From assembly GCA_002705995.1 (NCBI GenBank), contig PAJI01000005.1, positions 100,050 to 134,217 on the forward strand: a DNA stretch of 34,168 nucleotides, read 5' to 3'. The position numbers were made by a program, and so were the translations under genes. The stretch comes from Crocinitomicaceae bacterium (GTDB lineage Bacteria > Bacteroidota > Bacteroidia > Flavobacteriales_G > Salibacteraceae). Below the pieces are notes generated by a model. It was not told the DNA's origin, searched no databases, and saw nothing but the letters and a program-made list of their open reading frames with translations. How positions within the stretch are numbered: the first letter of the stretch is position 1; every line of letters begins with the position of its first letter. Shown piece by piece: positions 1 to 34,168 of this stretch.

Positions 1-752
1 AAATGCTCTCCGGTTTTCATAAAATGCTTGATTTCATTAAAAATCCAAGGGTAACCAATTGTAGCTCTGCCAATCATAATACCATCAATACCGTATTTGT
101 CGCGATACTCAACCGCTTTTTCAGGAGTAGTAATATCTCCGTTGCCAAAAACAGGAATGTGCATTCTTGGGTTTTTCTTGACTTCTGAAATTAATGTCCA
201 GTCGGCATCTCCTTTGTACATCTGTTTTCGGGTTCTACCATGAATGGAAATTGCTTTAATTCCAACATCTTGTAAGCGCTCTGCTACTTCAACAATATAT
301 TTCGAGTTGTCATCCCATCCCAAACGTGTTTTTACAGTAACAGGGAGGTTTGTAGCTTTTACAATAGCTTCCGTAAGCTGAACCATTTTAGGAATATCCT
401 GTAGAATTCCTGCACCTGCACCTTTGCTAGTTACTTTTTTAACAGGACATCCAAAGTTGATGTCAATAATATCAGGATTAGTTTGCTCAGTAATTCGGGT
501 GGCTTCAACCATTGATTCCAAATCACTGCCAAAAATTTGAATGCCTACCGGGCGCTCGGTTTCGTAAATGTCTAACTTCTGAACACTCTTAGCCGCATCT
601 CGAATCAATCCTTCTGAAGAGATAAATTCAGTATACATTAAATCTGCTCCGTTTTCTTTACACAACGTACGGAAGGGAGGGTCACTTACGTCTTCCATTG
701 GAGCAAGCAATAAAGGAAACTCCCCCAATTCTATGTCGGCTATCTTTACCAT
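1..752 (-). CDS. dusB: tRNA-dihydrouridine synthase DusB (C-terminus cut by window edge)
   Basis: FMN-dependent enzyme that reduces uridine to dihydrouridine in the tRNA D-loop, in the cytoplasm. About 250 residues are visible. The N-terminal TIM barrel begins with the flavin-site segment LLLAPMEDVSDPPFR (residues 14-28). The catalytic Cys102 lies in NFGCPVKK, and the later segments KTRLGWDD and HGRTRKQMYKGDADW are typical of DusB. Roughly 80 C-terminal residues lie beyond the left edge. The ATG at 752-750 gives the usual DusB N-terminus. The gene diverges from the CPBP protease gene with 39 bp between starts, and a consensus -7 element sits 18 bp upstream. Family assignment is certain; DusB rather than DusA or DusC is a judgement from overall similarity. 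Confidence 0.95.
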   Translation of the reverse strand, partial: MVKIADIELGEFPLLLAPMEDVSDPPFRTLCKENGADLMYTEFISSEGLIRDAAKSVQKLDIYETERPVGIQIFGSDLESMVEATRITEQTNPDIIDINFGCPVKKVTSKGAGAGILQDIPKMVQLTEAIVKATNLPVTVKTRLGWDDNSKYIVEVAERLQDVGIKAISIHGRTRKQMYKGDADWTLISEVKKNPRMHIPVFGNGDITTPEKAVEYRDKYGIDGIMIGRATIGYPWIFNEIKHFMKTGEH

Positions 753-769
753 TGATTAATTTCGAGCCT

Positions 770-778
770 GCAAAATTA
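770..778 (-). promoter_or_regulatory. -7 promoter element of dusB
   Basis: TAATTTTGC on the minus strand matches the Bacteroidota consensus TAnnTTTG exactly. The inferred transcription start is near 763, giving a leader of about 11 nt before the dusB ATG. The 14 bp TTTGCAGGCTCGAA starting inside this box recur at the trhO promoter (30004-30017). The start site is inferred, not observed. Confidence 0.6.
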
Positions 779-791
779 CGAAACAGTTTCC

Positions 792-1733
792 ATGAAATTA
801 AATAGTGTTTTATCTACGACAAGTTCTCCTGCAAGACTTGCTTACTTGTTAATGTTTGCTCTGGTTGGAGCAATTCTTTTCTCATTGCTGGGCTTTGTTC
901 TTATTTTCTTTTTTCAGGGAATGGATGTTATGAATGTTTTTGCTCCCGGAAGAGACCTTTCTGATCCCGGAGTTAGCGGAAGTTTGAAATTATTTCAAAT
1001 TTTAAGCAGCATTGGGACATTCGTCTTTCCGGCATTGCTAGCGGCTGTTTTGTTTAACAATACATCTTGGACCAATTATTTATCATTAAAAAGAGTAAGT
1101 GATTTTAGGCTGGTATTTGTTGCTGTATTTGCCATGCTAACAGCACTTCCTGTGGTAAATTATTTGGGATGGCTAAATGGTCAAATGAATTTTCCGGAGT
1201 CATTAAAATTTGTTGAAGATTGGATGCGAGAAATGGAAGAGTCCAATCAAAACTTGATAGAGCAACTTTTGGTAATGAAGACCCCGATAGATTTTGCTCT
1301 GAATTTATTCATGATAGCAATTGTTCCCGCAGTTGGAGAAGAACTCTTGTTCAGAGGTGTCTTGCAAAAAGAACTTATAAAATGGTTTAAGAATAAACAT
1401 GTTGGTATATGGCTGTCCGCAATTATTTTTAGTGCTATTCATTTTCAGTTTTTGGGTTTTATTCCAAGAATGATGATGGGAGCCTTATTTGGTTACGTAT
1501 TAAGTTGGACAGGAAGCCTTAGGTTACCAATAATAATGCACTTTATTAATAATGGGATAGCGCTGGGTTTAGTTTTCCTGATTGATCTGAACAAGCTACC
1601 GGAAGAAACCGAAGATATTGGAGCATTAGAAGGCCAGTGGCCAGGAGTGCTATTTGCATTCTCTCTTTGCGTTGTATTATTGGCCTTGATCAAACGCATG
1701 GGAAAGGCAGAAAAAAAAGCCGACATTGAATAA
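792..1733 (+). CDS. CPBP family intramembrane metalloprotease
   Basis: Integral membrane protein of 313 residues in the CAAX protease/bacteriocin-processing (CPBP, Rce1-like) family. The family motifs are all present: the glutamate pair with arginine, EELLFR (Glu183, Glu184, Arg188); the FxxxH motif FSAIH (His217); and the third motif HFINN (His250, Asn253/254). Hydrophobic segments are visible near 17-42, 67-88, 105-127, 167-182, 205-222, 226-240 and 280-302. The substrate is unknown; members cleave prenylated proteins, process peptides or act in immunity and stress. The ATG at 792 follows the divergent dusB promoter region. The stop codon lies inside the loop of a strong terminator, so the gene is monocistronic. 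Confidence 0.9.
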   Translation: MKLNSVLSTTSSPARLAYLLMFALVGAILFSLLGFVLIFFFQGMDVMNVFAPGRDLSDPGVSGSLKLFQILSSIGTFVFPALLAAVLFNNTSWTNYLSLKRVSDFRLVFVAVFAMLTALPVVNYLGWLNGQMNFPESLKFVEDWMREMEESNQNLIEQLLVMKTPIDFALNLFMIAIVPAVGEELLFRGVLQKELIKWFKNKHVGIWLSAIIFSAIHFQFLGFIPRMMMGALFGYVLSWTGSLRLPIIMHFINNGIALGLVFLIDLNKLPEETEDIGALEGQWPGVLFAFSLCVVLLALIKRMGKAEKKADIE

Positions 1734-1746
1734 TGTCGGCTTTTTT
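1711..1746. terminator. Bidirectional terminator between CPBP protease and exbD genes
   Basis: Perfect 9-bp stem GCCGACATT / AATGTCGGC (1719-1727 with 1732-1740) with a GAAT loop. It is followed by six T on the plus strand and preceded by eight A, which become a T-tract on the minus strand. It can end both converging transcripts. The TAA stop of the CPBP gene (1731-1733) lies at the loop. Confidence 0.9.
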
Positions 1747-1774
1747 CAACAGTTATTTATTTTAACTAAATGAA

Positions 1775-2236
1775 TTAGTCTTCTTTTTCAAAGGCTGCAT
1801 AACTGATCTTAAGGGCCTGTGCTAAACGAAGTTCTTGCTTCACATCAGTTACAATACCCATTTTAGTTGCTTTGTCAACTTTTAATGACGTTGTGATCAG
1901 AGGTATCTCAGCCTCCACTTTTGTGGTACGAAATGTTTCAACTGCAGGACGAACATCATTGATGTCAGCAATTGCATCATTTAATTGTACACGAGATGCT
2001 GTACCATACAATGAAGGATCCATAGGTTCCCCAATGTAGATGTAAAATACCAATGATTTGTTTTCAAGTTTTTCTACTTCTGATGCAGATGGTTGTTCAA
2101 CTTCAACAAGCACATCTGTTTCACGCATTACTGTAGTAACCATGAAAAAGAAAAGTAGCATAAATACAATATCAGGTAAAGACGCAGTTGATATTGCCGG
2201 TGTTCCTTTTTGCTTATCTGGTTTAAACTTTGACAT
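1775..2236 (-). CDS. ExbD/TolR family biopolymer transport protein (second copy in operon)
   Basis: Inner-membrane subunit (153 residues) of an ExbB-ExbD or TolQ-TolR proton-driven complex that powers outer-membrane processes. It has a short cytoplasmic N-terminus, one membrane helix (about 20-38) and a periplasmic domain. The helix carries the family's proton-path aspartate, Asp22 in LPDIVFMLLFF. It is last of a four-gene operon, starting 1 nt after the stop of the upstream exbD. The start is well supported by AGGAGG at 2245-2250, eight bases upstream and encoded within the last codons of the preceding gene, which suggests translational coupling. Two unequal ExbD copies per operon are common in Bacteroidota and probably form a mixed pore. 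Confidence 0.93.
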   Translation of the reverse strand: MSKFKPDKQKGTPAISTASLPDIVFMLLFFFMVTTVMRETDVLVEVEQPSASEVEKLENKSLVFYIYIGEPMDPSLYGTASRVQLNDAIADINDVRPAVETFRTTKVEAEIPLITTSLKVDKATKMGIVTDVKQELRLAQALKISYAAFEKED

Positions 2237-2237
2237 A

Positions 2238-2825
2238 TCAATTACCTCCTACATCTTTTGGTTCTGCTTCTGAAATTCGTTGAGGGTAGACCGCTCGAAT
2301 GGCTTTCACCTTTTCTTCTTCTCCACGCTCAAGTAGTTCATCGTACGATGTGTTGAACTCACTTTTAGCTAGTTCATTACGAACTTCGCTATAAGCTGCT
2401 GCCAACTCATTTTGTACCTGAATGTACAGATCATATGAAGTTCCTTTATCGTTTTGAAGAGAAATTACCTGTTTTGAAACAGGAACTTCACCCAACAAAG
2501 GAATGGTTTTAACTCTTTTTTCCGGTAAATCCGAAAGGTTATTAGGATTAACAATAAACTCTTTGGCTGCCGCTCTCAAATCTTTAATATCCATCAATTG
2601 GCCTTCAACCAATAATTGATCATTGGCATTGGCAAGCACAACAAATACGTTACGCTCTTTGATGGGGGGAGGATCTGGTTGATTCTCCAAAATGGGCGGT
2701 GGCAATTTCCTCATTAAACCAAAGCTTGAATCCATGGTTGTCGTTACAAGGAAAAACACCAAGAGCAAGAAGGCAATGTCTGCCATCGAACTAGCGTTAA
2801 TCTCCGGTGCTTCTTTTCTAGCCAT
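2238..2825 (-). CDS. ExbD/TolR family biopolymer transport protein (first copy in operon)
   Basis: ExbD-like subunit of 195 residues, longer than the neighbouring copy. One membrane helix lies near residues 14-31, with Asp16 in SMADIAFLLLVFF as the conserved protonatable residue. A proline-rich stretch (LPPPILENQPDPPP) follows and probably spans the periplasm. The C-terminal extension beyond the usual ExbD fold (about 150-195) is charged and predicted helical. It starts 4 nt after the small membrane protein and ends 1 nt before the next exbD. It presumably works with the ExbB homologue encoded first in the operon; the energised outer-membrane target is unknown. Confidence 0.93.
   Translation of the reverse strand: MARKEAPEINASSMADIAFLLLVFFLVTTTMDSSFGLMRKLPPPILENQPDPPPIKERNVFVVLANANDQLLVEGQLMDIKDLRAAAKEFIVNPNNLSDLPEKRVKTIPLLGEVPVSKQVISLQNDKGTSYDLYIQVQNELAAAYSEVRNELAKSEFNTSYDELLERGEEEKVKAIRAVYPQRISEAEPKDVGGN
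2245..2250 (-). promoter_or_regulatory. Strong ribosome binding site for second exbD
   Basis: AGGAGG on the minus strand, 8 nt before the ATG and inside the last codons of the upstream exbD. Full-length Shine-Dalgarno sequences are uncommon in Bacteroidota, so this one probably fixes the stoichiometry of the two ExbD proteins. Confidence 0.6.
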
Positions 2826-2829
2826 ATTA

Positions 2830-3231
2830 TTACTTAATTAATCTTGCTACTAATGAATAGATAATCGTTACAATTGATAGTGCTAGCATTAAGTAAAGCA
2901 TGTAAAGCATGGCTCCTGAAAATTGAGATACAGAGTTTGTAACCCCTTCAAGTGCTTGTGCTTCACTAACACTGTCATCTGCTATGCCATAGCCAGCAGC
3001 AAATAAAATTGCTAAACCACCTACGCCAATTGCTATGGTTTTAATCGCTTGTGGACGATGAATCAAACCAAATACCGAACCTGCAAGAATTCCTACGATT
3101 GCTAATACTGATAACACGTATGAATACACGATAAAAGGCTCGAATTTCTCAGCAATTACAGCTGCAAAGAATAATGCAACCCCAATAGCGATGAGCACAT
3201 ACATTAGATATGTTGCTATTTTATTTTGCAT
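2830..3231 (-). CDS. Small membrane protein of exbB-exbD operon, function unknown
   Basis: Protein of 133 residues with hydrophobic segments at about 7-27, 36-57, 64-84 and 107-130, so three to four membrane helices and almost no soluble domain. No catalytic motif is visible. It lies between the ExbB and ExbD homologues, 6 nt after exbB and 4 nt before exbD. A small membrane protein in this position is a recurrent feature of Bacteroidota exb operons, so a structural or accessory role in the energising complex is a reasonable inference. No biochemical function can be assigned. Confidence 0.8.
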   Translation of the reverse strand: MQNKIATYLMYVLIAIGVALFFAAVIAEKFEPFIVYSYVLSVLAIVGILAGSVFGLIHRPQAIKTIAIGVGGLAILFAAGYGIADDSVSEAQALEGVTNSVSQFSGAMLYMLYLMLALSIVTIIYSLVARLIK

Positions 3232-3237
3232 GGGAGC

Positions 3238-4083
3238 TTATTTTTTTGATTGTTCGTACTTAACTAAAATATCAATCAAAGAGATTGAAGCATCTTCCAT
3301 TTCGTTAGTTAAACTATCAACTTTAGAAACGATATAGTTGTAGAAAATTTGAAGGATCATTGCTACCAAAAGACCTGAAAGTGTAGTAATAAGTGCCACA
3401 CCAATACCACCGGCAACAATACCCGGAGAAATGTTGTTTGCTGCTGCAATTGCATCAAATGCACCGATCATACCAAGTACAGTACCAAAGAAACCAAGCA
3501 TTGGCGCAAGAGCGATAAAAAGTGAAATCCATGAAAGGTTACGCTCCATGTTACCAACTTGTACTGATCCGTATGAAATTACTGATTTTTCAACCATTTC
3601 AATTCCTTCAGTAGAACGGTCAAGACCTTGGTAGAAAATGCTTGCTACAGGACCTCTTGTGTTTCTACAAACTTCTTTAGCAGCTTCAACTCCACCTTTG
3701 TTCAAAGCAGACTCAACTTCGTTTAGTAATTTTTTAGTATTTGTTGTTGACATAGAAAGATAAAGCACACGCTCAATAACGATTGCTAAACCTAAAATCA
3801 AACAAACAAGAACCATGGCCATGAAAATAGGACCACCAGCAATAAATTTGTCTTTAATAAATTGATGAACAGAAGTCTCTTCGATTACTTCGGTTTCAGT
3901 GCTCACTTCTTCAACACTTGCGGGCTCTTCTTCTTCAACTTCTGTTGATACTGCTGCTGCGGTAGTGTCTTCTACTGCTGTAGTATCGGGTGATGATGCT
4001 TCGCCTTCAGGTTGAGCATTAGCTGTAAACGCTCCGAAAGTTAAAATTCCGGCTACAGTCAGTAAAGCAATTAATTTTTTCAT
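3238..4083 (-). CDS. ExbB/TolQ/MotA family proton channel protein with N-terminal signal and acidic linker
   Basis: Proton-channel subunit of 281 residues. A signal-like N-terminus (residues 1-23, ending TANA before Gln) leads into a low-complexity acidic Thr/Glu/Ser linker (about 26-72). The ExbB core follows, with helices near 84-104, 168-190 and 205-232. The core shows the family pattern around GLDRSTEGIEMVEK, LAPMLGFFGTVLGMIGAF and GIGVALITTLSGL. An in-frame upstream ATG at 4149 exists, but the ATG at 4083 gives a clean signal peptide and is preferred. It is the first gene of the exbB-hypothetical-exbD-exbD operon. The N-terminal signal and linker are absent from E. coli ExbB but usual in Bacteroidota. 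Confidence 0.93.
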   Translation of the reverse strand: MKKLIALLTVAGILTFGAFTANAQPEGEASSPDTTAVEDTTAAAVSTEVEEEEPASVEEVSTETEVIEETSVHQFIKDKFIAGGPIFMAMVLVCLILGLAIVIERVLYLSMSTTNTKKLLNEVESALNKGGVEAAKEVCRNTRGPVASIFYQGLDRSTEGIEMVEKSVISYGSVQVGNMERNLSWISLFIALAPMLGFFGTVLGMIGAFDAIAAANNISPGIVAGGIGVALITTLSGLLVAMILQIFYNYIVSKVDSLTNEMEDASISLIDILVKYEQSKK

Positions 4084-4335
4084 AACTGTTGATTTTGAAA
4101 AATTACTGTTTTCTAAGTTTATAGATAGATTTAAAAAATTTACGTTCAATTAGGAATTATTCTCATAATATCCTTTGTGCTTTTTGTAGTTGAACCAAGC
4201 TTTTTCTTTAGTAACCAATAGGTTAAAATGTCTTTTAGCTTAGAACCGTTCAAAATTAGCGCGACTAAACTACAAAAAAATTATATTCACTAAATCAGCT
4301 TAATGTTCTTCTTAATTTTTCCTTAAACTACGCCA
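4084..4335 (-). promoter_or_regulatory. Intergenic leader and promoter region of exb operon
   Basis: This 252-bp stretch separates the GT-C/TPR gene from exbB. TAATTTTG on the minus strand at 4258-4251 matches the TAnnTTTG -7 consensus. A TTTG lies 14 bp upstream of it, which is shorter than the usual spacing. Use of this element would give a leader of about 160 nt. I see no GC-rich hairpin with a T-tract, so the upstream operon may read through. Confidence 0.45.
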
Positions 4336-6438
4336 TTATTGGGGGTTCTGCGAATTCTTCTCAAGTTGTTGAATTCTTGCATTATAGCGGTTGAAGTTTT
4401 CTCTGTCTCCGGTATTGTAACAAATAGAAGCAAGGTTGCGCAATAGTATTAAATTATTCGGAACCTTTTTAACAGCGATCTCAAAATAAGTACGAGCCTC
4501 ATTTAATTTACCTTGTTGTGCATATAACGTTCCGATATTCATTAATACATCTGCATTTTCAGGTGCAAGCTGATAGGCTTTTAACAAATATTGCTCAGAT
4601 TGTCTCGCGTCTTGTAAATACCTCCCGTATGTCATACCCAACACGTTGTATACGCTAAAATCGTTGGGATAGTATGTCATTGTTTTTTTTAATAATGCAA
4701 TGCCAGCGTCAAATTGCTGTTTTTCAATTTGTTTTTGTGCAATACTAATATTGTAGTTTAATGCGGCTTTGTTTTCAAAAAAAGGATTGACACTTGCCAG
4801 TTGCAGAAAGTAATGAGATGAATGATCGTATTCTTTGAGCTCATAATAGGCCTTTCCAAGCAAGATCAAAGCTTGGGCATATTTAGAGTGTATTTGAGCT
4901 GATTTCTCAAGAACGGGAATTGCTTCATACAATAGCCTTTGCTTTTCTTCAGGGTTCGCTGTATTGTAAGCTTTTTGAATATACTGTACACCAGCACTCA
5001 TTTTTACTTTGGCGCTTCCTTCAGAGATTTTTAAATCTGTTAAAGCCAGGGTGTTGTCGTTTTTCCAAGCTTGATTTCTGGCAATTGTTTTAACACTAAA
5101 GGCAATTAAGACAAACCCAAGTACCCCAGCAATGATGCGCGATTTTGAAAGGTTAATTGATGGTGCCCATTGTACAATATAATAGCCTAAAATAAGTGAG
5201 AGACCAGCTGTAGGGATATACAAGAAACGTTCGTTCATAAATACTCCCACAGGAAATAGTACATTGGAAACTAGTGCTAGTGTTCCAAAATACCACAAGA
5301 TACCATAGCTAAGAACAGACTTTTTAAGCAAGCCTGAAATTGTCAAAATAAGTAATCCGAGTAATATAACAAGTGTAATAAAAACGGCTGGCTCTGACCA
5401 TGAAGCATAGTGTTGTTCGGCTGGTATGAATGGAAGGTGGAATGGATAATAATCATGTGTTAAAGGATGCGGAAAGAAAGAGAGTTTGAGATAAGCTCCG
5501 ATTGTTAATACAATGGTGGCTAGCCTTTCAGAAGGTGTAGCCAATAGAAAAGGGTCATTCATTAATTCATTAGGAGAATTACTTTCTCCGTTCAATACTG
5601 AAAACCTAATGGCTACATAAATAAAGAAAACAATAATAACGGTGGCTGAAGGAATTAGTATTCGATTAATGTCTGCCTTTCGAAAATAATAGGCTGTTAA
5701 AGGAAACAGAATTAAAAACGGGGCTGTTGTTTCTTTTGAAAAAATAGATAGTGCAAAAAATAATCCAGTGTAAATAAGGTGTTTTTGGTGTTTAACATCG
5801 ATGTAGTTAAGAAAATGAATGCCTGAAATTAGGATAAACAAAAAGCTTAAAATTTCATCTCTACCTTTAATGTTAGCAACAACCTCAGTATGTAGAGGGT
5901 GGCAAATAAAAATGAGTGTTGCAACAAAAGGAACATTCCAAAACCATTTTTGGTCTTTTATAGGAAATAGTTTTTGAAGAAATAAAAAGAGAAAAGCACC
6001 TGTAAGGCCATAAAGCAATGCATTAATGATATGACTTATACCAGGATTGTCACCAAAAAGGCCATATTCTATAGAGTGTGTAACCATTGTTATAGGACGA
6101 TAACGACCACCACTTACAAGATTCTTGTTTCCTATCGTTTCCACATCAACACCATAGTTTTTTGCCCAAAAACCATTCATCGAGTCGTAAAAGAAATGCT
6201 TAAATATGCCACTGAAACCTTGCTCTGTAATTTGATTACCTGTAATAACAATCTTGTCGTCCAAAGCATAGTCATAAGTAATTGTTTGGGCATAAAGCAT
6301 AAAGCCCAAAATTAAAATGACCAAAAGGGGCTGAGAAAAAGTTGAGAAATCTGTTTTTAGTGAAGCTAGTTTCGGTTCAACTACTGGTTGTTCTGTTGAT
6401 TTCGGTTTTTGTGGCTGCTGTTTTTTCTTTCTGGCCAT
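4336..6438 (-). CDS. Multi-pass membrane GT-C-like protein with C-terminal TPR repeats
   Basis: Protein of 700 residues. The N-terminus is Lys/Gln-rich and cytoplasmic, followed by about ten hydrophobic segments (roughly residues 34-465). From about residue 476 a tetratricopeptide domain runs to the end, with repeats such as AQALILLGKAYYELKEY, FSVYNVLGMTYGRYLQ and ADVLMNIGTLYAQQGKLNEA. An acidic pair in the first external loop (YALDDKIVI) and the segment GGRYRPITMV resemble GT-C glycosyltransferases of the TMTC/O-mannosyltransferase type. It is third of a tatD-asparaginase operon, 7 nt after the asparaginase. A protein-glycosylation role is inference; sugar donor and target are unknown. Confidence 0.8.
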   Translation of the reverse strand: MARKKKQQPQKPKSTEQPVVEPKLASLKTDFSTFSQPLLVILILGFMLYAQTITYDYALDDKIVITGNQITEQGFSGIFKHFFYDSMNGFWAKNYGVDVETIGNKNLVSGGRYRPITMVTHSIEYGLFGDNPGISHIINALLYGLTGAFLFLFLQKLFPIKDQKWFWNVPFVATLIFICHPLHTEVVANIKGRDEILSFLFILISGIHFLNYIDVKHQKHLIYTGLFFALSIFSKETTAPFLILFPLTAYYFRKADINRILIPSATVIIVFFIYVAIRFSVLNGESNSPNELMNDPFLLATPSERLATIVLTIGAYLKLSFFPHPLTHDYYPFHLPFIPAEQHYASWSEPAVFITLVILLGLLILTISGLLKKSVLSYGILWYFGTLALVSNVLFPVGVFMNERFLYIPTAGLSLILGYYIVQWAPSINLSKSRIIAGVLGFVLIAFSVKTIARNQAWKNDNTLALTDLKISEGSAKVKMSAGVQYIQKAYNTANPEEKQRLLYEAIPVLEKSAQIHSKYAQALILLGKAYYELKEYDHSSHYFLQLASVNPFFENKAALNYNISIAQKQIEKQQFDAGIALLKKTMTYYPNDFSVYNVLGMTYGRYLQDARQSEQYLLKAYQLAPENADVLMNIGTLYAQQGKLNEARTYFEIAVKKVPNNLILLRNLASICYNTGDRENFNRYNARIQQLEKNSQNPQ

Positions 6439-6445
6439 AAAGCAA

Positions 6446-7477
6446 TTAAATGGTCATTTCACCCCTAAGTGAGGTATTCATTGCATCAATAATTACGTCT
6501 TCGTCAAGATTTGCTCCGGTAAGATACATCAATTTCGAAAGGGCAGCTTCGGTTGTAATATCTCTACCGCTAATAACTCCCATTTCAAGGAGAGCCATAC
6601 TGGTTTCATATCTTCCTTGCTCTACTTTTCCAGTATGACACTGTGTTACATTATAGATGAATTTACCAGCATCAATTGATTTTTGAATGGCCTCTAAAAA
6701 CCAATTATAGGTAGGTGCATTGCCAGACCCAAATGTCTTAAGTACAATTCCTTGAATATTGGGGGCTTCTAAAATTGCCGTTACAATTTTTGGGCTAATT
6801 CCCGGAAATAGAAAAAGAAGGGCTACATTGTCACTAAACCATTGGTTGACTTTTAAAGGTAGACCCGTTGGCGTCCAGATGTTCGCCTGATTGTATTTTA
6901 TGTGTACACCGGCTTCTGCTAAAACAGGGTAATTCGGTGAGTCAAATGCTTCAAAATTTTCAGCGCTAAACTTGTGCGTACGGTTTCCTCTGTAAAGTTT
7001 ATACTCAAAGTAAACAGCAACTTCAGGAACCATGGGTAACCCGTTTTCATTACGGGCAGCAGCAATTTCAATTGCCGTTAAAAAATTCTCTTTTCCATCT
7101 GTTCTGATAACCCCAATAGGAAGTTGACTTCCGGTAAGAATAACCGGTTTGCTCAAATTTTCCAGAACAAAGCTCAAGGCAGAAGCTGTATAAGCCATAG
7201 TGTCTGAACCGTGTAGAATAACAAAACCATCATAGTCATCATAGTTTTGCTCAATCATTCTACCAAGGGCTACCCAAATAACTGGATTCATATTGCTGGA
7301 ATCTACAGGGTTGTCAATGGCTATAGAGTCTAACTCAATATTGAATTTTGTAAGCTCAGGAATTTGATTGGTTAGGTGCGTAAAATCAAATGGCTGAAGC
7401 ATTTTTGTTGTAGGCTCTTCTACCATTCCGATAGTACCACCGGTATAGATAATCAATATTTTAGGTGTCACTCCCAT
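6446..7477 (-). CDS. ansA: Type I (cytoplasmic) L-asparaginase
   Basis: Hydrolyses L-asparagine to aspartate and ammonia. At 343 residues it is close to E. coli AnsA length, and there is no signal peptide. The first catalytic threonine is in YTGGTIGM (Thr15). The second lies in HGSDTMAYTA (Asp92, Thr93), followed by the conserved lysine region RTDGKENFLTA. The ATG overlaps the tatD stop by one base (TAATG), indicating translational coupling. A glutaminase side activity cannot be excluded. Confidence 0.94.
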   Translation of the reverse strand: MGVTPKILIIYTGGTIGMVEEPTTKMLQPFDFTHLTNQIPELTKFNIELDSIAIDNPVDSSNMNPVIWVALGRMIEQNYDDYDGFVILHGSDTMAYTASALSFVLENLSKPVILTGSQLPIGVIRTDGKENFLTAIEIAAARNENGLPMVPEVAVYFEYKLYRGNRTHKFSAENFEAFDSPNYPVLAEAGVHIKYNQANIWTPTGLPLKVNQWFSDNVALLFLFPGISPKIVTAILEAPNIQGIVLKTFGSGNAPTYNWFLEAIQKSIDAGKFIYNVTQCHTGKVEQGRYETSMALLEMGVISGRDITTEAALSKLMYLTGANLDEDVIIDAMNTSLRGEMTI

Positions 7478-8247
7478 TATACCTTAAAAACTGAGTTGGC
7501 ATTGTTTGTTGTAACTTCTGCTACGTGTTCAATACTGGTTTCGTGGAGATCTGCTACTTTTTGGGCAACTATTCGGGTGTAAGCACTTTCATTGCGCTTG
7601 CCGCGATAAGGTGTTGGAGTAAGGTAAGGAGCATCTGTTTCTAATACAAGTTGATCAAGCGGAATATCTTTAACAACCTTATCTAATCCTGAATTTTTGA
7701 ACGTTACAACACCACCTATCCCCATGTAAAAACCACCGTAATTCATGATGTGTTTAGCTTGTTCAATAGTTCCGGTAAAACAATGAAAAATACCAAAAAG
7801 GCGCTCATCATTCATTTCATCAACAATTTCGAAAATCTCATCAAAAGATTCTCTGGCATGAATGATTATAGGAAGTTGCATTTCTTTGGCCCATTCGATT
7901 TGCTTTCTGAAAGCTTCTTGCTGTGCCTTGAAAAATGTTTTATCCCAATAAAGGTCAATACCAATTTCGCCTACAGCACAATATTTACCAGTATCTAGCT
8001 CTGCTTTTACATGGGCAAGTTCTTCGGCTACATTTTCATTGACAGAACACGGATGTAGCCCCATCATGGGGAAACAACGTTGCGGATATTTTTCTGCAAG
8101 TGCATTTACTTGTGCGGTAGAAGATTTATCGATGTTGGGTAAGAAAATACGGTCAACACCAGCTTCTGTAGCACGAGACATTACTTCATCAATATCTTCT
8201 TGAAAGACATCGAGGTAAATATGCGAATGCGTATCAGTAATCATCAT
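7477..8247 (-). CDS. tatD: TatD family metal-dependent hydrolase (DNase)
   Basis: TIM-barrel metallohydrolase of 256 residues, the usual TatD/YcfH/YjjV size. Metal ligands are visible: HSH (His7, His9), Glu94 in GEIGID, His130 in IIIHAR, His155 in FHCFTG and Asp205 in LETDAPYL. Members act as 3'-5' exonucleases and AP endonucleases or as D-aminoacyl-tRNA deacylases; this protein cannot be placed more finely. Two ATGs stand at the start (8247 and 8244). A -7 element ends only 4 bp before the first, so the mRNA may be almost leaderless. It is first in an operon with ansA and the TPR membrane protein. Confidence 0.93.
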   Translation of the reverse strand: MMITDTHSHIYLDVFQEDIDEVMSRATEAGVDRIFLPNIDKSSTAQVNALAEKYPQRCFPMMGLHPCSVNENVAEELAHVKAELDTGKYCAVGEIGIDLYWDKTFFKAQQEAFRKQIEWAKEMQLPIIIHARESFDEIFEIVDEMNDERLFGIFHCFTGTIEQAKHIMNYGGFYMGIGGVVTFKNSGLDKVVKDIPLDQLVLETDAPYLTPTPYRGKRNESAYTRIVAQKVADLHETSIEHVAEVTTNNANSVFKV

Positions 8248-8251
8248 CGGT

Positions 8252-8259
8252 CAAAATTA
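8252..8259 (-). promoter_or_regulatory. -7 promoter element directly before tatD
   Basis: TAATTTTG on the minus strand fits TAnnTTTG exactly. It ends 4 bp before the tatD ATG, so a start 4-7 nt downstream would fall at the first or second ATG and give a leaderless message. In AT-rich DNA this could be a chance match. Confidence 0.35.
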
Positions 8260-8283
8260 AAAATCGATAGTTGGTAACCGATG

Positions 8284-8303
8284 AAAAAAGGAAAACCTTT
8301 TTT
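8284..8303 (-). terminator. Weak terminator-like hairpin at end of purQ
   Basis: Perfect inverted repeat AAAAAAGG / CCTTTTTT with a four-base loop. It gives six T at its 3' end on the minus strand and overlaps the purQ stop codon by two bases. Only two G-C pairs are present, so it is weak. Confidence 0.35.
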
Positions 8304-8994
8304 AAGCAGAAACCTGAGCCAAGATAGAATCGAAAAGTGCTTTCCCATCAACATTGCCCAACGCAGTGTCTGCAGCTCTTTCAGGGTGAGGCATCATTCC
8401 AAATACATTTCTTCCTTGATTGGTTACTCCTGCAATGTTTTCCAAAGATCCGTTAGGGTTAACTTCTGAAGAGACATTCCCTTCTTCATCGCAATAGCGG
8501 AATAGAACCTGATTGTTAGCATTTAACTCAGCTAAGCCTTCATCTGAAATGTAATAACGGCCTTCAGCATGAGCTATAGGAATTTTGTAAGCCTTGTCTT
8601 GATCTAATGTTGCAGTTACCAAAGTATCAGAAGTCTGCGCTTTCATGTAAATGTTTTTACACATAAACTTCTGATGGTCATTGTGTAGAAGTGCACCTGG
8701 TAATAAACCAGCTTCACATAAAATTTGAAATCCGTTGCAAATTCCCATCACATAGCCACCATTTTCGGCATGCTTAATGACTTCTTGCATAATGGGAGAA
8801 AAACGGGCAATTGCACCTGAACGAAGGTAATCACCGTATGAGAACCCTCCGGGAAGTACTACAAAATCAACACATTTAAGGTCATGTTCTTTATGCCAAA
8901 GACGTTCAACTTTTTGCCCGAGAATACTCTCGAGTACGTAGATCATGTCTTCATCGCAGTTGCTTCCGGGAAATGTGATTACTCCAAATTTCAT
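8302..8994 (-). CDS. purQ: Phosphoribosylformylglycinamidine synthase, glutaminase subunit PurQ
   Basis: Class I glutamine amidotransferase (230 residues) that supplies ammonia to PurL in step 4 of purine synthesis. The nucleophile Cys86 sits in GICNGFQ, and the His/Glu of the triad in MMPHPERA (His203, Glu205). N-terminal GVITFPGSNCDED is diagnostic of PurQ. A stand-alone PurQ implies a small-type PurL and a PurS elsewhere; neither is in this window. The ATG at 8994 gives the canonical N-terminus. A -7 box lies 20 bp upstream, so it is transcribed separately from DUF6427. Confidence 0.97.
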   Translation of the reverse strand: MKFGVITFPGSNCDEDMIYVLESILGQKVERLWHKEHDLKCVDFVVLPGGFSYGDYLRSGAIARFSPIMQEVIKHAENGGYVMGICNGFQILCEAGLLPGALLHNDHQKFMCKNIYMKAQTSDTLVTATLDQDKAYKIPIAHAEGRYYISDEGLAELNANNQVLFRYCDEEGNVSSEVNPNGSLENIAGVTNQGRNVFGMMPHPERAADTALGNVDGKALFDSILAQVSA

Positions 8995-9013
8995 TTTTCA
9001 CTAGAATTTGCCA

Positions 9014-9021
9014 CAAAAGTA
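9014..9021 (-). promoter_or_regulatory. -7 promoter element of purQ
   Basis: TACTTTTG on the minus strand matches TAnnTTTG. It lies in the 43-bp gap between DUF6427 and purQ, with an inferred leader of about 12-15 nt. No convincing -33 TTG is seen. Confidence 0.5.
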
Positions 9022-9037
9022 GTTTTTTGACCTTGAT

Positions 9038-10024
9038 TTAATGCGATAGCAGTTGAAAATTAGAATAAGCAGCTGCTAAAACAAGGCATAGCACCAACAC
9101 TTCTGGTATCCACCTTTTTTTAGCGTACAAAGCATAGTTGGATAAAATCATGGCTAAAGGAAGTGAAAAAGAGTAGAAAACATCAAAGCTTGTAGACGAT
9201 TGCCAATAAAAGCCAGCGATTGAAAGAGGAATAATCCAAAGGTAAAGGACTAGGGTATTTTTGGTTTTAACGGTATTGACCCTTATTCCTTTTAAATAGG
9301 AGCCTAGGGATAAAATAACGGCTACTAAAATGCTAATGATTAACGGTAGGAAAGAAGTATAGCTTTCCCATGGGACTGAAAAAATAGCAGTGTATTGAAA
9401 GTGATTTTCAAAAGTATGGAGGGAGGCGTTTATTGTATAGGCAATTCCAAACCAGAAAAAATAGGGAGTGATGGCTCCTAGAACAGCAAGGATAAATTCG
9501 CGGAAGCCAAAGGAGTTAAAATAAAATTGTGCTAAGATCAACAAGCCAATAAAAAGGAGGTATGAAGGGTAAAATACACTAGCTATTCCAATGAGTAGTC
9601 CTGAATCAAAACTAGGAGATAGGTTGCTTTCAGACCTTGAAAGCGATAACATTTTATCAATGCTCCACAAAAAGAAGAGGTTGGCAACCATGCTTTCCGA
9701 TAGCAACCACTGTGGGGCAAATGCACTGTTCAATAGAATCAAATAAAATGCAGTGAGGTAATTGATTTGTTTAAGCAAAGCGTGTTTTTCTACCAGCTTG
9801 TTAAGTAGAATGGCTTGAGCACTAATTACGAATGCTGATAAAACTACAGATAACCCCGTAAATTGGTTTACCCAGTTAAAAAACTGGTTGATGAATTCAA
9901 TTGAGTAGTTATTTTGAATGGATATAAATGGCGTGAAAAATGCCGGTATACGGAACAAAAGCGCCAGTATTGGGATGAAAAAAAGCACTTTTACTTTACT
10001 TGATCGAAAAAAACTTACCAGCAT
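9038..10024 (-). CDS. DUF6427-like multi-pass membrane protein
   Basis: Protein of 328 residues, strongly hydrophobic, with about nine to ten membrane segments, beginning MLVSFFRSSKVKVLFFIP. The opening FRSSK, the aromatic-rich helices and the position next to a DUF6341-like gene and purD match the DUF6427 family of Flavobacteriia. The family has no established function; the fold resembles polytopic GT-C-like or O-antigen-type membrane proteins, but I see no catalytic motif. It diverges from the DUF6341-like gene with 43 bp between starts. Confidence 0.75.
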   Translation of the reverse strand: MLVSFFRSSKVKVLFFIPILALLFRIPAFFTPFISIQNNYSIEFINQFFNWVNQFTGLSVVLSAFVISAQAILLNKLVEKHALLKQINYLTAFYLILLNSAFAPQWLLSESMVANLFFLWSIDKMLSLSRSESNLSPSFDSGLLIGIASVFYPSYLLFIGLLILAQFYFNSFGFREFILAVLGAITPYFFWFGIAYTINASLHTFENHFQYTAIFSVPWESYTSFLPLIISILVAVILSLGSYLKGIRVNTVKTKNTLVLYLWIIPLSIAGFYWQSSTSFDVFYSFSLPLAMILSNYALYAKKRWIPEVLVLCLVLAAAYSNFQLLSH

Positions 10025-10037
10025 ATTGCAGAAATAT

Positions 10038-10046
10038 TAAATTTGC
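10038..10046 (+). promoter_or_regulatory. -7 promoter element of DUF6341-like gene
   Basis: TAAATTTGC fits TAnnTTTG plus the frequent trailing C. It stands 21 bp before the ATG at 10068 and is interleaved with the opposing promoter at 10053-10060. Confidence 0.55.
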
Positions 10047-10052
10047 CTTCAA

Positions 10053-10060
10053 CAAAAATA
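10053..10060 (-). promoter_or_regulatory. -7 promoter element of DUF6427-like gene
   Basis: TATTTTTG on the minus strand fits TAnnTTTG, 28 bp before the DUF6427 ATG. The two divergent promoters share the same 43 bp, so the genes are probably expressed in a linked or mutually exclusive way. Confidence 0.45.
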
Positions 10061-10067
10061 ATGACAG

Positions 10068-10268
10068 ATGTCTTGGAATGATTTAATTTACGGTATTGGA
10101 GATTTAGTTTTCTCATCTTTTGAACTGTTGAAAATAACAGCAAGCAACAACCAGGATAGTTTCGTAAACTGGTTTTACATCGTAGCAATTTTTGTTTTAC
10201 TTGTTGTTTGGGTAAGAGCACAAGCCAAATACAACAAAGAAGCTGAGCGCAACGGAACATTGAAATAA
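10068..10268 (+). CDS. DUF6341-like small membrane protein
   Basis: Protein of 66 residues with a short amphipathic N-terminus, one clear membrane helix (about 33-50, FVNWFYIVAIFVLLVVWV) and a charged C-terminal tail. The pattern of an aromatic-rich N-terminus, a helix with NW before it and a short Lys/Glu tail matches the DUF6341 family found beside DUF6427 and purD in Flavobacteriia. The function is unknown; a small partner of the DUF6427 protein is a plausible guess. The ATG at 10068 follows a consensus -7 box, and a strong terminator follows the stop. Confidence 0.75.
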   Translation: MSWNDLIYGIGDLVFSSFELLKITASNNQDSFVNWFYIVAIFVLLVVWVRAQAKYNKEAERNGTLK

Positions 10269-10296
10269 TTTCAGTTTTCGTTTAAGATATAAAATT

Positions 10297-10323
10297 AAAC
10301 CCCGGAAATTCCGGGGTTTTTTT
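10297..10323. terminator. Bidirectional terminator between DUF6341-like gene and purD
   Basis: Perfect 9-bp stem AAACCCCGG / CCGGGGTTT with an AAATT loop and seven T on the plus strand. The A-run of the left arm serves purD on the minus strand. It lies between converging genes. Confidence 0.9.
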
Positions 10324-10329
10324 ATGGCC

Positions 10330-11601
10330 TTATTTTAAGTCGAAACCAATGTCTTTTCGGTAATACTTTTTATCGTAAGTAATTGTTTCAGCATTTTCAA
10401 AGCTAATTTGAAGTGCATCTTTCATGGTGTTTCCAAGTGCTGAAACAGCAATGACTCTCCCTCCGGATGTAACAATCTTACGGTTTTCAATTTTTGTGCC
10501 TGCGTGAAATAAAAGCGCATTTCTGATTTTATCGAAACCAGCCATCGGCTTTCCTTTTTCATAGGCTTCGGGATAACCGCCTGAAACTAGCATTACCGTA
10601 GTTGCAAAGCGTTCGTCAACTTCAAGGGTTTTAGCGGCTAAATTACCTTCTCCTACAGCAACAAATAATTCTAGCAGGTCGCTTTTAATACGAGGAATAA
10701 CTACTTCCGTTTCAGGATCACCCATTCTTACATTGTATTCAATAACAAATGGTTCTCCATCAACATTCATAAGCCCAATGAAAACGAATCCTTTGTAGTC
10801 GATACCGTCTGCTTTTAGGCCATTTATTGTAGGCTCAACAACGCTTTCTTTTACTTTTTGCATAAACGCATCATCAGCAAACGGAACAGGAGAAATTGCT
10901 CCCATACCACCAGTATTTAAACCAGTATCACCTTCGCCAATGCGTTTGTAGTCTTTTGCTTCTGGAAGAATGAGGTAATCTTTTCCATCGGTAAGCACAA
11001 ACACCGACAGCTCAATTCCTGCTAAAAATTCTTCAATTACCACCTTTGAACTGGCATTTCCGAATTTGCCTTCCAGCATGTTGCGAAGCTCATCTTTTGC
11101 TTCTTGTATATCATCGAGAATTAAAACACCTTTTCCAGCAGCAAGGCCATCAGCTTTAAGCACAAAAGGAGCTTTAAGCGTTTCTAGAAATGCATATCCT
11201 TCTTCAATGTTTTCAGCTGTGAATGTTTGGTATGCGGCTGTTGGAATATTATGCTTTTGCATAAACGCCTTTGAAAAATCTTTACTGCCTTCCAGTTCAG
11301 CTCCGTCTTTTTTAGGGCCAATTACAGGGATGCTTTTTAATGCATCGTCTGCTAAGAAAAAATCATGAATGCCTTTCACCAAAGGTGCTTCCGGACCAAC
11401 TACAACGAGTTTAATGTCTTCATCTAAAACGAGCTTTTTGATTCCTTCAAAATCGTCAACGGCAATGTTAACGTTTGTTCCTACGGAATCTGTACCTGCG
11501 TTTCCTGGTGCAATAAAGAGCTTTGAGCAAAGCTGACTTTGAGCAATTTTCCAACTTAGGGTATGTTCTCTACCTCCTGATCCAATTACTAAGACATTCA
11601 T
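10330..11601 (-). CDS. purD: Phosphoribosylamine-glycine ligase PurD
   Basis: ATP-grasp ligase (423 residues) that joins glycine to 5-phosphoribosylamine in step 2 of purine synthesis. The N-terminus MNVLVIGSGGREHTLSW is the PurD signature. The phosphate-binding loop KADGLAAGKGV and the ATP-grasp motif NTGGMGAISPVP are present, followed by the metal-binding YNVRMGDPETEVV. The length is normal. The ATG at 11601 gives the canonical start. It converges on the DUF6341-like gene across a shared terminator. Just upstream, TTACTTTGC on the minus strand is an imperfect -7 element. Confidence 0.98.
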   Translation of the reverse strand: MNVLVIGSGGREHTLSWKIAQSQLCSKLFIAPGNAGTDSVGTNVNIAVDDFEGIKKLVLDEDIKLVVVGPEAPLVKGIHDFFLADDALKSIPVIGPKKDGAELEGSKDFSKAFMQKHNIPTAAYQTFTAENIEEGYAFLETLKAPFVLKADGLAAGKGVLILDDIQEAKDELRNMLEGKFGNASSKVVIEEFLAGIELSVFVLTDGKDYLILPEAKDYKRIGEGDTGLNTGGMGAISPVPFADDAFMQKVKESVVEPTINGLKADGIDYKGFVFIGLMNVDGEPFVIEYNVRMGDPETEVVIPRIKSDLLELFVAVGEGNLAAKTLEVDERFATTVMLVSGGYPEAYEKGKPMAGFDKIRNALLFHAGTKIENRKIVTSGGRVIAVSALGNTMKDALQISFENAETITYDKKYYRKDIGFDLK

Positions 11602-11643
11602 CGTGTTTCAATTTGCTGCAAAGTAAGTGAACCCATTGAAATG

Positions 11644-11677
11644 AAAAAAGGCTGTGCGAAATTCACACAGCCTTTTT
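11644..11677 (-). terminator. Terminator after peroxiredoxin-like gene
   Basis: Stem GGCTGTG / CACAGCC extended by an A-run paired with a T-run, with a short inner GA/TC pair. On the minus strand it ends in six T, 22 bp beyond the stop of the redoxin gene and upstream of purD. Confidence 0.85.
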
Positions 11678-11699
11678 ATAAAGAGTTTTGTAAACGGTG

Positions 11700-12326
11700 T
11701 TATTTATTAACACGTTTAATGCTACAACCCAAAGCTTTTGACTCAGCTACTGAAACTTCTTTTCCTGCTGCTAATGCTTTAACGGCATCTGCTGCATAAG
11801 TGTGTTGTACTTCTGCTGCATTTTTGTGATTATCGTCAATAGCACCTTCGTAAACAACTTCAAAGTTGTTGTTGCAAAGAAATACGTGTGGAGTTGTCTT
11901 AGCTCCTAATAAGTCAGCAATAGCGTGATTCTGATCCATTACATAAGGCATGGTATAACCTTCTTTCTCAGCATGCTTTTTCATGTTTTCATGTGAATCT
12001 TCCTTAGCTCTGAAAGCTTCATTAGAATTTACTAAAACCATGTTTACACCATTTTCTTTACACACTTCGTTAAGTGCGTTGTAGCGACCTTCCCAAGCCA
12101 GTACAAAAGGACAGGTGTTGCAAGAGAAAACAACAAGCGTTCCTTTATCTCCTGCTAATTCACGCAACATTTTGTCTTCGCCATCAAGTGTAATTACTGT
12201 TTGGGCAAAGGCTTTTTGTGAATCGACTTTTGATACAGGCGCTTTGTCGGATAGCTTGAAGGCAAAAAGTGCCAACGCTACCAAAGAAAGAATACCTCCT
12301 GTAAATAGTGTGCTTATTTTTTTCAT
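11700..12326 (-). CDS. Secreted or membrane-anchored peroxiredoxin-like thioredoxin-fold protein
   Basis: Protein of 208 residues. The N-terminal hydrophobic segment (about 7-23) is an uncleaved anchor or signal peptide. The thioredoxin-fold domain carries CNTCPF (Cys69, Cys72), the active site of the AhpC/TSA-like PRX_like1 group. The cis-Pro region KTTPHVFL and the C-terminal GCSIKR (Cys201), typical of this group, are also present. It probably reduces peroxides or thiols in the periplasm; substrates are unknown. It has its own terminator downstream. A weak -7-like TATCTTTA lies at 12353-12360 on the minus strand. Confidence 0.85.
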   Translation of the reverse strand: MKKISTLFTGGILSLVALALFAFKLSDKAPVSKVDSQKAFAQTVITLDGEDKMLRELAGDKGTLVVFSCNTCPFVLAWEGRYNALNEVCKENGVNMVLVNSNEAFRAKEDSHENMKKHAEKEGYTMPYVMDQNHAIADLLGAKTTPHVFLCNNNFEVVYEGAIDDNHKNAAEVQHTYAADAVKALAAGKEVSVAESKALGCSIKRVNK

Positions 12327-12409
12327 ATATCTATTGTTTTAGGTTTTATTTCTTAAAGATAACTCCAGATTTTCGAAAGGGTTGCTTGCACAATTAATTT
12401 AACAAATTA

Positions 12410-13951
12410 TTACAGCGGAATATTTCCGTGCTTTTTCTTCGGTAATTTATCTGCTTTGTTTTCAAGCATCTTAAATGCCTTGATTAACTTTTCGCGAGTA
12501 GCTTCAGGCTTAATTACTTCATCAATGTACCCTCTGGCAGCGGCACGGTATGGATGAGCAAACTCATCAGCATATTCTTGTTCTTTTTCTTTCCATTTAG
12601 CTTCAGAATCATCAGCAGAGGCAATTTCTTTTTTGAAAATGATCTCAGCTGCACCTTTGGCTCCCATTACGGCAATTTCTGCTGATGGCCATGCGTAATT
12701 CATGTCAGCACCAATGTGCTTAGAGTTCATTACATCATAAGCTCCACCATATGCTTTACGTGTAATTACCGTAATACGTGGAACCGTAGCTTCGCTAAAC
12801 GCATAAAGTAATTTTGCACCATTGGTAATAATTGCATTCCACTCTTGGTCTGTACCAGGTAAAAATCCGGGAACATCTTCAAACACTAATAATGGAATGT
12901 TGAACGCATCACAGAAACGTACAAAACGAGCACCTTTTTTAGAAGATTCAATGTCTAGAACTCCGGCTAAAACAGCTGGTTGGTTGGCTACAATACCAAT
13001 AGAACGACCAGCCAAACGGGCGAAACCAACTACAATGTTTTCTGCGTAATCTTTATGAACCTCATAAAAAGAATCTGCATCAATCACTCCTGAGATTACT
13101 TCACGAATGTCGTAAGGTTGATTTGGGTTTTCAGGAATGATATCATTAAGTACTGTACGAACTTCATCTCCTGCTTCGTAAGGGAGTGCTGGCGCATCTT
13201 CTTCACAGTTCTGAGGGATGTAAGACATCAATTTTTTCAATTGATTAATCGCATCAATCTCATTTTGAGCGGTAAAGTGTGTAACACCAGATTTAGTTGA
13301 GTGAGCTGAAGCTCCACCAAGCTCTTCGCTGGTAACCTCTTCATGCGTAACAGTTTTTACAACGTTTGGCCCTGTTACAAACATGTATGAAGTGTTTTCA
13401 ACCATCATAATAAAATCAGTAAGTGCCGGTGAGTAAACCGCACCTCCGGCACATGGCCCCATAATGGCTGAGATTTGTGGAATTACACCCGAAGCAAGTG
13501 TGTTACGGTAGAAAATGTCAGCATATCCTCCAAGAGATACTACACCTTCTTGAATTCTTGCTCCACCACTATCGTTTAATCCAATTACTGGAGCACCATT
13601 TTTCATGGCAAGATCCATGACTTTGCAAATCTTTTCTGCATGTGCTTCTGCTAACGAACCACCTAACACGGTAAAATCTTGAGAGAAAACGTAAACCAAA
13701 CGACCATTGATGGTTCCGTAGCCTGTTATAACTCCATCGCCATAAAATTTCTGCTCATCTAAGCCAAAAAGTGTTGAACGGTGGGTTACTAACATCCCGA
13801 TTTCTTCGAAAGAACCCTCATCCAGTAGAAAGTGGATGCGTTCGCGAGCTGTAAGCTTTCCTTTTTTGTGTTGTGATTCAATGCGCTTTTCTCCTCCACC
13901 AAGCTTAGCTTCGGCAATGCGCTTTTCTAAGTCTTCAATTTTTTCTTTCAT
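12410..13951 (-). CDS. pccB: Acyl-CoA carboxylase carboxyltransferase subunit, propionyl-CoA type
   Basis: Carboxyltransferase (513 residues) that moves CO2 from biotin to an acyl-CoA, most likely propionyl-CoA to give methylmalonyl-CoA. It has the two crotonase-like halves: the N-terminal half with [13 protein letters not shown] and [16 protein letters not shown], and the C-terminal half with [11 protein letters not shown] and [11 protein letters not shown]. Length and ending (KKKHGNIPL) match bacterial PccB. No biotin carboxylase or biotin-carrier gene adjoins it, which is common. The same fold serves methylmalonyl-CoA decarboxylase, methylcrotonyl-CoA carboxylase and glutaconyl-CoA decarboxylase; PccB is the best fit but is not proven by the sequence alone. 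Confidence 0.88.
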
Positions 13952-14187
13952 TGGGTCTGTATTGTCTGGACTGTAAAATTAGAAAACCAACCCTAGTGGA
14001 AAAGCAAAACCATGAAAAAGAGTTCAGTTTCGATTAAATATTATTCAAAATAGAACCTCACTTTCTAAGAATATATGAGTAGAAGCAATGAGATAGATAA
14101 AAAAAGCGAAATCAAGTGCTCTCTTAACCTGATTTCGCTTTACGATGAGCTTCTATTCTTCATAGAAGCAATTGAGTTGATGTCTTT
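13952..14187. other. Intergenic stretch between pccB and porT-like gene
   Basis: 236 bp with two hairpins belonging to the end of the porT-like gene. One is a perfect 8-bp stem GCTTCTAT / ATAGAAGC at 14149-14169 without a T-tract. The other is the terminator at 14099-14139. The remaining 147 bp upstream of pccB hold no clear consensus promoter; TAATTTTA near the pccB start is a one-base miss to the -7 consensus. Confidence 0.5.
14099..14139 (-). terminator. Terminator of porT-like gene
   Basis: Perfect 10-bp stem AGCGAAATCA / TGATTTCGCT with a 15-nt loop. On the minus strand it is followed by seven T. A second small hairpin lies between it and the stop codon. Confidence 0.85.
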
Positions 14188-15030
14188 TTATTGAAAAGGG
14201 ATGAGTCTTACCCCTGCAGAAAATTGATAGACTTCCGGTCCTTTGTCGGTATCGAACATAGGAACAATGTTGTAGTTGGCATAGAGAGCAAGAAACCTTC
14301 CCAGTCCCATGCGAACGGTAACTTCTGCACTAAAAGGATTCATATTATATGATCCGCGTTCGTTTGATTTGACCTTGTCGCCATCTTCAAACCATTTTCT
14401 TCTTACTGTTGTTGCCATTCTTACACCACCAACAATACCTGCCGCAAGGTGAAAGCCTTTGTCAGAATCTCGTTTGGTGTTGTATGCAATCATCAAGGGC
14501 ACATTAAAATAAGTAGCTCTTAACCTGTTTTTACGATAATCGTTTACGGTGTCTTCTACAGCAAAAATCTCATCGTCATTAGATTGTATGTATTTGTTAT
14601 GGTTAAAAGAGTAGTTGTGAAAAGAAAAGCCAGCCCCAGTAACAATTTGAAGGTTGTTGCTCACCAAATCAAAATCATACTCAAAAACATTCAGTGCCCA
14701 GTGAATAGACTTCGCATAATCCATGTCTTGTAAGAAGCTGTAGTCAAACTCATCGGGACCGGCAGGAAACATTAAGTATGTCATCCCAAGGTTAAGGCCA
14801 GACCAATGGGCATATTGTCGGGGTTTTTTGTGCTGTTTGTCTTTTGGAGTAATGAGGATGATCTTCATATTCGTCATGTCGATACGTGTTGTATCGGTAT
14901 CCATTGTGTCTATGGCAGATGTGTCTACTCTTTTGGGGAGAGGTGGCTCAGGAATTTTAATAGATTCATTTTGTGAGAATGAACTCAACGTTACGGTAGT
15001 TAAAATCAATAAAGTAAATAGTGCTTTCAT
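14188..15030 (-). CDS. PorT-like outer-membrane beta-barrel protein
   Basis: Protein of 280 residues with a signal peptide (about 1-19, ending SSFSQ). A Thr/Asp-rich spacer follows (about 24-55), then a region of alternating residues that fits an outer-membrane beta barrel (about 73-280). It ends with the barrel-like strand VYQFSAGVRLIPFQ. Segments such as FNVPLMIAYNT, FHLAAGIVGGVRM and EVTVRMGLGRFLALYANYN are typical of the PorT/OmpA-like barrel family of Bacteroidota. Some relatives belong to the type IX secretion system, but no other T9SS gene is here, so that role is not supported. It is divergent from aspS. Confidence 0.75.
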   Translation of the reverse strand: MKALFTLLILTTVTLSSFSQNESIKIPEPPLPKRVDTSAIDTMDTDTTRIDMTNMKIILITPKDKQHKKPRQYAHWSGLNLGMTYLMFPAGPDEFDYSFLQDMDYAKSIHWALNVFEYDFDLVSNNLQIVTGAGFSFHNYSFNHNKYIQSNDDEIFAVEDTVNDYRKNRLRATYFNVPLMIAYNTKRDSDKGFHLAAGIVGGVRMATTVRRKWFEDGDKVKSNERGSYNMNPFSAEVTVRMGLGRFLALYANYNIVPMFDTDKGPEVYQFSAGVRLIPFQ

Positions 15031-15161
15031 TGAAATTTGTTTTGATTATTTGACGAAAAAACGGTTTGTACTTCTCATTAGTTACAGAAAACATCATCTG
15101 GAACCCTATCGAAATTAAAACATCCTTTACAATCACTACAGGAAGAGCGATTGAAAAAACT

Positions 15162-15169
15162 TAATTTCG
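15162..15169 (+). promoter_or_regulatory. Probable -7 element of aspS (variant TAnnTTCG)
   Basis: TAATTTCG, followed by C, differs from TAnnTTTG at one base. It stands 23 bp before the aspS ATG. The same variant occurs before the Gly-rich lipoprotein gene at 19940. Confidence 0.4.
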
Positions 15170-15192
15170 CGGCATTAATTTTCAATCAGACT

Positions 15193-16953
15193 ATGTATAG
15201 AACTCACACTTGCGGAGAATTAAGAATAGACCATATTGGGTCAATGGTTAAACTAGCCGGATGGGTACAACGCTCAAGAGATTTAGGCGGAATGACGTTT
15301 GTTGATTTGCGCGATCGTTATGGCATTACTCAGTTGGCGTTTAACATGGAAGAAAATGCAGATTTATGCGAACAAGCCAGAAAACTAGGACGCGAATTTG
15401 TGATCCAAGTTGAAGGCGAAGTGATTGAAAGATCGAGTAAAAACACGCAAATTCCTACCGGAGAAGTTGAAATAAAGATTACTGGCCTTAATGTATTAAA
15501 TGGAAGTAAAACACCTCCGTTTACTATTGAAGATGATACAGATGGTGGTGATGAATTACGCATGAAATACCGCTATTTGGACTTGCGTAGAAACCCATTA
15601 CAAGCTAAGATGTATTTGCGCCATCAGTTGGGCATTGAGGCGCGTAAATATTTAGATAGCCAAGGTTTTTTTGAAATTGAAACCCCTTTCTTAATTAAAT
15701 CAACCCCTGAGGGAGCACGCGATTTTGTGGTACCTTCTAGAATGAATGCCGGAGAGTTTTACGCATTACCACAATCTCCTCAAACATTCAAGCAATTGTT
15801 AATGGTATCGGGTTACGACCGCTATTTTCAAATTGTACGTTGCTTTCGCGATGAAGATTTAAGAGCAGATCGTCAGCCAGAGTTTACACAAATAGACTGT
15901 GAAATGTCTTTTGTTGAGCAAGAAGATATTTTACAAACGTTTGAAGGAATGACAAAGCATTTGTTCAAAATGGTTAAAGGTATCGAGTTGCCCGATTTCC
16001 CAAGAATGTCATACGATGAGGCTATGATGTATTATGGTTCTGATAAACCAGATGTACGTTTTGGAATGCGTTTCGTTGATGTTACAGAAAAAGCACAAAA
16101 CAAAGGATTTAAAGTGTTCGATTCTGCAGAAGCAGTATTGGGAATTAATGCCAAAGGATGTGCAGGATACAGCCGTAAAGACATTGATAAATTAACCGAT
16201 TGGGTTAAGCGTCCACAGATTGGTGCAAAAGGCATGGTTTGGGTAAAATTCAATGAAGACGGAACCATTAAGTCAGCGGTAGATAAATTTTACAGCGAAG
16301 AAGATTTACGAGAATGGGGAACGTTGGCAGATGCTGAGCCGGGCGATTTGCTGTTGATTCTTTCTGGTGATTTGAACAAGACGCGTAAAGCACTAGGTGA
16401 GTTGCGTTTAGAAATGGGAAATAGACTTGGGTTACGCAAACGAGGAGAGTTTGCTCCGCTTTGGGTGATTGATTTTCCATTGTTAGAGTGGGATGAAGAA
16501 ACAGCACGTTTTTATGCAATGCATCACCCTTTTACATCGCCAAAGCAAGAAGATTTTGCTAAATTAGATTCTGATCCGGGTAGCGTAAGAGCAAATGCCT
16601 ATGACTTGGTAATGAACGGAGTTGAGTTAGGCGGTGGCTCTATTCGTATTCACAACAGAGATTTGCAAAAACGCATGTTTGAAGTGCTAGGATTCTCTGA
16701 TGAAGAAGCTCAAAAACAGTTTGGATTCTTAATGAATGCGTTTGAATATGGAGCACCACCACATGGTGGAATCGCCTTTGGTTTTGATCGATTTGCAGCA
16801 GTAACGGGTGGAGATGATTCAATTCGTGACTATATTGCATTTCCGAAAAACAATGCCGGAAGAGATATGATGATTGATTCTCCGGCTACAATTTCAGATG
16901 AACAATTGGAAGAACTACATATTAGATTGGCAGAAAAAGAAAAGAGCGAGTAA
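15193..16953 (+). CDS. aspS: Aspartyl-tRNA synthetase
   Basis: Class II synthetase (586 residues, normal bacterial length) that charges tRNA-Asp. It begins with the OB-fold anticodon-binding domain (about 1-105: [30 protein letters not shown]). The catalytic core follows, with motif 2 [14 protein letters not shown] (218-231) and motif 3 GIAFGFDRF (526-534), plus the bacterial insertion domain between them. The ATG at 15193 gives the canonical N-terminus; an in-frame TTG at 15151 is rejected. Whether the enzyme is discriminating or also charges tRNA-Asn cannot be told from this window. The next gene overlaps its 3' end. Confidence 0.98.
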
Positions 16954-17398
16954 AATAGCTTTCTTTTTTTCTACAATGATATTGATTGGGGGATGTGCAT
17001 CAGATGATGACCTCTCCCAATCATCCAACGCTGGTTATACACCTATCACAACAAATTTTTCACTTGAATTTGAAGGGCAGGTACAGGCAATTTATACCGA
17101 TTTTCCTGCTGAAAACAATTACTATACCGATACCTTTAAAATTATTGGTCTTTCAGAAAACTACGTCCAAATTCTAATGGACTCATCTACAAGTATTGTA
17201 TGCCAAGCCTTTGGCGATGTAGATGACATTGACTTTTCTAACCCTCAATCAGCAACTGGAGACTTTACCGGAGCAGCCACTTTTGATGGTTGGTATGAAA
17301 GTGAATTGGGCAAAACAGAGTTTGAACTTTTAGGTTATTACCCTCCTGGAGGAGTATTTGAGATTAAAGTAAAAGGAACGGTTATTGAAACACCATAA
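16898..17398 (+). CDS. Small lipoprotein of unknown function overlapping aspS
   Basis: The reading frame encodes 166 residues and contains a clear lipobox, MILIGGC, with Cys33 as the lipidated residue. It is preceded by a basic stretch (KKKRASK) and hydrophobic IAFFFST. The mature part (about 130 residues) is acidic and rich in aromatics, Gly, Ser and Thr, and resembles other Bacteroidota cell-surface lipoproteins. Domain identity is unknown. The start is uncertain: the only close in-frame ATG with enough signal sequence is at 16898, which overlaps aspS by 56 bp. A non-ATG start near 16935-16955 is possible. It is co-directional with aspS and probably co-transcribed with it. Confidence 0.7.
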
Positions 17399-17489
17399 AG
17401 GTGGAGCTATAATTTTCTGGTACGTTTTTCGTTACTACCTCTCCAACACATACACCAAGGTCTTTGTGTGTATCAGAAAATCAACCTAT

Positions 17490-18062
17490 ATGTTTTCCAA
17501 AAAACTCATTAACATTCCCAACCTACTATCAGGATATAGGCTATTTATGTTTCCGGTAATTCTATACTTTGCCTTAACCGGTAGAGAAAACCTCTTTGTG
17601 ACCTTTTTGGTGATTAATCTGGTAACAGATATTCTTGATGGGTTCATTGCCAGAACATTTCATTTACAAACAGAATTTGGTGCTCGTTTAGACTCTATTG
17701 CTGATGTAGGATCTTATATTTTGGCCTTTTTGGGTGTCTTTCTATTTAAGTTAGAAGAGTTTAGACCACATTTTTTGAGCTTTAGTGTTTTTCTGGGACT
17801 TTACATTTCATTACACCTGTTATCATTGATAAAGTTTAGACGTTTTTCAAGTCTACACTTGTATTCATCAAAAATTGGTGGATATCTACAGGGCTTTTTC
17901 TTCTTCGTATTGTTTGTATATGATTTCTACGAACCGTTATATTATGTGATGATTTGCTGGGGAATTATGTCTCAATTGGAACATATTTCTATACAGTTAA
18001 TGATCCCGGAGTTAAGGTCTAACCTCAAAGGATTATACTGGGTGTTAAAGGAAAGGAGCTAA
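17490..18062 (+). CDS. CDP-alcohol phosphatidyltransferase family protein
   Basis: Integral membrane enzyme (190 residues) that transfers a phosphatidyl-type group from a CDP-activated lipid to an alcohol. The complete CDP-AP signature is present: Asp47, Asp50-Gly51, Ala54-Arg55, Gly64, Asp68 and Asp72, with exact spacing D-x2-DG-x2-AR-x8-G-x3-D-x3-D. Five to six hydrophobic segments are visible. The ATG at 17490 gives the expected short N-terminus (MFSKKLINIPNLLSGYR); longer in-frame starts are rejected. It is followed 1 nt later by a CdsA-type gene and then a DGK1-type kinase, so its CDP-lipid is probably made by the neighbour. The acceptor (glycerol-3-phosphate, serine, inositol phosphate or other) is not evident. 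Confidence 0.88.
   Translation: MFSKKLINIPNLLSGYRLFMFPVILYFALTGRENLFVTFLVINLVTDILDGFIARTFHLQTEFGARLDSIADVGSYILAFLGVFLFKLEEFRPHFLSFSVFLGLYISLHLLSLIKFRRFSSLHLYSSKIGGYLQGFFFFVLFVYDFYEPLYYVMICWGIMSQLEHISIQLMIPELRSNLKGLYWVLKERS
18051..18058 (+). promoter_or_regulatory. Strong ribosome binding site for cdsA-like gene
   Basis: GAAAGGAG ends 5 nt before the ATG at 18064 and overlaps the end of the upstream gene. It supports this start and translational coupling of the pair. Confidence 0.55.
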
Positions 18063-18063
18063 C

Positions 18064-18774
18064 ATGTTACTTCAGCTTTACTTATTCCTGATATCGTATT
18101 TTTTGCTGGGCTTTATACTCATGTTTTTCATTAACAGAAACAAAGAGAAAAGCTATAGAAGAAAGAATTGGTTAAAAACAGTAATCTATTTTATCATCTT
18201 AAATGGGTTATATCTTGTTATATGGTTTTCACCAAATCATTTTTACCTGATTAGTGCAGTTATCCTAGTATTGGGAACTGGAGAAATCATTAGAAACTTT
18301 ATTCTGTCTAAAAAAGTTATTGTAGGAATTGTTGCGTTAGTTGTTCTTTTATTGTCTGCCATTCCTTTTTTAGAATATGGTCAGTTAGACCAAAACCACC
18401 TTTTGTTTTGCTTTTTCTTGGTAGCTGTTTTTGATGCATTTAGTCAACTTACAGGTCAGCTTATTGGAAAGGTGAAGTTTTTGCCAGTGGTAAGTCCTAA
18501 TAAAACGCTTGAGGGTGTACTGGGTGGCTTACTTTCTACGTTAATTACCTCCGTTTTTATCAGAAATTTGATCGAAGTATCGTTTATACAAGCGATAATT
18601 CTCGGACTTGGAATCTCGTTTTTTTCACTATTGGGTGATTTGCTGGCATCACTCTGTAAACGCAAATTTCAGATCAAAGACTATAGCAATCTAATACCTG
18701 GTCATGGAGGAGTGCTAGATCGTTTCGATAGCCTAATTGCTGCCGGTTCTTTTATGGCAGTTATTTTTCACTAA
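18064..18774 (+). CDS. Phosphatidate cytidylyltransferase family protein (short CdsA)
   Basis: CTP-dependent membrane enzyme that makes a CDP-lipid. The CdsA signature is intact near the C-terminus (196-222), including KR, KD, the segment IPGHGG and the DRFD aspartates. At 236 residues with about six to seven hydrophobic segments it is shorter than housekeeping CdsA (about 270-300), lacking part of the N-terminal helices. The ATG at 18064 has a strong ribosome binding site. It sits between a CDP-alcohol phosphatidyltransferase (1 nt) and a CTP-dependent kinase homologue (11 nt), which suggests a dedicated lipid-activation role. A plain second phosphatidate cytidylyltransferase is the alternative. 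Confidence 0.88.
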   Translation: MLLQLYLFLISYFLLGFILMFFINRNKEKSYRRKNWLKTVIYFIILNGLYLVIWFSPNHFYLISAVILVLGTGEIIRNFILSKKVIVGIVALVVLLLSAIPFLEYGQLDQNHLLFCFFLVAVFDAFSQLTGQLIGKVKFLPVVSPNKTLEGVLGGLLSTLITSVFIRNLIEVSFIQAIILGLGISFFSLLGDLLASLCKRKFQIKDYSNLIPGHGGVLDRFDSLIAAGSFMAVIFH

Positions 18775-18785
18775 TCACTTTTGTT

Positions 18786-19442
18786 ATGAATGTACATGAA
18801 ATCATTATCCTACTGATTTATACCGTTCTTTTTATTCTGGTTCTTAGCATTTGCGAATTCTTGTATAGAAAATATCACCCACCTGTAGAGACTACAAGAA
18901 AAATTGCTCATGTAATGGCTTCTACAGCAAGTATTGGGTTTGTTTACACGCTAGAATCACATTGGTGTGTTTTATTGTTGGCAGTCGTCTTTTCAGGGAT
19001 ACTTTATTGGGGTAAAAAATCGGGAAAACTTAAAGCAATTGATCATGTTGAAAGAGAAACTTACGGAAGTATTTTAATCCCACTCGGAATTTATTGTTCG
19101 TTTTTGATTGGAGAGAAAACCCATTCGCAAGAAGCATTTATTCTTTCAATGCTCATTCTTGGTTTTGCAGATCCGGTTGCAGCGGTTTCCGGAATGTATG
19201 CACAAAAAAGAGGGATTAATAAGAAGCTAATTTTCGAAAAGACATTTGTAGGCTCGCTTTTCTTTTTTATTACTAGTTTAGGATTATCTTGGTTAGCATT
19301 ACATTACTTACATGTTAATAATGCGTTTAACCTAGCCTTGAAAATGGCTGTACTTTTAACAGGTGTTGAACTCCTGAGTCCAAATGGATCAGACAATCTT
19401 ACTGTACCAGTAGCTACCTCATTTGCATATATCTTACTTTAA
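18786..19442 (+). CDS. DGK1/VTE5/SEC59-type CTP-dependent lipid kinase homologue
   Basis: Membrane protein of 218 residues with about seven hydrophobic segments. It shows the pattern of the CTP-dependent polyprenol/diacylglycerol kinase family: RKIAHV with His42, the FADP motif (127-130), KTFVGS (152-157) and the C-terminal GSDNLTVP (201-208). Characterised relatives phosphorylate dolichol (SEC59), phytol (VTE5) or diacylglycerol (DGK1) using CTP. The lipid substrate here is unknown. It starts 11 nt after the cdsA-like gene and is followed 13 nt later by a DUF1801 gene. Automatic annotation often labels this family phosphatidate cytidylyltransferase, but the motifs fit the kinase branch better. 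Confidence 0.82.
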   Translation: MNVHEIIILLIYTVLFILVLSICEFLYRKYHPPVETTRKIAHVMASTASIGFVYTLESHWCVLLLAVVFSGILYWGKKSGKLKAIDHVERETYGSILIPLGIYCSFLIGEKTHSQEAFILSMLILGFADPVAAVSGMYAQKRGINKKLIFEKTFVGSLFFFITSLGLSWLALHYLHVNNAFNLALKMAVLLTGVELLSPNGSDNLTVPVATSFAYILL

Positions 19443-19455
19443 TAAAGAATTAAAA

Positions 19456-19911
19456 ATGAAAATAGTTGCATCATCTCCCGAAAACTACATTGAACAATTG
19501 CCTGAAGACCGTCAGGTTGCACTACAAAAATTAAGGCAAACCATTTTAGACCATTTACCGGAAGGGTTTGCAGAAGCCATGTCTTACGGAATGTTAGGAT
19601 ATGTAGTTCCGCATAGCCTTTATCCAGCTGGTTATCATTGTAAGCCAGAAGAAGCATTGCCTTTTATTAGCATTGCTTCTCAAAAGAATTTTATTGGGTT
19701 TTATCACATGGGCATGTATGCTAATCCTGATTTGTTGGAATGGTTTGTTGCTGAATACCCCAAACATTGTGACTTAAAACTCGATATGGGTAAAAGTTGT
19801 GTTCGGTTTAAGAAAATCGATAAAATCCCTTATGATTTAATTGGACAATTGGTAGAAAAGATGACTCCTCAAGAGTGGATAGAACTCTACGAAACCAATT
19901 TAAAACGATAA
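19456..19911 (+). CDS. DUF1801 domain-containing protein
   Basis: Soluble protein of 151 residues. The DUF1801 (YdhG-like) domain spans most of it. It starts with PENYIEQLPEDRQVALQKLR, followed by the conserved core EAMSYGMLGYVVP and a later segment FIGFYHMG. The family has been linked to iron-chaperone-like (frataxin-like) folds, but no firm function exists in bacteria. The ATG at 19456 is preferred to an in-frame upstream start overlapping the kinase gene. It is co-directional and 13 nt after the kinase gene, so probably in the same transcript; a functional link to lipid synthesis is not evident. Confidence 0.85.
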   Translation: MKIVASSPENYIEQLPEDRQVALQKLRQTILDHLPEGFAEAMSYGMLGYVVPHSLYPAGYHCKPEEALPFISIASQKNFIGFYHMGMYANPDLLEWFVAEYPKHCDLKLDMGKSCVRFKKIDKIPYDLIGQLVEKMTPQEWIELYETNLKR

Positions 19912-19939
19912 CAATTCACTTTGATCTAGTAGGATGCAC

Positions 19940-19947
19940 TAACTTCG
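19940..19947 (+). promoter_or_regulatory. Probable -7 element of Gly/Pro-rich lipoprotein gene (variant)
   Basis: TAACTTCG followed by C is one base from TAnnTTTG. TTTG at 19920-19923 lies 16 bp upstream and may be the -33 element. The leader would be about 45-50 nt. Confidence 0.4.
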
Positions 19948-20000
19948 CAAAGAGAACGTTTGCTCCTCATCTCCCGCATGGTTTCACATTAAATTTTGAA

Positions 20001-20813
20001 ATGAAAAATCTATTATTTTCAATGCTGTTGCTTAGCATGACCAGTTGTGCTACAATGACTACAATTACCAGCCAAAAGGAAAGTGAAGTTGCGGAAGGGG
20101 CTTTGCCCTATAGGTACTACAATTCCAAAGAAAAAATCCGATATCATGTGCTGCACGATAGTGAAAATTTACACTTGAAAATTGGTACTGTAGACAAAGC
20201 TGCAACCATGAAGATAATGCGTGGAGGATTAACTGTTTATTTTGATGCGGAGGCAAAGAAAAATGAAACAGTATACCTTCAATATCCGGTAATGGGTTCG
20301 CCAAAAATGCACCGATCTTTAGGGGGAGATAAGCCTGAACCTCCAGCAGGAGGTGAAATGCCTGAAAGGCCTCAGGGAGGAATGAACAATATGATTCATA
20401 TTCCGGGGAATGCTATTTTTTACAATGGAAGCGAACAGCAAGATTTTAATGTAAATCAAGAAAATTCTGCTATAAAGGTTTCCATAGAACAGGTGAGTGA
20501 AGAAGAACTCAACTACGATTTGGTTATTCCTTTTGATAAAATATTTCCCCAAGGAAACGTTACGGAATTTTCCGTTGGAATTGTTTCCGGTATTGTTAAT
20601 GTACCTGATATGGGAGGAGCAGGCGGCCCTCCTAACGGTGCCGGTGGTCCGCCCCAAGGTGGAAGCGGTGGAGGAATGCCTCCGGGAGGTGGTAGTGGTG
20701 ATCGGATGCCTATGGGAGGCGGAGGCCCACCTAGTGGAGGAGATGGAATGGAAACAGCACCTACAGCTGTTGAACTTTGGGTTAAAATAGCCCTTTTCGA
20801 AAAGGAAAAATAA
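20001..20813 (+). CDS. Gly/Pro-rich lipoprotein of unknown function
   Basis: Predicted lipoprotein of 270 residues: signal MKNLLFSMLLLSMTSC with Cys16 as lipidation site. Residues about 40-110 look like a beta-sandwich of the DOMON/CBM9-like kind seen in Bacteroidota surface proteins, with the pattern IRYHVLHDSENLHLKIG and GGLTVYFDAEAKKNETV. This is a weak inference. A first Gly/Pro/Glu patch lies near 117-135. A second low-complexity region of Gly, Pro, Ser, Met and Asn runs from 204 to about 250. The C-terminus ends as a strand (VELWVKIALFEKEK). Start at the ATG 20001, with a variant -7 box upstream; the longer frame from 19875 has no signal peptide and overlaps DUF1801. Confidence 0.75.
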   Translation: MKNLLFSMLLLSMTSCATMTTITSQKESEVAEGALPYRYYNSKEKIRYHVLHDSENLHLKIGTVDKAATMKIMRGGLTVYFDAEAKKNETVYLQYPVMGSPKMHRSLGGDKPEPPAGGEMPERPQGGMNNMIHIPGNAIFYNGSEQQDFNVNQENSAIKVSIEQVSEEELNYDLVIPFDKIFPQGNVTEFSVGIVSGIVNVPDMGGAGGPPNGAGGPPQGGSGGGMPPGGGSGDRMPMGGGGPPSGGDGMETAPTAVELWVKIALFEKEK

Positions 20814-20853
20814 ATAGCTAGAGTAGAATAATGTTTCCGTAAGCGCTGGTGTT

Positions 20854-20861
20854 TATATTTG
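20854..20861 (+). promoter_or_regulatory. -7 promoter element of TlpA-like lipoprotein gene
   Basis: TATATTTG matches TAnnTTTG. It lies in the 75-bp gap after the Gly/Pro-rich lipoprotein gene, 27 bp before the ATG at 20889. Confidence 0.5.
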
Positions 20862-20888
20862 AGCATCGTCAACCTTCAAAAGTCCAAT

Positions 20889-22322
20889 ATGAAAAAGATT
20901 CTTGCAGCTTTTACGCTAGGTTTATTGCTTATAGCCTGTGGTAAAAAGGAACTTCCCGTTGAAAAAGTCACATTTGGTATAGAAGTACTGAATCCTACTG
21001 AAAAAGTAGTGGTGATAGAGCAGTTACTGCCCAACGTTGAGCTGGAAAAAGGAGTTGAACCATACGTTGACACCTTGGAGTTAGATTCAAATAACTGGGT
21101 GAAAATTGAGCGCGAAGATCTATCGGAAGGTTATTATGCTTTTACATACGATAAGCATCAATGGCAAGTTTACCTCCAACCGGGAAAAACGTTATATGCT
21201 CAACTAAACGGAAAAGAGCCCGAAACATCATTAGAATATCAAGGGAAGCTGAAAAAGACAGCAAATTACCTTCATGAAAAAAATGAAGTGTTGAAAGCTG
21301 TAATGAAAGGCTTGCGTCCGGCTTTTGGTTATTCCGAAGAAGAATATTTAAACTATATCGATTCATCACGAAAGGTACTAGACTCTATGCTGGTACAGTT
21401 TACAACGAATAATACGCGTTTCAATCCTGAGTTTATGCGCAGGCAAGAATTAGACAACTATTACAGAGAAGCAGAATGGTTGGTGTATTATCCGATGTAT
21501 CGTGATTATTATGTGGAAGGAGACTCTATGCCGCCTCTTTCTGAAGCATTTTTTGAGCAGCTTAATAGTGTTAACCTGAATGATACAGGAGCACTGGAGG
21601 TGAATCAATACCTGAGTTTCTTAGGTACTAAGATTGAACAGTTGAGCTATGAAAAAATAAATGGAAACTTAGAAGAAACACAAAATGATAGATACGCATG
21701 GTATCGTGTTCCAATGGAGGTCGCAGATTCGTTATTCACAGATCAGAAATTACGTGATTATTTCTTTTACAAGGCTGCAAAAGACATGGTAGCGTATGAA
21801 TCTCCAAGCATAAACGATAGCCTTTATCAGGTTTTTGCAAATGAGTGCCAAAATAAGGCGTATGAAGAGAATATAGCAAAAGAGATTGCTTCTTGGAACA
21901 AGTTGAAAGCAGGGAATCCTGCTCCTGATTTTTATGGTGTTACTTTAGATGGTGACACCGTTTATCTTTCAGACCTTAAAGGGAAATATGTGTACATAGA
22001 TGTATGGGCAACATGGTGTGGTCCTTGCTTGAGTGAAATTCCTTACCTCAAAGATTTGGAGCATGATTTTAAACGAGAAGTAACGTTTTTGAGTATTTCT
22101 ATAGATCAAAGTGAATCGGCCTGGAGGTATAAGGTTGAAGAAGATCATTTGAAAGGGATACAGATTCATGCCAATAAAGAGGCATCCAAAGCACTTTCTG
22201 AATCCTATAAAATTGAGGCGATTCCTCGTTTCATCCTAATTGATCCGGAGGGAAATATTGTAGATGCAAATGCCCCAAGACCATCAACCGGAGCAGATGA
22301 GTTTATTGCGAATTTACTTTAG
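20889..22322 (+). CDS. TlpA-like lipoprotein thiol-disulfide oxidoreductase
   Basis: Lipoprotein of 477 residues with signal peptide MKKILAAFTLGLLLIAC (Cys17). The N-terminal region (about 25-350) is helical and poorly conserved, like the DUF4369/DUF5106-type extension of Bacteroidota TlpA proteins. The C-terminal thioredoxin-fold domain (about 352-477) has the active site ATWCGPC (Cys377, Cys380) and the cis-Pro segment EAIPRFILID. It probably reduces or isomerises disulfides, or helps cytochrome c maturation, at the outer face of a membrane. Client proteins are unknown. The ATG at 20889 is chosen because it gives a proper lipoprotein signal. Confidence 0.88.
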   Translation: MKKILAAFTLGLLLIACGKKELPVEKVTFGIEVLNPTEKVVVIEQLLPNVELEKGVEPYVDTLELDSNNWVKIEREDLSEGYYAFTYDKHQWQVYLQPGKTLYAQLNGKEPETSLEYQGKLKKTANYLHEKNEVLKAVMKGLRPAFGYSEEEYLNYIDSSRKVLDSMLVQFTTNNTRFNPEFMRRQELDNYYREAEWLVYYPMYRDYYVEGDSMPPLSEAFFEQLNSVNLNDTGALEVNQYLSFLGTKIEQLSYEKINGNLEETQNDRYAWYRVPMEVADSLFTDQKLRDYFFYKAAKDMVAYESPSINDSLYQVFANECQNKAYEENIAKEIASWNKLKAGNPAPDFYGVTLDGDTVYLSDLKGKYVYIDVWATWCGPCLSEIPYLKDLEHDFKREVTFLSISIDQSESAWRYKVEEDHLKGIQIHANKEASKALSESYKIEAIPRFILIDPEGNIVDANAPRPSTGADEFIANLL

Positions 22323-22373
22323 TGTAAATTTTTCATCGCTGTTTACAATACCTTTCGCAATTTTGCCGGTCAA

Positions 22374-24158
22374 ATGTACTTACAGGCAAGAATACGGCAA
22401 TTCTTAGTTTGGCGGTCAAAGCACATTAGCAATCGACAATTTACTTATATCGTTGCTGTTGTAATCGGATTATTATCCGGCTTAGCTGCTGTAACCATCA
22501 AAAATACGGTACACCTTGTAGAGTTAATCTTAACAGAAGGTATTGCAGACGTAGAAGTAGCAGATTGGCTTTACTTCCTTTATCCTTTGCTGGGTGTTCT
22601 AATTTCAATGCTTGTGATCAAATTTGTGATTCGGGCAAATGTTGGTCATGGTATTCCGGCAGCATTGTATGCAATTTCTAAAGGAAATGGGAACATGCCA
22701 AGAAAAGACATGTTTTCTTCCATTATCACAGCAGCCATTACAGTTGGATTTGGAGGTTCAGTTGGGCTAGAAGGTCCTACAGTAGCAACTTCTGCCTCTA
22801 TTGGTTCGAATCTGGGGCAATTGCTTCGGATGAACTACAAGATGAAAACACTTTTTATTGCTTGTTCGGCAGCAGGAGCCTTGTCTGCTATTTTTAATGC
22901 ACCGGTTGCAGCCATTGTATTTGCCATTGAAGTCATTATGATTGACCTAACGGCAGCATCGTTAATTCCGTTGCTTTTGGCTTCTGCAAGTGCGGCAATT
23001 ACTTCTAGGTTCTTTCTCGGAAATGCTATTCTCTTTCACTTTGATCTTCGCGATGGATTTACTTCTTCAGATGTTCCTTTTTATGTGCTTCTGGGACTAG
23101 CTTGTGGGCTATTTTCCATTTATTTCTCATCAGGATACTTTAAGGTGGTTAATGTTCTCTCCCGATTTAAAAACGGTTATGTAAAAACACTTATCGGAGG
23201 GGCAGCCTTAGGAGTTTTGGTGTTTTTAATTCCACCGCTTTATGGTGAAGGGTATGAAACAATCAATGCATTAATTGAAGGAGAAGCATCGAGCGTTACT
23301 TCACAGTTTCGCTTATTTGACTTAGGCAATTCGTTTTGGGCAGTTAGCTTGGCGTTAATAGCCATTATGTTCATTAAAGTGATTGCTACCAGCATTACCT
23401 TGAACAGTGGAGGAATTGGAGGAATATTTGCTCCAACACTGTTTGTAGGAAGCACTTTAGGATTTGTATTCTCTCGCTTCTTCAATAACTTTCATATTGC
23501 GAATCTGTCAACATCCAATTTTACGTTGGTTTCAATGGGTGGAATGATGGCAGGTGTACTACATGCTCCGCTAACAGCCATGTTCCTGATTGCTGAAATA
23601 ACGGGTGGTTACGAACTATTTGTTCCACTAATGATTACCACAGCCATTTCTTTTATTACGGTAAAATATGCTGTTCCACATTCGGTGTACAATATGCAAT
23701 TGGCCAAAAGAGGAGAATTGATTACACATCACAAAGACCAAGCTGTTTTAACGCTTATGAAATTAAGTGATGAGATCGAAACCAATTTTAGTCAGGTTGG
23801 ACCTTATGACAAGTTGGGAGATTTGGTAAAACTGGTCTCGTGTGCTAAGCGTAATCTATTCCCGGTAATTGATGATCAAAATAGGTTCTTAGGTGTTGTT
23901 ACGCTCGATGACATTCGCAACATCATGTTTGATCAGGAAAAGTATGATAAGGTAGTTGTGCATGAGTTAATGCAAGCAGCTCCTGACTTTATCTACATTA
24001 CAGATACTATGGAAGTAGTGATGCGTAAATTTGAACACAGCGGAGCCTGGAACCTACCTGTTTTAGATGGTGAAAAATATGTGGGCTTTGTTTCAAAGTC
24101 AAGGTTGTTCAATGCCTACCGTAAATTATTGCGCGATTTTTATGAGGTAGAGTCATAG
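22374..24158 (+). CDS. ClC-family chloride channel/transporter with C-terminal CBS pair
   Basis: Membrane protein of 594 residues. The ClC core (about 20-440) has GHGIP (91-95), GSVGLEGP with the gating glutamate Glu133, GGIGGIFAP (347-354) and Tyr439 in the last helix, which corresponds to the central tyrosine. Two CBS domains follow (about 470-525 and 530-590), likely a nucleotide-sensing regulator. Compared with E. coli ClcA, the internal proton glutamate position reads FAIEVI (Glu186, then Val187), so Glu203 is replaced by Val. The central Ser107 is replaced by His92. Loss of the inner glutamate is typical of ClC channels rather than Cl-/H+ exchangers. It is monocistronic, as far as can be seen. 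Confidence 0.92.
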   Translation: MYLQARIRQFLVWRSKHISNRQFTYIVAVVIGLLSGLAAVTIKNTVHLVELILTEGIADVEVADWLYFLYPLLGVLISMLVIKFVIRANVGHGIPAALYAISKGNGNMPRKDMFSSIITAAITVGFGGSVGLEGPTVATSASIGSNLGQLLRMNYKMKTLFIACSAAGALSAIFNAPVAAIVFAIEVIMIDLTAASLIPLLLASASAAITSRFFLGNAILFHFDLRDGFTSSDVPFYVLLGLACGLFSIYFSSGYFKVVNVLSRFKNGYVKTLIGGAALGVLVFLIPPLYGEGYETINALIEGEASSVTSQFRLFDLGNSFWAVSLALIAIMFIKVIATSITLNSGGIGGIFAPTLFVGSTLGFVFSRFFNNFHIANLSTSNFTLVSMGGMMAGVLHAPLTAMFLIAEITGGYELFVPLMITTAISFITVKYAVPHSVYNMQLAKRGELITHHKDQAVLTLMKLSDEIETNFSQVGPYDKLGDLVKLVSCAKRNLFPVIDDQNRFLGVVTLDDIRNIMFDQEKYDKVVVHELMQAAPDFIYITDTMEVVMRKFEHSGAWNLPVLDGEKYVGFVSKSRLFNAYRKLLRDFYEVES

Positions 24159-24488
24159 TTTACTGTGTTCCTAGACTCTAAATTTATTCTTAATTGAAGG
24201 TGAAGAAAATGCCTTAAGTGTGTTTTTCTTATAAGAGGAGAGATGCTCAACGCTTTTTTTAATATTATTGGCAATCAGTTCTTACCATTCCTCACTAAGC
24301 ACAACTGCAAATGAGTTTTCATTCGAGGGTGAATGAAAGTTTGCATACATTATTTATTATCCTCATTACTTTATTTGTTGAGCGCTTTATTGTTGAGTTA
24401 GTTGTACTTGTTCTTTAAAATAACAAGTTACAGATAGAACTACAATTAAGTTATAATCAAATTTAAATGGTATCAATTCAGAAGAATT
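24159..24488. other. 330-bp intergenic region with two inverted repeats
   Basis: No open frame of interest. Two inverted repeats precede the secreted-protein gene. One is TGCAAA-5-TTTCATTC-6-GAATGAAA-1-TTTGCA (24306-24345). The other is ACTTGTT-9-AACAAGT (24406-24428), about 60 bp before the ATG. Neither is followed by a T-tract, so they look like operator or leader structures rather than terminators. I see no clear TAnnTTTG box. Confidence 0.5.
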
Positions 24489-25997
24489 ATGAAAAAAATC
24501 ATCCTGTTTAGTCTAGTTGTGCTAACAAGTCTGATGTCTTATTCACAGGCTTCTAGTTTATTGTTGGGCGAACCTTATGTTGGAAAGAATGATCATGAGG
24601 TAAATGTTTTGGAAGAATATTTTACCAAAGGGACTGAGATGCTGGCTGTAAGAAAAACAGACGAAAATGAAGTGATAATCCAGAAAATGGATTTAAAAAC
24701 ACTAAAACTTACTTCAACAAAGAAATATGAAGACATGCCAGCCAATTTTTATTCCGAATCAGCTGTAGAGTTTAATGGGCACTACTTTCTATTTTATTCT
24801 TTCTGGGATGCGGCAAAGAAAGAGGAAGTGCTCTTTTATTACGAGATAGATTTTAGTAAAGGTACATTTATAGGTGAAGCCCAAAAGTTGCTGACAACAA
24901 ATAAGGCCAAGCCAAGTAAGATGTATCAGGATATGGTGTCAAAAAAATATGGTTTTTTCATTTCAGAAGACAACAAAAAGTTAATGATCAAATCAAGATC
25001 TAAGCCCCCGGGAAATAATGATGAGATTAGAATTCATGTTTTTAATTCTGAGCTAGAAGAGGAGTGGAATAGAAAGGTAGAAATGCCATATCCGGCAAGA
25101 AAAATTGAATACGTTGACTTCATGGTAAGTAATACTAGTGACGTTAACCTCGTAATTAAAGTTTATGAAAGAGGAAAACATTCAACTTTTCATAAGGAGC
25201 TGGTTCATATTGGTTCACAAGGAAACGTTCTGGCAACAAAGATTGATCTGGGTGATAAATTTGTTCGTGATGTAGATATAGCTTCAAAAGAAGGAAAGCC
25301 TTTTGGTATAGGGTTTTATAGTATGAGATATAGAGACAAAGAAGAAAAGACCATAGGAATTTTTAAATTCGAAATAGCAGAAGATGGAAGTATATCACAC
25401 TTAATAACAAAAGACTTTCCTGAAGAAAAGCTTGTTCGATATATTAAAGAAGGGAAAAAAGATATAAGCCTAGGAAAATTGAAAGTCAGAAATATAGATT
25501 CTCAAGGAGATGAAGGTATCGTTATTACAGCCGAACATAGATTTACTATTGGGAGTGAACCTCCTTATATTGATTGTTACTATGACATCTTAATACTTAA
25601 ACTTGATAATGATGCAAATATTAAGTGGATCAATAGATTAGCGAAAAGACAAGAGTCGAGGAGTTCCAATTCTCATACATCATTTGCATATAAAATAAGT
25701 GAAGGTTTTCATTATATGTTTTATTTAGACCATTCGGACAATAAGAATAGAGGTTTGGACGAAAAGCCTGTAACATATGGGGATACATGGAATAACTATC
25801 AAAATATAGTATCCGTTTTCAAAGTGAATGATAAGACAGGCGAAGTGGCCAAGAATTATCTTTTTGACTTAAGAGAGATAGAAGGGCAGGTTTTTCCTTT
25901 TAAACCTCAAGAAATAAAGCAATTAGATGATGGTTCCTATGTGATAGAAGTAGATAACAGAGAGAGAAAAAAACGATTATTGAAAGTGAGATACTAA
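24489..25997 (+). CDS. Secreted protein of unknown function
   Basis: Protein of 502 residues with a clear signal peptide (about 1-20, MKKIILFSLVVLTSLMSYSQ). The rest is a series of beta-strand-like segments alternating with charged loops, with recurrent patterns of the kind hydrophobic-x-hydrophobic, D/N-x-G/D. Examples are HYFLFYSFWD, NLVIKVYERG and YDILILKLDNDANIKWINRL, which suggests a WD40-like or beta-propeller fold. No catalytic motif and no type IX C-terminal sorting domain is visible. The family is not recognised. A decayed partial copy follows directly downstream. Base composition is more AT-rich than that of its neighbours, judged by eye. Confidence 0.8.
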   Translation: MKKIILFSLVVLTSLMSYSQASSLLLGEPYVGKNDHEVNVLEEYFTKGTEMLAVRKTDENEVIIQKMDLKTLKLTSTKKYEDMPANFYSESAVEFNGHYFLFYSFWDAAKKEEVLFYYEIDFSKGTFIGEAQKLLTTNKAKPSKMYQDMVSKKYGFFISEDNKKLMIKSRSKPPGNNDEIRIHVFNSELEEEWNRKVEMPYPARKIEYVDFMVSNTSDVNLVIKVYERGKHSTFHKELVHIGSQGNVLATKIDLGDKFVRDVDIASKEGKPFGIGFYSMRYRDKEEKTIGIFKFEIAEDGSISHLITKDFPEEKLVRYIKEGKKDISLGKLKVRNIDSQGDEGIVITAEHRFTIGSEPPYIDCYYDILILKLDNDANIKWINRLAKRQESRSSNSHTSFAYKISEGFHYMFYLDHSDNKNRGLDEKPVTYGDTWNNYQNIVSVFKVNDKTGEVAKNYLFDLREIEGQVFPFKPQEIKQLDDGSYVIEVDNRERKKRLLKVRY

Positions 25998-25998
25998 A

Positions 25999-26295
25999 AA
26001 AGTAGGGTTAAGTCATATTAAAAATTTTCCAAAAGAATATGCCTATGAAGATATTTTTGAGTTTGATAATAGGTTTTTCCTGCTGTATTCCATTTGGAAT
26101 AAATCTAAAAAATTGGAGCAGCTCTATTCACAGGAAATAGACTTCAGTATCGGGGAATATAAAGGAGATTCTCAGAGATTATACATCTCAGGCACTAAGC
26201 ACTAGGTTAGCTGGTGAGTTTTATCTTGATAAAGACATCTAGAAATTAAAGATGATGGAAGCACAATTATAGTGCTGAGCAATATGATGTGTTAA
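25999..26295 (+). pseudogene. Remnant of a paralogue of the preceding secreted-protein gene
   Basis: The plus-strand frame open from 25999 to a TAG at 26203 encodes a segment clearly similar to residues 85-135 of the preceding protein. FLLYSIWNKSKK matches FLFYSFWDAAKK, and QEIDFSIGEYKGDSQRLY matches YEIDFSKGTFIGEAQKLL. After the stop, the same frame again encodes EIKDDGSTIIVL (26242-26277), similar to FEIAEDGSISHLI near residues 294-306. The roughly 160 residues between the two segments are reduced to about 50 bp. There is no start codon or signal peptide. This is what remains of a tandem duplicate after deletions and a stop. Confidence 0.8.
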
Positions 26296-26304
26296 CGATA
26301 TGAG

Positions 26305-26329
26305 AAAACCCCGCAATTGCGGGGTTTTT
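26305..26329. terminator. Bidirectional terminator between pseudogene and hpd
   Basis: Perfect stem AAAACCCCGC / GCGGGGTTTT with an AATT loop and five T on the plus strand. The A-run serves the converging hpd transcript on the minus strand. Confidence 0.9.
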
Positions 26330-26363
26330 CATTTCTAGTATATCGAATATTACTGAGAATGAT

Positions 26364-27509
26364 TTACAACGTTCCTCTTAACTCTTGTTCTCTTTCAATG
26401 GCTTCGAAAAGCGCTTTGAAATTTCCTTTACCAAAAGATTTAGCTCCTTTACGTTGAATGATTTCGAAGAACAATGTTGGTCGGTCACTCACTGGTTTAG
26501 TGAATAGCTGCAACAAATAACCTTCATCATCACGGTCAATTAAGATACCTAACTCTTTCAATGGAGCTAAGTCTTCTTCAATTTCACCTACGCGCTCTAA
26601 AATGTCATCGTAGTAGTTTGAAGGAACATGTAAGAACTCAACACCACGAGATTTCATTTCAACTACCGTTTTCACGATATCATCGGTTGCAACGGCAATG
26701 TGTTGAACACCTGCCCCATTGTAGAAATCTAAATATTCTTCAACCTGAGACTTTTTCTTTCCTTCAGCCGGCTCGTTAATTGGGAATTTGATACGACCAT
26801 TTCCGTTGGTCATTACCTTACTCATCAATGCCGTGTATTCAGTAGAAATATCTTTGTCGTCAAATGAAACCAATTGAGCAAATCCCATCACTTTTGCATA
26901 AAATTCAATCCATTTGTTCATTTCGTTCCAACCTACATTTCCCACCATGTGGTCGATGTATTTTAATCCAGTAGTACTAGGTTGGTATTCGCTGTTTAAT
27001 GGCTTGTACCCTGGTAAGAAAATACCGTTGTAATTGCTGCGCTCAACAAAGATGTGAACCGTATCTCCATACGTGTGAATTCCTGAACGAACTACATATC
27101 CGTTTTCATCTTCATCACGAACGGGTTCCATAAATGATTTTGCTCCGCGCTTGGTTGTTTCTTCCCAAGATTTGGTAGCATCATCAACCCACAATGCAAC
27201 TACTTTAACTCCATCTCCGTGTTTTGCCAAATGCTCGTTAATGGGGCCACCTTTTTCCAAGGGAGTAGTCAATACCAAACGGATTTTATCTTGTTGCAGA
27301 ACATAAGAAGCACGATCTTTCAAACCAGTTTCTAAACCGCCATAAGCTAAATCTTGGAAACCAAAAGCTGTTTTGTAATAATGGGCTGCCTGCTTGGCAT
27401 TTCCTACATAAAGTTCAACATAATCTGTTCCGTTTAACGGAAGAAAATCTTCAGCATCAGGAAAGATTTTTTCTAATTGTAGTGACGAATTATCTTTAAC
27501 TGTATTCAT
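26364..27509 (-). CDS. hppD: 4-hydroxyphenylpyruvate dioxygenase
   Basis: Fe(II) enzyme (381 residues) that converts 4-hydroxyphenylpyruvate to homogentisate in tyrosine breakdown. It has two vicinal-oxygen-chelate domains. The iron ligands are His187 (YIDHMVGNV), His270 (GVQHIAVAT) and Glu349 (TLFFEIIQR). C-terminal IIQRKGAKSFGKGNFKALFE is the family signature over the active site. The ATG at 27509 fits the alignment. hmgA, encoding the next enzyme, lies 121 bp upstream on the same strand. The gene may have its own promoter, but only an imperfect TAATTTTA is visible. Confidence 0.97.
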   Translation of the reverse strand: MNTVKDNSSLQLEKIFPDAEDFLPLNGTDYVELYVGNAKQAAHYYKTAFGFQDLAYGGLETGLKDRASYVLQQDKIRLVLTTPLEKGGPINEHLAKHGDGVKVVALWVDDATKSWEETTKRGAKSFMEPVRDEDENGYVVRSGIHTYGDTVHIFVERSNYNGIFLPGYKPLNSEYQPSTTGLKYIDHMVGNVGWNEMNKWIEFYAKVMGFAQLVSFDDKDISTEYTALMSKVMTNGNGRIKFPINEPAEGKKKSQVEEYLDFYNGAGVQHIAVATDDIVKTVVEMKSRGVEFLHVPSNYYDDILERVGEIEEDLAPLKELGILIDRDDEGYLLQLFTKPVSDRPTLFFEIIQRKGAKSFGKGNFKALFEAIEREQELRGTL

Positions 27510-27564
27510 TTTTTTCTTGATTTTGGCTTATATAAAATTACAAAATTGACGAATGACAAGAGGA

Positions 27565-27615
27565 GGTTGGCTCATACCGATGAGCACCCTTAACCCATTG
27601 CCATATAAAGGGCAA
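27565..27615 (-). other. Two short hairpins in hmgA-hpd gap
   Basis: GCTCAT-ACCG-ATGAGC (27570-27585), extended by GGT/ACC, and TTGCC-8-GGCAA (27598-27615). Neither has a T-tract on the minus strand, so they are not typical terminators. They might moderate read-through or mRNA stability between the two genes. Confidence 0.4.
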
Positions 27616-27630
27616 GTGTATAACCTATGT

Positions 27631-28791
27631 TTAGTCTTCCAGCCAAGATTTGTAATAAGATTGATCTGCAATGTTCATCGCTTCTTTAGTAACCATTAGA
27701 GGTTTGAATGTGTCAACCATAACAGCTAACTCTTCAGTTTCTGTTTTGCCAATGCTGCGTTCCATTGCTCCAGGGTGTGGACCATGTGGAATGCCGGCAG
27801 GGTGAAGACTGATGTGGCCACGCTCGATGTCATTTCTACTCATGAAATCGCCATCAACATAATACAACACCTCATCAGAATCGATGTTGCTGTGATTGTA
27901 GGGTGCAGGAATTGCTTGTGGGTGATAATCGTATAACCTTGGGCAAAATGAGCAGACTACAAAACCATCAGATTCAAACGTTTGGTGAACGGGTGGCGGT
28001 TGATGCACTCGCCCGGTAATGGGTTCAAAATCATGAATAGAAAAGGCGTAAGGATAATTGTAACCATCCCAGCCCACAACATCAAACGGATGTGAAGCGT
28101 AAACCATTTCGATGAGCTCATCAGCTTTTCTCACTTTCATTAAGAAATCACCTTTTTCATCGTGTGTTTCCAAATTTTCAGGTCTGCGGATATCGCGTTC
28201 ACAAAATGGAGAATGCTCTAGCAATTGTCCAAAATGATTGCGGTAGCGCTTGGGCGTATACATGGGCTGTGCACTTTCAACAATAAAAAGGCGATTGTTT
28301 TCATCGTTAAAATGCATTTGATAAATCATTCCGCGAGGAATAATCAAGTAATCGCCATAAGAGAACTCGATATTTCCCAAAAGCGTTTTTAATGTTCCGG
28401 ATCCTTCATGTACAAAAATCATCTCGTCTGAGTCTGTATTCTTGTAGAAGTAATCTGTCATTGATTGCTGAGGTGCTGCCAATGCAATGTTTAAGTCGCT
28501 ATTGGTCAAGACAATTTTTCGACTGTTCAGAAAGTCAGCTTCAGGTTGAACTTGAAATCCTTTCAGGCGATAAGATTGTATGTTGTTAGCAACGGCAACC
28601 TCCGGTTTTACCGAATAGCGTTTGCCAATCTCACGCACCATAGTTGGGCGATGCGTATGATAAAGCAAAGAGGACATTCCGGCAAAACCGATTGTTCCAA
28701 ATAACTGCTCGTAATAATGGTCTCCTTTTTCTGATTGGAATACCGTGTGGCGCTTGTGTGGTATTTTTCCGAGTTTATGATAAATCGGCAT
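27631..28791 (-). CDS. hmgA: Homogentisate 1,2-dioxygenase
   Basis: Ring-cleaving Fe(II) dioxygenase (386 residues) that opens homogentisate to maleylacetoacetate. It is a cupin-type protein of the shorter HmgA form common in Bacteroidota. The iron ligands correspond to His300 and Glu307 in NHSNIDSDEVLYY, and His336 in HPAGIPHGPHPG. The ATG at 28791 matches the family start. It is upstream of hpd on the same strand, giving two successive steps; maleylacetoacetate isomerase and fumarylacetoacetase are not in the window. A consensus -7 box and an overlapping palindrome lie upstream. Confidence 0.95.
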   Translation of the reverse strand: MPIYHKLGKIPHKRHTVFQSEKGDHYYEQLFGTIGFAGMSSLLYHTHRPTMVREIGKRYSVKPEVAVANNIQSYRLKGFQVQPEADFLNSRKIVLTNSDLNIALAAPQQSMTDYFYKNTDSDEMIFVHEGSGTLKTLLGNIEFSYGDYLIIPRGMIYQMHFNDENNRLFIVESAQPMYTPKRYRNHFGQLLEHSPFCERDIRRPENLETHDEKGDFLMKVRKADELIEMVYASHPFDVVGWDGYNYPYAFSIHDFEPITGRVHQPPPVHQTFESDGFVVCSFCPRLYDYHPQAIPAPYNHSNIDSDEVLYYVDGDFMSRNDIERGHISLHPAGIPHGPHPGAMERSIGKTETEELAVMVDTFKPLMVTKEAMNIADQSYYKSWLED

Positions 28792-28812
28792 GAGTCCTAA
28801 GTTTTAAGTTGT

Positions 28813-28828
28813 ACAATTTCCTAATTGT
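28813..28828. promoter_or_regulatory. Candidate operator palindrome at hmgA transcription start
   Basis: ACAATT-TCCT-AATTGT, a perfect 6-bp inverted repeat with a 4-bp spacer. It overlaps the inferred hmgA start (near 28827), a position suited to a repressor. The regulator is unknown, and AT-rich palindromes arise by chance. Confidence 0.4.
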
Positions 28829-28833
28829 GGCTT

Positions 28834-28841
28834 CAAAATTA
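28834..28841 (-). promoter_or_regulatory. -7 promoter element of hmgA
   Basis: TAATTTTG on the minus strand fits TAnnTTTG. TTTG 15 bp further upstream (28857-28860) may be the -33 element although the spacing is short. The inferred leader is about 36 nt. Confidence 0.55.
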
Positions 28842-28887
28842 GCAGACTCTTTCACACAAAAAAATGATATTCCTCAACATAGAAGGA

Positions 28888-29961
28888 TTAGTCTTCTTTT
28901 AACGAATTTACAATTTCTTCTTTCAGAATTTCTTCTGTATGAGGGCGTAATCTACCTTTCTTGTATACATTACGCTGATCGCCTTCTTTGGCTTTTCCTT
29001 TACGAAGCTTGCGTTGTTCTTCAATAGGAAGGTGTACAACATCTTGGCAGGCAGTACTGCAGCAACCATCGTATTTTTTCTTGCATTTTTCACACTGAAT
29101 GAACAGCAGGTGGCAATCAGCATTTTCGCAATTGGTATGTGTGTCACAAGGCTCTCCGCATTGGTGGCATTTGGAAATAATTTCTTCGCTAATGCGCTCA
29201 CCTAACCGCTGATCAAACACAAAGTTTTTACCAACGAATTGGTTGTCTAATCCTTCTGCATCGATTTGACGTTTATAATCGATAATACCACCCAGCAATT
29301 GGTTGACATCACCAAACCCGTGATGCTTGAGGTAGGCAGAAGTCTTTTCACAGCGAATTCCACCAGTACAATACAACAAGATTTTCTTGTCTTTTTTGTC
29401 CTCAAGTTCCTTTAGTACAGCAGGCAGCTCTTCACGGAAAGTATCAACATCCGGACAAATTGCATTTTTAAAATGGCCTACTTCACTTTCATAGTGGTTA
29501 CGCATATCAACAACAACGGTATCGTCATTCTGAAGCGCATCATTCCATTCTTTAGCAGAAAGGTGCTTACCAACATTCGTCACATCATAATCATCAGGTG
29601 TTAAACCGTCAGCTACAATTTGTTTACGTACTTTAATGGTAAGCTTGTAAAACGATTTGCCATCGTCTTCAACGGCTATCTTAAAAGGAATTTCTTTGAA
29701 TTCAGGAATAGAGTGTAGGTGTTTTTTAAATTTTTCCCAGTTTTGTTCGGGAACACTCATTTGCGCATTAATACCTTCCGTAGCAAGGTAAATTCGACCG
29801 AAACAATTCAATTCATTCCAAGCCGTATAAAGGCTATCGCGCATTTCTTGTGGGTTCTCTAAAATAACATAACGGTAAAAAGAAACCGTAACGCGGTGGA
29901 ACGGCTCTTCCATGAGTTGTTGTTTGAGAACCCTTTTGTCTACTTTATTGTACAGTTGCAT
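28888..29961 (-). CDS. trhO: tRNA uridine(34) hydroxylase TrhO (rhodanese family)
   Basis: Catalyses oxygen-dependent formation of 5-hydroxyuridine at the tRNA wobble position. The 357-residue protein has the N-terminal acylphosphatase-like domain (TVSFYRY, GRIYLATEGINAQMSVP). The rhodanese domain follows with LLYCTGGIRCEKTSAYL (Cys198, Cys204). A C-terminal Cys cluster with several CxxC or CxxxC pairs (about 266-308) probably binds zinc. The ATG at 29961 gives an N-terminus aligned to E. coli YceA; an in-frame TTG at 29991 is rejected. It is transcribed alone from a -7 box at 30013-30021. Confidence 0.95.
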   Translation of the reverse strand: MQLYNKVDKRVLKQQLMEEPFHRVTVSFYRYVILENPQEMRDSLYTAWNELNCFGRIYLATEGINAQMSVPEQNWEKFKKHLHSIPEFKEIPFKIAVEDDGKSFYKLTIKVRKQIVADGLTPDDYDVTNVGKHLSAKEWNDALQNDDTVVVDMRNHYESEVGHFKNAICPDVDTFREELPAVLKELEDKKDKKILLYCTGGIRCEKTSAYLKHHGFGDVNQLLGGIIDYKRQIDAEGLDNQFVGKNFVFDQRLGERISEEIISKCHQCGEPCDTHTNCENADCHLLFIQCEKCKKKYDGCCSTACQDVVHLPIEEQRKLRKGKAKEGDQRNVYKKGRLRPHTEEILKEEIVNSLKED

Positions 29962-30012
29962 GCTATACTTCAAGTTTTGAGGGTAAAACAATAAATTTCG
30001 ATATTCGAGCCT

Positions 30013-30021
30013 GCAAATTTA
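30013..30021 (-). promoter_or_regulatory. -7 promoter element of trhO
   Basis: TAAATTTGC on the minus strand fits TAnnTTTG. The inferred start is near 30006, with a leader of about 45 nt. TTTGCAGGCTCGAA here is identical to the dusB start region. Confidence 0.6.
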
Positions 30022-30045
30022 TTCATTCCACGAAACTCAAACAAA

Positions 30046-30537
30046 ATGTTACGTTACTTCACCTTTCTTGTCTTCTTATTATCAGTTGTTTTCATTCAAA
30101 ATGCAACGGCACAAAGAGCACTTGCTTTTGATCAATACAGGTGGGGAAGAGTAAAAACCCACAAGTTTTTGGCAGGAGATGATTTGAAAGTGAAGTTGTT
30201 TTCCGGTGAGAAAATAGACGGAAAAATCACAATGCTAGCAGATTCAGCTGTTGGAATTGATGATGTAATTGTGCGGTTAAAAGACGTAAAAAAAATCTAC
30301 CGAGAGCGAACAAAATCTCAAGTGATCTCATATACCGCGAATAAGGTGTTCTATTTAATTGCTGTTATTCCAATTGCCAATGGTATTATTGAGGGAGATA
30401 ATTTGGCTGATGAAAGAATCTTAATCCCTGCGGCAAGTGCAGCAGGGGTGGCTTTATTTTTTGAAGTAATTTCCAATACCAAGCGAGGATTTAAAGTAAA
30501 AGACAAACATCGTTTGCGAATTATGTTTTGGGGCTGA
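30046..30537 (+). CDS. Secreted or membrane-associated protein of unknown function
   Basis: Protein of 163 residues with a signal peptide (about 1-22, ending ATAQ). A short domain follows (about 25-90) with strand-rich patterns (DDLKVKLFSGEKIDGKITMLADSAVGI) resembling a small beta-barrel of the LSm/SH3 type. Two hydrophobic stretches come after it (about 102-116 and 127-142) and a basic tail at the end. Similar small proteins occur in other Flavobacteriales, but no function is known. It is divergent from trhO, and a promoter for queA begins 6 bp after its stop. Confidence 0.7.
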   Translation: MLRYFTFLVFLLSVVFIQNATAQRALAFDQYRWGRVKTHKFLAGDDLKVKLFSGEKIDGKITMLADSAVGIDDVIVRLKDVKKIYRERTKSQVISYTANKVFYLIAVIPIANGIIEGDNLADERILIPAASAAGVALFFEVISNTKRGFKVKDKHRLRIMFWG

Positions 30538-30543
30538 TTGATC

Positions 30544-30552
30544 TACTTTTGC
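30544..30552 (+). promoter_or_regulatory. -7 promoter element and short leader of queA
   Basis: TACTTTTGC fits TAnnTTTG plus trailing C. The inferred start lies near 30557-30559, only about ten bases before the ATG at 30568. AGGAG at 30561-30565 would then be almost the 5' end of the message. Confidence 0.55.
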
Positions 30553-30567
30553 ACAAAATTAGGAGTG

Positions 30568-31800
30568 ATGAAACATCCACGTGAGCTTGAAATAGAAGAT
30601 TTTAATTATCCCTTACCAGAAGAACGTATTGCAAAATTTCCCTTGGAAGAGAGGGATGCCTCTAAACTCTTAGTGTATCAAAAAGGTCAAATTCAAGAAA
30701 GTCAATACCGCAATATTGCAGATTTTCTACCCTCTCCGGCTGCTCTGGTCTTTAACAATACAAAGGTTGTTCAGGCACGTATGTTTTTTGAAAATCGTAA
30801 CGGACGAAAAATTGAACTCTTTTGCCTAGAGCCAGCTGATTTATATCCTGATTTAACGGTAGCAATGAGCACTTCTGAAACCGTAGAGTGGCGATGCTTA
30901 GTTGGTGGAGCTAAAAAATGGAAAGAAGAAATTTTAATAAAGAATTTTGAGGTCGATGGAAAAACACATTGCCTGAAAGCAGAAAAACTTGAGGCGCTAG
31001 GAGGAACTTTCCTTATTCGGTTTTCATGGGATCCTCTAGAACTTTCTTTTGCCGAAATACTAGATGTTGCAGGAATTACACCTCTCCCGCCCTATTTAAA
31101 GAGAGATGCCGAAGCCAAGGATAAAGACCGCTATCAAACTATTTACGCAGCGCATGATGGTTCTGTAGCAGCTCCTACAGCTGGGTTGCATTTTACGCCT
31201 AAAGTTTTTGAAACATTAGTCACAAAAAACATTGAACAACTATTTGTTACGCTTCATGTTGGTGCCGGAACATTTAAACCTGTTCAGTCTGAAAAAATAG
31301 CCGATCATGAAATGCACTTTGAGTTCATTCATGTTGAGTTGAAGGCATTGGAGAAGATAGCGGAATATTTAGAGGCTAAAACGCCCATTATTCCCGTAGG
31401 AACAACATCTATGCGAACGCTTGAAAGTCTTTATTGGCTGGGGTTGAAGGTCGCCAAAAATGGCTTTGAAGCATTGCAGCAACAAGTCGAAGTTTATCAG
31501 TGGGATCCTTATGAAATGGAAGCAACACTTTCTGCAGTAGAAGCCATTCAGCATTTGATTGACGGTATGAAAACGTTAGAGATGCAGGCGCTGATTACGC
31601 GTACACAATTGATGATTGCTCCTGGGTATCAACACCGCATTGTAGCAGGAATAGTCACGAATTTTCATCAACCCAAGAGCACGTTATTATTGCTGATTGC
31701 TTCAATCGTTGGAGATGAGTGGAAAGACTTGTACAATTATGCCTTAGAACACGATTTTCGTTTCTTAAGCTATGGAGACGGAGCTTTGTTGATGTTTTAA
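30568..31800 (+). CDS. queA: S-adenosylmethionine:tRNA ribosyltransferase-isomerase, long form
   Basis: Transfers ribose from SAM to preQ1 in tRNA to form epoxyqueuosine. The 410-residue protein carries the family blocks: DFNYPLPEERIAKFP and RDASKLLVY, LVFNNTKVVQARMF, GSVAAPTAGLHFT, TLHVGAGTFKPV followed by DHEMHFEF, and NFHQPKSTLLLLIA. It is about 55 residues longer than E. coli QueA, with extra sequence in the N-terminal half (about 75-160) and C-terminal half (about 285-340). Such long forms are common in Bacteroidota and may coexist with a canonical QueA, so the exact substrate should be treated with caution. The ATG at 30568 is supported by AGGAG; longer in-frame starts are rejected. Confidence 0.88.
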   Translation: MKHPRELEIEDFNYPLPEERIAKFPLEERDASKLLVYQKGQIQESQYRNIADFLPSPAALVFNNTKVVQARMFFENRNGRKIELFCLEPADLYPDLTVAMSTSETVEWRCLVGGAKKWKEEILIKNFEVDGKTHCLKAEKLEALGGTFLIRFSWDPLELSFAEILDVAGITPLPPYLKRDAEAKDKDRYQTIYAAHDGSVAAPTAGLHFTPKVFETLVTKNIEQLFVTLHVGAGTFKPVQSEKIADHEMHFEFIHVELKALEKIAEYLEAKTPIIPVGTTSMRTLESLYWLGLKVAKNGFEALQQQVEVYQWDPYEMEATLSAVEAIQHLIDGMKTLEMQALITRTQLMIAPGYQHRIVAGIVTNFHQPKSTLLLLIASIVGDEWKDLYNYALEHDFRFLSYGDGALLMF

Positions 31801-31822
31801 TACATATCAAAAACCATATGTA
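31801..31822 (+). other. Inverted repeat after queA
   Basis: TACATAT-8-ATATGTA immediately after the queA stop, without a T-tract. It is AT-rich and only a weak candidate for a transcript end or protein-binding site. Confidence 0.3.
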
Positions 31823-31824
31823 AC

Positions 31825-31840
31825 TGTGACAAAAATCACT
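31825..31840. promoter_or_regulatory. CRP/FNR-type palindrome upstream of TsdA-like gene
   Basis: TGTGA-CAAAAA-TCACT matches the CRP-type consensus TGTGA-N6-TCACA at nine of ten positions. It is centred about 40 bp before the start inferred from the imperfect -7 element GACTTTTG (31862-31869), which is the usual place for a class II activator site. Bacteroidota carry several CRP/FNR-superfamily regulators; which one acts here is unknown. Confidence 0.5.
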
Positions 31841-31901
31841 GTATGGAGACGGAAGTAGATAGACTTTTGCATTACTAGTCAATCACATAAATCTTGTAAG
31901 C

Positions 31902-33029
31902 ATGTCACAAATGGATCCCATGAAGGAACGTCCTACCGGAGCACTCATTAGCACGGTAACAAAGTTGATCAATCTGGTTCTGCTACTTTTGGTTGCTATT
32001 GTGGCCATTACAGTAGCTTTTTATTCATACGATAAGCCACTTTTTACCATTAATTGGATTGAGGGATCAAGTGATGTTTCTTCAGAGTCAGCTGTAGGAA
32101 CAACCGATTCAAAAGAACAACCTGAAAAAGCTTCTTTTTTTACCGAAATACATAATCCGTTAGAAGAATTAAAAGAGCAAACAGATCTTAACAGTGAATA
32201 CATAAAGTATGGTTACCAGTTAATTTCTGAAACTTACAAATACATAGGTCCAGAAAATGGAGATGCTAAAATGGTTTACACGGGCAATAATTTGGCGTGT
32301 AAGAATTGCCATTTAGATGCTGGACAAAAAAAGTTTTCTGCTCCATATGTTGGTGTTTTTGGTCGTTTTCCACAGTACCGTGGCCGTGAGAATACTATTG
32401 GAACACTCCAAGACAGGGTAAATGGTTGCATGGAACGCAGTATGAATGGAAAAAAACTACCGGTTGACGGAAAAGAAATGACCGCAATTATGGCTTACAT
32501 GAAATGGGTAAGCGACAAAGTTCCTACAGGAGAAAAAATTGAAGGCTCTGGGTTTGTGAAGGTTGAAATTCCTAACCGAAAAGTAGACTTGGCTCATGGA
32601 GAAGAAGTTTATAAGATGAAGTGTGCTTCGTGTCATGGGGTTGATGGGCAAGGAATAAAAATGCCTAGTGGTTTGGGGTATACCTATCCTCCCCTATGGG
32701 GAAATGATTCATACAATCACGGAGCAGGCATGAACAGAGTGCTAACAGCAGCTCAGTTTATTAAGGGAAACATGCCATTCGGAGCTACTTCTGAAAATCC
32801 AATGGTTACTGATGAAGAAGCCTACGATGTTGCTGGGTTTATTGATTCGCACCAGCGACCAAAGAAAAAGAATACAGAAAAAGATTATCCCAAATTAGAA
32901 CGCAAGCCTGTTTCAGCTCCTTACGGACCATATGCCGATGAGTTTAGTCAGGAACAACACCAATTCGGGCCGTTTCAAGAAATTATGGCCTATTACGAAA
33001 AAGAATATAATCTCAAGAAAACCAAATAA
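31902..33029 (+). CDS. Membrane-anchored dihaem cytochrome c, TsdA-like (thiosulfate dehydrogenase/tetrathionate reductase family)
   Basis: Protein of 375 residues with one N-terminal membrane helix (about 20-41), a Ser/Glu-rich linker and two c-type haem domains. Haem 1 is CKNCH (133-137), followed by the TsdA-like block TLQDRVNGCMERSMNGK, where Cys176 corresponds to the axial Cys ligand of TsdA. Haem 2 is CASCH (241-245), with PPLWGNDSYNHGAGM and the NMP segment (Lys288, Met291) giving the distal ligand. TsdA enzymes interconvert thiosulfate and tetrathionate in the periplasm. The membrane anchor and the C-terminal extension beyond 320 differ from classic soluble TsdA. An OprD-like porin gene follows after 14 nt, and a CRP/FNR-type site precedes it. 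Confidence 0.85.
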   Translation: MSQMDPMKERPTGALISTVTKLINLVLLLLVAIVAITVAFYSYDKPLFTINWIEGSSDVSSESAVGTTDSKEQPEKASFFTEIHNPLEELKEQTDLNSEYIKYGYQLISETYKYIGPENGDAKMVYTGNNLACKNCHLDAGQKKFSAPYVGVFGRFPQYRGRENTIGTLQDRVNGCMERSMNGKKLPVDGKEMTAIMAYMKWVSDKVPTGEKIEGSGFVKVEIPNRKVDLAHGEEVYKMKCASCHGVDGQGIKMPSGLGYTYPPLWGNDSYNHGAGMNRVLTAAQFIKGNMPFGATSENPMVTDEEAYDVAGFIDSHQRPKKKNTEKDYPKLERKPVSAPYGPYADEFSQEQHQFGPFQEIMAYYEKEYNLKKTK

Positions 33030-33043
33030 GAGCCTACCTCGCA

Positions 33044-34168
33044 ATGAATTGGATTAAAACACTATTTTTTCTATTTCTTTCAATTACTGTTATTGCCCAG
33101 TCAGAAGATAAATCGTCTTTGTTAAAAGCACTCAAAGGTGGAAAAACCGAAGGGTATTTCCGAAGCTTTTGGATGTATACGGATAATACAGATGACCTTA
33201 AGGATTATAACGCCTTGGCTGTAGGAGGGAAGTTGAAGTATGAAACCGGGAAATGGAAGGGATTTAGTATTGGAGCAGCAACATATGTTTCAATCAATAC
33301 GGGAATCTCAGACATGTCTGAAACAGATGAGCAAACAGGTAGGTTGAGTCGCTATGAATTGGGATTGTTCAATAACATGGATCCGGCACAACGCGAAATT
33401 GTATTGCTGGGTGAAGCTTATTTAAAATATAACACCAAATCTACCGAGCTTACGGTAGGGAGGATGTTATTGAAAACACCCTTTCTAAACCCTGAAGATG
33501 GCCGGATGATACCCACTTTAGAACAGGGAATTTGGTTTAAAAATCAATCGCTAAAACATTATACATTTCAGTTAGGAGTGTTAAACGCCATAGCGCCCAG
33601 ATCAACAGATCGTTTTTATTCTATAGAACACAGTTTAGGAACCTATGCCGTAGGAAGAAATAACGATGGAACAACCAGCGGGTATTCAGGAAATTCCAAT
33701 TCTGACTATATGGCAATCGGAGCTATTCAGGCAAAGTATAAAGGAATCAACATTCAACTATGGGATTATTACCTAGACAATATTTTTAATACTGCTTACC
33801 TAGAAGCCAATGGCAAAACAGCAATATTGTCTTCTAAACTGAACTTGTTATACGGAGCACAATATTTACGACAAGATAAAGTAGGAAACGGAGGAAGTTC
33901 AACTGATGGAGAACGCTATTTCGATCAGGATGAAAGCAATGTGTTTGGAGCAAAATTAGGGGTTGATTATAACCGCTATGAAATTGTATTAGCTGCCAAT
34001 CACATCACCGATGACGGGCGATTTTTATTTCCAAGAGAATGGGGAAGAGAAACGCTCTATACTTTTCAGAAAAGAGAACGAACAGAAGGACAATCAGATG
34101 CTACTAATGTTTTACTAACAATTGGTAAAAAGCATGAGCTAAAATCAGGTGCAAAAATTGATTGGAGT
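33044..34168 (+). CDS. OprD-like outer-membrane porin (C-terminus cut by window edge)
   Basis: The frame is open to the right edge, with 375 codons visible. Signal peptide MNWIKTLFFLFLSITVIAQS (1-20). The mature start LLKALKGGKTEGYFRSFWMY and the later pattern of short alternating strands fit the OprD/porin family: ALAVGGKLKYETGKWKGFSIG, YLKYNTKSTELTVGRMLLKTP and GINIQLWDYYLDNIF. It lies 14 nt after the TsdA-like cytochrome gene, probably in one transcript, so it may admit the cytochrome's substrate or a related carboxylate or sulfur anion. The missing C-terminus would hold the last strands. The substrate cannot be read from sequence. Confidence 0.8.
   Translation, partial: MNWIKTLFFLFLSITVIAQSEDKSSLLKALKGGKTEGYFRSFWMYTDNTDDLKDYNALAVGGKLKYETGKWKGFSIGAATYVSINTGISDMSETDEQTGRLSRYELGLFNNMDPAQREIVLLGEAYLKYNTKSTELTVGRMLLKTPFLNPEDGRMIPTLEQGIWFKNQSLKHYTFQLGVLNAIAPRSTDRFYSIEHSLGTYAVGRNNDGTTSGYSGNSNSDYMAIGAIQAKYKGINIQLWDYYLDNIFNTAYLEANGKTAILSSKLNLLYGAQYLRQDKVGNGGSSTDGERYFDQDESNVFGAKLGVDYNRYEIVLAANHITDDGRFLFPREWGRETLYTFQKRERTEGQSDATNVLLTIGKKHELKSGAKIDWS

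Follow-up and report, generated by a model that had tools for sequence, protein, structure and literature searches.

Sulfidic sediments and guts commonly harbour Bacteroidota, and our literature search found no described regulator of sulfide oxidation in them, nor the sulfide-response circuit discussed here. The present locus raises the question of why, in a Crocinitomicaceae bacterium, a gene for a dihaem cytochrome should be followed by a gene for an OprD-like porin and preceded by a palindrome of the CRP/FNR type. These elements lie at the end of a 34,168-nucleotide stretch of contig PAJI01000005.1 (the window), and all of the features given window positions below are on the forward strand.

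The cytochrome gene, tsdA (31902–33029), is predicted from its ORF, Pfam, phmmer, a structure model and Foldseek to encode a membrane-anchored dihaem thiosulfate dehydrogenase/tetrathionate reductase. Its product has 375 amino acids and two CxxCH motifs, C133-K-N-C136-H137 for haem 1 (32298–32312) and C241-A-S-C244-H245 for haem 2 (32622–32636), with CxxCH kept at both places in all 45 rows of our TsdA alignment. It matches Pfam SoxA-TsdA (49.6 bits, cut-off 27) and the TsdA structure 4wqc (phmmer, E 4.9e-54), and the model (pLDDT 90) has the TsdA fold (Foldseek, 4v2k, TM 0.88 over the target, rmsd 1.5). A SoxA identity was rejected, the NCBIfam SoxA equivalog giving 78.3 bits against a cut-off of 110. 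Residues R162, R172, C176, S180, G276, R279 and M291 are invariant in the same 45 rows and, counted by hand along the phmmer alignment, correspond to R109, R119, the ligand Cys, S127, G221, R224 and the haem-2 Met of the Allochromatium vinosum enzyme, AvTsdA (PMC4423706). Thus R172 and S180, which flank C176, are the equivalents of Arg119 and of Ser127, a residue found only in TsdA. Cys176 (32427–32429) aligns with the AvTsdA Cys and is the predicted distal ligand of haem 1, the structure model itself containing no haem. The first-pass annotation had named a TsdA from the two haem motifs, Cys176 and N-M-P; by sequence, modelled fold and every active-site residue tested, the cytochrome is indeed a TsdA, and conversion of thiosulfate and tetrathionate is its predicted function.

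The same annotation had regarded the membrane anchor and the C-terminal extension as distinguishing marks, and TsdA as little described in Bacteroidota, and neither statement holds. The structure model places an anchor helix at residues 13–44 (31938–32033; hydropathy 3.01) and an ordered extension, with pLDDT about 95–98, at residues 323–362 (32868–32987), past the end of the AvTsdA match. However, a hydrophobic N-terminal segment occurs at 80 of 85 tsdA loci, and the extension residues are kept in 45/45 rows, including those of Helicobacter and Pseudomonadota, so that both features are general in this TsdA group. TsdA is present in 92 of 395 genomes of the class (the source genome counted), and Bacteroidetes TsdA is already in print (PMC6704655, PMC7887784). 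The window protein resembles TsdA of A. vinosum (4v2k, 4wq7) and Campylobacter jejuni (CjTsdA) in fold, in the place of the haem-1 Cys, in the active-site Arg and Ser and in the haem-2 Met. In contrast to both, it has the predicted anchor and a porin as partner gene, and no second cytochrome gene adjoins tsdA, no TsdB-like partner being found among the adjoining ORFs; the extension is a further difference from AvTsdA. The TsdA part also matches residues 124–345 of the Marichromatium purpuratum TsdBA fusion (5lo9), part of the extension included, but the window protein is without the TsdB domain and has a membrane helix in its place.

The distal side of haem 2, K288-G-N290-M291-P292 (32763–32777; sequence and alignment), carries the K-x-N-M motif of CjTsdA (K252, N254, M255) and not the Lys208-Met209 of AvTsdA, and CjTsdA favours tetrathionate reduction (PMC5146829). 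The same operon might therefore encode a tetrathionate reductase, tetrathionate entering via the porin and serving as electron acceptor at low oxygen, as with C. jejuni TsdA. The Helicobacter TsdAs fall with the window protein inside one group of 73 rows, which agrees with such a role, although the grouping comes from a quick tree rooted at its midpoint. The haem-2 motif was dropped as a determinant of direction, because in PMC5146829 the Asn254-to-Lys mutant of CjTsdA stayed without a bias towards oxidation. Furthermore, sulfide oxidation is what the other genes of the same regulon or genome suggest, among them persulfide dioxygenase (PDO), an SQR-like gene and oxidases. We give the reductase role some credence, well short of an even chance, and regard oxidation as the somewhat more likely direction.

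The porin ATG is at 33044, 14 nt past the tsdA stop (33029), as the first-pass annotation had noted. The window holds the first 375 of 456 codons (33044–34168), which match Pfam OprD (53.3 bits, cut-off 25); the ORF then leaves the window, its stop codon ending at L020:7464, equivalent to window position 34414. The homologue at locus L053, modelled instead of the cut window protein, has 18 strands of at least three residues in its predicted structure, as in OprD/Occ porins (OccD3 3syb, OccAB4 5dl8, OccK1 2y2x), which are its best structural matches (Foldseek E down to 9.5e-21). On the other hand, it shares only 11–17% identity with the Occ/OprD members listed, and porins of the present type have a conserved GRFLFPREWGRE-like stretch of their own and sulfur genes as neighbours.

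OprD/Occ porins mostly transport carboxylates or amino acids. Together with the low identity, this would allow the porin to be a general or organic-acid porin that lies downstream of tsdA by chance, a reading we take seriously without favouring it. In the gene-order survey of cytochrome plus porin, an OprD-type porin lies within 50 nt downstream of tsdA at 7/80 loci in one set and at 9/30 (own locus included) in a second, although the latter share is biased, the 30 loci being the best matches to a profile in which three of the five seeds were porin-paired. Recurrence across the TsdA tree (109 rows, leaving out the own copy L104 and L088, whose frame is broken) argues against mere coincidence: pairing was found in 24 rows with 12 changes, at least seven of them forced by supported branches; the porin label here also covers L098 and L099, whose porins are 2.1–2.3 kb downstream. 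In addition, another OprD porin (porin2) is encoded in the own genome, inside a cluster of PDO and PmpAB genes.

The palindrome TGTGACAAAAATCACT (31825–31840) is followed after 61 nt by the tsdA ATG. Its earlier placement at about −40 is correct relative to the predicted transcription start and was rejected as a distance to the ATG, because of these 61 nt. In the window alone the palindrome has no significance (0.33 copies expected; at least one in 23 of 100 shuffles), and genome-wide neither the 15-mer (20, versus 39 for the reversed control) nor the 16-mer (14 versus 13) is in excess. Scanning this region for sigma-70 promoters gave nothing above shuffles. Directly before tsdA in 83 relatives, operators with at least 11/12 matches numbered 3 against 1.1 expected (shuffle maximum 4), and those with at least 10/12 numbered 12 against 12.9, and the site there is not generally conserved. 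Even in genome G011, of the same family, where tsdA, porin and regulator form one cluster, there is only a weak 9/12 site. The culturable relative Fulvivirga marina (L053) has tsdA-porin clustered together with regulator and operator. The counts in the window, in the genome and before tsdA in the 83 relatives are consistent with a chance match, the operon being constitutive or otherwise controlled.

It turns out that the palindrome gains weight from where its genomic copies lie. In the own genome similar 16-mers precede tsdA, tauE-PDO and sqr-cydAB, and after each of the three a −7-like element starts at an identical spacing of 21 nt; before tsdA this element is GACTTTTG (31862–31869), with 5/6 matches to the −7 consensus TAnnTTTG. 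A TAnnTTTG-like element 20–22 nt after the site was found at five of six promoters (0 of 2000 shuffles), this range of spacing having been picked after looking. Seven of the 14 genomic 16-mers are intergenic, compared with 0/13 reversed controls (Fisher 0.006). Three other intergenic sites precede peroxiredoxin, lipoprotein and MFS genes, the MFS site being without a −7 element, and for one of the seven no ORF start lies within 250 nt. Since regulators and sulfur genes elsewhere also have adjoining operators, as described below, we consider a chance match improbable.

In the sulfide cluster of the own genome a Crp-type regulator gene (C5:383521), 250 kb away from tsdA, is followed by tauE-PDO-rhodanese-usp-pmpA-porin2-pmpB, with 44 nt between its end and the tauE-PDO site. 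The own SQR and PDO score under their NCBIfam cut-offs, and cbb3 oxidase subunit I scores above its own. The regulator matches HTH_Crp_2 (36.7 bits, cut-off 27) and has a TSREVxSR stretch with the Arg180-Glu181-Arg185 pattern (CRP numbering). A cyclic-nucleotide-binding-type domain gave no match in this protein, which contains unread residues, and 43.8 bits (cut-off 27.5) in the G011 homologue.

The E. coli CRP pattern is TGTGA-N6-TCACA, which the palindrome resembles, and the clustered regulator matches the NCBIfam CRP model weakly (49 bits, cut-off 266). Both facts would suit use of the site by cAMP-CRP or by an oxygen-sensing FNR homologue, with the operon answering carbon or oxygen status. 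This is unlikely in view of the clustered Crp-type gene, the one of its kind examined in this genome, so close to the tauE-PDO site, and of the regulator's relatives, which adjoin sulfur genes at 16 of 28 loci (30 loci minus the own, L172, and the G011 seed, L170). The two-gene unit and the Crp/Fnr-type site of the first-pass annotation stand, whereas control by FNR or cAMP-CRP appears less likely than control by the sulfide cluster's own Crp-type protein; as that protein is the likelier regulator, we would expect induction by sulfide or sulfane sulfur and not by oxygen limitation.

In other Bacteroidota, the operator TGTRAY-N4-RTYACA lies beside 11 of the 16 regulators with sulfur-gene neighbours (500 shuffles: mean 0.24, maximum 3), leaving five without it. 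This count includes 20 nt of the regulator gene end; without these it is 7/16 (shuffle mean 0.22), because sites overlapping the stop codon of the regulator are then missed. In six other genomes, which were chosen for regulators already known to have the site, we counted 17 perfect operators versus 3 control sites, two of the 17 (L204, L209) being previously seen ones; genomes with G numbers may share species with named loci. Eight of the 15 loci that were read, two of them seen before, adjoin PmpAB, TauE-PDO, PDO, rhodanese or SQR genes, and seven have no adjoining sulfur gene. In relatives, the palindrome directly before tsdA is not generally conserved, an outcome that the first-pass annotation had said would count against its reading; regulator and operator are nevertheless conserved as a pair next to other sulfur genes.

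The operator base appears to vary with the residue at the position of CRP Glu181 (5/5 versus 3/14 sites, p 0.005), in a small sample with one counter-example: L024, whose regulator is of the Glu type, has sites of the TGTAAC type near SQR and PDO, and adding these two sites gives 5/7 versus 3/14 (two-sided p 0.056). A Cys in a GE-x-C motif, invariant in the seven seed regulators, occurs in 29 of 35 regulators; we had considered it a mark of the sensor and have reduced it to a hint of sensing, because L184, L193 and L199 are without it although they have sulfur-gene neighbours.

Because the site recurs before the own sulfide genes and beside regulators of other genomes, a Crp/Fnr-type sulfide regulon probably has tsdA-porin among its targets. 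We judge it probable that this whole arrangement operates as a Crp/Fnr-activated sulfide and sulfane-sulfur regulon of Bacteroidota, in which tsdA and the porin gene would be a two-gene operon. The activator (C5:383521) would bind TGTGAY-N4-RTCACW about 40 nt before the transcription start and would turn on, besides the tsdA-porin operon, the genes for oxidizing sulfide (sqr-cydAB), for oxidizing and exporting persulfide (PDO, TauE) and for transporting sulfur (PmpAB). TsdA, tethered to the inner membrane by one helix, would convert thiosulfate and tetrathionate in the periplasm at haem 1 (His137/Cys176), haem 2 (His245/Met291) would exchange electrons with the cytochrome c pool (the genome encodes a cbb3 oxidase), and the porin would let sulfur oxyanions across the outer membrane. 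The operator makes such a regulon readable from genomes and connects sulfide handling with TsdA and with two OprD-family porins, a link that suggests a way across the outer membrane for thiosulfate or tetrathionate.

More broadly, and with confidence only just on the positive side of even, we propose a dedicated Bacteroidota activator of the Crp/Fnr type that recognizes TGTRAY-N4-RTYACA, senses sulfide or sulfane sulfur, and controls SQR, PDO, PmpAB and CydAB, as well as TsdA-porin in some lineages, with a single residue of the recognition helix (CRP position 181, Glu or Val) setting TGTGAY versus TGTAAY. This would add a third design to those of FisR and of the BigR/CstR repressors. The gene set resembles the regulons of Acinetobacter baumannii FisR/BigR and Staphylococcus aureus CstR (PDO, SQR, TauE and a YeeE/YedE pair; PMC7315123), where CydAB and AhpCF rise; in the own genome, the site is found at cydAB and at a peroxiredoxin gene. 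However, FisR is a sigma-54 activator and BigR/CstR are repressors, whereas the regulator gene beside the present cluster, in Bacteroidota, is of the Crp/Fnr type, and tsdA and porins are included, so that the regulon would work like those described without being one of them. Two short YeeE halves, resembling the PmpAB and SoxT/YeeE transporters (PMC11582611), adjoin tsdA or PDO but are here tied to a Crp-type operator.

The tsdA gene (31902–33029) and the gene for an OprD-like porin (start 33044) lie on the same strand at the window end, past which the porin gene extends to encode 456 aa in full. A queuosine-biosynthesis gene ends 101 nt upstream of tsdA, and the palindrome TGTGACAAAAATCACT (31825–31840) precedes tsdA. 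The gene following the porin gene is on the opposite strand, and the operon therefore seems limited to two genes, tsdA and porin.

The cytochrome is a TsdA, an enzyme of known kind. In a phmmer search, residues 126–322 of the cytochrome matched Allochromatium vinosum TsdA (AvTsdA; E 4.9e-54), and the AlphaFold model of the cytochrome (pLDDT 90) fits the AvTsdA structure 4v2k with a TM of 0.88 over the target and an rmsd of 1.5. Counted by hand along the phmmer alignment, R162, R172, C176, S180, G276, R279 and M291 stand where AvTsdA has its thiosulfate-binding and haem-ligating residues, as described in the available text of PMC4423706. Each of these residues is kept in 45/45 aligned relatives, window included. 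The TsdA identity proposed in the first-pass annotation is borne out by similarity, fold and active-site residues alike. A SoxA identity was ruled out by the SoxA equivalog cut-off. Haem 2 (K288-G-N290-M291) shares its K-x-N-M arrangement with Campylobacter jejuni TsdA (K252, N254, M255), the K being kept in 41 and the N in 43 of the 45 rows. In the parts of PMC5146829 available, the C. jejuni enzyme favours tetrathionate reduction, and its mutants make the haem-2 motif no reliable pointer of direction. The direction of catalysis, the inducer and the porin substrate are all matters of inference.

The membrane anchor and C-terminal extension, earlier set apart from soluble TsdA, are ordinary for this TsdA group: a hydrophobic N-terminal segment occurs in 80/85 tsdA loci, and P343, D346, H353, G356 and P357 of the extension are present in 45/45 rows, including those of Helicobacter and Pseudomonadota. 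TsdA is common in the class, where 92 of 395 genomes, our own included, encode it (E<=1e-30), and, in the portions available, PMC6704655 and PMC7887784 already report it from Cecembia and from Bacteroidetes bins, respectively. Among 80 relatives searched with the window protein (own included), 17 genomes matched, five with TsdAs (own, G011, G054, G060 and G075) and 12 with short haem-domain matches only. The TsdA tree has two highly supported groups of 36 and 73 rows, which are told apart by their neighbours and by the amino acid that directly precedes the ligand Cys (N-D-C or N-G-C for the most part).

The window porin matches Pfam OprD with 53 bits. A full-length porin from another tsdA locus (L053), 42% identical to it in the alignment of tsdA-linked porins, has 18 predicted strands in its model, with OccD3, OccAB4 and OccK1 as best matches. 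Such a porin gene lies within 50 nt downstream of tsdA in 7/80 named loci and within 1.5 kb in 8/80; among the best 30 loci of the 395-genome profile search, own included, the counts are 9/30 and 14/30, in a set biased by porin-paired seeds. When 109 TsdAs were placed on a quickly built tree, the pairing label changed 12 times, at least seven of these changes being forced by supported branches; the pairing therefore recurs. The 12 aligned tsdA-linked porins share, with little or no variation, an Arg-rich stretch, GRFLFPREWGRE (P-R-x-W-G followed by R-E-R-x-E-G), which could line the pore.

A second sulfur cluster lies 250 kb away on the same contig. It contains, in order, a Crp-type regulator gene, a site, tauE, a gene for a persulfide dioxygenase (PDO)-rhodanese, a rhodanese gene, usp, pmpA, a second OprD porin gene and pmpB. 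The site, TGTGATGAATGTCACT, is located 44 nt after the regulator gene and before tauE. Farther on, TGTGATGTTTGTCACT precedes a gene for a protein like sulfide quinone oxidoreductase (SQR) and cydA-cydB. The closest SQR model, whose cut-off is 525 bits, gives this SQR-like protein 216. The PDO was named from two domains and 59–60% identity to an L060 protein. The pattern WGTGAN6TCACW occurs 14 times in this genome, seven times between genes, and in six of these seven cases an ORF starts 55–78 nt downstream; reversing the pattern gives 13 copies, none intergenic (Fisher 0.006). One intergenic site has no ORF start within 250 nt. This one has no obvious sulfur link, and neither do those before a 1-Cys peroxiredoxin gene (C27:26254), a 172-aa lipoprotein-like ORF (C4:178860) and an MFS-like ORF (C11:63320), the latter two named by eye.

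The Bacteroidota -7 consensus is TAnnTTTG. An element like it (>=5/6) begins 20–22 nt after the site in five of six promoters, and before tsdA, tauE and sqr the distance is exactly 21 nt; offsets away from this one were found in at most one promoter. None of 2000 letter shuffles reached five of six, in a test made after the offset had been noticed. The site is therefore about 40 nt before the predicted transcription start, which agrees with the position of about -40 first assigned to the palindrome and is where class-II CRP activators bind.

The regulator family was found in 234/395 genomes of the class (profile search, E<=1e-35). We derived the operator consensus TGTRAY-N4-RTYACA from sites near seven regulators that are encoded within sulfur clusters or close to them. 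Among 28 regulator loci (the best 30 minus own and G011), 16 encode a relative of PDO, TauE, PmpA/B, Usp or SulP no more than 1 kb from the regulator. A flank site of >=11/12 accompanies 11 of these 16 regulators (shuffle mean 0.24, maximum 3 of 500) and two of the 12 without a sulfur neighbour (shuffle mean 0.16). In six genomes chosen from the regulator loci, the exact TGTAACN4GTTACA occurs 17 times, against three for the reversed pattern. Fifteen of the 17 were read in context: eight are beside PmpAB, TauE-PDO, PDO, rhodanese/regulator or SQR genes and seven are away from them; as two of the eight (L204 and L209) were known beforehand, the new ones number 6/13.

The recognition helix [T/S]-S-R-[E/V]-x-x-S-R is present in 35/35 regulators examined, our own having unread residues. 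The [E/V] residue takes the place of Glu181 in CRP, on which the choice of base at operator position 7 reportedly depends (Ebright and colleagues); with Val there instead, A:T is reported to be preferred over G:C. At least one half with G was seen in 5/5 sites of Glu-type and 3/14 sites of Val-type regulators (p 0.005). The counter-example L024, outside that test, has a Glu-type regulator yet TGTAAC-type sites farther from it; with its two sites the counts become 5/7 against 3/14 (two-sided p 0.056). As the rows are related, these p values are guides only.

The tsdA-porin operon is likely to be a member of this regulon with the sulfur clusters. Conservation of the palindrome in relatives was less evident: directly before tsdA in 83 relatives, operators of >=11/12 number three against 1.1 expected (shuffle maximum 4), and those of >=10/12 number 12 against 12.9, no clear enrichment. 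By eye, plausible direct sites occur in L064, L092 and L095, and in L053, L057 and L058 tsdA follows regulator and operator in one gene run; tsdA therefore joins the regulon by lineage. By-eye comparison of two genome listings placed the regulator within 5 kb of tsdA in at least eight of 92 tsdA genomes (G011, G157, G183, G199, G212, G221, G243 and G339). In G011, from the same family as our genome, regulator, tsdA and porin are together, but the site there is only weak.

In the available text of PMC7315123, FisR controls PDO1, SQR and TauE in the Acinetobacter baumannii sulfide response, yeeE-yedE-pdo2 is under BigR, and levels of CydAB and AhpCF increase. The gene set matches that of our proposed regulon, which differs in having a Crp/Fnr-type regulator and in adding tsdA and porins. 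Among the matches listed, the open-access literature searched yielded neither Crp/Fnr-type control of PDO/sulfide genes in Bacteroidetes nor TsdA coupled with a porin, and the regulon looks undescribed.

Same-strand neighbours within 1.5 kb either side of tsdA, named by Pfam/NCBIfam, include PmpA (11/80 and 14/30 loci), PmpB (10/80 and 14/30), PDO (10/80 and 3/30), TauE (6/80 and 3/30), DsrE (38/80 and 6/30) and SoxB-like proteins (4/80 and 14/30). The SoxB-like proteins L139:5177-6982 and L099:7146-8828 fall below the SoxB cut-off (240 and 274 against 550 bits); this neighbour is a candidate tetrathionate- or thiosulfonate-handling step. Flavobacteriaceae tsdA is followed by a protein of about 225 aa (L021:7029-7706 and 30 more among the 80 loci), with a Tat-like N-terminus by eye and often a DsrE protein next. 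A Pfam search with it gave no match, and NCBIfam gave a weak one to 'thiosulfate dehydrogenase' NF052225 (29 bits, cut-off 300); it is possibly a second thiosulfate enzyme. G054:C1:26500-36600 (L139) is a compact sulfur island of tauE, pmpA, pmpB, tsdA, porin, dsrE, rhodanese, soxB-like, LysE-like, thioredoxin-like and PDO genes, several small ones named by eye.
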